Assembly: GCF_029892045.1 (NCBI RefSeq)
Contig: NZ_CP120367.1
Span: 372,001-436,000, forward strand
Direction of reading: 5' to 3'
DNA: 64,000 bases
Origin: Sinorhizobium numidicum
Lineage (GTDB): Bacteria > Pseudomonadota > Alphaproteobacteria > Rhizobiales > Rhizobiaceae
Shown here: one piece after another, positions 1 through 64,000 of the stretch
Layout: each line of letters starts with the position of its first letter
Position numbering within the stretch: the stretch's first letter is position 1
Notes under the pieces: generated by a model
Seen by the model: only the letters and a program-made list of their open reading frames with translations
What the model was told of the DNA's origin: nothing
Databases searched by the model: none
Program-made: the position numbers and the translations under genes

Positions 1-62
1 GGCGTTCCGGTATCGAGGGCACCGGTCAAGTCATCGGCGACGATGGCGACTTTGATAGTCAT
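1..62 (-). CDS. Four-carbon acid sugar kinase family protein (OtnK/DUF1537), N-terminal fragment
   Basis: Only the first 20 residues are inside the window; the gene runs off the left edge. They read MTIKVAIVADDLTGALDTGT. The ADDLTGA motif near the N-terminus is the hallmark of the four-carbon acid sugar kinases (former DUF1537) that phosphorylate threonate, erythronate or similar acids. The ATG lies five bases after the stop of the upstream ABC ATPase gene, so this is the promoter-distal gene of the importer operon. A PdxA2 homologue, the usual next enzyme for such phosphorylated acids, is encoded at 9861-10847. Family assignment is strong despite the short fragment; the exact substrate is unknown. 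Confidence 0.8.
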   Translation of the reverse strand, partial: MTIKVAIVADDLTGALDTGT

Positions 63-67
63 AACAG

Positions 68-1051
68 CTATTCACCATTGACCGCATGGCAGGCAACGAG
101 GTGACCGGGCCGCGCCTCCTTCCACACGGGGATCTTTTTGCGGCAGACTTCCATGGCGATGGGGCAACGCGTGTGGAAGCGGCAGCCGGTGGGCGGATCG
201 AGCGGGCTCGGTACATCGCCCTGAAGAATCTGCCGCTTGCGGTTGCGTTCGTGCTCTGGGTCCGTCTCCGGGACTGCCGAAAGCAGCGCCTTGGTATAGG
301 GGTGGAGCGGCGACTGGAAAACTGCGTCGCGGCTGGCGAGCTCTGCCAGACGGCCAAGATACATGACGCCGACCCGGGTGGAGATGTGGCGCACCACGGC
401 AAGGTCATGGGCAATGAAGAGATAGGTGAGGCCGTATTTTTCCTGCAGGTCGAGCAAGAGATTGATGATCTGCGCCTGGATCGAGACGTCGAGCGCGGAA
501 ATCGCCTCGTCGCAAACGATGAACTTCGGTTGGCAGGCAAGCGCGCGTGCGATCACCACGCGCTGGCGCTGGCCGCCCGAAAGCTCGTGCGGATAGCGCG
601 AGGCAAAGCGCGGCGGTAAGCCCACATCAGTGAGCAGCGCGGCGACCTTGCCGTTGAGTTCCGCCTTGGTGGCGAGCTTATGGAAGAGGATCGGCTCGCC
701 GATTGCTTCGCCGACCGTCATCCGCGGATTGAGCGTGGAATAGGGGTCCTGAAAAACGATCTGCAGATCGCGCCGGAAGGGACGCATCCGCTTCTCGTCA
801 AGCGCGGTCAGGTCCTCGCCCTTGTAGAGAACCTTACCGGAGGTCGCCCGATGCAGGTTCAAAATGGTGAACCCGGTCGTCGACTTGCCGCAGCCTGATT
901 CCCCGACGAGGCTCAGGGTCTCGCCCTCGACGATATCGAGGCTAACATCGTCGAGCGCGTGCACGGTCGCCGACCGCTCGCCGAAGGCGCCGAGCCGGAC
1001 GTGGAAATGCTTGACGAGATTTTCGATCTTCAGGAGAGGTCCAGCATCCAT
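68..1051 (-). CDS. Oligopeptide/dipeptide-type ABC transporter ATP-binding protein (OppF/DppF-like)
   Basis: Second ATPase of an oligopeptide-type importer; it hydrolyses ATP at the inner membrane to drive uptake of the substrate delivered by the binding protein at 4217-5869. Visible motifs are Walker A GESGCGKST (about residues 50-58), the Q-loop VFQDP, signature LSGGQRQRV (about 157-165), Walker B FIVCDEAISALD, and the family's C-terminal GCRFHTRCP stretch. The frame is open further upstream, but that part is Arg/Pro-rich and overlaps the previous gene. The ATG at 1051 overlaps the stop of the preceding ATPase gene (ATGA), giving 327 residues. Function as an importer ATPase is certain; the substrate may be an acid-sugar conjugate rather than a peptide, judging by the kinase downstream. 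Confidence 0.93.
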   Translation of the reverse strand: MDAGPLLKIENLVKHFHVRLGAFGERSATVHALDDVSLDIVEGETLSLVGESGCGKSTTGFTILNLHRATSGKVLYKGEDLTALDEKRMRPFRRDLQIVFQDPYSTLNPRMTVGEAIGEPILFHKLATKAELNGKVAALLTDVGLPPRFASRYPHELSGGQRQRVVIARALACQPKFIVCDEAISALDVSIQAQIINLLLDLQEKYGLTYLFIAHDLAVVRHISTRVGVMYLGRLAELASRDAVFQSPLHPYTKALLSAVPETDPEHERNRKRQILQGDVPSPLDPPTGCRFHTRCPIAMEVCRKKIPVWKEARPGHLVACHAVNGE

Positions 1052-2058
1052 CAAGCGGCCTCCCGCGCTTTTTCGACGGCGAAGCAGGCGGCGCGGTGGC
1101 TGCCTGCGGCGGAAACGGGCTCGAGCTTCGGCACATGCGTGCGACAGGTGTCCATCGCCAAGGGGCAACGCGGCGCGAAAGGGCAACCCTGCGGCCTGCG
1201 GCCAGGCTCCGGCGGCGTTCCGCCGATAGAATTCAGGCGTGACGCCGGAGCGTCCGAGAGCTTCGGGATCGATGCGAGCAGGCCGTGCGTATAGGGGTGG
1301 CGAGGATTGGCATAGAGCTCGTCGACCGGAGCGTCCTCGACCACGGTGCCGGCATAAAGCACGACAACGCGGTCGACGAGGCCGGCGATCAGCGCCAGAT
1401 CATGGGTGATCCACACCACCGACATGCCAAGCTTTTCCCGCAAGCCCTTCACCAGATCGACGATCTGCGCCTGGATCGTTACATCGAGCGCCGTCGTCGG
1501 CTCGTCAGCAATGAGTAGCTTCGGCTCGCAGGCAAGACCGATTGCGATCATCACGCGCTGCCGCATGCCGCCCGACAATTCGTGGGCATAGGCTCGAATG
1601 CGCTGCTCGGGACCTGGAATGCCCACGAGGCGCAGGAGTTCGACCGCGCGCTCGCGCGCCTCTTGTCTGCTCATGCCGCGGTGGTAGATCAGTGGTTCGG
1701 CAAGCTGGTCCCCGATCCGCATCACCGGATTAAGCGAGGTCATCGGATCCTGGAAGACGAAGCCGATGTCGCCTCCACGAACTTTCCTGAGTTCCCTGTT
1801 CGACATCTTTTGGAGGTCACGGCCGTCGAAATGCGCTTCACCGTTCGTGACACGGATTTTATTGGGCAGGAGACGCATGAGGCTCAGCATGGTGAGGCTC
1901 TTGCCGCATCCAGATTCTCCGACGACGCCGAGCGTCTCGCCCTTGTCGACGTGAAGGTCGATGCCGTCGACGACAACCGAGGGGCCGCGGCGTGTCTCGA
2001 TTTCGATCGTCAGTCCTTTGACGTCGAGCAGGCGGTTCTTGGTCGCTGTAGCGCTCAT
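1051..2058 (-). CDS. Oligopeptide/dipeptide-type ABC transporter ATP-binding protein (OppD/DppD-like)
   Basis: First ATPase subunit of the importer, 335 residues. It shows Walker A GESGCGKS, VFQDPMTSLNPVM at the Q-loop, signature LSGGMRQRV, Walker B LLIADEPTTALD, and the C-terminal GCPFAPRCP segment typical of Opp/Dpp ATPases. It overlaps the upstream permease stop by four bases and the downstream ATPase start by one base, so the three genes are translationally coupled. It should pair with the second ATPase as a heterodimer under the two permeases. Confidence 0.94.
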   Translation of the reverse strand: MSATATKNRLLDVKGLTIEIETRRGPSVVVDGIDLHVDKGETLGVVGESGCGKSLTMLSLMRLLPNKIRVTNGEAHFDGRDLQKMSNRELRKVRGGDIGFVFQDPMTSLNPVMRIGDQLAEPLIYHRGMSRQEARERAVELLRLVGIPGPEQRIRAYAHELSGGMRQRVMIAIGLACEPKLLIADEPTTALDVTIQAQIVDLVKGLREKLGMSVVWITHDLALIAGLVDRVVVLYAGTVVEDAPVDELYANPRHPYTHGLLASIPKLSDAPASRLNSIGGTPPEPGRRPQGCPFAPRCPLAMDTCRTHVPKLEPVSAAGSHRAACFAVEKAREAA

Positions 2059-3014
2059 TTGTTGCCTCGTGGATTAAGAGCGTCGTTTAGGCCGTCGCCG
2101 AGGAAGCTGAAGGCAACCGACGCGAGGCCGAGAACGGCAGCAGGCGCTGCAAGCAGATGCGGATAGTGCTGCCAGACGCGAAGCCCGTCAGAGATCATGT
2201 TTCCCCAGCTCGGTGTCGGCGGATTGACGCCCACTCCGAGGAAGGAGAAAGCGCTTTCCAATACCATTGCCGTGCCAAGACCGGCGCTGACGGCAACAAT
2301 GAGCGGTCCCAGCGCATTCGGCACCACATAGCGCATGAGGATGATGCGATTGGAGAGCCCGAGCGCTTGCGCGGCGGTGATATAGGGCCGCCCCCGGATC
2401 GAGAGCACTTGGGCACGCACGAGACGCGCATAAGGCGGCCAGGAGATCAGCGCCATGGAGCCGAAGACCAAGAAGAAATCAATCCAGACGGTCTCGCGGT
2501 AAAACGGATTGAGTGTCTCCAGATACCGTGCCTCCATCCACTGCGCGATCGGCGTCTTCAAAGAGGCGTTGATCACGACGACGAGAAGGAGGTTCGGCAC
2601 CGACATGGTGACATCGGTCAGCCACATAATGACGCGGTCGAACGGATTGCCGAAGAAGCCGGCAACCGCCCCGAGCACAGTGCCGAGGACAAGCGCAATG
2701 GCCGTGACGACGATGGCAACCAGGAATGCGGTTCTCGTCCCGTATACGACGCGGCTGAAGACGTCGCGTCCAAGATCATCGGTACCGAAAAGATGCGCGA
2801 GCGACGGTGCCTGGTTGCGCGCCTCGAGATCCTGGCTCAGGAAATCGTAAGGCGTGAGGTAAGGGCCGAACAGGGCGACGAAGGCGAGCAGGGCAATAAC
2901 GCAGAGGCCGAAGATCGCCAGACGGTTCCTACTCAGTCGGTACCACGCGTCACGCCAAAGACTGACAGGTGCTTCGTCCGGGGTCATTGCGGAATGGGCT
3001 CGAGTGACGGACAT
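2055..3014 (-). CDS. Oligopeptide/dipeptide-type ABC transporter permease (OppC/DppC-like)
   Basis: Inner-membrane permease of 319 residues with the OppC layout: a short cytoplasmic N-terminus, a first membrane helix (LAIFGLCVIALLAFVALFG), the segment HLFGTDDLGRDVFSR, a cluster of helices, and the EAA-type loop around EAAQALGLSNRIILMRYVVPN that contacts the ATPase (here beginning ITAAQALG). Start and stop overlap the neighbouring genes (ATGA junctions). It acts with the OppB-like permease immediately upstream. Confidence 0.93.
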   Translation of the reverse strand: MSVTRAHSAMTPDEAPVSLWRDAWYRLSRNRLAIFGLCVIALLAFVALFGPYLTPYDFLSQDLEARNQAPSLAHLFGTDDLGRDVFSRVVYGTRTAFLVAIVVTAIALVLGTVLGAVAGFFGNPFDRVIMWLTDVTMSVPNLLLVVVINASLKTPIAQWMEARYLETLNPFYRETVWIDFFLVFGSMALISWPPYARLVRAQVLSIRGRPYITAAQALGLSNRIILMRYVVPNALGPLIVAVSAGLGTAMVLESAFSFLGVGVNPPTPSWGNMISDGLRVWQHYPHLLAAPAAVLGLASVAFSFLGDGLNDALNPRGNK

Positions 3015-3970
3015 CAGCGGCTCCTTCTCGTATCGGCGGCGCGCGGATCGAGCAACGGATAAAGAATGTCGACAAGCAGGTTCGAGAGCATCACCAGGAA
3101 CGAGCCGATGAGCGTGATCGCCAGGATGACCGGATAGTCGGAATTGGTGAGCGCCTGCACGGTCAGACGGCCGAGCCCCGGAAGACCGAAGACGAGCTCA
3201 ACGAAAATAGCGCCATTGACGATCGTGATCATGATGAGACCCAATTGCGTCACGACCGGTGTCAGCACCGGCCTCAATATGTGACGCAGCGCCACGACGA
3301 CTTCGGGCACGCCCTTTGCCCGGGCAGTCCGCACGAAATCTTCTGACAGCACTTCAATGACCGCTGCGCGCGTTTGGCGAATGATGAGGGCAATCGGTTG
3401 GAAGGAGAGAACGATCAGGGGCAGGATGATGCGCACATCGAACACGCCGCCCCAGCCGTAGGGAACGTTGATGCCAGGCAAGGCGACGATCAGAGCCACC
3501 ATGAGCAAGGGTCCGGCAACATAGGCCGGAATTGCCCAAAGAAAGAGCGCGGACCCGAGGATGATATAGTCGAGACGCCGGTTTTGATTGAGTGCCGAAA
3601 TCAGGCCGAGTGGAATGGCGACCAGCGCCGTCAGAATGATAGCACAGAGCGCCAGCTTGAAAGAGACCGGTGCGGCAGCCGAGATCATCGCCCAGACTGA
3701 GCGCCCGGAGCTCAGCGAATTGCCGAATTTGCCCTGGACAAGATTCCAGACATAGTAGCCAAACTGTTCGAAGAAGGGTTTATTCAAACCGGCGCTTTCC
3801 CTGATCGCCTCAATGCGTTCGGGATTGTAGGCAACGTCACCGGGCGCGCGCAGAAAGATCAGCTTGATCGGGTCACCGGCCCCGTAAAAGGCCAGCGCAT
3901 AGACCGCCATCATCACCAGAAGAACCGACGGTACCCAGATGGCAAATCGTGTCGCGATATAACGCAGCAT
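3014..3970 (-). CDS. Oligopeptide/dipeptide-type ABC transporter permease (OppB/DppB-like)
   Basis: Inner-membrane permease, 318 residues from the chosen ATG at 3970 (MLRYIATRFAIWVPSVLLVM, the usual OppB start with a helix at once). An upstream in-frame ATG at 4033 would add 21 hydrophilic residues not seen in the family; the inner start has GGAAGGA about ten bases upstream. The EAA-type loop (VRTARAKGVPEVVVALRHILR) and the LPGLGRLTV segment are present. It is separated from the binding-protein gene by about 245 bases that contain a stem-loop. Confidence 0.92.
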   Translation of the reverse strand: MLRYIATRFAIWVPSVLLVMMAVYALAFYGAGDPIKLIFLRAPGDVAYNPERIEAIRESAGLNKPFFEQFGYYVWNLVQGKFGNSLSSGRSVWAMISAAAPVSFKLALCAIILTALVAIPLGLISALNQNRRLDYIILGSALFLWAIPAYVAGPLLMVALIVALPGINVPYGWGGVFDVRIILPLIVLSFQPIALIIRQTRAAVIEVLSEDFVRTARAKGVPEVVVALRHILRPVLTPVVTQLGLIMITIVNGAIFVELVFGLPGLGRLTVQALTNSDYPVILAITLIGSFLVMLSNLLVDILYPLLDPRAADTRRSR

Positions 3971-4133
3971 GCCGCAAATCCTTCCGCACGGCGTTGCGGA
4001 TCGGCATTTTTGATGGTCCGGGACGCCATGCATTTGTTGTTCGGCCGGCCTGTCGTGCCCTTAGCACGTCACAAGCCGAGGCCATTTCGATGCAGGGACC
4101 CGTCGTTGCCTATCCGGGACTCCGTGCAGTGAA

Positions 4134-4167
4134 CCTCGTGCGAGAGCGCTTTGGCCCCTGCACGAGG
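4134..4167 (-). terminator. Intergenic stem-loop between binding protein and permease genes
   Basis: CCTCGTGC (4134-4141) pairs perfectly with GCACGAGG (4160-4167) across an 18-base loop. There is no U-tract. Such stem-loops after the binding-protein gene of ABC operons often stabilise the upstream mRNA or attenuate the permease genes, so that the binding protein is made in excess. That role is inference here. Confidence 0.4.
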
Positions 4168-4216
4168 TCAAATTTTGGACACCCGGGCGGCAAATAGGCC
4201 GACCGTGCCGGGTGCA

Positions 4217-5869
4217 TCAGCCAATCGAAATCTCCCACGGTTTGGCGACCTGCCAGTCGAGGTTCTTTTCGATGCCCTTCACCTCGGCGGTTGCCCAGCG
4301 CGACATGGCCTGAGCATACCAGGGAATGAACGCCCAATCTTCGCGGAACGCCTTCTGCGCCTCTTGCGCAAGTGCTACGCGCTGCGGATCATCGACGCCC
4401 TTCATCGAGGCTTCCTTCAGCAGGCTGTCGACCTTCTCATTCTTGTAGCCGCCGAGCTTGTTCTGGGCGTTCGAGGAGGTCGAGGCGATCGAGCCCTGCA
4501 GGTAGGAAGCGGCGTCGGGCACGCGTGTTCCGACATCGTCGCGGAAGATCTGCACCGCGTTCTGGTCGGGACCGGCATAGGCATCCTGCTGCGGCTTCAT
4601 GTCGACTGCGGAGATGCCGAGGTTCTGCCGCCATTGCTCGGCGATGAACTGGGCAGCCGCCTCTATCGCCGGGCCAGAGATGCCGACGAAAAGAAGCTTC
4701 GGCAATTTCTCGGGCCCGCCGTAAGTCGACTCGGCAAGCAGCTTCTTGGCGCCTTCGGGATCGTAAGGGTAGGGCTCGAAGCCGGAATTGTCCGCGCCCG
4801 GCACGGAATTGAGGATCTCGTCCGTCTTCTTGTGCGGACCATCCGGGAAGGAAGCGCGCATCAGCCCTTCGCGATCAACGGCGCGGATCAGCGCCTCGCG
4901 CACCTTCGGATCGTCCATCGGCGCGCGGGCCGTGTTGAACCAGAAGTGCTGGCTGGTCGGGATGATCGGGCCGGCGGCGAACTCGGGGCCGAGGTCCTGG
5001 ATGATCGTGGAGGTCACAAGTTCGGTATGGGCGTTGAATTCGCCGGATTTCAAGAGCGAGGTTGCGGTGACGTTATCCTCGATCGAACTGATCTCGATCC
5101 GATCAAGCTTCGGCTTGGGGCCGAAGAAGTTCTCGTTCGGCTCGAAGGTCAAGGTCCCGGCGTCGATATCGATCGCAGTCAATTTAAAGGGTCCGGAGTA
5201 GACGGCACCGTTATCGGGCATGTACCAGTCGGCAATCTCCTCGCCGTCTTCGCCTCGCGACTGCGAGGCCTTGGTAATCGGGGCGATGTGGTTGGCGACA
5301 CGCATGAAATAGATGGGATCCGGTTCGCTGAGCGTCACGACGACGGTGCCTTCGTCCGGGGTCGCAATGCCGGAAATTTCCTTGGCGCTGCCGCCGCTCA
5401 CGTCCGCATAGCCTGCAACCTTGCTTAGCACCTGGTCGGCGCGCTGGTTCTTGGTGTTCGGCATCGCCGAGACGTTCCACGAACCCTTGACGTCCTCGGC
5501 CGTGATCTTGCTGCCGTCGGAGAAGGTTGCCTTCGGATCGATCTTGAACGTCCAGACCTTGTTGCCTTCGGACGATTCCCAGCTTGCAAAGACATAAGGA
5601 TGGATCTTGCCCTCACTGTCGAAGTACATGGGCGAAGCCCACCAGGCCGAGTTCCAGCGGTAGGGGACGCCGCCGCCGCGCAGCGGTGACCAATCCTGAT
5701 TGAAGGCCGGATTGGCGACTTTCAGCACCTGGCCTTCCTGAGCGAGGACGATCCGCGCGTTCATGCCGGCAATCGTCAGTGCAACACTAGCACCCAAACC
5801 CAGCTTCAGGGCCTCACGACGCGAGATGCCCGTTACCGCCGAAGACTCCAAATCATTCCGTCTGGTCAT
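4217..5869 (-). CDS. ABC transporter substrate-binding protein, family 5 (OppA/DppA-like), Tat-exported
   Basis: Periplasmic solute-binding protein of about 550 residues, the usual size of family 5 (peptide/nickel type). The start at 5869 is preceded by a strong GGGAGGAAGG; the frame is open upstream but has no good ribosome site. The N-terminus contains ISRREALKLGLGASVALT, a twin-arginine signal followed by a hydrophobic core and a likely cut after LAQ. Family 5 features include TFKIDPKATFSDGSKITAEDV and the late DWAFIPWYAQAMSRW region. First gene of the importer operon and divergent from the aldolase gene. Family 5 proteins also bind oligosaccharides and opines, so the ligand cannot be read from the sequence; the linked acid-sugar enzymes suggest a non-peptide ligand. 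Confidence 0.92.
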   Translation of the reverse strand: MTRRNDLESSAVTGISRREALKLGLGASVALTIAGMNARIVLAQEGQVLKVANPAFNQDWSPLRGGGVPYRWNSAWWASPMYFDSEGKIHPYVFASWESSEGNKVWTFKIDPKATFSDGSKITAEDVKGSWNVSAMPNTKNQRADQVLSKVAGYADVSGGSAKEISGIATPDEGTVVVTLSEPDPIYFMRVANHIAPITKASQSRGEDGEEIADWYMPDNGAVYSGPFKLTAIDIDAGTLTFEPNENFFGPKPKLDRIEISSIEDNVTATSLLKSGEFNAHTELVTSTIIQDLGPEFAAGPIIPTSQHFWFNTARAPMDDPKVREALIRAVDREGLMRASFPDGPHKKTDEILNSVPGADNSGFEPYPYDPEGAKKLLAESTYGGPEKLPKLLFVGISGPAIEAAAQFIAEQWRQNLGISAVDMKPQQDAYAGPDQNAVQIFRDDVGTRVPDAASYLQGSIASTSSNAQNKLGGYKNEKVDSLLKEASMKGVDDPQRVALAQEAQKAFREDWAFIPWYAQAMSRWATAEVKGIEKNLDWQVAKPWEISIG

Positions 5870-5960
5870 TCCTTCCTCCCATGCGTGAAATTGGGCGCCT
5901 CCGCTCTCCTCGGATTGGGCGCTCCTAATTGTGCTAACACTCATCCGATATTGTAAATAT

Positions 5961-6090
5961 GTCAACAAAAAACGCCGGACGAGAAACTTCAAATATTTAC
6001 GAGCCACATTTAGGCAATGGAATCAAATGATTGCTGCTCGTGGATATTTTGATCCCAGAATTTCGTGTTGACAACTTTGTCGCTGTTGAC
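5961..6090. promoter_or_regulatory. Divergent promoter region with three TGTTGAC repeats
   Basis: The 324 bases between the divergent binding-protein and aldolase genes contain TGTTGAC on the minus strand at 5961-5967 and on the plus strand at 6066-6072 and 6084-6090; the last two are 18 bases apart. These may be half-sites for a regulator controlling both arms, or parts of -35 elements (TTGACA occurs at 6068-6073). No regulator gene for this locus lies in the window. Confidence 0.35.
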
Positions 6091-6193
6091 CACAAAAACC
6101 TACAACATGGGCTCGCGGTGGAGCGGACGGCTTATTTCGCGAGTTGCTCGCCGCCGACAAGCGGTGGCTGCCGAGCCAGCGGAGGAGATAGTC

Positions 6194-7102
6194 ATGAACA
6201 CCAGTCCCGCAGTAACCGGCGTCTATTGTGCCGTCGCGACACCGTTGCGAGAGAACGGCGATCCGGACCTCTCGCTTTTCTCGGTTCATTGCAAGCGGTT
6301 GCTCGACGAGGGATGTCATGGGCTGGCACTGCTTGGCACGACGGGCGAGGCGAATTCTTTTTCGGAAGGTGAGCGTCGGCTGATCGTGGAGAGCGCCCTT
6401 GCGGCGGGAATTGCGCCGGATCGGCTGATGCCCGGAACGGGTGTCGCCGCGATACCGGACACTGTGGCGCTGACGAAGCATGCGCTCTCACTTGGCGTGA
6501 GCAGGGTCGTCATGCTGCCGCCCTTCTACTATAAGGGTGTCAGCGATGAGGGCCTTTACGCTGCCTACTCGCAAATAATTGAAAAGATAAAGGATAATCG
6601 TCTGAAGATCATCCTGTACCACATTCCGCAGGTTTCGGGCATACCGCTGTCGATACCGCTGATCAAGCGGCTTGCGGCAGCCTTTCCAGATACGGTCGTC
6701 GGCATAAAGGATTCCGCAGGCGACTTTAACAATATGCAGGCGATCATCGCCGAACTGCCGAATTTCTCTGTACTCGCCGGGGCGGACCCCTTGCTTCTAC
6801 CGCTGTTGCAGGCAGGCGGTGCGGGGTGCATCACGGCGACCTCCAATCTCATTGCCGATTCCTTAAGATTCATCTTCGACCACGTATCGGATGCCGAAAA
6901 ATCAGCCGAGATCGAAGCAGCGCAAGCGCGCATAAACGCGTTTCGAACGCTCTCAAGTTCCTACGTGCAGATCCCCACGGTCAAAGCGATGATCGGGCTC
7001 AAAACAGGCGAGGGCGCCTGGATAAGGACACGGGCGCCCCTCATTGCGCTGACAGAGGCCGAACAGGCGGATCTCGCAACCAAATTTGCTGCTTTGGCGT
7101 AA
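6194..7102 (+). CDS. Dihydrodipicolinate synthase/N-acetylneuraminate lyase family aldolase
   Basis: A 302-residue Schiff-base class I aldolase or dehydratase of the DapA/NanA/KDG-aldolase family. The catalytic lysine is K172 in VVGIKDSAG, the tyrosine is Y142 in LYHIPQ, and the pyruvate-binding GTTGE is at 48-52. The start at 6194 has GGAGGAG eight bases upstream; an in-frame ATG at 6065 has none. It is probably not the biosynthetic DapA, because it sits in a catabolic cluster and is followed 12 bases later by a sialidase-like gene. It probably cleaves or dehydrates a 2-keto-3-deoxy acid; the substrate is not determined. Confidence 0.88.
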   Translation: MNTSPAVTGVYCAVATPLRENGDPDLSLFSVHCKRLLDEGCHGLALLGTTGEANSFSEGERRLIVESALAAGIAPDRLMPGTGVAAIPDTVALTKHALSLGVSRVVMLPPFYYKGVSDEGLYAAYSQIIEKIKDNRLKIILYHIPQVSGIPLSIPLIKRLAAAFPDTVVGIKDSAGDFNNMQAIIAELPNFSVLAGADPLLLPLLQAGGAGCITATSNLIADSLRFIFDHVSDAEKSAEIEAAQARINAFRTLSSSYVQIPTVKAMIGLKTGEGAWIRTRAPLIALTEAEQADLATKFAALA

Positions 7103-7114
7103 AGGAGGGGTCGG

Positions 7115-8298
7115 ATGGTCTACACTGCTCTCGAGCCGCACGAGATTCCTCCCCGGATGACTGGCGAGATTGTGCGCAGCCTCGGCGAAACCGATCGATA
7201 CGAGGCCTTTCTGCCGTCGCCTTGCGTGCAAAATCATGCCGCCAATCTCGCCTTCCTTCCCGATGGTGCACTGAGTTGCGTCTGGTTTGGCGGGACCATG
7301 GAAGGCATGGGCGACATCTCCGTTTACATGTCGCGCCTCGAGCCTGGCGGGCGGTGCTGGTCCGATCCGCGTAAAATGTCGAACGATCCTGACAAATCGG
7401 AGCAGAATCCCCTTGTCTTCACCGCGCCCGACGGACGCGTGTGGCTGCTGTTTACGTCCCAGACCTCAGGCAATCAGGACGGAGCGGTGGTCAAAAGACG
7501 CATTTCCAGCGATGGAGGCAGGTCTTTCGGGCCGGCGGAAGTTCTCTGTCCCATTCCCGGCACCTTTGTGCGCCAACCGACGCGGGTGAGTGGCTGCTGC
7601 CGGTCTTTCGCTGTATAGGCGGGCCCGGCCGCCGCTGGACCGGTGACATCGACCGTGCAGCCGTGCTGGTTTCGCGCGATCAAGGTCGGAACTGGGCCAT
7701 GCAGGAGGTGCCGGAAAGCATCGGCGCCGTGCACATGAATATATTGCCTAGCGGCGACAATCAGATGGTGGCCTTCTACAGGAATCGCTTCGCGACAAAT
7801 GTTCTTCGCAGCCACTCTGAGGATGCGGGGCGCCATTGGACAGCACCACAACCGGTGGACTTGCCGAACAACAACTCGTCGATACAAGCGATACGCATGA
7901 AAAACGGCATGATTGCAATGGTTTACAACCATTCCAATGCATCGATGTCGGATGCCCGGCGTCACTCGCTCTATGATGAAATCGAAGGTGAAGGCGGGGA
8001 GGAGAAAGCTCTCGATGCGTCCACTCAACCGCTCCGCCCAGCCATATGGGGTGTTCCGCGCGCCCCACTCAGCCTCGCATTCTCGACAGATGGCGGGCTG
8101 ACTTTCCCGCGTCGGATTGATCTCGACACTGGCGATGGTTTCTGTCTCAGCAACAACTCGAGGGATTCGCTCAATCGCGAATTCTCCTATCCTTCGATCG
8201 TCGAGGACGAGGAAGGGAGGCTGCATGTCGCCTACACCTATTTCCGCCGGGCTATCAAATATGTCCGACTGGAACCGGAAGTCGGGAAAGGCAGGTGA
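7115..8298 (+). pseudogene. BNR-repeat sialidase/exo-glycosidase-like protein, interrupted by a frameshift
   Basis: Two overlapping frames encode one protein. The first (7115-7618) gives the N-terminal propeller blades, with RRISSDGGRSFGPAEV as an Asp-box; the second, open from 7441 and used from about 7587 to 8298, continues with GEWLLPVFRC, VSRDQGRNWA, SEDAGRHWTA and FSTDGGLTFP, three more Asp-boxes. The junction reads FVRQPT then shifts one frame into DAGEWLLP. Related proteins usually have a few more residues between RQP and GEWLLP, so a short deletion that is not a multiple of three is likely. Either a real pseudogene or a sequencing error; the rest looks well preserved. Family PF13088-like (BNR_2), about 390 residues if repaired. 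Confidence 0.75.
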
Positions 8299-8587
8299 TA
8301 TGCGGTTGGTGTCGAGCGTGCTAAGCAAGTTGACAAATATCATGGACTGATTCTTGGCTGCTGTCTGCCGCCATATGCGTCTCAGTGGGCCGTCACCTCA
8401 AGCAAACGGTTGTGACAAAGTATGCCGCATTTACAATGGCATATTCGAGATCTGGCGAGCCGACCTGCGGGAATCGAGTGCAACTGAATGACAAAGCTAG
8501 ACTTCCGGCCCTTGCCACAGACTGATAATAGAGGTAACAACTTTACATCTACGCTGCTGCCGCCATCTGCCAGGGAGGATTGATCCG

Positions 8588-9721
8588 ATGAGCAAGCTGG
8601 AGACGCCGATTTCCATGGTGAGGCCGGGCCAGATTGAATTCGGCATGGGCGTGGCGAAGCGGCTTGGAACTTGGGCCGAAGGCAAGGACGTCCGTCGCGT
8701 CCTCGTTATTTCGGACGCCTTCAACGCAGAACGTATTGACGTCCTTGGGCTTAACGGCGAGGTCGTGGTGTTTGGTGACGTCAAAGGCGAACCGGATACG
8801 GCCGATCTTGATCGCGTCCTCCACGCTGCAAACGGTGCCAACGCCGACCTGATCGTCGGCTTCGGCGGCGGTAGTGCCATGGATCTTGCCAAGTTCGCGG
8901 CGGTTCTTGCCAGCTCGTCGCAGCGGCTGCCGGATGTCGTCGGCGCCGGAAAGGTCGCCGAGCCGCGCACCGTGGCGCTTGCGCAAGTCCCGACGACCTC
9001 GGGCACAGGGAGTGAGGCCGGTATCCGCGCCTTGGTGACCGATCCGCAGACCAAGGCGAAGCTCGCTGTCGAGAGCATTCATATGCTTGCCGATATCGCC
9101 GTGATTGATCCGTCGCTGACATTCTCGGTACCGCCGAAGGTAACGGCTGCAACGGGAATAGATGCAATGGCCCATTGCGTCGAGGCCTTCACCAATCGCA
9201 AGTCCCACCCCGCGATTGACATCTACGCGCTCGAAGGCGTTCGTCTGGTCGGGCGGTATCTCGCGCGCGCCGTGCGTGACGGACAAGACGTGGAAGCGCG
9301 CGCCGGCCTTTCTTTGGCGTCGCTTTACGGCGGCTATTGTCTCGGACCAGTGAACACGGCGGGAGGCCATGCCCTTGCCTATCCACTCGGTACACGCTGG
9401 CACGTCGCGCATGGTGCCGCCAACGCGCTGATCTTTCCGCATGTTCTTGCCTTCAATACGCCGGCTGTCCTTGAAAAGACGAAGGCGATCCTCGAGGCAC
9501 TGGGACTTGCGCCGTCAGACGATATCGGTTCGGTCTTCGAAGCAGCGCACGAATTCTGCGCCTCACTCGGCATAGAGATGCAACTGTCTGAACTGGGTGT
9601 CGCGGCCGATGACCTCGGCACGATGGCCGACGACGCCTTCGCCATCAGGCGTCTGCTCGACAACAATCCGCGCGAACTTTCCCGCGCTGACATTTTGTCG
9701 ATCTACGAGGCAGCCTATTAG
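8588..9721 (+). CDS. Iron-containing alcohol dehydrogenase
   Basis: NAD(P)-dependent group III (Fe-ADH) dehydrogenase, 377 residues. The nucleotide motif is GGGSAMD (93-99). The four metal ligands are visible as D192 and H196 (GIDAMAHCVEAF), H261 (AGGHALAYPLG) and H275 (HGAANA). GGGAGGA lies about nine bases before the ATG. It lies 290 bases after the sialidase-like gene and before pdxA2. In four-carbon acid sugar loci dehydrogenases often oxidise the 3-hydroxyl or supply the acid; some members reduce maleylacetate or lactaldehyde. The substrate is not identified. Confidence 0.9.
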   Translation: MSKLETPISMVRPGQIEFGMGVAKRLGTWAEGKDVRRVLVISDAFNAERIDVLGLNGEVVVFGDVKGEPDTADLDRVLHAANGANADLIVGFGGGSAMDLAKFAAVLASSSQRLPDVVGAGKVAEPRTVALAQVPTTSGTGSEAGIRALVTDPQTKAKLAVESIHMLADIAVIDPSLTFSVPPKVTAATGIDAMAHCVEAFTNRKSHPAIDIYALEGVRLVGRYLARAVRDGQDVEARAGLSLASLYGGYCLGPVNTAGGHALAYPLGTRWHVAHGAANALIFPHVLAFNTPAVLEKTKAILEALGLAPSDDIGSVFEAAHEFCASLGIEMQLSELGVAADDLGTMADDAFAIRRLLDNNPRELSRADILSIYEAAY

Positions 9722-9860
9722 GCGACGCAAACTATGCGAGCGGCCATCCCCCGGAGTGCCGAGCGCAGTACATTATAATCGGCCGCGTCTTGACCTGGGG
9801 CTGGCACCCCTCAGACCGTAGGATAGAGGGTCGCATATTCCGCAGGAGGCAAGAGAGATC

Positions 9861-10847
9861 ATGAGAAACGAGACGCGTGTCGCAATAACACTCGGGGATC
9901 CGGCGGGCGTGGGACCGGAGGTCATCGTCAAAGCGCTCGCAACATTGCCGCGAAAAGCGCTCGCGAACTTCGTTGTGGTCGGCAATCTTGAAGCGCTGGA
10001 ACGCGCCAAGCGAGTGACGTCCGTATCGGTCAATTTCGAGACGGTGCCAACCGATGGCGCCGTGCTGGTCGATGAAGTGCCGCTCGACGCACCATTGCCG
10101 GAGATCGGAAAAGTCAGCGCTGCGGCAGGCGAAGCCTCGGTGCGCTATATTCGCCGCGCGGTCGACCTGGCGCTCGCAGGCGAAGCCGATTGCATCGTCA
10201 CCGCCCCGATCAACAAGGAGGCGATGAATCTCGCCGGCCATCATTTCGACGGTCATACCGGTCTGCTTGCCCATCTGACCGGGTCGAAGAGCTCGTTCAT
10301 GCTGCTTGCCTCCGAAAGGCTGAATACTATCCATGTCTCGACCCATGTGTCCCTTCGCGGCGCGATCGAGCGGGCGACGGTGGAACGCGTGCTTGCAACG
10401 ATTGGGGCCGGACACGCGCATTTCATGCGGCTCGGCAGGCACCCGCGTATCGCTGTCGCGGGCCTCAACCCGCACTGCGGCGAAAACGGCCTTTTTGGCG
10501 ACGAGGACATGCGTTTTCTGGCCCCCGCCGTCGAACTGGCAAAGGCCAAGGGTATCGATGTTTCAGGTCCGATCTCGGCCGACACAGTTTTCGCCCGCGC
10601 CCATACTGGAGCTTTCGATCTGGTTGTTGCCCAGTACCACGACCAGGGACATATCCCGATCAAGCTCGTGGCCTTCGACACGGCAGTCAATGTGTCGCTC
10701 GGATTGCCGATCGATCGTGTATCGGTCGATCATGGGACGGCCTTCGACATTGCCGGCACCGGCAAAGCGAACCACGTCAACATGCTTTCGGCAATCGCCT
10801 ATGCGCGGCTGGTCGCGGCGTCCCCAAGGCATCCAGCCGCCGCGTAG
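9861..10847 (+). CDS. pdxA2: PdxA2-type 4-phospho-threonate/erythronate dehydrogenase
   Basis: A 328-residue member of the PdxA family: [10 protein letters not shown] at 11-20, APINKEAMN at 115-123, the metal site residues around [29 protein letters not shown] and [12 protein letters not shown], and [11 protein letters not shown] near the end. PdxA oxidises 4-phosphohydroxythreonine in vitamin B6 synthesis, whereas PdxA2 paralogues oxidise and decarboxylate 4-phospho-threonate or -erythronate made by DUF1537 kinases. The linked kinase fragment (1-62) and the absence of ksgA/surA-type neighbours support PdxA2. A moderate site (GCAGGAGGCAAGAG) precedes the ATG. Confidence 0.85.
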
Positions 10848-11263
10848 CTCCTTTGGTCTTGCTGCGGCATGCTTCATTGGCGTGATCTTGCTGAGCGTCA
10901 TCTCCGCAAACTCGGAACGGGAAGGGCGGAAACAATGGGGCGTGCTTGTGTCAGCCGGCATTTTTGCGACCGTTGCTTCGTTCGCGTTGCCTGCGCCAGG
11001 TGTCGCTCACTGCGAAACCCCTGGTTATCCGTTTGCCATCAGCAGAGTGGCGGCAAGTCGATTGCAGCAATGCGGCGCTCGTAACCGCGCTTGCATTTTC
11101 CGGAAAAGTTGCGTGGCCATCGCGATACTGACGTGGCATCCTCGGGCTTTGAAGCGCCAGGACATGAAAACGACCCCAATTATGGTGATGCGGTGTGACC
11201 TTCGGTTGATTGACGCTTATGTCGCCACATGGGAAAACTCGGCCGGGGAACTGGAAGAACACC
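10848..11263. other. Intergenic region, nothing assignable
   Basis: About 416 bases. One plus-strand frame is open and carries a hydrophobic stretch (FIGVILLSVISA), but it has no start with a ribosome site and continues into the next gene out of frame. I see no gene, terminator or repeat that I can support. Confidence 0.3.
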
Positions 11264-11473
11264 ATGGGGCTGGTGACGCTCGTACTGACTGTTTGCCTTA
11301 TCTCGGCGCCTGAAAGGTGCCGAGAGGAGAACCTGCAATTTCAAGGCCACAGTTCCCTGACACAGTGCATGTTCCAGTCCGTCATCTACATCGCCAAGTG
11401 GTCGGAGGAGCACCCGGCTCTGCGTGTGAAGAGGTGGCGATGCAAGCTTCAGGACGCCGGTCGGCTCATCTGA
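11264..11473 (+). CDS. Small Cys-rich hypothetical protein with N-terminal hydrophobic segment
   Basis: A 69-residue product beginning MGLVTLVLTVCLISAPERC, a short hydrophobic export or anchor segment followed by a polar domain with four to five cysteines (ERC, QCMF, RWRC). The arrangement CLI-x3-C ... QCM ... WRCK resembles a small secreted protein family common in Rhizobiales, from memory. GGAAGA lies eight bases upstream. The frame opens earlier at 11210, but without a better site. Function unknown. Confidence 0.55.
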   Translation: MGLVTLVLTVCLISAPERCREENLQFQGHSSLTQCMFQSVIYIAKWSEEHPALRVKRWRCKLQDAGRLI

Positions 11474-11647
11474 GTGGCTCCTCCTCGCTCGTCTCAGAGA
11501 GAATCCTTCACTGGCTATTCGCAAAGTCATCGTGTTCGGCAGTATCGATGCCGGCGTGCTATAGGTTCCGATGGCTGGCTATCATGTGTCCAATCTGACG
11601 AGGCCGCCGCAACATCGCTGTCGTTCCGATGTGCCGGTCCGCGGCCG

Positions 11648-12151
11648 CTATTTTGACAACCGGCCCTCGTCGTCGATCAAAACAAGACGCGACGGTGCTG
11701 CACCGCCCCACGTCCAGAGTACGAGATTAAGATCCTCCGCCGTTGCCCCGGGAGCGAAGCTTCTGACAAGCAGGGCGTGGTAGCCGCCGGCGATCAGCCG
11801 GCGTGCAAAAGCTTGCGTTCTTGCTTCTCCGTTCGCCTTCATCTGATCGCGCCAGGTGGAGTCCGCAAGCGCCACGGCATCCATGTGCTCAGCCGCAAGG
11901 GCTTCTTCGTCCCGGGTATCGAAGACGCGTTCTATCTCGGCGTCATAGGAGACGAGCGTGGTCGGCTGCAAACTGCCCACCTGGTTTGCCTCCCTCAATG
12001 CGGTCATCACCGACAGAGACGAATAGAGGGCCGGCACCCCCTTGGGATTGAACCGTCCGCCATAAAGTTCGGCCCCTCGGCCGGACAGCGGCTCACGCGC
12101 GTATATAGGATTGAGTGCACGATAGAGCTTGCCGTGATAGCGCATCGACAA
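11648..12151 (-). CDS. RES-domain toxin of a Xre/RES toxin-antitoxin pair
   Basis: A 167-residue RES-family protein. RES toxins deplete NAD+ in the host cell; the name comes from conserved Arg, Glu and Ser residues. Visible are LYRA (R11), the family block GGRFNPKGVPALYSS with R33, and ALREA with the conserved Glu (about E54). Its start follows the stop of the antitoxin gene by two bases, so the pair is coupled. Length and gene order (antitoxin first) match known xre-res modules. The start may be the Met two codons later. Confidence 0.88.
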   Translation of the reverse strand: MSMRYHGKLYRALNPIYAREPLSGRGAELYGGRFNPKGVPALYSSLSVMTALREANQVGSLQPTTLVSYDAEIERVFDTRDEEALAAEHMDAVALADSTWRDQMKANGEARTQAFARRLIAGGYHALLVRSFAPGATAEDLNLVLWTWGGAAPSRLVLIDDEGRLSK

Positions 12152-12153
12152 CG

Positions 12154-12504
12154 TCAGGCGTGGATGCCGGCGTCGACTGCATCGATATAGTCGAGAACGT
12201 CATCGGCACGCCCGCTGCGCACAAGCTGCATGGCCGTCTGGCCAGAAAAGCCAGGAAGCGGTTCGGACCTGTACCATGCATAGGCGATCAGCGCAGAGCC
12301 GAAACGCGGTTCCGCCTTGTTGACGATTTCGACCATTTCGCGAAGGCGCCGCTGTGTTTTGTCCGACTGCACACGGTCCTTGCGCTGAACCGCGTCCTTT
12401 CCAAGGCCGGCCGTTCGGGCAACCTCCTCGGTCGTCGTGCGGAAGGCGCTGGCTATCTTGCGCGGAGCAAAAATTCCATTGTCTGCATATAGAGCAAGCC
12501 CCAT
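12154..12504 (-). CDS. Antitoxin with Xre/MbcA/ParS-type C-terminal domain
   Basis: A 116-residue antitoxin partner of the RES toxin. The C-terminal part (EIVNKAEPRFGSALIAYAWYRSEPLPGFSGQTAMQLVRSGRADDVLDYI, residues about 60-110) is the MbcA/ParS toxin-binding domain formerly DUF2384. The N-terminal part is a helix-turn-helix-like region (ASAFRTTTEEVARTAGL). The start at 12504 (MGLALYADNG) was chosen over one ten codons upstream, because GGGAGATATC lies just before it. Such antitoxins usually repress their own promoter, which would lie in 12505-12665. Confidence 0.82.
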   Translation of the reverse strand: MGLALYADNGIFAPRKIASAFRTTTEEVARTAGLGKDAVQRKDRVQSDKTQRRLREMVEIVNKAEPRFGSALIAYAWYRSEPLPGFSGQTAMQLVRSGRADDVLDYIDAVDAGIHA

Positions 12505-12665
12505 CGAGATATCTCCCTTCCTGCCAGTGAACATGACGCAATATAGCGTCAGAAGTGGCGAATTTCAAACTGTGCTTTGTTGTAGTGATGCGAAGAAGCA
12601 AGCGCTGTTTTCGGGTGAATTGGGGACGAGGCATTCCTCCCGCGCTTCCATAACCATCGCAATCT

Positions 12666-13985
12666 TCAATAACGCGTGATCCCGTATGCCGTCGCTTCCG
12701 GCAATATCGGTGCATATTCGGAACCATCTACCCTCGAAGGGCGACCTTCGATGAGCAGTTCGCTGATGCGCGCTGGCGAGCGAGCAATGACCTTGCCACG
12801 TCGGATGACGGCCAGGCGGTTGGGCTTCAACCGCAATGCCTCCAGCGGATCGCGAGCCTGAAGAATGATGAGATCGGCATTGCAGCCTTGCTCAAGACCG
12901 TAGCCTTCAAGGCTCATCGTCTTGGCCGAATTGACGGTAAGGGCATCGAATATCTTCTTCTTGTCCTCGATCGCGGCCATCTGGGCAACATGGATCGCCA
13001 TGTGGCCGACCTCCAGCATGTCCGCCGAGCCCATCGAATACCAAGGGTCCATCACGCAATCATGACCAAAGGAGACGTTGAGACCAGCTTCCATCAACTC
13101 ACGCACACGCGTCATGCCACGCCGCTTCGGATAGGTATCGTGGCGGCCTTGCAGCATGATGTTGATCAGCGGATTGGGTATGACGTTGATTTGAGCTTCC
13201 GCCATTAGCGGGATGAGCTTCGAGACATAATAATTATCCATCGAGTGCATCGAGGTGAGGTGGGAGCCGGCGACGCGGCCCTGAAGCCCGAAACGGATCG
13301 TCTCTGCCGCCAGGCTTTCAATGTGGCGTGACATCGGATCATCGGTCTCGTCGCAATGCATGTCGACCGCAAGGCCTCGATCAGCGGCTATTCGGCACAG
13401 GGCCTCGACGGAAGCAGCCCCATCGCTCATCGTGCGCTCGAAATGTGGAATGCCGCCGACAACGTCGAGGCCCATATCAAGCGCTCTTTCCAGGGCATCG
13501 ACGCCGACCGGCGAACGATAATAGCCGTCCTGGGGGAAGGCTACGAGCTGCAGATCGATGTATGGTGCGACCCTCTCGCGAACCTCGAGCAGCGCCTCGG
13601 CCGTAACTAGCCTCGGATCGCTTGTATCGACATGGCTCCGAATGAAAAGAAGGCCCTGCGAAACGGCAAGGTCGCAGTAGCGCAACGCCCGCTCCACCAG
13701 CGCTTCGCGCGTCAACGTCGGTCTGAGCTCCCCCCAAAGGGCGATACCTTCAAGCAATGTACCGGAGCGATTCATGCGCGGCAGCCCGAGCGACAAGGTG
13801 GCGTCCATATGGAAATGCGGATCGACGAAGGGCGGTGAAACGAGGCGACCCGTGGCGTCGATCTCCTCGATGGCTGCGGCTTCGATCCTTTGCCCGAGCT
13901 CTGCGATCTTGCCGCCTTTGGCGCCGATATCGATACCGACGCGACCATCGGGAAGATTTGCGTTTCGTATGATCAGATCGAACAT
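12666..13985 (-). CDS. Cytosine deaminase-like amidohydrolase
   Basis: A 439-residue metal-dependent amidohydrolase of the cytosine deaminase/AtzC type. Metal ligands are H57xH59 (DPHFHMD), a His in AVDMHCDETDD, a His in VAGSHLTSMHS and an Asp in FGHDCVMDPW. It should remove an amino group, or hydrolyse a ring or N-alkyl bond, of a pyrimidine- or triazine-like compound. The chosen start (MFDLIIRNANLPDG) fits the family; an in-frame ATG at 14015 adds ten residues and cannot be excluded because neither has a strong ribosome site. It is the last gene of the BMP-type importer operon, which points to a nitrogen heterocycle as substrate. Confidence 0.87.
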   Translation of the reverse strand: MFDLIIRNANLPDGRVGIDIGAKGGKIAELGQRIEAAAIEEIDATGRLVSPPFVDPHFHMDATLSLGLPRMNRSGTLLEGIALWGELRPTLTREALVERALRYCDLAVSQGLLFIRSHVDTSDPRLVTAEALLEVRERVAPYIDLQLVAFPQDGYYRSPVGVDALERALDMGLDVVGGIPHFERTMSDGAASVEALCRIAADRGLAVDMHCDETDDPMSRHIESLAAETIRFGLQGRVAGSHLTSMHSMDNYYVSKLIPLMAEAQINVIPNPLINIMLQGRHDTYPKRRGMTRVRELMEAGLNVSFGHDCVMDPWYSMGSADMLEVGHMAIHVAQMAAIEDKKKIFDALTVNSAKTMSLEGYGLEQGCNADLIILQARDPLEALRLKPNRLAVIRRGKVIARSPARISELLIEGRPSRVDGSEYAPILPEATAYGITRY

Positions 13986-14022
13986 GACAGCACCGATGTG
14001 AGAAGGGACAGGCATGAGAGCG

Positions 14023-14967
14023 TCATCGCTCGCCGCGACGATAGGGCTGCATCAGACTTTGCGGAACCCTAGCACGGCGGGCCATCACAGCAAGCGCTGC
14101 GATCGAGAGAAGATAAGGCGTCATCAGGAAAATCTGGTAAGGCACCAACCCGCCAATGACGGTTTGTAGCCTAAGCTGAAATGCATCGAAGAAGGCAAAA
14201 AGCAGCGCACCTAGAAAGGCACGGCCAGGACGCCAGGACGCAAAGATCACGAGCGCGATGCAAATCCAGCCACGTCCCTGCACCATCGTCGGAAAGAAGC
14301 TGTTGAACGCCGATAGCGTCAGAAAAGCGCCGCCCATGGCCATTAGCGCGCTGCCGGTGAGGATGGCGCCATAGCGGATCATCACCGGATTAATCCCTTG
14401 GGCCTCGGCCGCATGCGGATTTTCCCCCGTCATCCGGATTGCAAGGCCAAGCGGCGTGCGGAAGAGAAGATAGGCCATGGAGAGCGCCAATAGGATGGCA
14501 AGATAGGTCGGCGGCGTCTGAGAGAAGAAGGCTTGGCCGAAAAACGGCAGCTCCGAGAGGACCGGGACATCAACGGGCTGAAACGGCGCGATCGTCGGCG
14601 GGGTACTGGCAAGTGGTACGACCAGGCGGAATATGAAATAACTGAGACTGGAGGCAAAAAGTGTAATGCCAAGCCCGGTCACATGCTGAGAAAGGCCAAG
14701 CGTCACTGTCAGAACGCCGTGCAGTAGACCAAAAATCGCACCGGCAACGGCGGCGACGATGAGCCCCGACCATAAATCGGCCCCGTGAAAAACAGCGAGC
14801 CATCCGACCATCGCGCCGAAGGTCATGATGCCCTCGATGCCAAGATTGAGCACCCCGGAACGTTCGCATAAAAGCGCGCCCAGTGTGCCAAAGAGGAGCG
14901 GGGTGGCGATGCGCAGGACCGCCGCCCACAAACCGGCCGATGATACGATGTCGACAAGTGCCATCAT
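14023..14967 (-). CDS. ABC transporter permease, nucleoside/BMP type (second permease)
   Basis: A 314-residue inner-membrane permease of the branched-chain/BMP-linked family (PF02653). Marks are GALLCERSGVLNLGIEGIMTFGAM near the N-terminus, characteristic of the nucleoside importers YufQ/NupC, and several long hydrophobic segments. Its ATG overlaps the stop of the first permease gene (ATGA). It works with the permease at 14964-16013 and the ATPase at 16003-17538. Confidence 0.92.
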   Translation of the reverse strand: MMALVDIVSSAGLWAAVLRIATPLLFGTLGALLCERSGVLNLGIEGIMTFGAMVGWLAVFHGADLWSGLIVAAVAGAIFGLLHGVLTVTLGLSQHVTGLGITLFASSLSYFIFRLVVPLASTPPTIAPFQPVDVPVLSELPFFGQAFFSQTPPTYLAILLALSMAYLLFRTPLGLAIRMTGENPHAAEAQGINPVMIRYGAILTGSALMAMGGAFLTLSAFNSFFPTMVQGRGWICIALVIFASWRPGRAFLGALLFAFFDAFQLRLQTVIGGLVPYQIFLMTPYLLSIAALAVMARRARVPQSLMQPYRRGER

Positions 14968-16013
14968 CTGCGGATCCTGTACTGGGTGAAGAACAAAGCA
15001 ACAAGCATGGTGAGCAGAGAGAGCGCTACCGTGACATCGGCAATATAGGTTGGAATGCTAAGCGCGCGGCTCATTCCATCGGCGCCGACAAACATCGTGG
15101 CGGTGAAAAGGGCGGTAAGCACTACACCGATCGGATGCAGGTTTGCGAGCATGGCGACAATAATGCCCGAATAGCCGAAGCCTGGCGAAAGATCGGTCGT
15201 TACATAGCCCTTCACACCCATCACCTCGATCGCTCCGGCGAGGCCCGCCAGTCCTCCCGAAAGACAGGCGACCTTGACTAAGGTCAGCTTGAGGGGAACG
15301 CCGGCAAAGATTGCAGCCGCCGGATTAAGACCGGCTGCTCGTGACTGCATGCCGAAAACGGTGCGCGATTGCGCGAAATGTACAACAACAGCGATCACGA
15401 CCGCGAATGCCAAGCCGATGTGCAGGCGAGACCGCTCGATAAGCTTCGGCAGCAGCGCGTGATCGCTGACCGGCGTGGATTGCGGCCATCCGAAGGCGAG
15501 CGGATCCTTCAAGACGCCGTCGATGAGCATCGACACGAACAGCAAACTGACGAAATTGAGCAGCAGGCTGGTCACGACTTCATCGACTGAAAAGCGAAGG
15601 CGCAACCAGAGCGGCACAAGGATGAGCACCATTCCGGCGATGGCGCCAGCTGTCAGCAATGCCGGGATGAGCAACGGTGCAGGCAAGGCGGAAAGAAAAT
15701 CCGACCCGAGAGCTGCGACGATGATTGCGCCGAGATAGAACTGTCCCTCGGCGCCGATGTTCCAGAGCCGCGCCCGAAAGGCGACCGCGGCCGCAAGGCC
15801 GGTCAAGATCAATGGCGTCGCGCGTGTCAGTGTCTCGGTTGCTGCGAGCCGCGTGCCGAAGGCGCCGCTGACAATCAGCCAGTAAGCTTTGAGAACGGGT
15901 GCACCGGCAAGGCCGATCAAGATCCCTGCCATGGCAAGGGCGGCTAGGACCGCCATCAGGGCAGCGGCGATAATGAGTGCGATCGGACGATGATCGCGGC
16001 GCTCAAGACGCAT
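14964..16013 (-). CDS. ABC transporter permease, nucleoside/BMP type (first permease)
   Basis: A 349-residue permease of the same family, with an Arg-rich cytoplasmic N-terminus (MRLERRDHRPIALII), the block FRARLWNIGAEGQFYLGAI typical of YufP/NupB, and about nine hydrophobic segments. It overlaps the ATPase gene by 11 bases and the next permease gene by four. Together these predict an importer of nucleosides, nucleobases or similar heterocycles. Confidence 0.92.
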   Translation of the reverse strand: MRLERRDHRPIALIIAAALMAVLAALAMAGILIGLAGAPVLKAYWLIVSGAFGTRLAATETLTRATPLILTGLAAAVAFRARLWNIGAEGQFYLGAIIVAALGSDFLSALPAPLLIPALLTAGAIAGMVLILVPLWLRLRFSVDEVVTSLLLNFVSLLFVSMLIDGVLKDPLAFGWPQSTPVSDHALLPKLIERSRLHIGLAFAVVIAVVVHFAQSRTVFGMQSRAAGLNPAAAIFAGVPLKLTLVKVACLSGGLAGLAGAIEVMGVKGYVTTDLSPGFGYSGIIVAMLANLHPIGVVLTALFTATMFVGADGMSRALSIPTYIADVTVALSLLTMLVALFFTQYRIRR

Positions 16014-17538
16014 GACCGGCCTCGCTCGTTACATGCCATTCGCCAGCCATCATCAGTCCGAGCTTTCGGGGATTTGCCTCCTCGGCGGATATGGGCTGTG
16101 AGAGCCGACCCTTGACGATTGCCTGGATGCGGTCGGCAAGGCCGATCACCTCGTCGAGGTCCTCCGAGATCAGCAGCACGGCCGTTTTTTCCTCGCGCGC
16201 CTTGAGTATGCGGGCGTGAATGGCGGCTACGGCGCCTTCATCAAGGCCGCGGGTCGGTTGCGAGGCAACAAGAATGCGCGGGCGATTGCAAAGGTTGCGG
16301 CCGAGGATAAGCTTTTGCATGTTGCCGCCGGAGAGAAGCCGCGTCGGGGTCACGGGCCCACCGCCACGCACGTCGAAATCTCGAATGATGTTTTTCGCGA
16401 AGGCAATAGCCGCTCTTCGGTTGACCAATCCGTATCTTGAGAAAGAAGGCGCCGTAATCTGCTCGAGGACGGCGTTCTCCCAGACGGCCATCTCGCCGAT
16501 AGCACCCTCCTTGTTCCGGTCTTCCGGGACGCGCCCGACGCCAGCCTCGATCAAGCTTCGAACGTTGAGCGCATCCACCATTTCATTAAAGAGCACAATG
16601 TCGCCGGCGCTCCACGACGCAAGGCCGCAGACGACACGGGCGAGGGTCGCCTGACCGTTGCCGGAGACGCCGATAATGCCAAGTGTCTCACCGGCATGAA
16701 GACGGAAGCTCACATCCTTCAGGCGATCGACGCCACCTTCGTTCACCGTGATGCGGACAGCTTCGAAAGCAATCTCGCCCGGGGGCAAGGCCTCGCGCAC
16801 CGGGCGCGTGACACGATGCCCGACCATGAGCTCGGCAAGCTCGGACTTGTTGGTTTCGTGCGTGTGGCGTTCGGCGACGACCTTGCCGCCGCGCAGCACC
16901 ACCACGCGATCGGCAGCGCTCATGACTTCGTCCAGCTTATGGGAGATGAAGATCAGCGACAGGCCCTGGCGTGCCATTTCCCGCAGGGTCCGGAAGAGCC
17001 GCTCGGCTTCCAAATTTGTGAGGACCGCCGTCGGTTCGTCCAAGATGAGAATACGGGCGTCGTTGTAGAGGGCTTTCAGAATTTCCACGCGCTGCTGCTC
17101 GCCGACCGAGAGATCGCCGAGGCGTGCGCCGGGATCCACCTTGAGGCCAAATCGATCGGCGATCGCGAGCAATCTTCTCTTGGCCGCCGCAACATCCGAC
17201 CTCAGCGACCAAAGCTTCTCCGTCCCGGCCATGACGTTTTCGATGACCGTTAGGTTCGGAGCGAGCGAGAAATGCTGATGTACCATCCCGATCCCGGCGC
17301 GGATTGCCGCGCGAGGCCGACCGTGCGGCAGTTCGGCGCCGTCGACCAGCACGCTGCCGCAATCAGGCACATGATGGCCGAAGAGGATGCTCATCAAGGT
17401 CGTCTTGCCGGCACCATTCTCTCCAAGCAGCGCCAGCACCTCTCCCTTGCCGAGGGTCAAGGAGATATCATCGTTCGCCTTGATGGCGCCGAAGCGCTTG
17501 CTGATGCCGTTGAGTTGAAGAACAGGAGCGGAAGTCAT
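16003..17538 (-). CDS. ABC transporter ATP-binding protein with two ABC domains, nucleoside/BMP type
   Basis: A 511-residue double ATPase. The first domain has Walker A GENGAGKTT, signature LSVGEQQRVEI and Walker B LILDEPTAVL. The second domain has the divergent Walker A-like GVSGNGQATL, signature LLSGGNMQKLI and LVASQPTRGLD, with the normal Glu of Walker B missing. Such asymmetry is normal for this family, in which only one site is fully active. ATGA overlap with the amidase gene upstream. Confidence 0.92.
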   Translation of the reverse strand: MTSAPVLQLNGISKRFGAIKANDDISLTLGKGEVLALLGENGAGKTTLMSILFGHHVPDCGSVLVDGAELPHGRPRAAIRAGIGMVHQHFSLAPNLTVIENVMAGTEKLWSLRSDVAAAKRRLLAIADRFGLKVDPGARLGDLSVGEQQRVEILKALYNDARILILDEPTAVLTNLEAERLFRTLREMARQGLSLIFISHKLDEVMSAADRVVVLRGGKVVAERHTHETNKSELAELMVGHRVTRPVREALPPGEIAFEAVRITVNEGGVDRLKDVSFRLHAGETLGIIGVSGNGQATLARVVCGLASWSAGDIVLFNEMVDALNVRSLIEAGVGRVPEDRNKEGAIGEMAVWENAVLEQITAPSFSRYGLVNRRAAIAFAKNIIRDFDVRGGGPVTPTRLLSGGNMQKLILGRNLCNRPRILVASQPTRGLDEGAVAAIHARILKAREEKTAVLLISEDLDEVIGLADRIQAIVKGRLSQPISAEEANPRKLGLMMAGEWHVTSEAGHAS

Positions 17539-18980
17539 GCCGCAAGTCCCGCGACGGCATAGGGATGTCTCCAGCGATCCTCGGCCTCCAACCGCGAGGC
17601 AAGCCGGAATAATGTTGTCTCTTCACCCATTCGGGCAAATATCTGTATGGGCAGCGGCAGACCATCGCGGTCGCACCCAAAGGGAAGAGTGAGCGCCGGA
17701 AAGCCGGAAACATTGGCAAGGCTCGCAAGCGGCGCAAAGGCTGCCATTTTTTGGAGATGAAGTTCCGTGTCGCTGTGATCGGTCGAAAACGAGCCGAGCG
17801 GTGGCGGCGCGCAGGCGAGCATAGGCGTCAGCAGACAGTCGATGCTTTCGAAGAGTGTCCATAAATTGCGACTGATGTGCACGTCGGCACTCAATGTCTG
17901 CCACAATTCCGGGGCCGAAAGCGCGCGTCCACGCTCCGCAAAGGCTAAGGAAAGCGGCTCAGCCTGCCTGAGGTCGAGCTTCAGAGTGTCTGCGAGCGAT
18001 GCCAGATTGACGGAGACAATGTCGGCGAAAACGCGGCTGCTGCTTGCGACGCTTGCCTCGAGCGCACTCCACTCGATAGGCACGACTTCGTGGCCATCTG
18101 CCTCGGCGACCCGCACTGCCGATACGACGGCCTCAAGCCTGCCGCTCTCCGTCGGATAAAGTGTGCCGGTATCGCTCAGTACCCCGATGCGCAACCGGCG
18201 CTTGGGTCGATCCTCCCGGCTGGGGTCGGCATAAGGCCCCTTCGCCCGACCCCGCAGCTGATCGAATAGCTGAGATACGTCACGGACCGAACGGCAGACG
18301 GCGAGTTCGCTCGCGATACCGCCGAGGTGATTTGCAAAGCCTGGTCCGGCCGGAATGGTCCCGCGCGTCGGCTTCAGGCCCACCAATCCGCAGCAGGCGG
18401 CAGGCACCCGAATGGAGCCGCCTGCATCTGTTGCATGAGCCAAGGCGACGATCCCCAGTGCGACGGCGCAGGCGGCGCCACCCGAGGACCCGCCGGCAGT
18501 GCGGGAGGGATCGAGTGGATTGCGGCACAATGGTCCGCGCGCCGGCTCGCTCGACAGAGAAAGGCCGAATTCAGGGCTTGTGGTCAGGCCGAAAAGATTG
18601 AAGCCGGCGTTGCGGAAGCGCTCGGCCAGATCGGAATCAGCGCTCGGATCAGGTCGGTCAATTAGCCGGGAGCCGGCTCTCACTGGAAAACCCTTGAAAG
18701 GACCTCCGAGGTCTTTGGCAAGTGTGGGCACGCCCGCAAACGGTCGGACAGCGAACCGATTGGGATCGTCTCTACGTTCCTTGTCCAACGCACTGGCGGC
18801 CGCCATCCCCAACTCGGCCTCAAGCTGGCAGATGGCTCCATAGCTTTCGCGGTCGCAAGCGGCAGCAATTGCCGCCGCCATTGCCTCCGCGCATGTCATC
18901 GCCCCGGCAGAAATCTGATCGGCGAGCGCCGTCGCGTCGCCGCCTGCGACCGTAAATCCCGCCCCTTCGCTCCGGCTCAT
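17535..18980 (-). CDS. Amidase (amidase-signature family)
   Basis: A 481-residue amidase-signature hydrolase. The Ser-cisSer-Lys triad is visible: Lys in VPTLAKDLGG, Ser in RTAGGSSGGAACAVA, and the nucleophile in TDAGGSIRVPAACCG. The family splits carboxamides, ureides, biuret or allophanate; AtzE/AtzF-like members complete s-triazine breakdown. It sits between the binding-protein gene and the ATPase gene of the BMP-type operon, so it probably hydrolyses the imported compound or the product of the linked deaminase. It starts 13 bases after the binding-protein stop. Confidence 0.9.
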   Translation of the reverse strand: MSRSEGAGFTVAGGDATALADQISAGAMTCAEAMAAAIAAACDRESYGAICQLEAELGMAAASALDKERRDDPNRFAVRPFAGVPTLAKDLGGPFKGFPVRAGSRLIDRPDPSADSDLAERFRNAGFNLFGLTTSPEFGLSLSSEPARGPLCRNPLDPSRTAGGSSGGAACAVALGIVALAHATDAGGSIRVPAACCGLVGLKPTRGTIPAGPGFANHLGGIASELAVCRSVRDVSQLFDQLRGRAKGPYADPSREDRPKRRLRIGVLSDTGTLYPTESGRLEAVVSAVRVAEADGHEVVPIEWSALEASVASSSRVFADIVSVNLASLADTLKLDLRQAEPLSLAFAERGRALSAPELWQTLSADVHISRNLWTLFESIDCLLTPMLACAPPPLGSFSTDHSDTELHLQKMAAFAPLASLANVSGFPALTLPFGCDRDGLPLPIQIFARMGEETTLFRLASRLEAEDRWRHPYAVAGLAA

Positions 18981-18992
18981 GCAAATGCCTGT

Positions 18993-19979
18993 TTACTGAG
19001 GTGCATCCATCATTATCGGGACCTCAAAGGTTCCAGCTTTGATCGCGGAGCGTTTGGCCTCCATGGCCGCCTCAGCAGCGGCAGGGGCGACACCCCTAAC
19101 ATAGACAATATCGCTGCCGCCTTGCTTCATCAGCCCATAGGCAGTGTAGTTGTTGCCGGTCGGCTTGCCAGCCTTCACGTCTGCGATCGCAGCATTGAGG
19201 ATTGGTCGGAAATACCACATTGCGTTCGCGAAGACCGTATCGGGGTAGCGCGGCGTATAGTCGATCAGCGAACCGATGGACTTGATGCCACGCTCCTTCG
19301 CCGCGTCCGCGGTGCCGATGCGCTCGCCGAAGAGAATGTCCGCCCCGGCATCGATCTGAGCAAGTCCGGCTTCGCGTGCCTTGGGCGGATCAAAGAAGGT
19401 TCCGATGAAGGAGACGAGGTGTTTGGCGTCCGGGCGCACTTCCTTGACGCCTGCGCCAAACGCATTGATCAGCATGTTGACCTCGGGAATGGGAAGAGCG
19501 CCGACCGAACCAACTATGCCGGACTTCGTCATAGCCCCGGCCAGCATGCCGGCGAGATAAGCCCCGTCATGGTTCCAGGTGCCGAAGACACCAAAATTGG
19601 AACCCGTGGCCTCGCCGCTCGATCCAAGCAAGAATGCCGTATCTGGATAATCGGCTGCGACCTGGCGCGCCTCGCGCTCGACGGCATAAGCCTCGCCGAC
19701 AATAAGCTTACAGCCTTGCTCGGCATATTCGCGCATGGCCCGTGGATAGTCGGTGCCTGATACGCCTTCCGAAAATACATACTCGATCGCGCCCTCTGAA
19801 GCAGCGTCCTGAAGGGCCTTATGAAGACAGGAATTCCAGGCGTTTTCGACCGGCGAGGCATGGATGCCGGCGACTTTCATCTTCTCTTGAGCGCGTACGG
19901 CTGGTGCCAGGGCGTTTGCGCCGAGAGCCAACCCCGAGGCGAGGATCGCTCGCCGCGAAAGGATAAATTGCTTCGTCAT
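18993..19979 (-). CDS. BMP-family ABC transporter substrate-binding protein, Tat-exported
   Basis: A 328-residue periplasmic binding protein of the basic-membrane-protein (PF02608) family, which binds purine nucleosides and related heterocycles. The start at 19979 has GAGGGGAAC directly upstream. The N-terminus ILSRRAILASGLALG is a twin-arginine-type signal with a probable cut after VRAQ. Family marks include DYPDTAFLLGSS, IVGSVGALPIPEV and ADILFGERIGTAD. First gene of the operon running to 12666. Confidence 0.9.
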   Translation of the reverse strand: MTKQFILSRRAILASGLALGANALAPAVRAQEKMKVAGIHASPVENAWNSCLHKALQDAASEGAIEYVFSEGVSGTDYPRAMREYAEQGCKLIVGEAYAVEREARQVAADYPDTAFLLGSSGEATGSNFGVFGTWNHDGAYLAGMLAGAMTKSGIVGSVGALPIPEVNMLINAFGAGVKEVRPDAKHLVSFIGTFFDPPKAREAGLAQIDAGADILFGERIGTADAAKERGIKSIGSLIDYTPRYPDTVFANAMWYFRPILNAAIADVKAGKPTGNNYTAYGLMKQGGSDIVYVRGVAPAAAEAAMEAKRSAIKAGTFEVPIMMDAPQ

Positions 19980-19994
19980 GTTCCCCTCTTTTTT

Positions 19995-20004
19995 ACCAAT
20001 TGGT
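19995..20004. promoter_or_regulatory. Palindrome ACCAATTGGT upstream of the BMP-type operon
   Basis: A perfect 10-base palindrome lies 15 bases upstream of the binding-protein start, close to the ribosome site, and is followed by TTTAAAAACCA. It resembles GntR/FadR- or LacI-type operators. No dedicated regulator is next to it. Confidence 0.35.
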
Positions 20005-20291
20005 TTAAAAACCATATGGGTCGCCTAAAAAGGTGTCAAGGAAACCGGCTGCGCAAATTCTAGCCATAACAAGGGACGGCGATTACCTGTTCAGAACTTC
20101 TGCTTTATCCTAACCACCAGCTGTTATGTCGAGATCCCCGGCCACACTTCAACAGTGTGCCGGCGTACCTTGGTTTGGCAATTTCGAGGATCGCGAGGTT
20201 CGTCTCGGCTTGCCGTCCGCCCGCATTTAAGCATGAAGCAGGTGCGACTTCACGGTCACCCGAAGTAACGGGGATCCGACTCTTCGCTCTA

Positions 20292-22304
20292 TCAGCCGAG
20301 GCGGGCGACTTGGTCGTGGAGTCTTGGCTCGACCACCGTCGCATTTCCTCGCTGATTAATAGCTCCTCCCCAGCGATCATGCCAGGCGTTGAACATCAAC
20401 ACCGTCCAGAGTTGCGGTGCACAGTCGCGGTGCCCGGCAAGATGCGCCTTCCAGCGCTCCACGATCGGTTCTACTCGGAAGATCCCGTCGCGTCGCAACC
20501 GCGATGGCGAAAGCATGTCTTCGGCCCAGGGGCGCAGCGGCCCTCGGAGCCAAGCAGCGATTGGTGCGCCAAATCCGCGTTTCGGAAGGCTCATGAATTC
20601 CTCTGGTAATCGTCGTGAAAGCAGATGGCGCAAAGCGGTTTTGCCAAAGCACAGTGCTCTCGGGGCACGCCAGGCCTGTTCGATAAAGCGATAGTCGAGC
20701 AATGGAGCACGCATCTCCAGACCAACGGCCATCGAAGCACGGTCGACTTTTACGAGAATGTCATCCGGAAGATAAGCGATCATATCGCTATACATCATTC
20801 GGTCGACCGCACTGAGACACGCCGGGATTCGTTTCGATGTCATTGCGGTGGGCAGCTCGCGTCCGCCTGGCACGATTTCAGTCGGATGTGACCAAACTGA
20901 GAGAAAGTCCAGATAGCGGGTGTCGGGATCGCGGATTTCGAGCAGTTCGGCAAGCCTTCTTAGTCGATTGCCAGTCACCTCATCTTGCAGAGACCCGTGA
21001 GCTACACGGCGCACTCCCGACGCAGCAATTTCGAGCGCCCAGCGTGGGGCATGCATTGCCGCCTGAAGCGCAAAGCCGGGCGCCCTTTTGGCAAGGCGAT
21101 CGAAAACGGTCATTTGGCGATAACGATTATAGCCACCGAAGAACTCATCGCCCCCATCGCCCGACAGCGCCACCGTCACTGTTCTTCGCGCCAGCTTCGA
21201 GACCAGCAGTGTCGGGAGCTGCGACGGATCGGCAAACGGCTCGTCATAGACGTCCGGTAGATCGGCGATCATGCCCAAAGCGATGTCGGGCTCGGCCGTA
21301 ATCTCCGTGTGGTCGGTGTTCAGGTGCCGAGCGATCGCTGAGGCCACGTCAGCCTCATTATATTGCTCCTCGATAAAGCGCACCGTGTAAGTCTTCACCC
21401 GCGATGGAGAGACCTCTTGCATGACGGCCGTCACAAGAGACGAGTCGATGCCACTGGAAAGGAGCACTCCGACGGGAACGTCTGAGACGATCCGTTCACT
21501 GACCGCCCGCTTCAGCGTGTCATCCAGGAGATGCAAGGCTTCGTCGGCGCTCTCCACGCGCTGAGCGTATCCCCGCTCAGCCGCCTCGAAAGCGCTCCAA
21601 TAGGGTTTCACCGCATCTATGGCAGCCGTTGCCGAGACAGGCGGCTGATCGAGTGAAATGCTTAGCCACGAACCATGCGGGAGCTTGAATATGTCCCGAT
21701 AAATCGAATAGGGCGTCGGCACATAGCCATGCCGCATGTAGAGCGTAAGCGCGTCGCGGTCTATCTCCGCAGACCGAAAGGCAGGGTGCGTCCTAATGCT
21801 CTTCAGCTCGGACCCAAAAGCGACTGCATTCGGAGATATGCCGATATAAAGTGGTTTCTTGCCGATCCGATCGCGGGCGAACAGGATTTTTTTCGCCACT
21901 CTGTCGTAAAGTGCGAAGGCGAACATTCCGTTGCAGCGCTGCAGGGCGCCTTCAAGCCCATAAGCCTCGAATGCCTCCAAAAGGACTTCAGTATCGGAGT
22001 GGCCCAAGAATCGCGAGCCGTTTGCCTCCAGCTCGTCCCGCAGCTCGCGGAAACCGTAAATCTCGCCGTTGTAGACAATCGAATATCGGCCGCTGGCCGA
22101 GTGCATCGGCTGCGCGCCGGTCGGCGACAGATCGATTATCGCGAGACGGCGGTGGCAAAGGCCGACCCGGCCATCTGGGTCAAGCCAGATGCCTTCGTCA
22201 TCCGGCCCCCGATGTGCGAGTGCTCCCGCCATCTGCCTTAACGTTGCGGCGGATTCCCCGCGATCTCGCCTCGTATAATTTATTAGTCCGGCAATTCCAC
22301 ACAT
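20292..22304 (-). CDS. asnB: Glutamine-hydrolysing asparagine synthetase (AsnB-type)
   Basis: A 670-residue class II glutamine amidotransferase and synthetase. The start must be the Met before Cys (MCGIAGLIN), because the Cys becomes the N-terminal nucleophile after Met removal; eight further in-frame codons upstream are not used. GGAGAG lies before this ATG. The glutaminase domain (1-210) has LAHRGPDDEG, RLAIIDLS and VYNGEIYG; the synthetase domain has the PP-loop VLLSSGIDSSLV and LSGDGGDEFFGGYNRY. Such enzymes make asparagine or amidate sugars in surface polysaccharides and antibiotics. It has no operon partners here, so the role cannot be decided. Confidence 0.92.
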   Translation of the reverse strand: MCGIAGLINYTRRDRGESAATLRQMAGALAHRGPDDEGIWLDPDGRVGLCHRRLAIIDLSPTGAQPMHSASGRYSIVYNGEIYGFRELRDELEANGSRFLGHSDTEVLLEAFEAYGLEGALQRCNGMFAFALYDRVAKKILFARDRIGKKPLYIGISPNAVAFGSELKSIRTHPAFRSAEIDRDALTLYMRHGYVPTPYSIYRDIFKLPHGSWLSISLDQPPVSATAAIDAVKPYWSAFEAAERGYAQRVESADEALHLLDDTLKRAVSERIVSDVPVGVLLSSGIDSSLVTAVMQEVSPSRVKTYTVRFIEEQYNEADVASAIARHLNTDHTEITAEPDIALGMIADLPDVYDEPFADPSQLPTLLVSKLARRTVTVALSGDGGDEFFGGYNRYRQMTVFDRLAKRAPGFALQAAMHAPRWALEIAASGVRRVAHGSLQDEVTGNRLRRLAELLEIRDPDTRYLDFLSVWSHPTEIVPGGRELPTAMTSKRIPACLSAVDRMMYSDMIAYLPDDILVKVDRASMAVGLEMRAPLLDYRFIEQAWRAPRALCFGKTALRHLLSRRLPEEFMSLPKRGFGAPIAAWLRGPLRPWAEDMLSPSRLRRDGIFRVEPIVERWKAHLAGHRDCAPQLWTVLMFNAWHDRWGGAINQRGNATVVEPRLHDQVARLG

Positions 22305-22892
22305 GAAACACTCTCCAATACCGTTCAAAGTATACGACGGCGTGAGGAACCGGACGCCTTAGCCCGGTACTAGACTGGAACTCATTGAAAGCGCAGCGAC
22401 TTCAGCACTACGAACTTTTCATAAAACAGAGAGTATTTAAGGCTCAACCTGAAGAAGATTGCAATTAACTAAATTAGTTGATGGTAGTAACACTCTCTCC
22501 CAGGCCCGGCAGCTGGCACGTTGCGAGGGGGAGGGTGCGGACCAAGGATCATTATCCTTTCACCGCGAACCACCGCCTCTTTATCATATCCTGCGAAGGC
22601 ACGAAAGCCAGGCCGTTGCGGGTTGGCGCATGAACTCGCCGGGAAGGAAGAGCCAGAGCCCGAAATTGCTCATCAGAGGTTCTCATATCGTGATCAATGC
22701 GAAGAACCTGCGGCCTTTCGCCGTCGGGAGAAGCGCCAACTGGCCGATCTTACCGACCGTGTTCAGCTGGGCATTGTGGGTCTGATCGGGCTCGATAATT
22801 CTCTAGTTTTCGCGTGGTTTGGCCATCTTTGAAAAAAGGCAGATTGTGGCGCAAGGTTTACTTGACAAACGCCAGTGGCCGTATTTTCCTTT
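22305..22892. other. Long intergenic region upstream of the LacI gene
   Basis: About 590 bases between the divergent asnB and lacI-type genes. Two overlapping frames of about 100 codons (22459-22785 and 22521-22832) have no ribosome site, no recognisable motif and poor composition, so I do not call them. TTGACA at 22862-22867 may be a -35 element for the regulator gene. Confidence 0.35.
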
Positions 22893-22918
22893 GTAAACCG
22901 CTTTACTAAACCGCTTTA
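22893..22918. promoter_or_regulatory. Two tandem LacI/GalR-type operators
   Basis: GTAAACCGCTTTAC (22893-22906) and TAAACCGCTTTA (22907-22918) are near-palindromes of the LacI/GalR type, with a central CG and A/T-rich flanks, repeated with a 14-base period just before the regulator start. Autoregulation by the protein encoded at 22937 is the natural reading; control of the downstream importer genes is likely. Confidence 0.7.
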
Positions 22919-22936
22919 CAATAATTGGGGGAGCTG

Positions 22937-23959
22937 GTGGCGCGGGAACGAGCAACAAGTCTCAAGGATGTGGCGGCCGCCGCCGGGGTCTCCATCTCCA
23001 CCGTATCGCGGCTTCTGAATGGATCTCTCGATCTGCCTGCCGAGACGAAGAAACGAATTGAGGATGCGATCCTTGACCTCAATTACCATCCGAACCCGCA
23101 TGCGCGTCGGTTGAGCCGAGGACGGTCTGATACGATCGGCCTTGTCGTGCCGGATATCGCAAACCCCTTCTTTGCAACGCTCGTCGCAGCAGTCGAGGCG
23201 GAAGCCGACAAGCTCGGGCTCGCCGTGTCGCTCTATGCGACGCTGAACCGCCAGGGACGCGAGGTTGCTTACCTGCAACTCATCGAACGAAATCATGTCG
23301 ACGGATTGATCTTCGTCACCAACCATCCGGACAACGGGCAATTGGCCGAGCTCATCAACCGCACCGGCAAGGTCGTCGTTGCCGATGAAGACGTTCCGGA
23401 CGCGAACGCCCCGAAGCTCTTTTCCGACAACGAGCGCGGTGGTTATCTTGCCGGAAAGCATCTCGCCGAACACGGGCACCGGAACGTCCTCTTCATCGGG
23501 GGGGCTGAAGCTATGATCAGCTCACGCCGGCGCTTGGCGGGCTTGGAACGGGCGATGCGAGAGGCAGCCGACGGTTCGGCGAACATCTCGAAATATCACG
23601 GCGAATACACAATTGAATTCGGACGAGAAGCCGGACGACGTTTCCTGGCGGAGGGAAGGCCGCCGACCGCGATCTTTGCGAGTTCGGATGAGATTGCGAT
23701 CGGTTTGATCGAGGTCTTGCGCGCGCAAGGTGTTTCGATACCCGAGGACGTTTCACTCGTCGGTTTCGACGATGTCGGGCCACTCCATCTCTTTGCCCCT
23801 CCGGTGACGGCTATCCGTCAGCCGGTCAGATCGATCGGACAGCGCGCCGTCGCTCTGCTCCTTGAAACGAATTGGCAGGAGAGCCCAGGCTCTTTTCGAG
23901 AAACGCTCCTACCGGTCGAAATCGTCGTGCGGAAATCCGTTGCACCGCCCGCGAGATAA
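22937..23959 (+). CDS. LacI-family transcriptional regulator
   Basis: A repressor of 340 residues from GTG at 22937. The N-terminal helix-turn-helix is TSLKDVAAAAGVSISTVSRL, with hinge NYHPNPHARRLSRGRSDTIG, followed by a periplasmic-binding-protein-like ligand domain (IGLVVPDIANPFFATLV, VDGLIFVT, FASSDEIAIGLIEVL, VSLVGFDDV). A TTG four codons upstream (22925) would lie next to the operator; GTG is preferred because GGGGGAG is just upstream. It probably senses the sugar or nucleoside imported by the following genes and binds the tandem operators 20-40 bases upstream. Confidence 0.9.
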   Translation: MARERATSLKDVAAAAGVSISTVSRLLNGSLDLPAETKKRIEDAILDLNYHPNPHARRLSRGRSDTIGLVVPDIANPFFATLVAAVEAEADKLGLAVSLYATLNRQGREVAYLQLIERNHVDGLIFVTNHPDNGQLAELINRTGKVVVADEDVPDANAPKLFSDNERGGYLAGKHLAEHGHRNVLFIGGAEAMISSRRRLAGLERAMREAADGSANISKYHGEYTIEFGREAGRRFLAEGRPPTAIFASSDEIAIGLIEVLRAQGVSIPEDVSLVGFDDVGPLHLFAPPVTAIRQPVRSIGQRAVALLLETNWQESPGSFRETLLPVEIVVRKSVAPPAR

Positions 23960-23995
23960 TAAACCGCAACGCAAAACCGTCAGAGGATAAGGAAC

Positions 23996-24946
23996 ATGAC
24001 CTGGAATTTGAAACGCAGAACTCTTCTCGCCGGCCTTACCGCGCTAGCGTCCCTCGGCGCCGCTTTCTCTCCAGCATTCGCTGCGGAGAAAACTTTCGCG
24101 CTCGTGCAGATCAATCAGCAGGCGCTCTTCTTCAATCAGATGAACGAAGGCGCACAGAAAGCGGCCGATGCGGCGGGCGTGAAGCTGGTGATTTTCAATG
24201 CCAACAATGATCCGGCTGCTCAAAACAGCGCAATCGAGACCTATATTCAGCAAAAGGTCGACGGGATCGCGGTCGCAGCCATCGACGTGAACGGCATCAT
24301 GCCGGCTGTCACGCAAGCCTCTGAGGCGGGCATTCCCGTCGTTGCAATCGATGCGATCCTGCCGGAGGGGCCGCAAAAGGCGCAGATCGGCGTCGATAAT
24401 GCCAAGGCCGGCGCGGATATGGGCAAATTCTTCCTCGACTACATCAAGGCGAATGCCGACGGCAAAGCCAAACTTGGCATTGTCGGAGCGCTCAACTCCT
24501 TCATTCAGAACGTGCGCCAGGAAGGCTTCGAAAAGACCCTGAAGGGCGTCGACGGCGTCACCATCGCAGGCGTCGTCGACGGCCAGAACATTCAGGACAA
24601 CGCCCTTGCCGCGGCCGAAAACCTCATCACCGGTAATCCGGACCTCACCGCCATCTACGCAACGGGCGAACCGGCATTGATGGGCGCTATCGCCGCAGTT
24701 GAAAGCCAGGGCAAGCAGGACAGCATCAAGGTCTTTGGTTGGGACCTGACCGCCCAGGCAATTGCCGGCATCGATGCGGGCTATGTGGCAGCAGTTATCC
24801 AGCAGGATCCCGCCGCCATGGGAGCCGCTGCCATCGATGCGCTGAAGAAGGTTTCTGAAGGTGGAAGCGTTGAGAAGAACATCGCCGTTCCGGTGACCAT
24901 CGTCACTAAGGACAATGTCGAACCCTATCGCACGGTATTCAAGTGA
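23996..24946 (+). CDS. Sugar ABC transporter substrate-binding protein (RbsB-like)
   Basis: A 316-residue periplasmic binding protein of the ribose/xylose/galactose class. The signal peptide MTWNLKRRTLLAGLTALASL ends near AFAAEK. Family marks are ALFFNQMNEGAQKAADAAG, QKVDGIAVAAIDVNGIMP and IVGALNSFIQNVRQEGF. AGAGGATAAGGA precedes the ATG. First gene of the importer after the regulator, 36 bases downstream of its stop. Confidence 0.92.
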   Translation: MTWNLKRRTLLAGLTALASLGAAFSPAFAAEKTFALVQINQQALFFNQMNEGAQKAADAAGVKLVIFNANNDPAAQNSAIETYIQQKVDGIAVAAIDVNGIMPAVTQASEAGIPVVAIDAILPEGPQKAQIGVDNAKAGADMGKFFLDYIKANADGKAKLGIVGALNSFIQNVRQEGFEKTLKGVDGVTIAGVVDGQNIQDNALAAAENLITGNPDLTAIYATGEPALMGAIAAVESQGKQDSIKVFGWDLTAQAIAGIDAGYVAAVIQQDPAAMGAAAIDALKKVSEGGSVEKNIAVPVTIVTKDNVEPYRTVFK

Positions 24947-25749
24947 TGGTGGCAGATAGACAGCATTTTGAGGCTGTTGCCGGTGTCGGGGGGGCTTCGC
25001 CCTCCCGCGCTGGAAACAGCCCGCGCGTTTCCTTGAGAGGAATTCGCAAGAGCTTCGGCTCGCATCAGGCGCTGCGTGGTGTGGATCTCGATGTCTATCC
25101 GGGCGAATGCCTTGGTCTCGTCGGAGACAATGCGGCAGGCAAGTCGACGCTCACGAAGATCATTTCCGGGACCTATATCGCCGATGGTGGAACAATCACG
25201 CTCGAAGGCGAAGAGGTGCGGTTTTCCGGTCCCGCCGACGCGCGCAATCGCAATATCGAGATGGTCTTCCAGGATCTCAGCCTCTGTGACCACGTCGATG
25301 TCGTTGGCAATCTCTTTCTCGGACGTGAGATCAGCAAGGGTCCGTTTCTCGACACCAGGACGATGCTGGCGGAAGCCCGCAAAATGCTCGATGCGCTTGA
25401 AATCCGCATTCCGCGGCTGACCGCCAAGGTCGCGCAGCTCTCCGGCGGCCAGCGCCAGGCCATCGCCATTGCCCGTGCCGCGTCGTTCAATCCCAAGACC
25501 CTGATCATGGACGAGCCGACTTCCGCGCTGGCCGTGGCAGAAGTGGAGGCGGTCCTTTCGCTGATTAACCGGGTCAAGGCCAAAGGCGTCTCGGTGATCC
25601 TGATCACGCATAGGCTGCAGGATCTCTTTCGCGTCTGCGATCGGGTCGCCGTCATGTACGAAGGCACGAAAGTCGCCGAACGCGACATCGGTAACACCAA
25701 CTTGGAAGACCTCGTCAAATTGATTGTCGGGGAGGGAGCCAAGCAATGA
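24946..25749 (+). CDS. Sugar ABC transporter ATP-binding protein, single-domain
   Basis: A 267-residue ATPase with Walker A GDNAAGKST, Q-loop VFQDLSL, signature LSGGQRQAIAIARA and Walker B TLIMDEPTSAL. Ribose-type importers usually use a double-domain RbsA of about 500 residues; this one has a single domain and presumably works as a homodimer, as in the FrcA type. The ATG overlaps the upstream stop (TGATG); a GTG one codon earlier is possible. It overlaps the permease gene by four bases. Confidence 0.92.
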   Translation: MVADRQHFEAVAGVGGASPSRAGNSPRVSLRGIRKSFGSHQALRGVDLDVYPGECLGLVGDNAAGKSTLTKIISGTYIADGGTITLEGEEVRFSGPADARNRNIEMVFQDLSLCDHVDVVGNLFLGREISKGPFLDTRTMLAEARKMLDALEIRIPRLTAKVAQLSGGQRQAIAIARAASFNPKTLIMDEPTSALAVAEVEAVLSLINRVKAKGVSVILITHRLQDLFRVCDRVAVMYEGTKVAERDIGNTNLEDLVKLIVGEGAKQ

Positions 25750-26750
25750 CGACCTATACCGAACGTGCGAAAGGCTCGCCGGCCGCCGATTTCTTTACCG
25801 AACATGCGCAGGTCCTCTCGATCACCTTCTTCTTTCTTGCCTGCGTCGTGTTTTTCTCCGTCATGACCGATACGTTCATGACGCTCGGCAATATTCTAAA
25901 CGTCATCCGCCAGGCGGCTCCAATCCTGATCGTTGCCGTCGCCATGACCTTCGTCATCATCACCGGCGGCATAGATCTTTCAGTCGGTTCTCAGGTCGCT
26001 CTCGTCAATGCGGTGGCCGCGATCATTCTCGCCATGGGCTACCCATGGCCGGTTGTTGTCCTTGCCATGCTTGCCTTCGGCGCCTTCCTCGGCCTCGTCC
26101 AGGGCTGGTTTACCGCCTATCAGGGAATCCCTGCCTTCATCGTGACGCTTGCCGGTCTTTCGATCCTGCGCGGTTTTGCGCTCTATCTGACCCAGGGCTA
26201 TTCCATTCCGATCAAGGACGCTCCGGGCTTCTTTGCGCTCGGTCGCGGCGAATTGCTCGGTGTCCCGGTGCCGGCGCTGATCGCAGTCCTCGTCGCCGTT
26301 TTCGGCTACGTGGTGATCAAGTCGACCAAATACGGTCGGCAGGTGGTCGCTGTAGGCTCTAACATGGAAGCCGCACGGCGCGTCGGCATGCCGGCGAAAT
26401 GGATCATCGCCTCGGTCTACCTGATTTCCGGGATCGCAAGCGCGCTCGCCGGGCTGTTGATTGCCGCGCGCCTCGGCTCCGGCTCGTCGAATGCTGCGGT
26501 CGGTTTCGAACTGCAGGTGATCGCGGCAGTCGTCTTGGGCGGCACCTCGTTGATGGGCGGACGCGGGACCATCTTGGGGACCGTACTCGGCACGCTCACG
26601 ATCGCCGTCATTGGCAACGGTCTGATCCTGATGCACATCTCGCCCTTCTTCACCCAGATCGTCACCGGCGCCATCATCCTCATCGCGATTTGGCTGAACA
26701 CTCGCATCTTCACCACCAACTTTCGGTTTGGCGCAGGAATGAAGAAGTAA
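25746..26750 (+). CDS. Sugar ABC transporter permease (RbsC-like)
   Basis: A 334-residue permease of the ribose/branched-chain family. Marks are FVIITGGIDLSVGSQVALV, YQGIPAFIVTLAGLSILRG, KSTKYGRQVVAVGSNMEAAR and AAVVLGGTSLMGGRGTILGT, with about ten hydrophobic segments. It is translationally coupled to the ATPase gene upstream and followed after four bases by the phosphotriesterase-like gene, so transport and catabolism are in one transcript. Confidence 0.93.
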   Translation: MTTYTERAKGSPAADFFTEHAQVLSITFFFLACVVFFSVMTDTFMTLGNILNVIRQAAPILIVAVAMTFVIITGGIDLSVGSQVALVNAVAAIILAMGYPWPVVVLAMLAFGAFLGLVQGWFTAYQGIPAFIVTLAGLSILRGFALYLTQGYSIPIKDAPGFFALGRGELLGVPVPALIAVLVAVFGYVVIKSTKYGRQVVAVGSNMEAARRVGMPAKWIIASVYLISGIASALAGLLIAARLGSGSSNAAVGFELQVIAAVVLGGTSLMGGRGTILGTVLGTLTIAVIGNGLILMHISPFFTQIVTGAIILIAIWLNTRIFTTNFRFGAGMKK

Positions 26751-26754
26751 GATC

Positions 26755-27822
26755 ATGGGCAACGACCTGTCTGAAGCTCATGTACGTTCCGGTCAGGTGA
26801 TGACGGTGACTGGACCCGTAGCTGCCGAAGAGCTCGGCGTCACACTGATGCATGAGCATATTCTCAATGATTGCCGCTGCTGGTGGCATCCGCCTAAGGC
26901 CAAGGAACGGCAATACCTCGCCGAGGGTTTCGTCTGCATGGAAATTCTTTGCGAACTTCGGCAGGACCCGTTCGTCAACAAGCACAACATCACCCTTGAT
27001 GACGAGTCGTTGGCAATCGCCGAACTCAAGGCCTTCGCCTCGGAGGGAGGCCGGACCGTCGTTGAGCCGACCTGCAGGGGGATCGGGCGCAATCCGCTGG
27101 CGTTGCGACGCATTTCGGAAGAGACCGGCCTCAACATCGTGATGGGCGCCGGCTACTACCTTGGCTCTTCCCATCCGGCCAAGGTCGCCAAAATGACCGT
27201 CGACGAGATTGCCAACGAGATCGTTTGTGAGGCCATCGAAGGCGTTGACGGTAGCGACGTCAAAATTGGTCTAATCGGCGAGATCGGGGTTTCCGCCGAC
27301 TTTACCGCGGACGAGGAGAAGTCGCTGCGCGGCGCGGCGCGAGCCCAGGTCAGAACCGGATTGCCGTTGATGGTCCATCTGCCTGGCTGGTTCCGCCTCG
27401 GCCACCGTGTGCTCGACATGGTCGCTGCGGAAGGTGCTGATCTGCGCCACACTGTGCTCTGCCATATGAACCCGTCCCACGACGATTTCGCCTATCAGAG
27501 TGAATTGGCTTCGCGCGGTGCGTTCATCGAATACGACATGATCGGCATGGATTTCTTCTATGCCGATCAGCAGGTCCAGTGCCCAAGCGACGAAGAAGCC
27601 GCGCGAGCCATCGTCAGGCTGGTCGAGGCCGGCCATCTCGAACGGATACTGCTGTCGCACGACGTGTTCTTGAAGATGATGCTGACGCATTACGGCGGTA
27701 ACGGCTACGCCTATGTGCTGCGTCATTTCCTGCCGCGTCTGAAACGTCATGGGCTCGAGGAGCCGGTCCTCGATCGAATGATGCGGGGAAATCCCTGTTC
27801 GGTATTCCAAGCCGGGGCATGA
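26755..27822 (+). CDS. Phosphotriesterase-family metal-dependent hydrolase
   Basis: A 355-residue TIM-barrel hydrolase of the phosphotriesterase-related group. Metal ligands read as H33xH35 (LMHEHIL), bridging E176 (GLIGEIGVS), H208 (LMVHLPG), H237 (VLCHMNP) and D303 (LLSHDVF). The bridging residue is Glu rather than the carboxylated Lys of true phosphotriesterases, which is common in sugar-lactonase and phosphodiesterase branches. In this context it may open a sugar lactone or hydrolyse a phosphorylated intermediate. AGAT before the ATG is a weak site; coupling from the upstream gene four bases away may compensate. Confidence 0.88.
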   Translation: MGNDLSEAHVRSGQVMTVTGPVAAEELGVTLMHEHILNDCRCWWHPPKAKERQYLAEGFVCMEILCELRQDPFVNKHNITLDDESLAIAELKAFASEGGRTVVEPTCRGIGRNPLALRRISEETGLNIVMGAGYYLGSSHPAKVAKMTVDEIANEIVCEAIEGVDGSDVKIGLIGEIGVSADFTADEEKSLRGAARAQVRTGLPLMVHLPGWFRLGHRVLDMVAAEGADLRHTVLCHMNPSHDDFAYQSELASRGAFIEYDMIGMDFFYADQQVQCPSDEEAARAIVRLVEAGHLERILLSHDVFLKMMLTHYGGNGYAYVLRHFLPRLKRHGLEEPVLDRMMRGNPCSVFQAGA

Positions 27823-27863
27823 TCCGCCCCTTAATGCATAAGTTCAAGACAGACGGATAAGCG

Positions 27864-28631
27864 ATGACAAAGAAAGTACTTCTCGTTGGTGAAAGCTGGG
27901 TCAGCTCCGCCACCCATTACAAGGGCTTCGACCAGTTCGGCAGCGTCACCTTTCATCTCGGCGCCGAGCCGCTTGTCAAGGCGCTCGAAGGCAGCGAGTT
28001 CGAGCTGACCTACATGACGGCGCATGAAGCGGTCGATAAATTCCCCTATGAGATGGCGGGCCTCGATGATTTCGATGCGATAATTCTGTCCGACATAGGT
28101 GCGAACTCGCTGCTGTTGCCGCCGGACGTATGGCTCCATTCCCGCACCGTGGCGAACCGGCTAAAGCTTATCAGGGCCTGGGTGGACAAGGGGGGCGCTC
28201 TGCTGATGGTCGGCGGCTACTTTTCCTTCCAGGGCATTGACGGCAAGGCTCGCTGGCGGCGCACGCCCGTTGAAGAGACGCTCCCGGTGACTTGCCTTCC
28301 CTATGACGACCGGGTGGAAATTCCCGAGGGCGCCGTTGCCGATATCGTAAAGCCGGATCACCCCGTAATGGCTGGACTTGGCGGCGAGTGGCCGGTGCTT
28401 CTCGGCGTCAACGAGGTGGAAGCGCGCGACGACGCCGATGTCATCGCCCGACTTCCAGCGGACCAGGGAGGTCATCCGCTGCTTGTTCTTGGCAACTATG
28501 GTAAGGGCCGCACCGCCGCCTGGACCTCCGATATCGGACCTCACTGGCTGTCGCCGGCATTCTGCGCATGGGAAGGCTATGGCAGGCTCTGGAAGAACAT
28601 TCTCGGTTGGATGACTGAAAGCGCCCGCTGA
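27864..28631 (+). CDS. Glutamine amidotransferase-like protein (PF07090 type)
   Basis: A 255-residue protein with the GATase1-like fold of PF07090: KVLLVGESWVSSATHYKGFD at the start, DDFDAIILSDIGANSLLLP, VDKGGALLMVGGYFSFQGID, and a C-terminal segment (WTSDIGPHWLSPAFCAWEGY) typical of this group. A classical Cys-His-Glu amidotransferase triad is not evident, so it may be a non-catalytic or differently acting member. It follows the hydrolase gene by 41 bases in the same direction and faces the convergent kinase gene. Function unknown. Confidence 0.8.
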   Translation: MTKKVLLVGESWVSSATHYKGFDQFGSVTFHLGAEPLVKALEGSEFELTYMTAHEAVDKFPYEMAGLDDFDAIILSDIGANSLLLPPDVWLHSRTVANRLKLIRAWVDKGGALLMVGGYFSFQGIDGKARWRRTPVEETLPVTCLPYDDRVEIPEGAVADIVKPDHPVMAGLGGEWPVLLGVNEVEARDDADVIARLPADQGGHPLLVLGNYGKGRTAAWTSDIGPHWLSPAFCAWEGYGRLWKNILGWMTESAR

Positions 28632-28657
28632 GCGAGCAGCCCCGAGTTGGTCCTCGC

Positions 28658-29563
28658 TCAACGCGAGGCGAGAATCTTCGCAAGCTCGCTCGCGGTTGGA
28701 AAAGCCGAGCGCGTGCCGGGACGGCTTACGGTGATCGCGGCGGCGCGGGTCGCATGCTCGACTGCAGTGCGGTCGAGGCGGGTCGCCCGCAGTTTCGCCG
28801 AGGCAAGGGCGACTGCCATGAAGGTGTCGCCGGCGCCGGTCGTGTCCACGGTCTCGCAGGCGGCTGCAGGAACGCGAACGACGCCTTCGTCCGTCACGAG
28901 CATCGCGCCGTGGCTGCCGAACGTGAGAACGACTTCGCGAAGCCCGGCCGAAAGCAAGGTGCGAGCTGCACTTTCGCCACTCGTTCCGGTCAGCGCCAAG
29001 GCCTCTCCCTCGTTGAGAAAGGCGATGTCGATGAGCGGCCAGAGACTGGCGAAGAAGGAACGAAGGGGAGAGGGATTGAAGGCCGTCACCATGCTGCGCG
29101 CACGGGCCGCTTCAAGGACGCCACGGGTCGTTTTGTCCGTGAGATTGCCTTGCAGAATTGCGAGGTCGCCTGCTGCCGCATCGGCAAGCGCCGCCACGGC
29201 ATCGGCAAGCGGGAGGTTCTGGGCGGCGTCCGTCGTCGTGACGTTCAGGTTCTCACCGTCGGGTGTCGTCAGCACGATCGAGAAATCGCTCGATCTGCCT
29301 GTAAGCGGAACGAGATGGCTTACCACCGGTTCCTCGGCGAGATGCTCGCGGATTATGTTTGCGCGAAAACCTTCACCGATGGCCGCAATGAGGCTGGTTG
29401 GAAGTCCGCAGCGCGCCATGACGACAGCCTGGTTCGCTCCCTTGCCACCAAGGTCACGGGATTGCTGCCGGCCGAGCACGGATGCTCCCGCAACCGGCAT
29501 TTCCGACACGGCAATGGTCTCGTCGATGGTGACATTACCGATTACGTAAGCGTGCATGGACAT
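28658..29563 (-). CDS. PfkB-family carbohydrate/nucleoside kinase
   Basis: A ribokinase-like kinase of about 301 residues. The N-terminal PfkB motif reads GGKGANQAVVMARCG, and the C-terminal motif DTTGAGDTFMAVAL holds the catalytic Asp and anion hole. The start is ATG at 29563 or two codons later at 29557; more upstream frame is not plausible. It is the only gene of this cluster on the minus strand: convergent with the GATase-like gene and divergent from the BtpA gene with only 19 bases between start codons. It probably phosphorylates the imported sugar or a nucleoside-like intermediate. Confidence 0.88.
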   Translation of the reverse strand: MSMHAYVIGNVTIDETIAVSEMPVAGASVLGRQQSRDLGGKGANQAVVMARCGLPTSLIAAIGEGFRANIIREHLAEEPVVSHLVPLTGRSSDFSIVLTTPDGENLNVTTTDAAQNLPLADAVAALADAAAGDLAILQGNLTDKTTRGVLEAARARSMVTAFNPSPLRSFFASLWPLIDIAFLNEGEALALTGTSGESAARTLLSAGLREVVLTFGSHGAMLVTDEGVVRVPAAACETVDTTGAGDTFMAVALASAKLRATRLDRTAVEHATRAAAITVSRPGTRSAFPTASELAKILASR

Positions 29564-29564
29564 A

Positions 29565-29574
29565 CTTTCGAAAG
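29565..29574. promoter_or_regulatory. CTTTCGAAAG palindrome between divergent start codons
   Basis: A perfect 10-base palindrome fills most of the 19-base gap between the PfkB and BtpA start codons. It is close to LacI-type half-sites in composition but different from the operators at 22893. It may be a regulator site or simply overlap with the AGGGAAAG ribosome site of the BtpA gene. Confidence 0.3.
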
Positions 29575-29582
29575 GGAAAGAA

Positions 29583-30425
29583 ATGCCGGAAATATCCGAA
29601 AAACCTTCAAGCGCCATAAGGGAAATATTCGGGACTGACAAGGTTCTGATCGGCATGATTCATTGCCCGGCTTTTCCCGGGGCCCCGCGTTATCGCGCTG
29701 CGGACATGTCGACGATTTATGACGCTTGCATGCGCGACGCCGAAGCTCTGATCGAAGGCGGCATGCACGGCCTCATCATCGAGAACCATGGCGATCTGCC
29801 CTTTTCCAAGCCGGAAGACATTGGCCACGAAACGGCAGCGTTCATGTCCGTGGTGACCGATCGCATCGCTCGCGCCACCGGTGTCCCGCTTGGTATCAAC
29901 GTGCTTGCCAACGCACCAATTCCGGCCCTTGCAATCGCCATGGCCGGCGGTGCCAAATTCATACGCGTCAATCAGTGGGCAAATGCCTATGTCGCCAATG
30001 AAGGCCTTATGGAAGGCCGCGCCGGTGAGGCAATGCGATACCGGTCGATGCTGCGGGGTGAACACATCAAGATCTTTGCCGATAGTCACGTCAAACACGG
30101 TAGTCACGCGATCGTCGCTGACCGGTCGATCCAGGAACTGACCCGAGACCTTGCGTTTTTCGATGCCGACGGCGTGATCGCCACCGGGCAACGAACCGGT
30201 AACGCCGCCACCATCGAGGAGATTGAGGAAATCCGTTCGGCCACCCATCTGCCCCTCCTGGTTGGCTCGGGCGTCACGAAGGACAACATCCTCGAGATTC
30301 TCCAGCGCACGAACGGCGTCATCGTCGCCTCTTCGCTGAAGCACGGTGGTGTCTGGTGGAACGCCGTCGATATCGAGCGGGTCCGCGCCCTGCGCGCTGC
30401 CGCCGCACCTGTCCTGGAGGCATGA
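29583..30425 (+). CDS. BtpA/SgcQ-family protein
   Basis: A 280-residue TIM-barrel protein of the BtpA/SgcQ family: VLIGMIHCPAFPGAPRY at the start, GGMHGLIIENHGDLPF, GVPLGINVLANAP and VIATGQRTGNAA in the barrel, and LLVGSGVTKDNILEIL near the end. BtpA was named for photosystem I biogenesis in cyanobacteria, but most bacterial members lie in sugar-catabolism loci and are presumed phospho-sugar enzymes. AGGGAAAG precedes ATG 29583; an in-frame start at 29556 overlaps the divergent kinase. It is followed three bases later by the TenA-like gene. Confidence 0.86.
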   Translation: MPEISEKPSSAIREIFGTDKVLIGMIHCPAFPGAPRYRAADMSTIYDACMRDAEALIEGGMHGLIIENHGDLPFSKPEDIGHETAAFMSVVTDRIARATGVPLGINVLANAPIPALAIAMAGGAKFIRVNQWANAYVANEGLMEGRAGEAMRYRSMLRGEHIKIFADSHVKHGSHAIVADRSIQELTRDLAFFDADGVIATGQRTGNAATIEEIEEIRSATHLPLLVGSGVTKDNILEILQRTNGVIVASSLKHGGVWWNAVDIERVRALRAAAAPVLEA

Positions 30426-30428
30426 ACC

Positions 30429-31076
30429 GTGGAGACAGAGACTCTTTCCGACCAGATCCTCCGCGAAAATGCCTCCGTTTTCGAAGCCATGGTGAACCAT
30501 CGCTTCGTAGAGGATGTCAAGCGGAACGGCTTGAGCAATGAGACTTTCGAACGCTATCTCGTCTACGAGGGCGCTTTCGTCGATACTGCTATCTCAATCT
30601 TCGCTTATGGCGTGGCCAAGGCCGAGACGGTCGAACAGAAGCGATGGTTGGTTGGCGTGCTTGACGCCCTTGCCAATCAGCAGATTGCCTATTTCGAGAA
30701 GACTTTCGCCTTGCGCGGCATCAACCCTTCTGCCTTCGACCTGCAACTGCCCGAGGTCGAGGCGTTCCGAACCGGCATGCTAGAGATTGCGCGCGAAGGC
30801 ACCTTCCTCGACATCGTCGCCGCCATGTTTGCGGCCGAGTGGATGTACTGGACCTGGTCGAAACAGGCTAAAGCCTCTGCGATCAGCGACCCGCTGCTTC
30901 GAGAATGGGTGGATATGCATACACATGAGGATTTCGCCGCCCAGGCCATGTGGCTGAGAGACCAGTTGGACGGGGCAGGCGAGACGTTGACGGCGAAAGA
31001 ACGTGCGCGACTGAGCAGTGTCTTCGCTCGTGCGCAAGAGCTCGAGATTGAATTTCATGAGGCGCCATATCGCTGA
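30429..31076 (+). CDS. TenA/thiaminase II-family protein
   Basis: A 215-residue all-helical protein of the TenA family, GTG start, with GGAGG seven bases upstream inside the end of the BtpA gene. Visible are FERYLVYEGAFVDTAISIFA, LANQQIAYFEKTF, AAEWMYWTWSKQA and late ELEIEFHE with the conserved Glu. The active-site Cys of classical TenA is not obvious, as in the TenA_E branch. TenA proteins hydrolyse aminopyrimidine C-N bonds or thiamin. Here it sits at the end of a sugar-type catabolic operon with no thiamin genes, so a role on an unusual nitrogen-containing intermediate is possible. Confidence 0.85.
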   Translation: METETLSDQILRENASVFEAMVNHRFVEDVKRNGLSNETFERYLVYEGAFVDTAISIFAYGVAKAETVEQKRWLVGVLDALANQQIAYFEKTFALRGINPSAFDLQLPEVEAFRTGMLEIAREGTFLDIVAAMFAAEWMYWTWSKQAKASAISDPLLREWVDMHTHEDFAAQAMWLRDQLDGAGETLTAKERARLSSVFARAQELEIEFHEAPYR

Positions 31077-31200
31077 GCCGCCGCTGCGCACCGGACGCAA
31101 GTCCTAAATTCCTGACCGGAACTTTGTAAGTCTTGGCGTGTTTGCACGCGAGGTGTAAACAAGAAAATTCCAGTCGCTGAACCGATCCTGGAAGCGCTGT

Positions 31201-31758
31201 ATGCAAGTCTCGAGAATGCCACACAATGAGGAACACTCGGCCCGGCCACTTGGCGGCTCACGCAGGCTCGACCGCAACATCAACGCTATTTTGAAACGGC
31301 GCGAGGAGGCGGAACGAGAAAGAACGCTTCACGACAGGATTGCGGACGCCATTACCCATTTTGCCGGCTCGATGACGTTCATCTATCTACATCTGGCGGC
31401 GGTCGGCTTCTGGATTGCAGCAAACATCGGTTGGATCCCCGGCGTGCCGATTTTCGATCCAAGCTTTGTGATCCTCGCCATGGTTGCCTCGGTAGAGGCG
31501 ATCTTCATCTCCACCTTCGTTCTCATCAGCCAAAATCGGATGGCGGAGAATGCCGACAAGCGCGCGGATCTCAACCTGCAAATATCGCTTCTCGCGGAGC
31601 AGGAGGCGACGCAGCTCCTAACGCTGGTCTCCGCGATAGCAGATCGTCTGCACGTAAAGACGGCGGTCGACTCCGAAGTCAGCGAACTCGCAACGGAAGT
31701 CACTCCGGAAGACGTGCTCGACCGGCTGGAGAAGCGGGGAGGGTCTGGCAACGACTAG
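31201..31758 (+). CDS. DUF1003-family membrane protein
   Basis: A 185-residue inner-membrane protein of the DUF1003 family. The conserved block DRIADAITHFAGSMTFIYLH leads into one hydrophobic helix, a GW/NIGWIPG turn, FDPSFVILAMVASVEAIFIS as a second helix, and SQNRMAENADKRADLNLQ leading into a coiled-coil C-terminus. GGAAG lies about six bases upstream of the ATG at 31201; a second Met five codons later is possible. Function unknown. Confidence 0.85.
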   Translation: MQVSRMPHNEEHSARPLGGSRRLDRNINAILKRREEAERERTLHDRIADAITHFAGSMTFIYLHLAAVGFWIAANIGWIPGVPIFDPSFVILAMVASVEAIFISTFVLISQNRMAENADKRADLNLQISLLAEQEATQLLTLVSAIADRLHVKTAVDSEVSELATEVTPEDVLDRLEKRGGSGND

Positions 31759-31938
31759 ACGCCATCGACCTTTGCTGCGATTGACCGGTTGACACGTAGG
31801 AATGCGTCGCGTTTATGTCGCGAGCATTAGAGATGACCATCCCCTCTCGGCACGGGACAGGGTTCTTACGTTGCGGCAGATGAAGACGTAAATCCCAATA
31901 TATCGGATGAGCATCTTCGGTTCGCCCCCGAAGGAACG

Positions 31939-32157
31939 CTAGGCACAGCGTCTGAATCCCATCGCCGACTTCTTAGTGAGGGCCTCTAGCACTTCAGCTC
32001 TGGCTAAGCCTTCTTCCATCAAGCCAACCAGTGTGATCGCAGCCATGGTGGCTTCGGGGCTGTCTCGTTCGACATGCTGAATAACGCACCACTCGCGGAG
32101 GGCGTCGCGCATGAATGCAATGTCCTCTGGGAGGAAGTAAGATCGTCTGTTTGCCAT
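31939..32157 (-). CDS. Small hypothetical protein (72 aa)
   Basis: Begins MANRRSYFLPEDIAFMRDAL, with GGAGTGAGGA immediately upstream of the ATG at 32157. Helical throughout, with no membrane segment. It looks like one of the short conserved rhizobial proteins (RDSPEATMAAITLVGLMEEG), perhaps a stress-induced regulator, but I do not recognise a named family. It stands alone. Confidence 0.55.
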   Translation of the reverse strand: MANRRSYFLPEDIAFMRDALREWCVIQHVERDSPEATMAAITLVGLMEEGLARAEVLEALTKKSAMGFRRCA

Positions 32158-32544
32158 GATCCTCACTCCCCAGAGAACATAGCTTCACGATAGGCTCACG
32201 ATGTGTTTCAAGCAACAACATTCAGGGAGAAGGCTCTCGCCTTGGTCCGGTGTTTCACTGTACCTTCGGATGCCCTACCGGGTACCGCGATTTCCTCAAG
32301 CTGGAGATCGTCGCGTAGCTGCGCTCGATCGCCCGGTATCTCCATATCAATTCCACGGCGACGCATGAGACGATGGCGGCCGGATTGCTCTTGTGGGGCG
32401 TAGAAATAATGGTGAGCCTCTGAGGCGCCTGTCGCTTCAACACCAAGGTGACCGCGAGGGAACGCTCGCTTGCCTCTTTGCGGGCCACGGGGGCGCATCG
32501 TGTTAGTCCGCGGGATCGGCTGATAAAGACACGACACGTTCGGT
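32158..32544. other. Intergenic region, nothing assignable
   Basis: About 390 bases between two small minus-strand genes. Open frames on both strands lack ribosome sites and recognisable content. No repeat or terminator with a U-tract was seen. Confidence 0.3.
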
Positions 32545-32820
32545 TCAAACGGCACCGGGAAACACTTGCTGCTCTCTGATGTATGCGACCGCGGTAGCCT
32601 CGATCTCCTGGCATTCTTCCTCGGATCTTAGGAGGGCTTGGTCCTCTTTCTGTGCGGAACAACGAAGAGCGTCACGGTCCAGGCATGCGAGTTCGTAAGC
32701 CTCGCATAGCTTCATGAAGACAAGGTCGCGCATCATCCAAGGGCTGTGACGCAGCTCAGGGATCGCCAACAGCAATCTCGCCTTTCCTGCTTTCCTCACA
32801 TCCATGTCCATCGCCCGCAT
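32545..32820 (-). CDS. Small hypothetical protein, paralogue of the product of 33218-33496
   Basis: About 91 residues from the ATG at 32820 (or the next one at 32811); the start is uncertain and no strong ribosome site is visible. The core KAGKARLLLAIPEL ... LCEAYELACLDRDAL matches NGRARLALALPHH ... LCETYAVVAMKLEAL of the minus-strand gene at 33218-33496, so the two are diverged paralogues flanking the csbD-like gene. Mostly helical, soluble. Function unknown. Confidence 0.5.
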   Translation of the reverse strand: MRAMDMDVRKAGKARLLLAIPELRHSPWMMRDLVFMKLCEAYELACLDRDALRCSAQKEDQALLRSEEECQEIEATAVAYIREQQVFPGAV

Positions 32821-32967
32821 TATTTGGCGAGCCGAACGGCACTCTTCAGAAAACGTTCCAAAAAAATGATAAAAATGCTGTAGAGCAACCACTTACGAGG
32901 AAAAAGTGAACCAAATGCGCCGTCACGAGTTGAGGTTACAGAGCGTTGAACCCCAGGAGGAAACGCA

Positions 32968-33177
32968 ATGGATTGGAATCGCATCGAAGGGAACTGGAAG
33001 CAGGCCAAGGGCAAAATTAAGGAGCAGTGGGGCAAGCTCACTGACGATGACCTTGATGAGATCGCCGGCAACCGCGACCAGCTCGAAGGAAAAATTCAGG
33101 AACGCTACGGCATCGAGAAGGATCGCGTCCGGCGCGATATCGATGAGTGGTACGGCCGACAGTCCTGGGACTGGTGA
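32968..33177 (+). CDS. CsbD-family stress protein
   Basis: A 69-residue acidic, helical protein of the CsbD family: MDWNRIEGNWKQAKGKIKEQ at the start, then GKLTDDDLDEIAGNRDQLEG and a C-terminal WYGRQSWDW. A perfect AGGAGG lies before the ATG. CsbD-like proteins are induced by general stress in many bacteria; the biochemical role is unknown. It is flanked by the two paralogous small genes on the other strand. Confidence 0.9.
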   Translation: MDWNRIEGNWKQAKGKIKEQWGKLTDDDLDEIAGNRDQLEGKIQERYGIEKDRVRRDIDEWYGRQSWDW

Positions 33178-33217
33178 TCACCGGAATACGCACATGAAGT
33201 CCCGCTTTGGCGGGATC

Positions 33218-33496
33218 TCAAGGGATCTCCACAAGTCTACGTCTGTGCCTTTCCAGCAGCTCGACCGCCTCGGCTTGCAAGTCCAGGCACAGACCTTGGT
33301 ATTCAAGCAATAGATCCTCCCGAGGTGGGTTTTCTTTCCGCAGCGCTTCAAGCTTCATAGCCACGACTGCGTAAGTCTCGCAAAGCGCGTCCAATTCAAG
33401 AGATTTAGCGATGCGAAGCTGTTCCCTGTGATGTGGCAGGGCAAGTGCAAGCCGGGCTCTACCATTGCGCATTAAGGACATTGCCATCGCTACCAT
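33218..33496 (-). CDS. Small hypothetical protein, paralogue of the product of 32545-32820
   Basis: About 92 residues from ATG 33496 (MVAMAMSLMRNGRARLALAL); Mets a few codons later are alternatives. The frame is open for another 80 codons upstream through a TTG-triplet repeat, but that part encodes a Thr run and is unlikely to be translated. Shares the pattern RARLALALP ... LCETYAVVAMKLEAL with the gene at 32545. A 10-bp hairpin sits just upstream, where it could affect translation. Function unknown. Confidence 0.5.
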   Translation of the reverse strand: MVAMAMSLMRNGRARLALALPHHREQLRIAKSLELDALCETYAVVAMKLEALRKENPPREDLLLEYQGLCLDLQAEAVELLERHRRRLVEIP

Positions 33497-33498
33497 CA

Positions 33499-33524
33499 CA
33501 GTGCCCGCCATATAGCGGGCACTG
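33499..33524. repeat. 10-bp perfect inverted repeat in the leader of the 33218-33496 gene
   Basis: CAGTGCCCGC (33499-33508) and GCGGGCACTG (33515-33524) are perfectly complementary around CATATA. There is no U-tract. Lying within about 30 bases of the likely start codon of the minus-strand gene, it could mask initiation or act as an operator. Confidence 0.5.
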
Positions 33525-33609
33525 CTGCGTCGGTTGGGGGACATAGGTGCCGCCCCGGGTGGAGCGACGCATGTTAATTCATGAGATGCTAAAATGTTCC
33601 GGATGCATC

Positions 33610-33632
33610 TTGTTGTTGTTGTTGTTGTTGTT
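33610..33632. repeat. TTG trinucleotide microsatellite
   Basis: About seven to eight uninterrupted TTG units on the plus strand. It lies upstream of the small minus-strand gene and before the LigD relic. Triplet changes would not shift a reading frame, so phase variation by frameshift is not expected. Confidence 0.6.
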
Positions 33633-33723
33633 GCTCCGAGAAACATGCCGCATCCCGCATGTCGTGAGAAGGATCTGACGAGCGCGGATAGGGCATTTTC
33701 GCGGACCATGCGTTGATAGGCCG

Positions 33724-33965
33724 ATGGCCAGAGCATCCTCGAAAATGCCGCCTAATACTCAGTCGACCGGCCCGATGCCGAGCCGCATCGAGCCCTCCGA
33801 TGCCATGCTCGTAGACAAACCACCGAAGGGTCCCGATTGGGCCTTTGAGGTAAAATGGCATGGCTACCATCTTGCCATGCATGTGGAGCCAGGCCGCGTG
33901 CGGGTCATCACACGCGGAGGCTGACTGGAGCGGTCGTTTTCCGGCGATTGTCGCGGAAGCGAGGT
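33724..33965 (+). pseudogene. Relic of an LigD-type ATP-dependent DNA ligase, N-terminal part
   Basis: The frame from 33724 encodes PMPSRIEPSDAMLVDKPP and then GPDWAFEVKWHGYHLAMHVE-type sequence ending VRVITRGG before a stop. This matches the start of the ligase domain of LigD-type enzymes, where the catalytic motif reads KWDGYR; here Asp is His. After RGG a frame change gives DWSGRFPAIVAEA, the normal continuation, and then a stop. Only about 80 of several hundred residues remain, so this is a dead fragment. The parent protein acts in non-homologous end joining. Confidence 0.75.
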
Positions 33966-34455
33966 GGTACACTTAACACCGGCGTCGCGGTCACTTTGCG
34001 CCTGGTAATTGGCTATGTCCGCTCTTTGGTGCAAAGCCGCTGCACGGCACTTATGCGCCGAACGTCTCCTCGCCACCTTTCGCAGCGTCAAGCGGACAGC
34101 CGTTTCGGGCTAACAGCTGCCATCGAAGCCCGTGCTTTAATGCGATGGCGTTGAGGACGTCACTCCTCCGAGCGCACAAGTGATCCGATTTTGCACCAGC
34201 CTATCGAGCCATCCGGCTCCGCGTATTCCGAGCCGGGGCCGACTGGGGTATACCCAGATGAGCCGGAAACCGGCGCCGCCGTCACAGCGAGAGGTGGATA
34301 TGGATATGTCTAACGAATCTTCCGCAGATGGGAAGATTGACGAATTCTTGTTATGGGGGTCAATTCGCTCGAGCTGCTATGTGTTGGTGGTGCTCGATAC
34401 GGGGCCGCCACGAGCGAGTTTAAGCGCATCGAAGCAAACATTGAGGCGACATTCT
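33966..34455. other. Intergenic region, nothing assignable
   Basis: About 490 bases after the ligase relic. A plus-strand frame from 34180 to 34542 contains MDMSNESSADGKIDEF but mixes frames with other coding-like pieces and overlaps the SRPBCC relic on the other strand. Probably decayed sequence. Confidence 0.3.
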
Positions 34456-34923
34456 TCAGGTGTCACGGGCCAAGCGATGCACAAGACCTCGCCGACCGCG
34501 TTCCATGACAACTGCATGGTTCCAACTGAAGAGAGGCTTTAGGATGAATGAAAGTCTGATCATCCAAGGCTTCGTGACCTTGACGATCTAGTCGTAGCGC
34601 ACATTGCATTTCAAACCCTCAGGTTGCAACGTCCATCGACCGACGCCCTCGAGCTCGCCGCAAGCTCTCCCCTCGATGATGGACCGCGGTTCTATCCTGA
34701 TCGTTTCCATTTCGAAAGCCAAGTCATAGGGTAAGGCAGTGGACCATTTCATCCAGCGGACGGCGCCGATGCCGAACTCGTCGCCTTCGCGCACAAGCGT
34801 AACCTGCTTTACCGAGGGCCACCAGTCCGGCCAGGTCTCGGGCGTGCTCAGCTCCCGCCAGACATCCTGAACCGAGGCGTCGATGGTCCATTTCGTAACA
34901 AGATGAAACTCGGTCGATGACAT
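34456..34923 (-). pseudogene. SRPBCC-family protein interrupted by an amber codon
   Basis: From ATG 34923 the frame encodes MSSTEFHLVTKWTIDASVQD and a typical polyketide-cyclase/START-like fold (VWRELSTPETWPDWWPSVKQ, GIGAVRWMKW). It stops at TAG 34588-34590 after CNVRYD. Beyond the TAG the same frame continues with IVKVTKPWM, then LSFILKPLFSWNHAVVMERG and GLVHRLA to a TGA at 34456. Relatives have Trp after RYD, so TGG probably became TAG. The interrupted product would be 111 residues instead of about 155. Confidence 0.8.
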
Positions 34924-35371
34924 CGCAAATCCCTTCCGGCACGCGAACGAGATGCATGACGCTGCTGTTTTCGTCGATAGCTTCATCCTGACTTCATGAG
35001 CTCACTTGATGCAGCCTGATGGCCGATAAAGCGTCGGGAGATGGGCCTGTTGTAGTCAGGGCAAACTCGGCCGCATCTGATTTTACTGTTCCTCGCCAAG
35101 CGCCAGCACGAGCGCTTGGGAGCCGGAATCTATATCATCGACATCCCAGGCGGCGATATCGGATATGGCAGCCGTCCTTGCCATCATGTTCGACGTGAAC
35201 GTCAACACCAAGATGGAGCGAATCCGACTGGCCTCCAGGACGTTGTTTGAAGATCTGTGCGCAGGGTGATGTACGGAGGCTGACGAGGCTCGGACGTCGC
35301 GCCTGGGCTTCCCCTGCGAAGGGGGCGCCCAGGCCGGAACATTCCCGAACCGCTGTGGTTATCGAAATCAC
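34924..35371. other. Intergenic region upstream of the FAD/Rieske gene
   Basis: About 450 bases. A short plus-strand frame (from 35165, MAAVLAIMFDVNVNTKMERI to a stop near 35270) has no ribosome site and no known motif. No promoter elements can be assigned with confidence. Confidence 0.3.
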
Positions 35372-36871
35372 ATGGACGCGAAGAACGCCGCTAGAATGGT
35401 CAACTTACCAGGAAATTGCGGAAGCTGCTGGGTGGCCTCCGCCGATCCGACTGGGTATACCCCGCTCGACGCCTCCATCCACGCCGAAACGGTCGTTGTC
35501 GGAGGCGGCATTGTCGGGCTTACCACGGCACTCCGCCTTCGCGAGACCGGACGTCCGGTTATCCTTGTCGAGGCGCTTGAGATTGGCCGACAGGTGACCG
35601 GCCGCTCGACGGCGAAAATCACGACCCAGCACGCGTTGATCTATCGCCATCTGATCGACACCTGCGGTCTCCCGACGGCGCGCAGCTATGCCGAGGCGAA
35701 TTCGGCAATTCCCGCGCTGATCAAGGATTGGACGCGGGAATATGCGATCGCCTGCGATCTGGAACGCAAGGATGCATATACCTACGCCACGAGCGCGGAA
35801 GGACGCGATAAGATTGTGGCCGAGGCAAAAGCTGCGCGCGAAGCGAGGTTGCAGGCGGAGGTGCTCGATCGCGCGCCGCTTCCCTTCGAGACGACAGGCG
35901 CGCTATGCTTTGCCGACCAGGCGCAATTCAATCCGGCGAAATATCTTGTCGGGCTGGCGCGCGCCGTAGCGGATCGCGGCGGGCGCATATTCGAAAAAAG
36001 CCGCGCGGTCCTGATAGGCGAGGCGGGCCGGTGGCGCGTCGTTACCGCTGGTGGGACAGTTCACGCGGAAAACGTGGTTGTGGCGACCAACATAACGGTC
36101 AAGAGTCCAGTCGGGATGGCGAACCGCACACAGCCGCGATGCCATACCGCACTGGCCTTCCGCGTCGATGATCCGCTGGTCGTCGACGGCATGTTCATCA
36201 GCACCGACGATCCGATGCACTCGATAAGAACGGGCCGGGATAACACGGGTCCGCTGCTTGTCACACTGGGTCCGAAATTCAACACCGGCCAAGATGGGAA
36301 CGTCGCGGCGCGGTTCGTCGAGTTGGAGGAATGGGCACGGAGAAACCTGCCCGTCGGGAACGTCGCCTGGCGGTGGTGCAACGAGGACTACGACACGGCG
36401 GATCGCATACCCTATGTCGGCGAACCCGATACCGATAAGGCTCCGGGCTTTTACATCGCCACCGGATTCAACGCGTGGGGCATCAGCAACGGGACCGCGG
36501 CTGGCATGATGATCGCGGACATGATCCAGGGTCGGCCCAGTCCATGGCGGAGCCTTTATGACCCGACGCGGTCCTATCCGAAGGAATTTCACAAGAATGG
36601 CGACAGCCAATCGATCGTCCGGAGCACGAACGACATCCGGCCCGGCGAGGGTGGGGTGATTTCAAGAGGCGACGAGAGGATCGCCGTCTGTCGGGATACC
36701 GATGGGACACTGCATGCCGTTTCCGCGACCTGCACCCATAAGGGCTGCACAGTCACGTGGAACAATGCCGATTGCACCTGGGATTGCCCCTGCCATGGTT
36801 CGATCTTTGCGTCCAATGGGGCGGTGATACATGGCCCAGCGCGAAAACCGCTTGTACCGGTGGAACTGTGA
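35372..36871 (+). CDS. FAD-dependent oxidoreductase with C-terminal Rieske [2Fe-2S] domain
   Basis: A 499-residue fusion. Residues about 38-400 form a DAO-type FAD domain (TVVVGGGIVGLTTALRLRE, dinucleotide site GGGIVG; VVVATNITVKSP; FYIATGFNAWGISNGTAAG). Residues about 420-499 form a Rieske domain with CTHKGC and CPCHGS carrying the four cluster ligands. Such proteins are widespread in rhizobia and proposed to oxidise amines or act as electron-transfer partners; the substrate is unknown. It is intact although its neighbours on both sides are relics. No strong ribosome site is seen (AAATCAC before ATG). Confidence 0.88.
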   Translation: MDAKNAARMVNLPGNCGSCWVASADPTGYTPLDASIHAETVVVGGGIVGLTTALRLRETGRPVILVEALEIGRQVTGRSTAKITTQHALIYRHLIDTCGLPTARSYAEANSAIPALIKDWTREYAIACDLERKDAYTYATSAEGRDKIVAEAKAAREARLQAEVLDRAPLPFETTGALCFADQAQFNPAKYLVGLARAVADRGGRIFEKSRAVLIGEAGRWRVVTAGGTVHAENVVVATNITVKSPVGMANRTQPRCHTALAFRVDDPLVVDGMFISTDDPMHSIRTGRDNTGPLLVTLGPKFNTGQDGNVAARFVELEEWARRNLPVGNVAWRWCNEDYDTADRIPYVGEPDTDKAPGFYIATGFNAWGISNGTAAGMMIADMIQGRPSPWRSLYDPTRSYPKEFHKNGDSQSIVRSTNDIRPGEGGVISRGDERIAVCRDTDGTLHAVSATCTHKGCTVTWNNADCTWDCPCHGSIFASNGAVIHGPARKPLVPVEL

Positions 36872-36936
36872 AGCAGCCTGCGAGAGCAGGTAAACGCTTC
36901 CGACTGCTCACTGCTACTTTTGCGAGCCGACAGCCT

Positions 36937-37350
36937 TCAGGCCGGCTGACCCGACCATGTGTTGCCTATCGGTACGCCCGTCACAGCGCGCAGCCATCGC
37001 GTAAATCTCGCGTAGTTCCCCAACCATCGATGGACCTTCGAAATACCACCGTGAGGGGGCCCTTGTACATTAGGCACCGGGTTCACCAGCCGCTGCAGTC
37101 GGTCGGAACGGCACATCAGGATTCCGATCGGAATACCGATCGCGATTGACAGAATGGTGCAGACGAAGATTCTCGGGACCGTCCGCATCGTCTCGTCTCA
37201 CATGCCGAGCTACCCAATGGCCAGCAGGGTCACAAGGCAGCTCAACACCACCTTCCAGCTCCTGCTCGGACCCAGGCAATCCCCAGCACGATGAGCGTGA
37301 TGATAGGCCAGGGCGTGAACTCGCAATGGAAGTCACTCCGACGCGAACGC
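36937..37350 (-). pseudogene. Relic of a glycine betaine/proline-type ABC permease (ProW-like)
   Basis: The minus strand encodes LLAIG-stop-LGM-stop-DETMRTVPRIFVCTILS, continuing ILSIAIGIPIGILMCRSD and RLQRLVNPV. This matches the ProW/OpuAB block around the first part of the permease domain, where relatives read LGLWDEAM; the stop takes the place of Trp. Upstream PWPIITLIVLGIAWVRAG in another frame fits the preceding helix. Downstream the similarity fades. Several stops and frame changes show it is dead. Confidence 0.65.
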
Positions 37351-37517
37351 TATTCTAACCGCGTCCCTGCTGCCAAACTGGCGGCCAAGTACACACCGGG
37401 ATGACCAGACGAAGGAGTGCCGAGCGGGGGGCCCCGGTTTGTGGCGATCGCGACCATCGTGCCAAAAAAATCACGACATTGCCCACCAATGTTCCGCCAA
37501 TGAATACACCGTCTGCG

Positions 37518-38801
37518 CTATTCGATGAGGGACACTGTCCGGCCGACGACGATCTCGTCCGTCGGCGAGGCGCAGGTTTCCATGGTCGCGTTGCCGGTGA
37601 ATGTGACCTGGTCCGCAACAATTTGCGTGCACCCGCCACTGACCGTGGAGTTTCCGGTAAAGTCGACGCGTCCTGTCGGCACGTAGAGGCTTCCCTCCAA
37701 TCTCGACTCCGAGTTGCCCGTCACCTGATGGACCACACCCGTATCATGCCGGCTGCCGAAGAAGAGCAGGCCGGCATATGGACCGCTGGTCGGCGCGGTT
37801 AGATCGATGTTGCCGTTGCCGAGCAATTTCGCTGCCGCCGAATTGGCAAAAAAGAAAGTGACTCCTTCACCCGAGAGCTTTGCCCCTGCGGTCACCGTGA
37901 AATCGCCGCCGTCAATGATGTAGAGCCCCGGCTTCAAAACAATCATTCCCTTGATCTCAAGCCCGCCGCAGAACCGGATTGCCTCAAGCCCGTTCGCGAG
38001 CCGGTCGAACGAATAGGTAGAATTCGAGACATAGTCGAGTGTCCGGCAGGGAAGCTGTTGAATGTGCAGCTTCTCTGGCTCGGCGACGGATGCGAAAGGA
38101 TCCGCTGTCGGCGGCGCGCGTTCGACAGGCTCAGTGCACCCGGTAAGCGTGAGCCCTGTCGTCGTGACGGCTTCGCCGACCGTGTAGACGCAATCGGTCG
38201 ACATCATAGCGCTGCCGTTCTTCATCAAAAAGGCGTCCGCCGCGCTTGAATTCGAGACCACGCTGCAGCCTGACAAACGAACTTCTGTCGAGCCGGTCAC
38301 AGTCACGGCGCCGGATGCCGAACTCGACAGAGCAAGCACGCAGGCTTTGGAGCCCCCCTTGACCTCGGCAACTGCACGTGCCCCGAGCACCATGGGCTCG
38401 CTGGAAAAAATGGACGAAAACAGGCGCTGATGCGTCTCGCTCAGTTGGACGGTTATCTTTGAACTTCCCGCCGCGCCGGACTGGGTGCTGACGGTCAAGC
38501 TGCCGGGCGAATAACCAGAAGCGCCCGCAATCCTACCCGCCGTGGTCTCTAGAGCAGACTGCTGATCACCCGCGCGATGGCGCACGGCGGCCGCATGTGC
38601 GGAGACGTCCGCCGCATGTTGCAGCTTACGCTGTTTCAGATACCAGTAGCCCGTTTCAGCGCCGAGACCCAAAGCGCCAACCAGGACGGGGAAGATGATC
38701 GCGGCGATCACGGCCACAGCGCCACGCTCGTCCTGAAGCATTCGACGCGGTAGACCGCGTTGCCGGGGAGATGGTTTTTGGGCGCCGGGAGTTTCGCTCA
38801 T
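37518..38801 (-). CDS. TadG-like pilus assembly protein with repetitive C-terminal domain
   Basis: A 427-residue protein with the TadG-type N-terminus (ERGAVAVIAAIIFPVLVGAL, one membrane helix, then ETGYWYLKQRKLQHAADVSA). The C-terminal two thirds contain repeated short strands (TGNSESRLEGSLYVPTGRVD, FTGNSTVSGG, VTFTGNATMETC) that look like a beta-helix, and no von Willebrand A motif as in many TadG proteins. AGGA lies eight bases before the ATG. It points away from the rest of the Tad locus, separated by about 200 bases that probably hold divergent promoters. Confidence 0.82.
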   Translation of the reverse strand: MSETPGAQKPSPRQRGLPRRMLQDERGAVAVIAAIIFPVLVGALGLGAETGYWYLKQRKLQHAADVSAHAAAVRHRAGDQQSALETTAGRIAGASGYSPGSLTVSTQSGAAGSSKITVQLSETHQRLFSSIFSSEPMVLGARAVAEVKGGSKACVLALSSSASGAVTVTGSTEVRLSGCSVVSNSSAADAFLMKNGSAMMSTDCVYTVGEAVTTTGLTLTGCTEPVERAPPTADPFASVAEPEKLHIQQLPCRTLDYVSNSTYSFDRLANGLEAIRFCGGLEIKGMIVLKPGLYIIDGGDFTVTAGAKLSGEGVTFFFANSAAAKLLGNGNIDLTAPTSGPYAGLLFFGSRHDTGVVHQVTGNSESRLEGSLYVPTGRVDFTGNSTVSGGCTQIVADQVTFTGNATMETCASPTDEIVVGRTVSLIE

Positions 38802-39005
38802 TCGGATGTCCTGAATCCTATGTTTCAGCCCGCACGATATATCCCGGCTCTATGAGGCTTGCGATTCGGCCGGGTGGCCTAGTCCAGGCAGCGAGTCTCA
38901 TCCGCTCGTCTAGGCCATCAGGTCGAATGGCGATTTCGCGGTTGAGACGGCACATTTGGGCGGAATAAAACCGCCCCCGCAGGGCCTCCTCGAAAGGCAC
39001 CAGAG

Positions 39006-39518
39006 ATGATTTCGACATCTGCCGCTTGGCTCGCATTCTTCCTATTTGCCGGAATGATGACTTTTGCGGGCATCAGGGACGTGGCGACGATGACGATACC
39101 GAACCGCCTGGTGGGCGCACTGGCGATCGCCTATGCGATCCTTGCGCCTGTTGCCGGTGCCGATCTCGTAACGATCTCGTCGAGCATTCTCATTGCCTCC
39201 GCCGTGCTGGTCTGCACCTTCACGTTTTTCGCCTTCGGCTGGATAGGTGGCGGTGACGCAAAGCTGCTTCCTGTGGCAGTGCTCTGGCTCGGAGCTGACC
39301 TTGCTCTCCATTTCGTCATCTACGCTTCCGTGTTCGGCGCGGCCCTGACGCTTGCGCTGCTCCAGTTTCGCAAGATCCCTCTGCCGATCGTCCTGAAAAG
39401 AACCGCCTGGTCCAACCGGCTGTATGCACCCGAGACGGGCATTCCGTACGGCGCGGCGATGGCGCCGGCGGCACTGCTGCTGCTCCCGGAGAGCCACTGG
39501 TTCTCCGCCCTCATCTGA
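39006..39518 (+). CDS. cpaA: Prepilin peptidase CpaA/TadV
   Basis: A 170-residue membrane aspartic protease that processes Flp prepilin. The first catalytic Asp is in AGIRDVATMTIPNRL and the second in GWIGGGDAKLL; the GxGD-type motif reads GGGD. About five hydrophobic segments follow the usual A24 (TadV) layout. First gene of the plus-strand Tad operon, followed by cpaB after 37 bases. Confidence 0.92.
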   Translation: MISTSAAWLAFFLFAGMMTFAGIRDVATMTIPNRLVGALAIAYAILAPVAGADLVTISSSILIASAVLVCTFTFFAFGWIGGGDAKLLPVAVLWLGADLALHFVIYASVFGAALTLALLQFRKIPLPIVLKRTAWSNRLYAPETGIPYGAAMAPAALLLLPESHWFSALI

Positions 39519-39555
39519 TGCCGCCAACACCTAAGACAACACCACGAGGTAAGTC

Positions 39556-40347
39556 ATGATCCGCGTCATTATTCTCTTGCTCGCGCTTGCATCCGGCGGC
39601 GCCGCCTCCTGGCTGGCGCTCGGCTCCTCCGACGAGCCGACTGTCGCGGCCGCGGAAGTTCAGAAGGCGCCCGCACATGAGGTGCTCATTGCTGCTTCCG
39701 AGCTTGCCCGTGGATCTGTTCTCGAGGAAGCGCACATGCGCTGGCAGCCATGGGAAGGCGACATTCCCCCTGTGTTCATCAGCCGTGGATCGCGGCCGGA
39801 CGCGATCGCGGCACTCAAAGGCATGCTCGCCCAAAGCAGGTTCGTCGCGGGAGAACCGATCCGTGAAGACAAGCTTGCACAGCGTGGTGCCGGTTTTCTC
39901 TCCAGTATGCTGCCTTCCGGGAAACGGGCGATCGCGGTTCGCGTGACGGCGGAAAGCACGGCCGGAGGTTTCATTCTGCCCAATGACCATGTCGACGTCA
40001 TCCACACCGTTGCCCGCCCGGACTCCTCGGGCAAGGAGGGCAAGGTCTTAAGCCGCGCGATCCTCTCCAACATTCGGGTGCTCGCGGTCGATCAGACGGT
40101 GTCGGAAGGAGCTGATGGCACCTCTGTCGTTGGAAAAACCGCGACACTCGAGGCGGATCCGGAACAGATCGCAATCATTGCCGCTGCGGAGGCCTCCGGT
40201 ACCGTTTCACTCGCGCTTCGTGCGGTCGCGGACAACCATGAAGCACCGGTTGTCGAACACGAGGGAAACCGGAGGGGCGTCGTACGCATTGTCAGTGGTG
40301 GGCGCTTGTCGACGGTCGAAGTCCCGTCCCGCTCCGATGGCAGTTGA
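39556..40347 (+). CDS. cpaB: Flp pilus assembly protein CpaB/RcpC
   Basis: A 263-residue periplasmic protein with an N-terminal membrane anchor (MIRVIILLLALASGGAASWL), a SAF-type domain (EVLIAASELARGSVLEEAHM), the RcpC core (GKRAIAVRVTAESTAGGFIL, NDHVDVIHT) and a conserved ILSNIRVLAVDQTV segment. CpaB helps the Tad secretin and machine in Caulobacter. No secretin gene is nearby. GAGGTAAG precedes the ATG. Confidence 0.92.
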   Translation: MIRVIILLLALASGGAASWLALGSSDEPTVAAAEVQKAPAHEVLIAASELARGSVLEEAHMRWQPWEGDIPPVFISRGSRPDAIAALKGMLAQSRFVAGEPIREDKLAQRGAGFLSSMLPSGKRAIAVRVTAESTAGGFILPNDHVDVIHTVARPDSSGKEGKVLSRAILSNIRVLAVDQTVSEGADGTSVVGKTATLEADPEQIAIIAAAEASGTVSLALRAVADNHEAPVVEHEGNRRGVVRIVSGGRLSTVEVPSRSDGS

Positions 40348-40372
40348 TCGATTTTACGGAAATATCAGATAA

Positions 40373-42118
40373 ATGAAACAGCTCGGCAACGAAAAACAAG
40401 ACGCATCAAAGGCAACGGTCGCACCGCCGCTTTTGCCGATCCCGAAGGTCGACATCGCCGTCTTCTGCAATTCAGAGGAGGTGGGGGAGGCCATTCGAAC
40501 TGCGGCGATCGATCGTCGCATGTCGCGAGCGACAGTGACGGTGAAGGCGGGTGGAATAAAGGAAGCGACTTCGCTTTACGGCGGCGTCACCTCGCCGAAC
40601 CTCGTCGTGGTGGAGAACAGCGACGATGAGGTTCGCCTGATGAGCGCGCTCGAGGCGCTGGCGATTGAGTGTGTCACGGGCACCAAAGTCATCGTCATCG
40701 GCTGTTCAAACGACGTTGGGCTCTACAAAAAGCTTCTGGACGCCGGCGTGAGTGATTATCTCGTCAGGCCGCTCGAGCCGATGGATTTCGTCGCTGCCGT
40801 GCATCGCTGCTTCCGGGATTCGACGGAAGAGAAGCTTGGACGCATCGTCGCCTTCGTCGGCGCCAAGGGCGGAACTGGCTCCTCGACGCTCGCGCACAAT
40901 GTGGCGCTGGCGATGTCAAAGCGCGTCGATGCCGATGTGTTGGTGGCCGACCTTGACCTTCAGTACGGAACACTAGGCCTGAATTTCGACGTGGAAGGGC
41001 CGCAAGGCATATCGGCCGTGCTCGATAGCCCGGATCGCCTCGACGACGTGCTCTTGCGGCGTTTGGCTGTGCCCTACACGGAACGGCTGCATCTTCTACC
41101 GGCGACCGCCGACCTCGACCGTTTTTACAATCTGAGGGAAGAACATGTCGATCATCTCCTGGATGTCGCCCGCTCGAGTTCCTGGCATATCGTGGTCGAT
41201 TTGCCTCACATTTGGACGCCGTGGACGAAGAAGATGCTGCTCGAAGCCGACGAGATCGTGGTAACCGCGACGCCGGATCTTGCAAGCATGCGCAATGCGA
41301 AGAACCTCATCGACTTCTTGAAAAAGGCAAGACCGAACGACCCGCCGCCACGACTTGTGCTGAACAAGGTCGGGACCCCGAAACTCTCAGAGATCAAGGC
41401 AAAGGATTTCGTAGCGGCAGTCGGACTCGAAGAGAACGTAACAATTTCCTTCGATCCGCAACTGTTTGGAAAAGCCGCCAACAACGGGCAACTCGTCATC
41501 GAAACGGCTCCGGATTCACCGGCGGGCAAGGCCATGGTTTCGCTTGCATGGCGGGTTGGCGGAACGAGGGAGAGACGAATCCGGCAAAAAGGCTTCCGGG
41601 CATGGGCGCAGAAGCTCTTGAAGGTCGGGAAGCCCAAGGCTCCGTCAGGCCTCCAAAAGAAGGTGAGCGAGCTGAAGAATTCCGAAGCTGGCGTTTCTGC
41701 CGTGGAATTTGCGCTGATTGCTCCGGTGCTCGCTCTTAGTCTCGTGGCTATGGCAGATGTCGGCCTGGCGATCTACGAGCGGATGACGATCGACCATGTC
41801 CTTCGGGCCGGCGCACAGGCCGCCATGGCTGATCCCGGCCCGACACAGATTGATAAGGTGCTGCAGTCGACGCTCGCTCAAAGCGCAAGACCGGCCAATG
41901 TCACGCTGGCGCCGGTCACGCGCTACTGCGCCTGTCCGGAAAATGCCGATGTCAAGCCTGACGCAGCACCCACATGCGGAACGACGCCCTGCGCGAGTGC
42001 GGCCCCGCAATTGGTATATTATCGCCTGGCGGCCGTGAAATCCTATCAGCCAATGTCGCTGCCGGAGGTGCTTCCGGCCTTTCAGCTCAGTTCCGCGATA
42101 CAGGTGCAGGTCCGATGA
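40373..42118 (+). CDS. cpaE: Fusion of CpaE/TadZ localisation ATPase and TadE-like pseudopilin
   Basis: One uninterrupted frame of 581 residues. Residues about 25-150 are a receiver-like domain, and 155-415 are a ParA/MinD-like ATPase with deviant Walker A GAKGGTGSST (163-172) and LDLQYGTLGLNFD. Residues about 437-581 form a TadE-like pseudopilin: SEAGVSAVEFALIAPVLALS with the Glu five residues after Gly, a membrane helix, then a Cys-rich tail (CACPEN, CGTTPCAS). CpaE is cytoplasmic and TadE exported, so their fusion is remarkable. The basic linker (RQKGFRAWAQKLLKVGKPK) would face the cytoplasm. No stop or frame change lies at the junction. Confidence 0.88.
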   Translation: MKQLGNEKQDASKATVAPPLLPIPKVDIAVFCNSEEVGEAIRTAAIDRRMSRATVTVKAGGIKEATSLYGGVTSPNLVVVENSDDEVRLMSALEALAIECVTGTKVIVIGCSNDVGLYKKLLDAGVSDYLVRPLEPMDFVAAVHRCFRDSTEEKLGRIVAFVGAKGGTGSSTLAHNVALAMSKRVDADVLVADLDLQYGTLGLNFDVEGPQGISAVLDSPDRLDDVLLRRLAVPYTERLHLLPATADLDRFYNLREEHVDHLLDVARSSSWHIVVDLPHIWTPWTKKMLLEADEIVVTATPDLASMRNAKNLIDFLKKARPNDPPPRLVLNKVGTPKLSEIKAKDFVAAVGLEENVTISFDPQLFGKAANNGQLVIETAPDSPAGKAMVSLAWRVGGTRERRIRQKGFRAWAQKLLKVGKPKAPSGLQKKVSELKNSEAGVSAVEFALIAPVLALSLVAMADVGLAIYERMTIDHVLRAGAQAAMADPGPTQIDKVLQSTLAQSARPANVTLAPVTRYCACPENADVKPDAAPTCGTTPCASAAPQLVYYRLAAVKSYQPMSLPEVLPAFQLSSAIQVQVR

Positions 42119-42540
42119 CGGTTTTGCTCCGCGGCTTCCGTCGGTACTGGCGCAGCCAGTCGGGCGCAACGGCGACTGAATTCGCACTCGTATGTTTTCC
42201 CTTGCTCCTGCTCGTTCTCGGGATCATCGAGTTCGGTCGCGCCCTTTATGTGCAAAACGACTTATCTTACGCAGCCGACATAGCCGCTCGAAAGGTCCTT
42301 ATAGGGCAAATCGCGCGTGACGCCCCCGACAGCGAAGCGCAAGCAAAGCTGGAAAGTGCCGTACGCGACAATTTCGACAGCGGTGATCGGCTGCTGCTCC
42401 AAATTTCTGTCGCAAAGGAAATGGTGGACGGGATTCCGTTTCGCGTGCTGTCAGTCCGCTATCCGTTCACTTTTTTCATCCCCGGACTAGCGGAAGGCCC
42501 GATCAGCCTCGAACTGTCGCGGCGAATCCCGATCGGATGA
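42115..42540 (+). CDS. tadE: TadE-like pseudopilin
   Basis: A 141-residue protein with RSQSGATATEFALVCFPLLLLVLGI near its start, the TadE-type signal and helix with the conserved Glu, then EFGRALYVQNDLSYAADIAA. The ATG at 42115 overlaps the stop of the fusion gene by four bases. The frame is open 47 codons upstream but that overlaps the fusion gene. The fusion's TadE part and this protein are likely a pseudopilin pair (TadE/TadF). Confidence 0.9.
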   Translation: MTVLLRGFRRYWRSQSGATATEFALVCFPLLLLVLGIIEFGRALYVQNDLSYAADIAARKVLIGQIARDAPDSEAQAKLESAVRDNFDSGDRLLLQISVAKEMVDGIPFRVLSVRYPFTFFIPGLAEGPISLELSRRIPIG

Positions 42541-42559
42541 TGCTTTTTTGCCAAGATGG

Positions 42560-43060
42560 TCATGGCTCGCCACCGCCCGTTGAACTATCGCCTTCGCTGG
42601 CTTGCGGCGGGGCCGCCGGTGGACGCAGATTTTCTTCCCCGGACGCTATCGGATCGCAGCTCCTAGAGCAGCTATAGGTCGCACGTCCATTGCTCTGATG
42701 CACGGTGATCAAACGGCCGCCAGCGGCGAGCACCTCGAGGACAACATTGGCGATCTCGGCGCCTTCAGCGTCCATCACGATCAGGTTCGTGGATCCTGGC
42801 GTCTTGCCGGTCAGAATAACCGTTTTGTCGTCGCTGAGCGTCGCCTGAGCGATTGCCGCGTTACCGACAATGACTGTGTTCGCAGGTCGAGGAAGGATCA
42901 GCGGTCTTGCAAAGTCGACGATGACGTTGACCACGCCTTCTCTTTGGCGCGCCGGGCCCTGTGCAATCGCGAAGCCTGGGGCATTTTCCTCAGCTCGAAC
43001 CGCACTGACGGCGGCGCACACCGCCAAGGCGAGAACTGCCCCTTTGACGCCGATGCGCAT
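42560..43060 (-). CDS. CpaC-like N-terminal domain protein without secretin domain
   Basis: A 166-residue exported protein: signal peptide (VKGAVLALAVCAAVSAVRAE), then VIVDFARPLILPRPANTVIVGNAAIAQATL and VILTGKTPGSTNLIVMDAEG, the pilus-formation N-terminal domain (PF13629) at the start of CpaC/RcpA secretins. The secretin channel domain is absent; after VLEVLAAGGRLITVH the protein ends in a Ser/Pro-rich tail with SCSRSC. It is convergent with tadE and divergent from flp. It may be a periplasmic partner rather than a channel. Confidence 0.85.
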   Translation of the reverse strand: MRIGVKGAVLALAVCAAVSAVRAEENAPGFAIAQGPARQREGVVNVIVDFARPLILPRPANTVIVGNAAIAQATLSDDKTVILTGKTPGSTNLIVMDAEGAEIANVVLEVLAAGGRLITVHQSNGRATYSCSRSCDPIASGEENLRPPAAPPQASEGDSSTGGGEP

Positions 43061-43347
43061 TCGACCACTCCGAGTTGTTGCGGATCCAGTGTGTACGGAC
43101 GGCGTGTCTCATCCGTTCCGGTTAATCAACAAGAGCATACCACAAGTCGCGGCGTGGACGATCGGACTAGGCCAACAGGCTAATCCTATCCGGAAGGGGT
43201 ATCGGCCATCAGGCTGAATGGATCAAAAGGGTTAATAAAGTCTATATGAAGGCCACACAGCACACGGGAAGCGAGCAACACACCGACCCGCCTGTGATGC
43301 CGATCCTGCTTGGTGTCGGCATAACCTGAACCCAAAGGATCGAAACC

Positions 43348-43521
43348 ATGAAAAATCTTGTTACCCGCTTTTTCCGCAACGAATCCGGTGCAACCGCCAT
43401 CGAATACAGCCTGATCGCCGGTTTGATCGCAGTTGGCATCATTACGGCTGCGGGCGCTGTCGGTACCGATATTTCCGGCCTGTTCGGAAGAATCTCTGCG
43501 AAGCTAAAGTTGGCTGTCTAA
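43348..43521 (+). CDS. pilA: Flp/Fap-type pilin
   Basis: A 57-residue prepilin, too short for standard frame lists: MKNLVTRFFRNESGATAIEY with the Flp cleavage site (Gly before ATAIEY, Glu5-Tyr6), followed by SLIAGLIAVGIITAAGAVG as the hydrophobic helix. AAAGGA lies before the ATG. A strong terminator hairpin follows within ten bases, so this gene can be expressed far above the machine genes downstream. Processed by the CpaA peptidase at 39006-39518. Confidence 0.93.
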   Translation: MKNLVTRFFRNESGATAIEYSLIAGLIAVGIITAAGAVGTDISGLFGRISAKLKLAV

Positions 43522-43529
43522 TCCGCTGC

Positions 43530-43559
43530 AAGATTGCGGAGGATCCCCTCCGCAATCTT
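43530..43559 (+). terminator. Hairpin terminator/attenuator after the pilin gene
   Basis: AAGATTGCGGAGG and CCTCCGCAATCTT are a perfect 13-bp stem around ATCC; ATTCG follows, so the U-tract is weak. It lies between flp and cpaF and can uncouple pilin synthesis from the assembly genes, or protect the short pilin mRNA. Confidence 0.8.
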
Positions 43560-43608
43560 ATTCGCCGCCCGGAAAGTAGCCTGACATACGGTAGGCAAGG
43601 TGAAGTCG

Positions 43609-45039
43609 ATGTTCGGCAAGAAATCCATATTGGAAGAAAAGCCTCTTGAAACTGCTGCCGAGCCGCAGCCGGCAATGGAGCCGAAAACCGCCCCCGTAGT
43701 GATCCAGCCGCAGAAGATTGCCGAAGTGTCAACGGCCGCAAAGCCTGAAAGGGCAGAGCAATATTACAGCCTGAAGAAGGAAATCTTCAGCGCGCTCATC
43801 GCCACCATCGACGTTGCCGCACTCTCGATCATGGACGGCGAGCAGGCGCGCAAGGAAATTGGTGCGATCATCAACGATATCGTCGCGGCCAAGAAGGCCG
43901 GCATTTCCATGGCCGAGCAGAACGACCTTCTCTCCGACATCTGCAACGACATTCTAGGTTATGGCCCTCTCGAACCCCTGCTTGCCCGCGACGACATCGC
44001 CGACATCATGGTGAATGGCGCAAACCACGTCTTCATCGAGGTGGGCGGAAAAGTGCAGGAAACGGGAGTCCGCTTCCGTGACAACGAGCAGCTCTTGAAC
44101 ATCTGCCAACGCATCGTCAGCCAGGTCGGCCGGCGCGTCGATGAATCGAGCCCGATTTGTGACGCCCGCCTGGCCGATGGCTCGCGTGTCAACGTCATCG
44201 CGCCTCCGCTGGCGATCGACGGGCCTAGCCTGACGATCCGCAAGTTCAAGAAGGAGAAGCTGAACCTCGATCAGCTGGTGCGGTTCGGCTCGATTTCGCC
44301 GGAGGGTGCCGAGATCCTCAAGATCATTGGCCGCGTACGCTGCAATGTACTCATTTCAGGCGGCACGGGCTCCGGCAAAACGACGCTATTGAACTGCCTC
44401 ACGGGATATATCGACCACGGCGAGCGCATCATCACCTGCGAAGACGCCGCAGAGCTTCAGCTGCAACAGCCGCATGTCGTACGCCTCGAGACCCGGCCGC
44501 CGAATATCGAAGGGCAAGGTGAAATCACAATGCGCAGCTTGGTCAAGAACTGCCTGCGCATGCGGCCGGAGCGGATCATCGTCGGCGAGGTGCGTGGGCC
44601 GGAGGCCTTCGACTTGCTGCAGGCGATGAACACTGGCCATGACGGTTCGATGGGGACGCTCCACGCCAACTCGCCGCGCGAGGCGATCTCGCGCATTGAG
44701 GCGATGATCACGATGGGCGGGCATTCGCTGCCGGGCAAGGCTATCCGCGAGATGCTCGTTTCATCGGTCGACGTGATCGTTCAGGCGGCGCGCCTGCGCG
44801 ATGGTTCTCGCCGCATCACTCACATCACTGAAGTCCTCGGTATGGAAGGTGATGTCGTGACGACACAGGATCTCTTCGTCTACGACCTCCTCGGAGAGGA
44901 TTCGAAGGGCAACATCATCGGACGACATCGTTCCACCGGCATTGGTCGCCCGGCCTTTTGGGACCGCGCGCGCTACTACGGCGAAGAAGCGCGGCTGGCT
45001 GCCGCTCTTGACGCCGCGGAGACAAAGGTCGCGGCCTAG
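43609..45039 (+). CDS. cpaF: Tad pilus assembly ATPase CpaF/TadA
   Basis: A 476-residue secretion ATPase of the VirB11/PilT superfamily: Walker [12 protein letters not shown], aspartate box [20 protein letters not shown] (here ITCEDAAEL), Walker B region [20 protein letters not shown] and the His-box [20 protein letters not shown]. The start at 43609 is preceded by AAGGTGAAG; a GTG three codons upstream is possible. It powers Flp pilus assembly at the inner membrane with TadB and TadC. Confidence 0.94.
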
Positions 45040-45104
45040 CGCACCCCTGCTTTCAAGTGAAATCACCGGACCTCCACGCCGCATCCTGACACAGGTAGAA
45101 TGCA

Positions 45105-46100
45105 ATGCTGAGTTCTTCACTGCTTCCCGTGTTCGTGTTCCTTCTGGCATCGACATCAGTTGGCGGCGCGCTGCTTGCTGTCTTCTATCCACGAGCTGCC
45201 AAAGCCAGCCCCTACCGGCAAAGGTTCGAGCGCGTCGCAGCGCGCACCGAAAGCAAGCCGAAGAGTGATGAGGAGGGGCGTGACCGCCGTCGTTCGGTGG
45301 AAAAGACGCTGCGCGAGATAGAAGACAAGCAAAAGGCAAATACCCGGCAGGGGAGCAAGCCGCGGCTGAGCGTTAGGCTCCGTCAGGCCGGCCTCGGCTG
45401 GTCGCTCCGGACTTACTGTCTCGCTTGCGCAGGCGCCGGGTTGGCAACCTACGCCGTTACGCTGCTTCTGGGGCTTGGAACGTTCGCCACGCTAGGCTTT
45501 GCCATCGCGGGCGCATTGCTTCTGCCGTATATCTATGTGAACGCGAAGCGCAAGGCACGCTTCAAGCGCTTCGGCGCCGAGTTTCCGAACGCGGTCGATG
45601 TGATCGTACGAGGGCTCAAGGCAGGTTTGCCGATGACGGATTGCCTGAGGGTGATTGCGGCGGAAGCGCAAGAGCCGGTCAAAGGCGAGTTCGTCACCAT
45701 TGCTCAGGACCAGACGCTGGGCATTCCGGTCGACGAGGCCGTGCAGCGCATGTGTGAACGTATACCGCTGCCGGAGGCAAATTTCTTCGCCATCGTTATC
45801 GCAATTCAAAGCCGCACCGGTGGCAGCCTCGCCGAAGCGCTTGGAAATCTGTCGAAGGTGCTCCGGGAGCGCAAGAAAATGGCGGGCAAGATCAAGGCCA
45901 TGAGCGCGGAGGCGAAGTCCTCCGCTGGCATCATCGGCGCTTTGCCGTTCTTTGTCGCCGGTGCCGTGTACCTCACGAGCCCCGATTACATTGCGCTTCT
46001 CTTCACGACGCTGATCGGAAAGATCGTTCTTGGCGGCTGCGCCCTATGGATGAGCATCGGCACGTTCATCATGCGCAAAATGATCAACTTCGATTTCTGA
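45105..46100 (+). CDS. tadB: Flp pilus assembly protein TadB
   Basis: A 331-residue inner-membrane platform protein (PF00482 type): N-terminal membrane helix, a charged stretch (SKPKSDEEGRDRRRSVEKT), two helices, the FPNAVDVIVRGLKAGLPMTD block, AIQSRTGGSLAEALGNLSKV and two C-terminal helices. It follows cpaF by 65 bases and precedes tadC by eight. Confidence 0.92.
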   Translation: MLSSSLLPVFVFLLASTSVGGALLAVFYPRAAKASPYRQRFERVAARTESKPKSDEEGRDRRRSVEKTLREIEDKQKANTRQGSKPRLSVRLRQAGLGWSLRTYCLACAGAGLATYAVTLLLGLGTFATLGFAIAGALLLPYIYVNAKRKARFKRFGAEFPNAVDVIVRGLKAGLPMTDCLRVIAAEAQEPVKGEFVTIAQDQTLGIPVDEAVQRMCERIPLPEANFFAIVIAIQSRTGGSLAEALGNLSKVLRERKKMAGKIKAMSAEAKSSAGIIGALPFFVAGAVYLTSPDYIALLFTTLIGKIVLGGCALWMSIGTFIMRKMINFDF

Positions 46101-46108
46101 GAAACAAC

Positions 46109-47080
46109 ATGAACCTCGGCGCCTACATTCCTGATGCGGATCAGCTTTCAGCCATGATGGCCGGCTTTGCCGTCTTTTCCGCCGTCGTTGCCGTTTCTTG
46201 GCCCTACATCTTCCGCAACACGCTGGCGGAGCGCATGGCCAAGGTGGAGACCGAGCGCGAGCGCATTCGCCAGCGCGAGCGCAGCCGACTCAATGCAGAG
46301 AAGCGCAACGTATCGCTCCGCGTCGAGCCCAAGCGTCTGTTCCAGGCGATCGTGGATCGCTTCAACCTCGCCAAGCAGGCCGAGGACGGCGAAATCATCC
46401 ACAAATTGCAGATGGCCGGCTATCGCGGCCAAGCACCCGTGACGAGCTTTCTCGCGGTGCGCCTGATAGCTCCCCTTGTGATCTTCGTCGCCTGTCTGGT
46501 CTATATTCTGCTCGTTGTCAGGCCGGAGGCGCCGTTGTTGGGCGTAACGGCAATTGCAGCCGCGCTTGGTTCGCTCGGATATTTTGCACCGGCGATATTC
46601 GTCAGGAACAGAATCACGAAGCGCCAGAAGGCGATCCGCCGCTCGTGGCCGGAGGCGCTGGACCTTCTGTTGATCACCGTCGAGGCCGGCATGGGCATTG
46701 AAAGTGCCTTCCGTAAGGTGGGCGAGGAAATTGGTGCACAATCGCCGGAAATCGCGGAGGAAATGCTGCTGACGACGGCGGAGCTTTCCTATCTCCAGGA
46801 CCGACGCCAGGCCTACGAAAACCTGGGACGCAGGACTGGCGTCGAGGGTGTTCGCGCGGTCGTTACCAGCCTCATTCAGGCAGAGAAATATGGCACGCCT
46901 CTCGGCCAGGCGCTCCGCGTAATGGCGCAAGAGAACCGCGATATGCGCATGAGCGAGGCGGAGAAGAAGGCAGCTGGCCTCCCACCCAAGCTGACCGTAC
47001 CGATGATCCTGTTCTTCCTGCCCGTCCTCTTCGCGGTGATCATAACGCCCGCGGCTATTCAGATCGCGGGCGTTCAATAA
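46109..47080 (+). CDS. tadC: Flp pilus assembly protein TadC
   Basis: A 323-residue paralogue of TadB: membrane helix near the N-terminus, charged stretch RIRQRERSRLNAEKRNVSL, helices, SWPEALDLLLITVEAGMGIE, SLIQAEKYGTPLGQALRVMA and a final hydrophobic MILFFLPVLFAVIITPAAI. The ATG at 46109 (MNLGAYIPDADQ) is preferred over one 21 codons upstream inside tadB. Last recognisable gene of the Tad locus; no TadD gene follows. Confidence 0.92.
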   Translation: MNLGAYIPDADQLSAMMAGFAVFSAVVAVSWPYIFRNTLAERMAKVETERERIRQRERSRLNAEKRNVSLRVEPKRLFQAIVDRFNLAKQAEDGEIIHKLQMAGYRGQAPVTSFLAVRLIAPLVIFVACLVYILLVVRPEAPLLGVTAIAAALGSLGYFAPAIFVRNRITKRQKAIRRSWPEALDLLLITVEAGMGIESAFRKVGEEIGAQSPEIAEEMLLTTAELSYLQDRRQAYENLGRRTGVEGVRAVVTSLIQAEKYGTPLGQALRVMAQENRDMRMSEAEKKAAGLPPKLTVPMILFFLPVLFAVIITPAAIQIAGVQ

Positions 47081-47252
47081 GCTGGCGCGGTGCGCGGGCC
47101 GCGCGTGGATTTCTAACACGCGGCGCCGCAAACTTAAAAGGCGCGAATGCGAGCCCTGACAGGATCAGCCCCTCGACGCCTTGTCGCTGCGCAAAAGCGG
47201 ACTCTCGCAGCAGCCCGTCCAAATTGGTCTTGACATAAATACGCTCGCACAT
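47055..47252 (-). CDS. Possible small hypothetical protein (65 aa)
   Basis: Begins MCERIYVKTNLDGLLRESAF with a strong GGAGGAGG six bases upstream. It overlaps the 3' end of tadC by 26 bases on the opposite strand, and its tail is Arg/Pro-rich, which weakens the call. No known motif. Confidence 0.35.
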   Translation of the reverse strand: MCERIYVKTNLDGLLRESAFAQRQGVEGLILSGLAFAPFKFAAPRVRNPRAARAPRQLIERPRSE

Positions 47253-47464
47253 TGGCCCTCCTCCAGCTTGGCAAGGGTATCGCCGTCGCCAGGAAACCAA
47301 GCAGTTCAAGCGGATTTTCCGGGGTTCTTTGGTCGCGACTTACCGCGAGAAGATCTGTTCTCTTCATCGTTATCGGACCGCCGCTGACGCCGAGCGTCGC
47401 TGCCGGTACATAGCCCTAAGGGTATATGGCGGCATATTAGGTTGTGCTGTAGAATGCCAGGCAG
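47081..47464. other. Intergenic region before the left copy of the duplication
   Basis: About 380 bases between tadC and the duplicated segment. Apart from the doubtful minus-strand gene (47055-47252) nothing is assignable. The promoter for the Tat-peptide gene should lie within its last 100 bases; no clear -35/-10 pair. Confidence 0.3.
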
Positions 47465-47478
47465 CAGAGGAGGATTCT

Positions 47479-47721
47479 ATGGATCAGGAAAAATCAGAGC
47501 TGCAGCCCTCGCGGAGCGATGAGGATCGGCGTGAGTTTCTGAAAAGTTGCGGGCGTTTCGCAGCGGTCACTCCTCCCTTGGTGACGATGCTGCTCTCAAC
47601 CAGCCTTACATCCGATGCAATCGCAAAATCCGGCAGTGGCAAGGGCGGTAAGGGTGGGAACGCTGGAAAGGGCGGAAAGGGTGGAAATAACGGAAAAGGG
47701 AAAGCGAAAACTCGCGTTTAA
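47479..47721 (+). CDS. Twin-arginine-signal peptide with Gly/Lys-rich mature part (copy 1)
   Basis: An 80-residue product. Residues 1-16 are acidic and polar; RREFLK at 17-22 is a twin-arginine-like motif; residues about 28-43 form a hydrophobic core (AAVTPPLVTMLLSTSL); cleavage is likely after DAIA (residue 49). The remainder is a 31-residue cationic tail built from GKGGKGGN units ending GKGKAKTRV. The RREFLK-x-CGRFAAVTPP pattern recalls a family of tiny proteins in alphaproteobacteria, from memory. GAGGAGG lies six bases before the ATG. An identical second copy is at 55777-56019. No modifying enzyme or exporter is adjacent; function unknown. Confidence 0.85.
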   Translation: MDQEKSELQPSRSDEDRREFLKSCGRFAAVTPPLVTMLLSTSLTSDAIAKSGSGKGGKGGNAGKGGKGGNNGKGKAKTRV

Positions 47722-47732
47722 GCATAACAAAG

Positions 47733-47744
47733 CGCTCTAGAGCG
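47733..47744. repeat. CGCTCTAGAGCG palindrome after the Tat-peptide gene
   Basis: A perfect 12-base palindrome 11 bases after the stop, also present in the right copy (56031-56042). Position suggests an mRNA 3' element or a protein-binding site; the rho-independent terminator lies about 85 bases further on. Confidence 0.5.
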
Positions 47745-47827
47745 TTCGCATAAGGAACATTTTAGCATTTTGTGAATTGATAAACGTTCGCCCACCGGGG
47801 GCAACCCTGTCCGCCAAAATATACGCA

Positions 47828-47860
47828 AGCAGTGTCCGCAACCCCGCGGGCACTGCTTTT
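47828..47860 (+). terminator. Rho-independent terminator of the Tat-peptide gene (left copy)
   Basis: AGCAGTGTCCGC (47828-47839) pairs with GCGGGCACTGCT (47846-47857), one position as a G-U wobble, followed by TTT. Loop AACCCC. Confidence 0.85.
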
Positions 47861-47862
47861 CA

Positions 47863-48189
47863 TCTGTTCGCAAGGTACTCCATCGCTCCTCGCGGCTTGG
47901 TCCGGCCTCGCGGATCGCCTCAAGGGCCTTGCCTGCTGACCCTGGCGACTCGCATCAAATAAGCGACTCGTGCTTAGAAACGAGCTTGCGGTCGGGACCC
48001 TGCTTGCCGGCGGCAAGATTGGATTAGCTGAGTTCAACGAGAAACGGGAGGGCGTCTTCCTGTGAGCGACCGCCCTCCCGAATGTTCTGCAAGTTAGCGA
48101 TCGGCGTCGCTTTTGCCGGATTTACTTACCAGGCACGCGTCACCACCGCGGTAACCAGGCCCTTCTATTACCACGTGGGGCCATCGCCG
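47863..48189. other. Intergenic region with a 10-bp hairpin
   Basis: No gene can be supported. CGGGAGGGCG (48045-48054) and CGCCCTCCCG (48071-48080) form a perfect stem around a 16-base loop. It could be a terminator for the convergent Asp-rich gene, but lacks a U-tract. Confidence 0.4.
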
Positions 48190-48438
48190 TTAGTCATCAT
48201 CATCATCATCGTGATCATCATGATCATCACGATCATCGTCGTCATCGTCGCGATCATCATCGTCGCGATCATTATCGCGGTCAGGGTCGCGGTCGCGGTC
48301 ACGGTCGCCATCGCGGTCACTGCGACTGTCATCACGTTGGACATCGGCTTTGGCAATATCTAGCGTGATTGGGGCAGCGAATGTCGCCATCAACGCTAGC
48401 GCCGTCGAAAGAGTAAGAATGCGTCTTAGTCTATCCAT
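48190..48438 (-). CDS. Exported Asp/Arg-rich low-complexity protein
   Basis: An 82-residue product from ATG 48438, with GGGAGGG nine bases upstream. The N-terminus MDRLRRILTLSTALALMATF is a signal peptide with a likely cut after AKA. The mature part is almost only Asp and Arg with a few His (DRDGDRDRDRDPDRDNDRDD, then DDDDDDRDDHDDHDDDDDD). Such Asp repeats could bind Ca2+ or other cations outside the cell. The coding DNA is a GAT/GAC/CGC triplet array prone to length change. The frame extends upstream of the chosen start without a ribosome site. Confidence 0.7.
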   Translation of the reverse strand: MDRLRRILTLSTALALMATFAAPITLDIAKADVQRDDSRSDRDGDRDRDRDPDRDNDRDDDDRDDDDDDRDDHDDHDDDDDD

Positions 48439-49102
48439 TACGCCCTCCCTGCTTTGTCGTGGTCTCCCACGATCGTCAGATTGGCGGACTTCCGTCCGCC
48501 GCGAGTACTTATGAAGACTAAAGCAAAAATTCACCCGACATATTGCTTGCGGTATCACAAGTCATTCGGGCTAGAGCTTGAATTACATCATTCGCTCTTT
48601 GTCTCTCCATTTTATCTTTATGCGCGCGTAGCACTGACGCGCACATATACGGGCAAATCTCGTTTGAACATTGCCAACAATTGCCCGCTTGCGATGGAGA
48701 TATTCGCAACAACTAATTTACCACCAAGACGCTGAAGGCAAAATAGCCCAACAGAGCTATACGCGCTTCTAAATCGTTCAAAACGTACTTCCAAACGCGA
48801 AATCCTCCTGAATTATAGGGCGGAGACGCCGATGGTTGAAACCAAAGGGAGAAACGGAAGGAGGAAAAGGATACGAAGCTGTCTCAAATCTTTGATTTTG
48901 TTTAGCGGCGTCTCTGGTCGAGTGTGGAGCTTTAATGTTTTGCCCGCGGACCAGCATATATAGGTGAGTGTGGCCAAAATCGCTTGTTTTCACTATATAT
49001 AGTGTCATTCCTTGACGCTCGGCGAGCTTCGCCGGTTAATGATCTAAACCACGCATCGTTGAACACCAGCACGACCGGCCGCGCGCCGGCAGAGGAGGAT
49101 TT
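48439..49102. other. AT-richer intergenic region with palindrome
   Basis: About 660 bases with lower GC than the surroundings. Short frames on both strands lack ribosome sites. A perfect palindrome lies at 48991-49004. Nothing else is assignable; the base composition suggests imported DNA. Confidence 0.4.
48991..49004. repeat. CACTATATATAGTG palindrome
   Basis: A perfect 14-base palindrome about 100 bases upstream of the small gene at 49103, possibly an operator or part of a promoter. TATATA also occurs about 35 bases to the left. Confidence 0.5.
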
Positions 49103-49291
49103 TTGCGCAAATCCGAGTGCACTGCAGCCAGATTAGCTGCGTTCGAAGACGGGATCCGAGCGGATCTGCAAGTGCCCGACGGCGAAGATTGGCACGCCTA
49201 TCTTCCGGAAAACCGCCGAGGCGACCGCATCTTTGAGCAGTGGCAGAAACTAGCTGCCGTGACTCGTAAAGTCGAAGGGGCCTGTCAATGA
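49103..49291 (+). CDS. Small hypothetical protein of mobile-element type (62 aa)
   Basis: TTG start with GAGGAGG seven bases upstream. The product begins MRKSECTAARLAAFEDGIRA and contains WHAYLPENRRGDRIFEQWQK; it is helical and well-formed, with no named family. Its stop overlaps the next ATG (ATGA), so it leads a short operon of phage- or island-type genes. Confidence 0.6.
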   Translation: MRKSECTAARLAAFEDGIRADLQVPDGEDWHAYLPENRRGDRIFEQWQKLAAVTRKVEGACQ

Positions 49292-49404
49292 AGGTGGCAG
49301 ACCTGCGACGCCTTCACAATCCTGCTTCACCGCAAGGTTTCCGAGCGATAGCCGCGTTCAGCCTTGAGGTGACGCCAGAAATCAAATCTTCGATCTGCAG
49401 TTGA
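49288..49404 (+). CDS. Very small hypothetical protein (38 aa), possibly a truncated gene
   Basis: Begins MKVADLRRLHNPASPQGFRA and ends KSSICS before TGA. ATG overlaps the upstream stop. It stops just before the primase/helicase-like C-terminus, in another frame, so it may be the 5' remnant of a larger gene that suffered a deletion. Confidence 0.4.
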   Translation: MKVADLRRLHNPASPQGFRAIAAFSLEVTPEIKSSICS

Positions 49405-49988
49405 TCCAAGCCCAGGACGGCCGCCCCATTATGAGCGCGGAATGGGCAACTGGCGTCGACGATCTATTCGAGGACTTCGACGATCGCATCCGCGGCATGA
49501 GAAAGACAATCGACCCACAGTACCGGCCAATCTTGAATCGCTTCGGCGAAAATGCGGCCAGGTTGGCTTTAATTGTTGCAGTGGGGTGTGATCCGAAGGA
49601 GCCAATTATTACCTCGGAGATTCAGACATGGGCCAACGCGGTTGCCGAGCATAGTCTGCAGGTCATCCTGCGGGGCGCCAACGACAATATCGCTGACAAT
49701 GACCGGGCGGCGGAATATCTGCGGGTTCGTCAGCAGGTTACGCGGCGAGGACAGTCGGGCATAACGACGCGCGACATCGTCAAGAACTTGAGGGGCTCGA
49801 TCGATAAGCGCCGCCTGGAGGACATTTTAGCCATGCTGCGGCAGGCGAGGGAAGTCCACCTCGCAAAGCTCACGATGGATAGTGGTCAGGCCAGGGTGCG
49901 GTTTTGGTCGGCAGAATCGCTGCCCGACGGAGCCACCATCATCCCGCACAGAGTGGGTGAGGGGCTGGGGGAAAGGCCCGCGGCGTGA
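49401..49988 (+). pseudogene. C-terminal part of a DUF3987-type phage/island primase-helicase-like protein
   Basis: About 195 residues from TTG 49401 (or 185 from ATG 49431). The block LNRFGENAARLALIVAVGCD and ITSEIQTWANAVAEHSLQVI resembles the C-terminal part of large DUF3987 proteins found in prophages and integrative elements; then a winged-helix-like region (SGITTRDIVKNLRGSIDKRR). The ATPase/primase N-terminus is missing. It is probably a remnant, although the C-terminal piece is open throughout. Family assignment is from recall of the pattern. Confidence 0.55.
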
Positions 49989-50084
49989 CCGGGGAAAGAC
50001 TAGGTGGAAAGTCGGCGGAGGCGAAAAACTACCGACAAATCTCCCCCGGCCTTACCTCACCCTTCCCCCCAGTCTTTCACCCAC
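49953..50084 (+). repeat. 24-base imperfect inverted repeat downstream of the primase-like remnant
   Basis: Arm 49953-49976 (GTGGGTGAGGGGCTGGGGGA and four more bases) can pair with 50061-50084. Three of the four differences are G-U wobbles if the plus strand is transcribed and one is an A-C mismatch. The 84-base loop contains GGAAAGACTAGG-type repeats. Possibly a structured RNA or an end of an element. Confidence 0.4.
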
Positions 50085-50139
50085 CCTTTCATCTAAAAAA
50101 TACAATAAAAACAATAATACATATAAGAGCGAGTAGTAC

Positions 50140-50391
50140 TTGAGTGGGGATATACCTCCGAGACGTCTTTTGAGACCCCAAAACACACATCGATCACACG
50201 CGCGCGAAGGAGGACAGCATCACGATCGAACTCACCGAAACGAAAAACGGAAAAAGGACCAAGCACGCCCTACGTCGCAAGTCGACCAGCTCGACGAAAT
50301 ATCAGGTGACGAACAACTCGCGATGGTGTGGTGCGAAACACACAGGACCTGGGAATGGCATTGGATCGAACGCACCGAGTTGGGCAATTAA
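50140..50391 (+). CDS. Doubtful hypothetical protein, perhaps frameshifted
   Basis: Opens with TTG and no ribosome site; the C-terminal half (DQLDEISGDEQLAMVWCETH, WEWHWIERTELGN) looks coding. A perfect GAAGGAGG at about 50206 precedes ATCACGATCGAACTCACC in a different frame, as if an ATG had become ATC and a frameshift followed. Probably a decayed small gene. Confidence 0.25.
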   Translation: MSGDIPPRRLLRPQNTHRSHAREGGQHHDRTHRNEKRKKDQARPTSQVDQLDEISGDEQLAMVWCETHRTWEWHWIERTELGN

Positions 50392-50405
50392 CAGAGGAGA
50401 ACACC

Positions 50406-50708
50406 ATGACCAAAGCAGAGGCATTTGCAGCAAAACACGACATCGCAGCTACGTCCGAAGACGTGACGCGGATACGCCGAGCGCTAAGCAGGTTTTACGA
50501 CGCTGTCGAGGCGATCGATCCGGTTCGCCGCGGCTGGATCCAGCTTCATGATCGCCCGGCTATCATGACAGCCTTCGAAAGACACCAGCACGCCGGCACA
50601 CGGCGCTGCAATGGCATGGCGGAGATGCCACAGCATTGGCCGACTACCTACCGGGCTTCGGTTTGCTACTATCTCGCGCCTTTGCTTGCAGACGTGGTGA
50701 ATTCATGA
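50406..50708 (+). CDS. Hypothetical protein (100 aa) of the accessory segment
   Basis: ATG at 50406 with GAGGAGA seven bases upstream. The product begins MTKAEAFAAKHDIAATSEDV and is helical, with ALSRFYDAVEAIDPVRRGWI and TYRASVCYYLAPLLADVVNS. No family recognised. Composition and neighbours suggest an island or phage gene. Confidence 0.55.
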   Translation: MTKAEAFAAKHDIAATSEDVTRIRRALSRFYDAVEAIDPVRRGWIQLHDRPAIMTAFERHQHAGTRRCNGMAEMPQHWPTTYRASVCYYLAPLLADVVNS

Positions 50709-50751
50709 ACCTTTTTGGGCAGAGCAGGGCTCGCCGAGCCACAGCGGCACG

Positions 50752-50780
50752 AAAAAACCCCGCAGCGGTTGCCACGGGGT
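50752..50780 (-). terminator. Rho-independent terminator of the DUF1236-type gene
   Basis: On the minus strand ACCCCG (75-80 region) pairs with CGGGGT across a 12-base loop, followed by six T. It lies 23 bases after the stop of the minus-strand gene at 50803. Confidence 0.8.
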
Positions 50781-50802
50781 CTTCCTTTACCATCGGACCC
50801 GA

Positions 50803-51213
50803 TCAGTTAATCACCTGAACGACCGTGCGGGATTTAGGCTCAACAATCACCCGCTGCTCATTGACGACTGCGAATGCGTAATTCGGAGATTCAGGAATCG
50901 GCGTGAGCACCACTGTCTCTGGAATCGGTTTCCCGACGACAACTGGCTGCTGAACTACCACAGACGGAGGTGCCGGTTGCTGCTGAACGTAAGTGACCAC
51001 CTCGGGAGGCGGCGGTGCAAGTGCCCCGCCAAGTGCGCCACCGACCACAGCGCCAACTCCAGCGCCAACCGGGCCGCCGAGAATGGCGCCGGTCGCGGCA
51101 CCGCCGACTATACCGGTAGCAGTGCCGCCCTTGCCTTCGTTGGTATTGTTCTGAGCGACCGCGGAGCCGGCCAGTAGTGCGGCCGTTGCCGCGATGAGTA
51201 GAAGCTTCTTCAT
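50803..51213 (-). CDS. Exported DUF1236-domain protein with glycine-zipper region
   Basis: A 136-residue protein: signal peptide MKKLLLIAATAALLAGSAVA, a glycine-zipper stretch (GIVGGAATGAILGGPVGAGV and GAVVGGALGGAL) that could insert in a membrane, a Pro/Val/Gln-rich linker, and a C-terminal DUF1236 domain (IPETVVLTPIPESPNYAFAV then VEPKSRTVVQVIN). Such proteins are common in rhizobia, role unknown. AAGGATGAG precedes the ATG, and a terminator follows. Confidence 0.85.
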   Translation of the reverse strand: MKKLLLIAATAALLAGSAVAQNNTNEGKGGTATGIVGGAATGAILGGPVGAGVGAVVGGALGGALAPPPPEVVTYVQQQPAPPSVVVQQPVVVGKPIPETVVLTPIPESPNYAFAVVNEQRVIVEPKSRTVVQVIN

Positions 51214-51304
51214 AGTCTCATCCTTTCGTTGGCTTCGTCACCTAACGAAAGGGAAACGAAACGGTTCCATTCATCGGACCTTAGTCTGAGATGAACAAAG
51301 ACAA

Positions 51305-51999
51305 ATGACCCATACAGCCACGCGACGTTGCATCGCGTTATTTCAGCACCGTCCGAAAAACCCACAAGGGAAGGAGAAATACTTAATTCGTACATTCCGC
51401 GACGGTAGGTTGGTTGAATGGGGATCAACCAAGCAGGGGCACAGGCTTCGGCCAGTGGACCGCGTCAAAGCTGGCGGATGCAGCAATTTATCGCACCGCA
51501 GCCCTGACCGCTACCTGAAAACAAAAGCGACGACGCCTTCGCCGATGCGCGCGTCGAGCTTGCCGAGGAACATGTCCGACAGACCAGTCCTCCCGCCCAT
51601 GTATGATCCGCAAAGCGACGTCGAAGCAAATCGCGAGCTGCTTTGCAAATTGGGCGTCGATGGCTCCGTACCTTTCGACGAGCTGCCAACGTCAGCAACG
51701 AAAGGCGATGACGCCGTCGCGAAGGGGGCGGGTTTCCTAGGTGGAATTTCACGCTCGAGCGGGAATGCGTCGAGCAGGCCTGGGAAGCGCCGGAAGTTCG
51801 ACGAGGCGAGGCCGCGTCGGTCGTTGAAGAAGTCGCTGCTCGCGGCACGTTGAAGTCGATCGGCTTACGCCTTGGCTACAGCGAAGCTTACGCAGATCGA
51901 GCCGGCAAGGCAGCGATCATCGACGCCGCCAAAGCGTTAGCGGCCGCGAACGACAATAAAAAAGTTGAGCCCGCCGTGCCCGTTCGTGGCGCAGTATAG
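51305..51999 (+). pseudogene. Decayed gene of mobile-element type
   Basis: Coding-like pieces occur in different frames on the same strand: HRPKNPQGKEKYLIRTFRDG near 51350, DDAFADARVELAEEHVRQ near 51530, and an open frame without ATG from 51712 to 51999 encoding PRWNFTLERECVEQAW, VVEEVAARGTLKSIGLRLGY and AAIIDAAKALAAANDNKK. The last piece is well preserved and probably the end of a small phage-type protein. No intact start with a ribosome site exists. Confidence 0.4.
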
Positions 52000-52123
52000 C
52001 GTATACGGTTGTAGAGATCAGAAATTTAACCCGGCCTCAGAGCCGGGTCTGTTTTTTCGGTGCGCAGCTTCATTTGGCACCGAGCCCGCGTCAGCGATGA
52101 ACGCGGGACCTCATCACCCAACC

Positions 52124-52312
52124 CTAATACCGCCACCTCGGTGGCCGTTTGGCATTATGCTGCAGCTCGGAAGCTGTGGCGAACCGGCCGAATAGCCGAC
52201 GAAGTCGGATCTCTTCTTTCTCACCCAATTGATGTTGTTGACAAAATTCGCGGACGTTCCAAACCTCGGTAACGGTGTGCTTCGAAAGCTTTTCGGCTTC
52301 GACATGCTCCAT
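52124..52312 (-). CDS. Small conserved-type hypothetical protein (62 aa)
   Basis: ATG at 52312 with GGAGGAG six bases upstream. Product begins MEHVEAEKLSKHTVTEVWNV, then REFCQQHQLGEKEEIRLRRL and FATASELQHNAKRPPRWR. The pattern EFC-x4-LGEKEE-x6-LFG-x-FATA-EL resembles short rhizobial proteins I have seen, unnamed. An alternative minus-strand frame overlaps but is poorer. Confidence 0.6.
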   Translation of the reverse strand: MEHVEAEKLSKHTVTEVWNVREFCQQHQLGEKEEIRLRRLFGRFATASELQHNAKRPPRWRY

Positions 52313-52613
52313 CTTGCTCCTCCCAGGCAGTGGACGGTCAGACTATGCTACTAAAGTCTAATTAAGCAAGAAATAAACTAAGTATTACTTATTGCCTGAC
52401 GCCGTCTCCTCCGGCGACGGCGATCAAGCGGCAGGTCGAGCGGCTACGGCGGCTCCCTGCCGCTTCTTGTTTTTGCCCCGTCGATAAACCGGGAAGCTAA
52501 GCTGATTGGGCGTTATAAGGTGTCGTGCCGACGGCATGAAAGTGGCAGCATCGGCAACCATACACATGGACGCTGGGAGCGTGACAGGCAATCCTGATGG
52601 CCGCTCCGGTTCT

Positions 52614-52799
52614 CTAGCGGCTTCCGCTCGTGTCCGCCGTCTGCGGGATGTAGACAGCCGTGTCAACTCCTTCCTCCAAGAGTGCGCCGCCGATCGCCAA
52701 GTATGCGAAGATGGCGCATATCGCGAGGAGCAGAACGCTGACGGGGAATGCCGTGGACGCTCGCCTTTCGGGAGTACTGTAGTCATCGCGTCCGAACAT
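52614..52799 (-). CDS. Small single-span membrane protein (61 aa)
   Basis: ATG at 52799 with GGGAGAG six bases upstream. Product begins MFGRDDYSTPERRASTAFPV, has one helix (VSVLLLAICAIFAYLAIGGA) and an acidic to polar tail ending TADTSGSR. Unnamed. Confidence 0.6.
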   Translation of the reverse strand: MFGRDDYSTPERRASTAFPVSVLLLAICAIFAYLAIGGALLEEGVDTAVYIPQTADTSGSR

Positions 52800-52921
52800 A
52801 TTTTTCTCTCCCATGATCTTTCATGGAGAACGTAATTGTGAGCAAGGGAGTTCCTTGCCGGACTGCTCGAGGGTGACCCAGCTCCCCTGCGATGCGGGGT
52901 TCTGCTTTCGGGCCTCTTTTG

Positions 52922-53098
52922 TTATTGAGCAGGTTCGGTCGTTGCAGGTGGCGTGGTTGGAGTTACAGCCGGAGCCGGCCCTGTTGTTGTTGCCGGAGGC
53001 GTTTCGGCCCTTTGTTCTTCGGACTTTGGCACCAGATATACCAGTGCGAAGATAAGGACGATGACTGCGACGACGCCGATGATCACGAGTCTAATCAT
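52922..53098 (-). CDS. Small membrane-anchored Pro/Thr-rich protein (58 aa)
   Basis: Too short for many gene finders. Starts MIRLVIIGVVAVIVLIFALV, one membrane helix, then YLVPKSEEQRAE and a Pro/Thr/Ala-rich tail (TPPATTTGPAPAVTPTTPPA). AAGGAG lies about eight bases before the ATG. The layout resembles short inner-membrane proteins of rhizobia. Function unknown. Confidence 0.65.
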   Translation of the reverse strand: MIRLVIIGVVAVIVLIFALVYLVPKSEEQRAETPPATTTGPAPAVTPTTPPATTEPAQ

Positions 53099-53266
53099 GC
53101 GCTTCTGCTCCTTCTAGTATCGGTCTCCTTCAATGTATCACGAGTACGCAGGCGCAAGCCCGGCAGGTGGAGGCGGCGCAACGATCGACCGTCGCAGCGA
53201 CAAGGCAACCGCCTACCGCAAGCTCTATGTTACTGCCGATGGAATTGTCTCCGCGAAGCGCAACTG

Positions 53267-53383
53267 ATGACCTCGCCTCTATGTCGCTTTTGCCTTGAGG
53301 TTGAGGACGTCACCGCAGCAGATATAGTTGACCACATAGAGCCGCGAAGCGGCTTCCGTCTCGGTGGCGGCGGCCGATGCTAG
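53267..53383 (+). pseudogene. HNH endonuclease fragment of phage type
   Basis: ATG overlaps a stop (TGATG). The frame encodes MTSPLCRFCLEVEDVTAADI then VDHIEPRSG before running into a Gly stretch and a stop. C-x2-C followed by VDHI-x-P is the start of the HNH endonuclease module usually found next to phage terminase genes. The HNH His/Asn part downstream is missing. The 44-codon frame just upstream (53133-53267, ending VTADGIVSAKRN) has no ribosome site and may be part of the same ruined region. Confidence 0.6.
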
Positions 53384-53569
53384 AGGCGGTGCTACAGAAC
53401 GCCGGCGGCGCGATACCCCTGTCGGAATGGCTGCGACACCGTGCGGCGATACATGCGCCTCGCCAGAGAGGCAGAAACAGCCCAGGAAGCTCAAGGAACG
53501 CGATCGGCGGCATAAAGTAGGCGACCTGCTGTCTCGGTCAAATTCTTAAGCTGGAGTACCCTGACTGAT

Positions 53570-53863
53570 TTAGGGGGCGTCAGGCTGCACCTCCCGCAAG
53601 GTGTCGAATGAGGCTAAGGACAGTTGAGCCCATAAGTCCTGGAGTGCTTCAGCGGCTTCCAACAAGTCACCGCCAACTTTCGCGGTTTTCATTTCTGCGA
53701 CTGTTCGATCGACTGCCGAGGCTGACCGCTCAGCCGTCTGGTAAAGCGATTGAGCCTGCTGAATTGTCAAATCGGGCGCGCCGATAATCAGTGGAAGCTG
53801 CCGAGCGAACATGCTCGCAACCTCGTTTTGCTCCCGCAGCGTCGTTGCCCAGTCAACAGCCAT
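53570..53863 (-). CDS. Hypothetical protein (97 aa), helical
   Basis: ATG 53863 with GAGGTA upstream. Product MAVDWATTLREQNEVASMFA, then LTIQQAQSLYQTAERSASAV and GDLLEAAEALQDLWAQL; soluble, acidic and strongly helical, with no named family. Stands alone in the accessory segment. Confidence 0.5.
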   Translation of the reverse strand: MAVDWATTLREQNEVASMFARQLPLIIGAPDLTIQQAQSLYQTAERSASAVDRTVAEMKTAKVGGDLLEAAEALQDLWAQLSLASFDTLREVQPDAP

Positions 53864-54150
53864 GAAATACCTCTGGTTGTGCGTAGTCGCATTTCAATGT
53901 GAGGAATGCCTAAATTAGGGGAAAGTTTGAGTCAAGGAATGGGCGTGGACGTAGGACGGAATGTCGCGGCATCAGTCCTTTAAGAGGATCAGGGAGAAGG
54001 CGGATGATGCGGCGCCGTATTCTTTGGACGAATGACGATTTTTGGGGAAGTGAATGGAAGGCGACCACATAAACGAACTATTCACAGGAAGAACTGTACT
54101 CGAGAAGATGCGCCTAATGATGGGGTCCGAAATGCTCAGGCAGGCGGACG

Positions 54151-54318
54151 CTATGCACTCCCCTCCGTTTCGCTGCCCTCATCCAAATCATGGACAGGCA
54201 GAAAACCGTATCCCTCCAGCCACTCGCGAATGATGAGGCGGATTAGCGCGTCTCGCGTCATCTCAAGTTCTTCGCAGGCGGCAGCAAACGCCAACTCAAC
54301 ATCATGGTCGAAGATCAT
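54151..54318 (-). CDS. Small ribbon-helix-helix-like protein (55 aa)
   Basis: ATG at 54318 with AGGGA about six bases upstream. The product MIFDHDVELAFAAACEELEM continues TRDALIRLIIREWLEGYGFL and ends in an acidic tail. A short strand followed by two helices with alternating hydrophobics (ALIRLIIREWL) resembles RHH DNA-binding or ParD-like antitoxins. No toxin is adjacent. It is shorter than usual gene-finding cut-offs. Confidence 0.6.
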   Translation of the reverse strand: MIFDHDVELAFAAACEELEMTRDALIRLIIREWLEGYGFLPVHDLDEGSETEGSA

Positions 54319-54422
54319 TTGATTCCCTGCGCACTACAACCGGGAGCTTAAAGGGTCTCACAGCGCACGTTGCAGTCAAGGCTTAGGGCAGTCGCCCAAA
54401 AGGGTTACTGACATGGTGGCAC

Positions 54423-54448
54423 GAAAAAGCCCCGCAAGATGGCGGGGC
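54423..54448 (-). terminator. Rho-independent terminator on the minus strand
   Basis: GCCCCGC and GCGGGGC pair around CATCTT, followed on the minus strand by TTTTT. No minus-strand gene is recognised just upstream (54450-54630); it may belong to an unidentified small RNA. A further 10-bp hairpin (54452-54461 with 54473-54482) lies directly beside it. Confidence 0.75.
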
Positions 54449-54451
54449 AAG

Positions 54452-54482
54452 TCCGCATCCAGTTGCCTTCGTTGGATGCGGA
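54452..54482. ncRNA. Possible small minus-strand transcript: hairpin next to a terminator
   Basis: TCCGCATCCA (54452-54461) pairs perfectly with TGGATGCGGA (54473-54482). The hairpin immediately precedes the strong minus-strand terminator at 54423-54448, an arrangement typical of small RNAs. There is no coding frame. Promoter not identified; speculative. Confidence 0.25.
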
Positions 54483-54627
54483 GACGTAGCCCAGAGAGAG
54501 CTACGGAGAGACGTTATCTACGGTTTGATCAGAGAGGAAGGCCTGGTTCCGTGATTCCGGTACGCCTCTTCAAAAAATTACCAGCAGGGTAAACGCTTTT
54601 CAGTCGTTCTCTCAAGCACGGCAGGGT

Positions 54628-54957
54628 ATGTCGGCAATGCCCGAGATCAGCAAAAATAGAAGCAGGGCTGCGATCGCCGTAGCTGCGGCCACAAGCCAGT
54701 TCAAGCGCGATCTACAGAGCGCAGCCGAACGCCAACCCCGCCAGACGTGGTTTCCCCCCTTCGTCAATCACGAATACGCCTTTGAATTTGAGATCGGCCA
54801 GCGCGTTGTTCTGCTATGCACTAACGAGTTGGCCATCATTGTGGGCCGCACGCAGCTGTTAGACTGCGAGGATGAGTACGTGATCGAAATTCTTGGAGCA
54901 GACTGCGCCCCACTCGGCGGCGTGCACGCGCACCAGATGATCGATGCGACACTCTGA
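54628..54957 (+). CDS. Hypothetical protein (109 aa)
   Basis: Starts MSAMPEISKNRSRAAIAVAA (ATG 54628 or the Met three codons later). The C-terminal half, FEFEIGQRVVLLCTNELAII and DEYVIEILGADCAPLGGVHA, has alternating strands and could be a small beta-barrel. AGGG upstream of the start. No family recognised. Confidence 0.5.
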   Translation: MSAMPEISKNRSRAAIAVAAATSQFKRDLQSAAERQPRQTWFPPFVNHEYAFEFEIGQRVVLLCTNELAIIVGRTQLLDCEDEYVIEILGADCAPLGGVHAHQMIDATL

Positions 54958-55211
54958 TGAGGCGCCCGGAGCGACGGCGAGGGCGCGTTATGACCATCTC
55001 GGAGCGATATTTTGAAACTGCTCGAGTGCTGGTACTGGACCGAGGAAGAGGCTGCATTTTTTCTCGCGTCTTTGACTCAACGCCGCGCCGCCCCGTGAAG
55101 GCGGCGACCATTTGGGGCAGCGATGGACACGCGCGCTGTAAGGTATTTCAAATGGCTTCTGTTCTAGCAGCAGCAAGGGCGCTGCTGCTAGCGGCGAGTA
55201 CGTGGTACTGA
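54957..55211 (+). CDS. Doubtful hypothetical protein (84 aa)
   Basis: The ATG overlaps the stop of the preceding gene (TGATG), which suggests coupling. MTISERYFETARVLVLDRGR looks reasonable, but the C-terminus becomes a run of Ala/Leu codons over repetitive DNA. An overlapping frame from 55012 (LKLLECWYWTEEEAAFFLAS) is equally plausible. Confidence 0.3.
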   Translation: MRRPERRRGRVMTISERYFETARVLVLDRGRGCIFSRVFDSTPRRPVKAATIWGSDGHARCKVFQMASVLAAARALLLAASTWY

Positions 55212-55227
55212 CGTACCGACAAATACG

Positions 55228-55386
55228 ATGCTGCGCGGCCATATACAGCTACACTGGAACACCTGCGTCGCCGCGCTGATGGCGGTACGGGCCACCCATC
55301 CAACCTGGCCATGCAAGCGCTGCAACAACACCCGCGGCGAGCGTGACTGGCTGAGTTACGCGTCCTGGCTGCGCAACGAGTTTTAG
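55228..55386 (+). CDS. Small Cys/Trp-containing protein (52 aa)
   Basis: Starts MLRGHIQLHWNTCVAALMAV and contains THPTWPCKRCNNTRGERDWL, so there is one CxxC that could be half of a zinc site, and five Trp. It ends SYASWLRNEF. No clear ribosome site. Too short for common gene finders; composition looks genuine. Function unknown. Confidence 0.45.
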   Translation: MLRGHIQLHWNTCVAALMAVRATHPTWPCKRCNNTRGERDWLSYASWLRNEF

Positions 55387-55539
55387 CCAAGTTGGGTTTC
55401 TAGTCACCTATGGCCGGCGCGGTTACCACCTGCGCCAACACCAGCAGCGCGCCGGCCGGTTGCTTGTCGACTAAACGAAAAAAAAGCCGCAGCGCAACCG
55501 ACCCGTCACGCTATTGGATGGCAGCCGCACACCGGAACA

Positions 55540-55571
55540 AAAAAAGGACCGCCTCAAGGTGCGAGGCGGTC
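55540..55571 (-). terminator. Rho-independent terminator on the minus strand
   Basis: GACCGCCTC (55547-55555) and GAGGCGGTC (55563-55571) pair perfectly around a seven-base loop; on the minus strand the stem is followed by CC and six to seven T. No minus-strand gene ends here, so it may terminate an unrecognised transcript. Confidence 0.75.
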
Positions 55572-55587
55572 AAAGCGGAAGCAACTT

Positions 55588-55635
55588 CGGAGAGCGCTCC
55601 AAAGTCGAGGTAGCTTGGCTTTGGAGCGCTCTCCG
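55588..55635. repeat. 17-bp perfect inverted repeat
   Basis: CGGAGAGCGCTCCAAAG (55588-55604) and CTTTGGAGCGCTCTCCG (55619-55635) are perfectly complementary across 14 bases. No U-tract. It lies about 140 bases upstream of the right copy of the Tat-peptide gene. It could be a recombination or binding site, a strong mRNA hairpin, or the relic end of a mobile element. Confidence 0.75.
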
Positions 55636-55776
55636 CCTCACCCACAAAGGGAGGGGAAGATGAGGCGATTAAAATCTATCATCAGACCGCGCCTCGCGAA
55701 ATTATACGTCGGGTGTTGCCAACTTAGACGTAGGTATCGGGTTAGCTTGTGCCCTAGGCAACCAGAGGAGGATTCT

Positions 55777-56019
55777 ATGGATCAGGAAAAATCAGAGCTG
55801 CAGCCCTCGCGGAGCGATGAGGATCGGCGTGAGTTTCTGAAAAGTTGCGGGCGTTTCGCAGCGGTCACTCCTCCCTTGGTGACGATGCTGCTCTCAACCA
55901 GCCTTACATCCGATGCAATCGCAAAATCCGGCAGTGGCAAGGGCGGTAAGGGTGGGAACGCTGGAAAGGGCGGAAAGGGTGGAAATAACGGAAAAGGGAA
56001 AGCGAAAACTCGCGTTTAA
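55777..56019 (+). CDS. Twin-arginine-signal peptide with Gly/Lys-rich mature part (copy 2)
   Basis: Identical in sequence to the gene at 47479-47721 (80 residues, RREFLK motif, hydrophobic core, cleavage after DAIA, cationic GKGGKGGN tail). It has the same GAGGAGG ribosome site and the same 3' hairpins, but a different upstream region with the 17-bp inverted repeat. The complete lack of coding differences points to recent duplication or gene conversion. Confidence 0.85.
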   Translation: MDQEKSELQPSRSDEDRREFLKSCGRFAAVTPPLVTMLLSTSLTSDAIAKSGSGKGGKGGNAGKGGKGGNNGKGKAKTRV

Positions 56020-56129
56020 GCATAGCAAAGCGCTCTAGAGCGTTCGCATAAGGAACATTTTAGCATTTTGTGAATTGATAAACGTTCGCCCACCCACCGG
56101 GGGCAACCCTGTCCCCCAAAATATACGCA

Positions 56130-56164
56130 AGCAGTGTCCGCAACCCCGCGGGCACTGCTTTTTC
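56130..56164 (+). terminator. Rho-independent terminator of the Tat-peptide gene (right copy)
   Basis: AGCAGTGTCCGC (56130-56141) pairs with GCGGGCACTGCT (56148-56159), followed by five T. One more T than the left copy. Confidence 0.85.
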
Positions 56165-56166
56165 AT

Positions 56167-56553
56167 TTCCCCACAAGGTCAGCCTGCGTCGTGTATGGGG
56201 GCCATCTTCAAGTTATGTCGGGAGGCCGGAAGATAGGCTGGTAAAACCCCGATCAGAGCGATTGCAGAACCGCAACCGACGCATAAAGGGTGCAAAGCGG
56301 TCCTCACCTCGTGCACCCGCGTGGCATCGCCGTCTCCTGTCGCAACGAAACTTCCGCGCCAGCCATGCGATTTCGCCCAGCACGCCACCAGCAATGCGGG
56401 ATGGCCTGCATGATCGGCGTTTTTCGATCTTCAAGCTTCGGCGGTTTCGGTGGCATCGCGGCCTGTATGCCGATCGAGATCGGCCTTGCCACAAGCGTGG
56501 TCGTGATTTCCGGCTGTTGAAGCGCTGAAACTTATCGTCGAAAAGGAGCCGTT
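56167..56553. other. Intergenic region between the duplication and the che operon
   Basis: About 390 bases. A plus-strand frame (56290-56520) encodes a hydrophobic Gly-rich end (GGFGGIAACMPIEIGLATSV) but lacks a ribosome site; minus-strand frames are Arg-rich and look like noise. No terminator for cheB recognised. Confidence 0.3.
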
Positions 56554-57594
56554 CTATTCGGCCCCTGCCAAGGCGACGATCTTCTCGGCTATGCTCTCGA
56601 GCGGCAATACGAAATCGATAAGACCTGCGCCAATCGCGGATTTCGGCATTCCGAAGACTATCGAACTTTCCTCATCCTGGGCGATCGCCTTTCCTCCTGC
56701 CTCACGCAGCAAACGAAGGCCTTCCGTTCCGTCATCGCCCATGCCCGTCAGAACGACGGCGAGGGACTCGCCCTTGAAGGCACGCCCAATCGAGCCGAAT
56801 AGGTATGATCCAGACGGCTTGAAACCGGCAACGGGCGCGTCATCAACCACGCGGATACGTGATCGGCCGGAGACACCGAGCTGGCGTCCATCCGGTGCGA
56901 GATAGACGGTGCCCGACCTCAAACGTTCGCCGTCCGCAGCGATCTTGACCTTCAGTGGCAGTGTTGCGTCAAGTGACTCGGCAACACCGTCGATGAACCC
57001 GTTGGACATGTGCTGAACGATAAGAATAGGGGCAGGAAAGGTGGCGGACACTTTCATCAAGATCGAGCGGATCGCCGCCGGGCCCCCGGTCGAAGCAGCA
57101 ATGCCGACAATGCCGATCGGGCTGTTGATGAGACCCGGCCCGCTATCGCTGGCGGGGCGAATAGCGTCTGCCTTCTTGCGCCACTGCCTGACGACCTTCA
57201 CCTGCGCCATGGCTTTAATGGTCGACAGGAACTTTTCCGTCGCCGCCTTCTCAAGGCGCCCGTGGACCGGGTGAGGCGCAGGAATGACGGCCAGGGCGCC
57301 GCCTTCCAGAGCTCGTGCGGATACGGCTCCGAGATCTGAACTCACCTCCCGTGACACCATCACGATAGGTACTGGCGCTGAAATCATGATTTCCCTGATT
57401 GTTTCGGCGCTGTCGTCCTCGCCGGGCTCCAGGTCCATGGTCAGGATATCGGGCGAAAGTTCCCGCGCCATCGTTACCGCTTCGGTACCGCATCTTGCCA
57501 CGCCCACGAGCTCCGTAGCCGGGTCGATACGAACTGCCTTTTCGACGAGCTCCTGAAAATCGATCCTGCATGTGACCAGAAGAACGCGAACCAT
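56554..57594 (-). CDS. cheB: Chemotaxis protein-glutamate methylesterase CheB with degenerate receiver domain
   Basis: A 346-residue CheB. The methylesterase triad is S168 (GIAASTGGPA), H195 (IVQHM) and D287 (TGMGDDG). The N-terminal receiver (1-115) keeps the phospho-acceptor-like D54 (LTMDLEP), but the acidic pair normally written DD near residue 9 is replaced by TC in VLLVTCRID, so Mg2+ binding and phosphorylation may be impaired. The start at 57594 has GAGGGAG; 25 codons upstream are not used. It lies seven bases after cheA. Confidence 0.9.
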   Translation of the reverse strand: MVRVLLVTCRIDFQELVEKAVRIDPATELVGVARCGTEAVTMARELSPDILTMDLEPGEDDSAETIREIMISAPVPIVMVSREVSSDLGAVSARALEGGALAVIPAPHPVHGRLEKAATEKFLSTIKAMAQVKVVRQWRKKADAIRPASDSGPGLINSPIGIVGIAASTGGPAAIRSILMKVSATFPAPILIVQHMSNGFIDGVAESLDATLPLKVKIAADGERLRSGTVYLAPDGRQLGVSGRSRIRVVDDAPVAGFKPSGSYLFGSIGRAFKGESLAVVLTGMGDDGTEGLRLLREAGGKAIAQDEESSIVFGMPKSAIGAGLIDFVLPLESIAEKIVALAGAE

Positions 57595-57601
57595 TGCTCC
57601 C

Positions 57602-59734
57602 TCAAGCGACCTGGCGAATGATTTCCAAAAACTGATGCGCATCAAACTGGTTTTTTGGCAGGTACGCACTGGCTCCTGCCTTTAAGCCGCGCACCTTGTC
57701 CTCCGGCGTTTCCCGCCCAGTGACAAGTATCACGGGCATGCTTGCAAGGCTGTCGGAGCCTCTGATCGCCTGCGTCAGTTCGAAACCGTCCATCCTCGGC
57801 ATATCGACATCAGCGACGACAATGTCGGCGCCATGATTCAAGAGGTACTTAAGCGCCTCGCCACCGTCTGCAGCCAATGCGACATCGTAGCCCGCCCCCT
57901 CGAGGATCAACTTCACCATCGTTCGGATATATTTGGAGTCGTCGACGACGAGCACTTTGCGCTGTTCAGCCTTGCCCGCGTGTCGGGGAAAGGGTTCCGG
58001 CTCTGCGCCGTGAGCCATGGCGGCCTCCGCCACGGCCGCGGCATTGAGAAGGAGCGCAATCCGGCCGTCAGGCAGGACCATGCCGCCGCTATAGCGGCGG
58101 ACTTTGGCGAGGCGTCGCCCCAGTGATCGCGCAAGAAGCTCCTGTTCGCCCGCGACTTTATCCACGATAACTGCCGTTTGAATTTCTCCTGCCCCAATAA
58201 CCACAGCCGGCACGACATCCATCGAAGGGCGGCGGCTAGCCGGCCGTAGTCCAAGCCAGCTGGCAAGGTCGATGTAGCGCATCGAACCCGTCGTCATGCT
58301 CCTGTCGGCCGATGCAGCAAGGTCTTGGGTGGAGACCCGGATCACGCGCTGAATAGAAGCGGTGTCAATCGCGAAAACATGTTCAGCGGCAACCACTTCC
58401 AAAGCGCGAACGGTTGCAAGCGTGAGAGGCAAGGTAAGTGTAAAGACAGCGCCTCCGCCTGGCACCTGCGCCACTTCGGCAGTACCACGCATTTCCTCGA
58501 CTGCGTTTCTGACGATATCGAGCCCCATGCCGCGACCGGACAGCCTGGTGACCGTGGTCGACGTGGAGACGCCCGGCTCAAAGACCCTTCGAAGAAGCTG
58601 CCCTTCGTCTTCGCATACTGATAACCCGGCCTCGTCGGCAAGTTTCCATAGGGATGCCGTATCCAATCCGCGGCCGTCATCCTCAACCAAGACCTGCACT
58701 CGATCGCCGGACACCGAGGCTGCGAGGACAATTCTTCCCTTTTCCCGCTTACCGGCGATCCGCCGTTCCTCGGGAGACTGGACGCCATGGGCAATGGCGT
58801 TTCGGACAAGGTGGCGCAGCGAATCCTGTAACCCCGCTAGGATAGAGCGGTCGATCTCGATCTCGCCACCCTTGATCACAAGCTCTGCTTGCTTGCCCGA
58901 TGCCGCCGCCATGTCCCTGACGATGCGGTCGAGCCCCTTGCAGGCTTCGGAAAAGGGCTGCGTGCGTGCACGCCGCACCTCCTGATCAAGCGCCGACACA
59001 GCGCTATGCATCAGCCTTCCGTCCTGGCGGAGCGACGCAGCAAGTTCGCGTAGCCCGCTTTCGATACTCGCGGCCTGAGCCGCCGATAGGTTTTTCGCTG
59101 CGCGCAGCCTCCTTGCTTGTTCTCTGAGAGAAGAAGCCTGTTCGGCGTGTCGCCGAACGACCGCATCACAAGCGAGCAATTCGCCGCTCCTGTACAATAG
59201 GATGTCGAGCCGTTCGGCGGACACCCGCATGGAACCATCCAGGTCAGTTGAGCGAACTGGTACCGGATCCACCGAGGAGGGAGGCGGCTTCGTGTCTTCC
59301 CCGCCGGAATTACCACCCGAAGCAATTGCCGCCTGAAGCTTGAGAAGTACGCCCTCGGCATGTGCCGGCGAGGGGATCTCGCCCTTCGAAAGGAGCCGGG
59401 CCGCAGCCGCGATCTCGTCCGTTGCCGCCAGCAGCAGGTCGAGCTTCTGTCTGTCGAGGACGAGCTCTTCCCTCGCGGCACGCGAGAGCACTTCTTCCAT
59501 CCAGTGGCAGATTGTTTCGATGCCGCGCACCTGAACGAGACCTGCGGCCCCTTTCAGGCTGTGCACTGTCCTTAAGATCTGTTCCTGTAGACTGCGCCTC
59601 TCGTCCGGCACCGTGGTCTCTTCGAGGGTGAGCAGTGTACGTTCGATCTCGGACGCTCGTTCGCTCACTTCTTGAGTGAACATTTCCAGCAGCTGACGGT
59701 CGAGTTCTTCAGGTTTCATCATCTCAATTGCCAT
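57602..59734 (-). CDS. cheA: Hybrid chemotaxis histidine kinase CheA with C-terminal receiver domain
   Basis: A 710-residue kinase: Hpt domain with the phosphorylated H58 ([11 protein letters not shown]), a linker, dimerisation helices, a HATPase domain ([46 protein letters not shown]), a CheW-like domain, and a receiver domain at about 592-710 ([20 protein letters not shown], phospho-Asp in [12 protein letters not shown], Lys in YLPKNQF). It therefore needs no separate CheY gene in the operon. It overlaps mcp by 11 bases. This layout occurs in alternative (non-flagellar) chemosensory systems. Confidence 0.92.
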
Positions 59735-61349
59735 GGTCGGCGAGCATCTCCTTTAGTCTCGACCCAAGCTCGTTGAGGTCTTTAGCGGCCTCTTCTGCCT
59801 GTCTGATCGCCGAGAGATTCTGGCTGCTCGTCTGTTCGATGTAATGCATTGCGTCGTGTATCTGCTTCATGCCTGCCTTCTGCTGGCCGGCCGAGGCTGC
59901 GATCTGTGCAACCGAGCGGGCTGAATCCGCGATAATCGCTTCCAACTGCCGGATCGTCTCACCCGCTTCATTCACCGTCTCGAGGGCGCGGCCGACGCTC
60001 TTATTTCCTTCCTCAGCGCCGACGACTGCGGCATTGGTCGATTTTTGAATTTCCATCAGAATTCGCCGGACTCTCGTGGTGGCGGATTTGGACTGGTCGG
60101 CAAGCGTTCTGATCTCGCTGGCGACGACGTTGAAGCCCCTGCCGTGGTCGCCGGCACGGGAAGCCTCGATCGCGGCGTTCAGCGCCAGGAGGTTGGTCTG
60201 ATCGGCGATCTCCGCAACAACCGAGACGATCTCGCCTATTTCCACACTGTTTTCCACGAGCGACAGGATGTCGCCGGCGATCGCTTCCGTCCGTGCGCTG
60301 ACCGTATTCATTGCCACGACCGTGTCGTCGAGTGCCTTGCGTCCTTCGCTACTGACCTTGACGGCGGTGTCGTAGGAGCCAGCCACCTGCTGAGCGCGCT
60401 GCGCCGCCTGTTCCGCCGTTTGCAGCACCTCGTCGACGCTGGTTACGGTTTCGGCGACGGCCGAGGATTGCTCGCGCATTCCCTCGACCTGCTGCGTCGT
60501 TCCGGCCAGAATCTCGGCTGCCGAGGATGAAAGATGCTGCGCCGTTTCCGAGATCGTCGCGAGCAGTTCCTCCAAGTGTTTTCGGTCTGCCCTTTCGTTC
60601 TCGATCATGCCGGCGAGCTTCGCCGTCATCTCGTTGAATGACGAACCAAGAAACGCCAATTCGTCGCGGCCCTCCACGATAGCTTTCTGAGCCAGATCGC
60701 CGCCACTGACTTTTTCCGCCACGCCAGCGAGAGCACGCGTGCGGAGGGCAAAACGACGGACGACCCGAAGGACGAGAACAAGCAGGGTTAAGGCCAGCCC
60801 GGATAAGCCTAACTGCAGCATCTGGGATCGTTTTAGGCTGATCGCAGCCGTCTGCTCGATCATGTCGATCTTTTCGTTGATTTCGGCTGCGTAGGTGCGG
60901 ATCTGACGGTCGAGCTCGTCGAGCGCGGCTTGGCTTGGCGGCGTCTGGGCAGTTGTTCTCTCAAGAGCGGGTCTCACTTGTTGCAGCCAGCGCTGCCGAA
61001 GTTGCTCCAACTGCTGAAGAGCTTTCGGGTCGGTCTCTGGCGGAAGCCCAAGGGATTTGTCGCCATCGATCAGTCTAGAGAGCATATGCTCATTGCGGTG
61101 CATCAGGTCACGAAGTTCCGCTACGGCCGCTGCCCAATTCGGGTCCTCGGGGCGGGGCAGGCGTCCCGCCAGATAAAGCATCTGGTAGAAGATGCGCTCC
61201 TTGCTGAGCGAGGCGGCGGCAGCGAGGTCTGCGCGCACCCTTTCCAAGGCTACGAAGCTCGATCCGACGACGAGGGCGGATACCGCCATGAAAAGCAGCA
61301 TTGCAAAACCCAGCTTGCCGTAGAGGCCTCTCGCCCATGGGAACCTCAT
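59724..61349 (-). CDS. Methyl-accepting chemotaxis protein
   Basis: A 541-residue receptor: first membrane helix at about 14-33, a periplasmic helical domain (about 34-180; [20 protein letters not shown]), a second helix ([20 protein letters not shown]), HAMP domain ([20 protein letters not shown]) and a cytoplasmic signalling domain with the hairpin [20 protein letters not shown]. No CheR-binding pentapeptide is seen at the C-terminus (it ends LADHGN). ATGA overlap with cheW. Confidence 0.93.
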
Positions 61350-61996
61350 TGAAGCTCATCCTTTTCCCTCGCGTCGCCGGCGGCGATCTCCTCGCCCTCC
61401 AAAAAGAACCTTGGGTCGTTAAGAAAGAGGTCACCGTCGAGAACCACTGTCCCATCGCTCGTCATTGCGCGACCCCAGTCGCCGTCGCTGCCGTCGCCAT
61501 GTGCGGGGAGCATGTCCTCCGGCGAGAGCTCCGTTACCTCCGGCATGCTCTCCGACAGGATTAGGAACTCGGGCTGCGTTTCACCGCAGACAACCGCCCA
61601 GTCGGCAGTCGCCGGAATATCCCGTTGCAATTCGAGCAGACCGCGCAGATCGAATACTGGAAGCAATTGGCCGCGCAAATCATAAAGGCCGAAGACATAG
61701 GCAGGCATGCCCGGAAGTGGGCTGACACGTGCTTTCGAAATGATCTCGCAAATATAACGTGTATCTACCGCGAATCGGCGCTCCGAAAGGACGAAGGATA
61801 CGACGCCCGCTAAGCGCTCGCCCTCGCCAGCCGCTGGCTCAGGTCCGGGCAAGGACGGGTGCCGCTCGCCGCTTGCACCAGCGTCGTGCTCAGCCGATTC
61901 CAGAAGTGCCTCAGTCTGTTCGATTGCCGCTGACATGCGTCGCCTGACGGCCGCCCAGTCGATGACGTTGTTAGCTGCTTTGGAGTGGGTGGTCAT
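61346..61996 (-). CDS. cheW: CheW-type coupling protein with N- and C-terminal extensions
   Basis: A 216-residue adaptor: CheW domain at about 55-150 ([45 protein letters not shown]). It has a 50-residue Ala/Glu-rich N-terminal extension and an acidic C-terminus ([14 protein letters not shown]), longer than typical CheW. ATG 61996 has GGAGG and overlaps the cheR stop (ATGA). Confidence 0.9.
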
Positions 61997-63366
61997 TGCG
62001 CCTCCAAACGTCGCCACAGGTCCGCGATCTCCCGCCTGGCGAGCGCCACAAGATGTCCGGACGCTTCATCGGACAGCGAAACGGGTTCATGCGGCGGTCG
62101 GGAAAGACAAAGTGAGAGCGCGGTTTCGAAGGCATGCAGCGCTGCCGGCGCATCGCTCTCCTTGAGGCAGACGCCTAGGTAGAACTGGGGTGCCGCGAGC
62201 GTTGTGTCCAGATAGATGACGCGCCGCAAGGCGGCCGCAGCCTCTTCAGTCGATCGCTCGCCCAGAAATGAGAGGCCCTGCAGGTAGTGCAATTCGGCCG
62301 AGAGGGGATGGGCTTCGATCGCTTCTTCCGCGAGCTGAGCGGCACTGCGGATATCGCCCCGGCGCAGAAGGGTCCGAATCTTGCGGGCAATCGAGTTGGC
62401 CCGGTCGTCATGAGCCGAGTCTGGCGCATGAGGGGAGTGGCCCGGAGTGGGCGGGATCTCGCTTAGCGCACGTTTTGCCCGGCGCGCTGAAACAGGCCCG
62501 GTAGCGGCGATGAGGCTGTTGTTGGCCTGCCGCGGGGCCTCCAAGGGACGCCGATAAACCACGCCTGCAGATGTGATCGAAGTCTCGAACGGTGCATGCT
62601 TCCAAAGCGGGGGATCGGCTGGAGCGGTCAGCAGCCAACCTCCCTTCGTCAGGCAGGCATACAACTGAAGCGCGATGCGCTGGACTGCGGCCGCGTCAAG
62701 ATAGACGAGCACGTTGCGGCAAAGGATCAGGTCGAAATCGGAGAGACCTTTATCAGGTGCCGGAAGCGCGTCGGCTCCAAGAGTGTGGTGCGTGAAGCTC
62801 AGCCGACGCGCCAAATCACTCTTCAGCCGAAACCGCGCTCCGTGCTTAGAAAAGTACCTTTCCTTCAGAATTTTGTCCGTATTTCTCAGAGACCATTCGC
62901 TGTAATCACCCTTCATGGCGTCGGCGAGCGCGTTGCGGGATATATCGGATGCGGCTATCCGCGCATCTTCCGTAAGGCCATCTTCTTCGCAGAGAATGGC
63001 AAGCGAGTAGGGTTCTTCCCCTTTCGCGCAGCCGGCGCTCCACATCCGGAACGGCAAGCCCTGAGATCGGCTCCGGCGCAATTGCGGAAGAACCGTGCGT
63101 CTGACGAAGTCAAACTGGGCAGGACCGCGGAAGAAATAGCTTTCCCCAACAGTGACCTCGTCCACGAGCTCGTCTGTCAAATTCTGGTTTGTGTCGATCT
63201 GCTCAAGGAGGAGCCGGAGATCGTCGATGCCGCGCCGGGCCATCACCCGGCGGATTGCCGTGCCAGCAGCTTCTTCCCGGGATTGCGAAAGGCTCAGCCC
63301 CAGCTTCTCTGCTATCGCGGTAACGAGAACGGCGAACTGGACAGAATTTGCGCTTTTGACCTTCAC
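61993..63366 (-). CDS. cheR: Chemotaxis methyltransferase CheR with C-terminal TPR region
   Basis: A 457-residue protein: CheR N-terminal helices, TVGESYFFRGPAQFDFVRRT, SAM-binding FRMWSAGCAKGEEPYSLAIL, DLILCRNVLVYLD, and a C-terminal TPR-like part (about 330-457; AAQLAEEAIEAHPLSAELHY, AAAALRRVIYLDTTLAAPQF). The GTG at 63366 with GGCGGGGG upstream is preferred; 31 more codons are open upstream. CheR proteins with TPR repeats belong to alternative chemosensory systems such as Wsp. First gene of the operon. Confidence 0.9.
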   Translation of the reverse strand: MKVKSANSVQFAVLVTAIAEKLGLSLSQSREEAAGTAIRRVMARRGIDDLRLLLEQIDTNQNLTDELVDEVTVGESYFFRGPAQFDFVRRTVLPQLRRSRSQGLPFRMWSAGCAKGEEPYSLAILCEEDGLTEDARIAASDISRNALADAMKGDYSEWSLRNTDKILKERYFSKHGARFRLKSDLARRLSFTHHTLGADALPAPDKGLSDFDLILCRNVLVYLDAAAVQRIALQLYACLTKGGWLLTAPADPPLWKHAPFETSITSAGVVYRRPLEAPRQANNSLIAATGPVSARRAKRALSEIPPTPGHSPHAPDSAHDDRANSIARKIRTLLRRGDIRSAAQLAEEAIEAHPLSAELHYLQGLSFLGERSTEEAAAALRRVIYLDTTLAAPQFYLGVCLKESDAPAALHAFETALSLCLSRPPHEPVSLSDEASGHLVALARREIADLWRRLEAQ

Positions 63367-63546
63367 AACGTACCCCCGCCGGTAGATGCGGGATTCGCGG
63401 CGGCAACTGCCCGGCAGGGTCTGACGTTTGCAAGGGTTTGGCGCATTCTCGTTCCACATCCATTTCGCTCAACTATCGTAACTACGTCCTCGCAACGATT
63501 CGGGCTATTCGGCCGGATGGCTTAGAAAGCGGCCTAGCCGACCGGA

Positions 63547-64000
63547 CTAGCGCGAGCCTCTTTCGGCCATGGGCAACAGACGAGCGCCGGCCGCGGCAGC
63601 CTCCTGGCGGTTTCTCACCCGAAGGCTGCGGAAGAGCGCCGCCATATGGATCTTTACGGTTCCCTCGCCGAGGCGAAGCTTGCGGGCAATTTCCTTGTTC
63701 GAGAAGCCCTGGACGAGAAGCAATAGGACTTCGCGTTGCCTAGGGGTGAGGAATTCGACAGCCCGATGGACAAGCTCTTCGGGGCGCCCTTTCGTGGCCG
63801 GAGCCGACTCCATCTCCTGCGAAGGGGCGGTGCGGCCAGCCAACGAGGGCGGTACATAGATCGCGCCGCTCAAAATGGCGCGGATCGCTTCGGCAAGATC
63901 GTTTGCGCCGAGCCCTTTCGGCACATAGCCGTTTATGCCCGCAGACAAGGCAGACAAGATGTCCGAACGGCGTGATGACGCCGAGACGACGGCAACTTTC
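63547..64000 (-). CDS. LuxR-family response regulator, partial (N-terminus beyond the right edge)
   Basis: About 150 C-terminal residues lie in the window. They start in a receiver domain (VAVVSASSRRSDILSALSAG, then INGYVPKGLGANDLAEAI with the conserved Lys) and end in a LuxR helix-turn-helix (FLTPRQREVLLLLVQGFSNK, EIARKLRLGEGTVKIHMAAL). The gene ends 180 bases before the cheR start on the same strand. It may be the output regulator of the che operon, or belong to another system outside the window. Confidence 0.88.
   Translation of the reverse strand, partial: KVAVVSASSRRSDILSALSAGINGYVPKGLGANDLAEAIRAILSGAIYVPPSLAGRTAPSQEMESAPATKGRPEELVHRAVEFLTPRQREVLLLLVQGFSNKEIARKLRLGEGTVKIHMAALFRSLRVRNRQEAAAAGARLLPMAERGSR

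Follow-up and report, generated by a model that had tools for sequence, protein, structure and literature searches.

Two identical orphan genes for a Tat-leader peptide in an accessory insertion of Sinorhizobium numidicum, probable substrates of a kinase/NTase pair encoded elsewhere in the genome

In the linear polyphosphorylated peptides (LPPs), according to PMC13381572, an HprK-like kinase phosphorylates Ser3 of a core that a signal-peptidase-like enzyme sets free, and the kinase is accompanied by an NTP transferase to which no action is assigned; the clusters often lie in capsule loci, and the system is described as restricted to Bacillota. PMC9266682 describes a related chemistry in lasso peptides, in which a kinase (PadeK for paeninodin, PsmK for pseudomycoidin) acts on a Ser of the peptide and is followed by an NTase homologue tied to hexose addition; for pseudomycoidin, PsmK is the phosphorylating enzyme and the hexose addition requires PsmN. 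Bufferins and other signal-peptide RiPPs (PMC12452194) have a precursor with a cleavable export signal that is thought to be modified before export.

The window analysed here, the whole 64-kb stretch at 372001-436000 of a 2.32-Mb replicon of S. numidicum (genome 6.72 Mb, 3 contigs), holds two direct repeats, each carrying a small peptide gene. We consider it probable that these repeats are two identical orphan precursor genes of a rhizobial family of Tat-exported, post-translationally modified peptides, the family's own kinase/NTase pair lying elsewhere in the genome. By analogy, this peptide family looks like an undescribed relative of the LPPs.

The Tat-leader peptide family

47465..47862, +, repeat copy 1 (RBS, gene and 3' noncoding part; repeat comparison)
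47479..47721, +, Tat-leader, Gly/Lys-tail peptide gene of copy 1, 80 aa
55763..56162, +, repeat copy 2 (repeat comparison)
55777..56019, +, Tat-leader peptide gene of copy 2, coding sequence identical to that of copy 1

Tat substrates carry a twin-arginine motif, a hydrophobic stretch and an A-x-A site. An earlier note on this DNA had described an 80-residue peptide with a twin-arginine signal and a cationic Gly/Lys tail, and both coding sequences agree with that description; in alignment A2 of the family (21 sequences) the Tat-signal features can be read as DRREFLK ... AIA. We take AIA, by the A-x-A rule, to be the cleavage site, and the mature part predicted to follow it has 31 residues, 13 of them Gly, and a net charge of +9. 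All 23 invariant columns of A2 lie between R17 and G52, that is, from the twin arginines to the Ser-Gly past the predicted cleavage site, and the tails vary in length and composition, with a GKGGKGGN-like type A (the window), a KGNNGWGNG-like type B and others, one of them His-rich. Such a constant signal joined to a variable mature part is the pattern of a leader/core precursor. The Ser two residues past AIA is present in all 120 homologues listed, many of which are closely related.

In a database of 5.8 billion proteins, 316 candidates were raised and 251 of them qualified as homologues (E up to 0.001); the 120 that are listed are mostly unnamed or called "hypothetical protein", apart from one YgcG-like membrane protein and one twin-arginine signal protein. 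Within the genus (one genome per species), the family is present in 21 of 33 genomes with one to seven matches each, fragments counted, and the repeated family is therefore not a product of chance. The genome of S. numidicum has four intact members, namely the two in the window and those at C2:2146417 and C2:650317, together with decayed pieces at C1:565668 and C2:1902507. A plasmid nucleotide search found 70 records, and 15 of the 20 matches listed carry no feature, in a gene table that is incomplete; tblastn of the whole peptide against plasmids gave no match, probably owing to the low-complexity filter.

Divergence of the leader was counted over 36 codons in eight pairs. Synonymous and nonsynonymous changes, respectively, numbered 10 and 1 between the window gene and the C2 paralogue, 8 and 0 between the window gene and locus L009, and 20.8 and 8.2 between the window gene and the cluster copy; the remaining pairs gave 0/0 (L009/L010), 9/4 (L011/L012), 4/4 (L011/L014), 3/1 (L016/L019) and 11/4 (L019/L034). 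In each pair having changes, dN was lower than dS.

The kinase/NTase pair and its described relatives

Comparison of ORFs around 17 peptide loci revealed two genes common to seven of them, which encode an HprK-like kinase and an NTP_transf_5 protein (here NTase; PF14907 above cutoff in 3/3). The kinase matches the HprK/P fold (PDB profile match 3tqf, E 1e-4), and its N-terminus appears to be a fused RRE-like domain of the lasso B1-type fold, an assignment that rests on the fold match, the PDB profile rows for RRE being no stronger than background P-loop rows. HprK_rel_A (TIGR04352) is the best NCBIfam match of the three kinases scanned (E 7e-20 to 7e-18), but at 64.7-71.3 bits against a cutoff of 200 these three fall outside that family as curated.

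Of the 33 genus genomes, the same 21 carry the kinase and the peptide, and none has the peptide without the kinase; the p-values for this co-occurrence ignore phylogeny. All 24 kinase places in the genus adjoin an NTase gene, mostly with a 10-14 bp overlap as called (the NTase of L075 is broken into two ORFs), and a family peptide lies within a few kb in 23 of them, the exception being G028. Five of the 24 kinases are of a second type, 30-33% identical, and the two of their peptides that were read have a different leader and likewise the Ser past AIA. Among 297 genomes sampled from the order, the peptide was found in 12, the kinase in 15 and both in 11, adjacent in 8 of these 11. A named collection of loci (79 kept of 119 confirmed, part of which repeat the genus set) extends to genera as far as Sphingobium and Novosphingobium; the kinase and NTase are in the fetched flank at 23 of the 79, the NTase alone at one more, and 56 have no kinase there. 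S. numidicum has one pair, from C2:647887 on a 3.77-Mb replicon. The earlier note's statement that no processing genes lie nearby holds for the insertion that contains the repeats, but the genome does encode the RRE-HprK kinase and NTP_transf_5 protein that accompany the family.

By the description in PMC13381572, LPP loci and these share several features: a precursor with a conserved N-terminus and a variable C-terminus (here in alignment A2), a Ser shortly behind the leader cleavage site, an RRE, an HprK-like kinase and an NTP transferase, core genes among which no macrocyclase is recognised, and polysaccharide genes beside some clusters. Here, dTDP-rhamnose genes (L120, L139, L141) or sugar transferase genes (L068, L069, L137) are found no more than about 6 kb from 6 of 12 sampled clusters; the three rml loci are all Bradyrhizobium and so are not independent, and the association is partial. 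With half of the sampled clusters near polysaccharide genes, as LPP clusters frequently sit in capsule loci, a surface role of the peptide products is plausible. There are differences as well. The RRE is a discrete protein in LPP and is fused to the kinase here; the LPP leader has a [Y/W]xxP motif, whereas the leader here is a Tat signal with no Y or W in its A2 consensus; the LPP hosts are Bacillota, whereas those here are Pseudomonadota with many dispersed orphan precursors; and LPP has a dedicated SpI peptidase and an MsbA exporter, which were not recognised among the neighbours scanned here. Specifically, no SpI-type peptidase or MsbA-like transporter was recognised among the shared neighbours (by eye) or in the best 25 of 62 families from 90 neighbour ORFs of 12 clusters, which include two ABC_membrane matches.

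Lasso peptides resemble the present family in their kinase and NTase steps and in the B1-type RRE fold, but their Ser is at the C-terminus (PMC9266682), whereas here it stands at the start behind a Tat leader; no macrolactam synthetase (lasso cyclase) or B2 protease was recognised beside the pair in the neighbours scanned (best 25 of 62 families in 12 clusters). Bufferins share the cleavable export signal and differ (PMC12452194) in their Sec signal, MNIO enzymes and mostly Cys chemistry, as against Tat and a kinase/NTase here. Among the matches listed, no title or abstract opening in the open-access literature described Tat-leader peptides together with an HprK kinase, and the passages searched in a small proteome study of S. 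meliloti (PMC10117765) do not mention the family.

The same observations bear on a rival explanation, that the product is an unmodified, exported cationic Gly/Lys peptide that binds polysaccharide, DNA or membranes, and that only the copy adjoining the kinase pair is its substrate. The strong positive charge of the mature part, the widely differing tails, and the lack of a flanking kinase at the window copies and at most loci of the named collection would suit such a peptide. Nevertheless, the orphan window gene retains both leader and Ser under selection, as the counts against the C2 paralogue indicate, and the genus holds no kinase-less genome with the peptide; we therefore regard this explanation as unlikely.

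The insertion and its repeats

46046-47080, +, tadC-like gene, left flank of the insertion
47133..56547, no strand, lineage-specific insertion holding both repeats (flank matches of relatives)
47503..48837, no strand, block that holds the peptide gene and the Asp-rich ORF convergent to it, shared at 92% with replicon C2 (from 2146432)
48190..48438, -, small ORF with a signal-like N-terminus and an Asp/Arg/His-rich tail, convergent to copy 1
49401..49988, +, phage DNA-primase C-terminal-like ORF (phrog_3022, profile positions 605-758 of 788)
50803..51213, -, DUF1236 protein with a Gly-zipper-like part (Pfam)
52892..53383, +, probable HNH-endonuclease-like remnant (phrog_2323, E 2e-10; ORF inferred by eye from a C..C...DHI stretch)
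56554-57669, -, cheB-like gene, right flank of the insertion

The tadC-like and cheB-like genes are separated by 39-295 bp in all 27 genus relatives having both (in the other 5 of 33 genomes no cheB match reached the threshold) and by 9480 bp here, and no relative compared has such an insertion at this junction. In the five relatives aligned, the longest left flank match ends at 47132 and the longest right one starts at 56548; hence both repeats lie inside the insertion, whereas the earlier note had them flank the accessory segment. The interior is a mosaic whose pieces have matches in each of the 33 genus genomes; the longest stretches with a match elsewhere in this genome are 47421-48837 (90%) and 51943-53221 (89%). 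The Asp/Arg/His-rich ORF has no Pfam match and is also kept beside the C2 paralogue; since the block containing it is shared with C2 at 92%, copying of the peptide gene and this ORF between the replicons predates formation or homogenisation of the 400-bp repeat.

The accessory character suggested earlier is thus borne out, but the phage-type remnants amount to few scraps, namely one primase-like and one HNH-like ORF of 33 and 56 bp common to two Rhizobium phages, the sole phage records to match the interior. Counting ORFs from 70 aa upwards, the insertion has 33; Pfam gave a single match among them (DUF1236) and PHROGs six family matches, one ORF being counted per family match. One of the six is to the primase, three are to HNH models that probably share one ORF, one is to a tape-measure model and one to an unknown family.

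Recombination between the copies, with loss of the segment, is possible in principle and need not be the function of the pair. A stronger version, in which the repeats are chiefly a site of recombination or integration, the peptide gene merely flanking a mobile element or segmental duplication whose 8.3-kb segment is lost or amplified, draws on the spacing of 8298 between direct copies that are 99% identical over 396 bases, and on the accessory mosaic with primase-like and HNH-like scraps between them. We find it rather improbable, given that both copies are internal to the insertion, that neither Pfam nor PHROGs detected an integrase or transposase family at E 0.001 in those 33 ORFs, and that, of 78 plasmid records matching the insertion, none covers 80%, or most, of it.

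The near-identity claimed for the repeats is real, and so is the restriction of their differences to a few noncoding positions: the initial 262 bp, comprising the RBS and complete coding sequence, are without any difference, and all four differences are in the 3' noncoding part. An assembly artefact is scarcely credible, because the flanks of the copies differ, the copies themselves differ at four sites, and the three-contig assembly has 100% completeness. The C2 paralogue has, by eye, the copy 2 state at all four sites, and the derived states therefore seem to be carried by copy 1. An unchanged coding part beside four changes in a 3' part that is shorter fits either recent duplication under selection or gene conversion, and we take the pair to be the product of one of these within the accessory insertion.

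47424..47437, +, ATATGGCGGCATAT, an inverted repeat preceding copy 1 (seen by reading the sequence)
47447..47455, +, element CTGTAGAAT, possible -10 region (pattern CTGTANWAT)
55742..55752, +, TTAGCTTGTGC, before copy 2, perhaps what is left of the upstream region of the family
56129..56160, +, stem of 13 pairs at the end of copy 2, intrinsic-terminator-like (terminator scan)

Of 30 distinct family genes, 9 have CTGTANWAT between -30 and -40, against a mean of 0.06 in 2000 mononucleotide shuffles, and the C2 paralogue has upstream a less symmetric sequence similar to ATATGGCGGCATAT. Sigma-70 consensus scans around both copies found no promoter, and Rfam over 46000-58000 at E up to 1 gave four matches, every one far under its gathering score. 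The terminator counterpart of copy 1 (about 47829-47859) has one T fewer and was unreported by the scan that found the copy 2 stem. The earlier view that the unit lacks its promoter holds only in part: no CTGTANWAT precedes copy 2, but this copy retains a short family-like piece, TTAGCTTGTGC, and its homology extends a few bases beyond the terminator, to about 56180. The statistics are mixed; with 1000 shuffles each, the two upstream regions compare at p 0.002 under permissive and 0.099 under stricter scoring, and that of copy 2 gives p 0.196 against the C1:565668 fragment and 0.212 against the C2 paralogue. A retrocopy origin, considered because the unit is bounded by RBS and terminator, is given little weight, since copy 2 apparently keeps diverged upstream homology. 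With CTGTANWAT and the inverted repeat at copy 1 and at most a remnant at copy 2, copy 1 may be the one that is active, and copy 2 may be silent or transcribed from another place.

A proposed pathway and its meaning

We propose that the window copies are trans substrates of the C2-encoded kinase/NTase pair. The RRE of the kinase would bind the Tat leader, and the kinase would phosphorylate the conserved Ser two residues past the predicted cleavage (AIA-x-S-G), a step suggested by the kinase chemistry of LPP and pseudomycoidin together with the conservation of that Ser; its predicted +2 position fits, but does not prove, equivalence to a phosphorylated Ser near the core start. The NTase would then extend the phosphate by a nucleotidyl or sugar moiety, the modified product would be exported by Tat, and an ordinary signal peptidase would remove the leader. 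The order of these steps, the modification and the fate of the product are all inferences.

The wider reading, for which we consider the case evenly balanced, is a distinct RiPP class of Pseudomonadota in which the Tat signal is the leader and one RRE-kinase/NTase pair modifies the Ser of many dispersed, fast-changing precursors in trans, so that every genome has a private collection of Tat-exported phospho- or glycophospho-peptides, direct repeats being one means of enlarging it. If this is true, a phosphopeptide RiPP logic called Bacillota-restricted in 2026 would reach symbiotic and soil alphaproteobacteria, a RiPP leader would double as a Tat signal in a one-enzyme, many-substrate system, and small genes mostly called hypothetical or without a listed feature would gain a hypothesis for their function.

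An acidic ORF facing the cationic peptide gene

A small ORF accompanies the gene for the 80-residue peptide with a Tat signal and a Gly/Lys tail, and the two genes are convergent in both replicon copies of the block (in the window and on replicon C2).

Window 48190-48438, minus strand: small ORF whose product looks exported and ends in a tail rich in Asp, Arg and His
Locus L044 7121-7507, minus strand: counterpart small ORF, likewise exported-looking and with such a tail

Of 52 residues counted for the small ORF, 32 are acidic; its product may be an acidic partner of the cationic peptide or may bind metal.

Recurring and phage-like stretches in the window

Two stretches within the insertion recur in many of the genus genomes compared. 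The first, about 190 bp of intergenic sequence (window 54420-54620; ~77-91% identity), occurs twice in some of these genomes and may be a dispersed repeat or an sRNA; an anti-hemB sRNA match overlapping it is weak (23.9 bits against 49.5). The minus strand of the second (window 54151-54412; ~69-85% identity), when read by eye, looks like a short ORF for a protein of ribbon-helix-helix type. Additionally, a 56-bp segment without an annotated feature (window 55406-55461) is 91% identical to Rhizobium phages RHph_Y3_1 and RHph_Y3_56_1. Elsewhere, window 33499-33606 (minus strand) matches the 3' noncoding part of the ~400-bp repeat unit at 72%, hinting at a reused 3' element.

Kinase neighbours and Bradyrhizobium family peptides

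At L067 (7337-11606), a cluster of the second kinase type adjoins genes of APS-kinase and ATP-sulfurylase type and one for a Na/H exchanger. Matches to such exchangers were found for 3 of the 90 neighbour ORFs, and two of these were placed, at L067 and L153.

In several Bradyrhizobium genomes, family peptides are paired, one shorter and one longer, ~2.2-3.5 kb apart and in constant order (L161, L163, L165, L166, L167, L170 and L171); the RRE-HprK-like kinase is absent from the flanks of these seven loci. At L163 and L171, H-NS-like and LuxR-type regulator-like ORFs, identified by eye, lie between or beside the paired peptides. At another Bradyrhizobium locus, L112, a His-rich tail (HEHHEHHHHHHHHD) replaces the Gly/Lys tail, suggesting that some family members bind metal.
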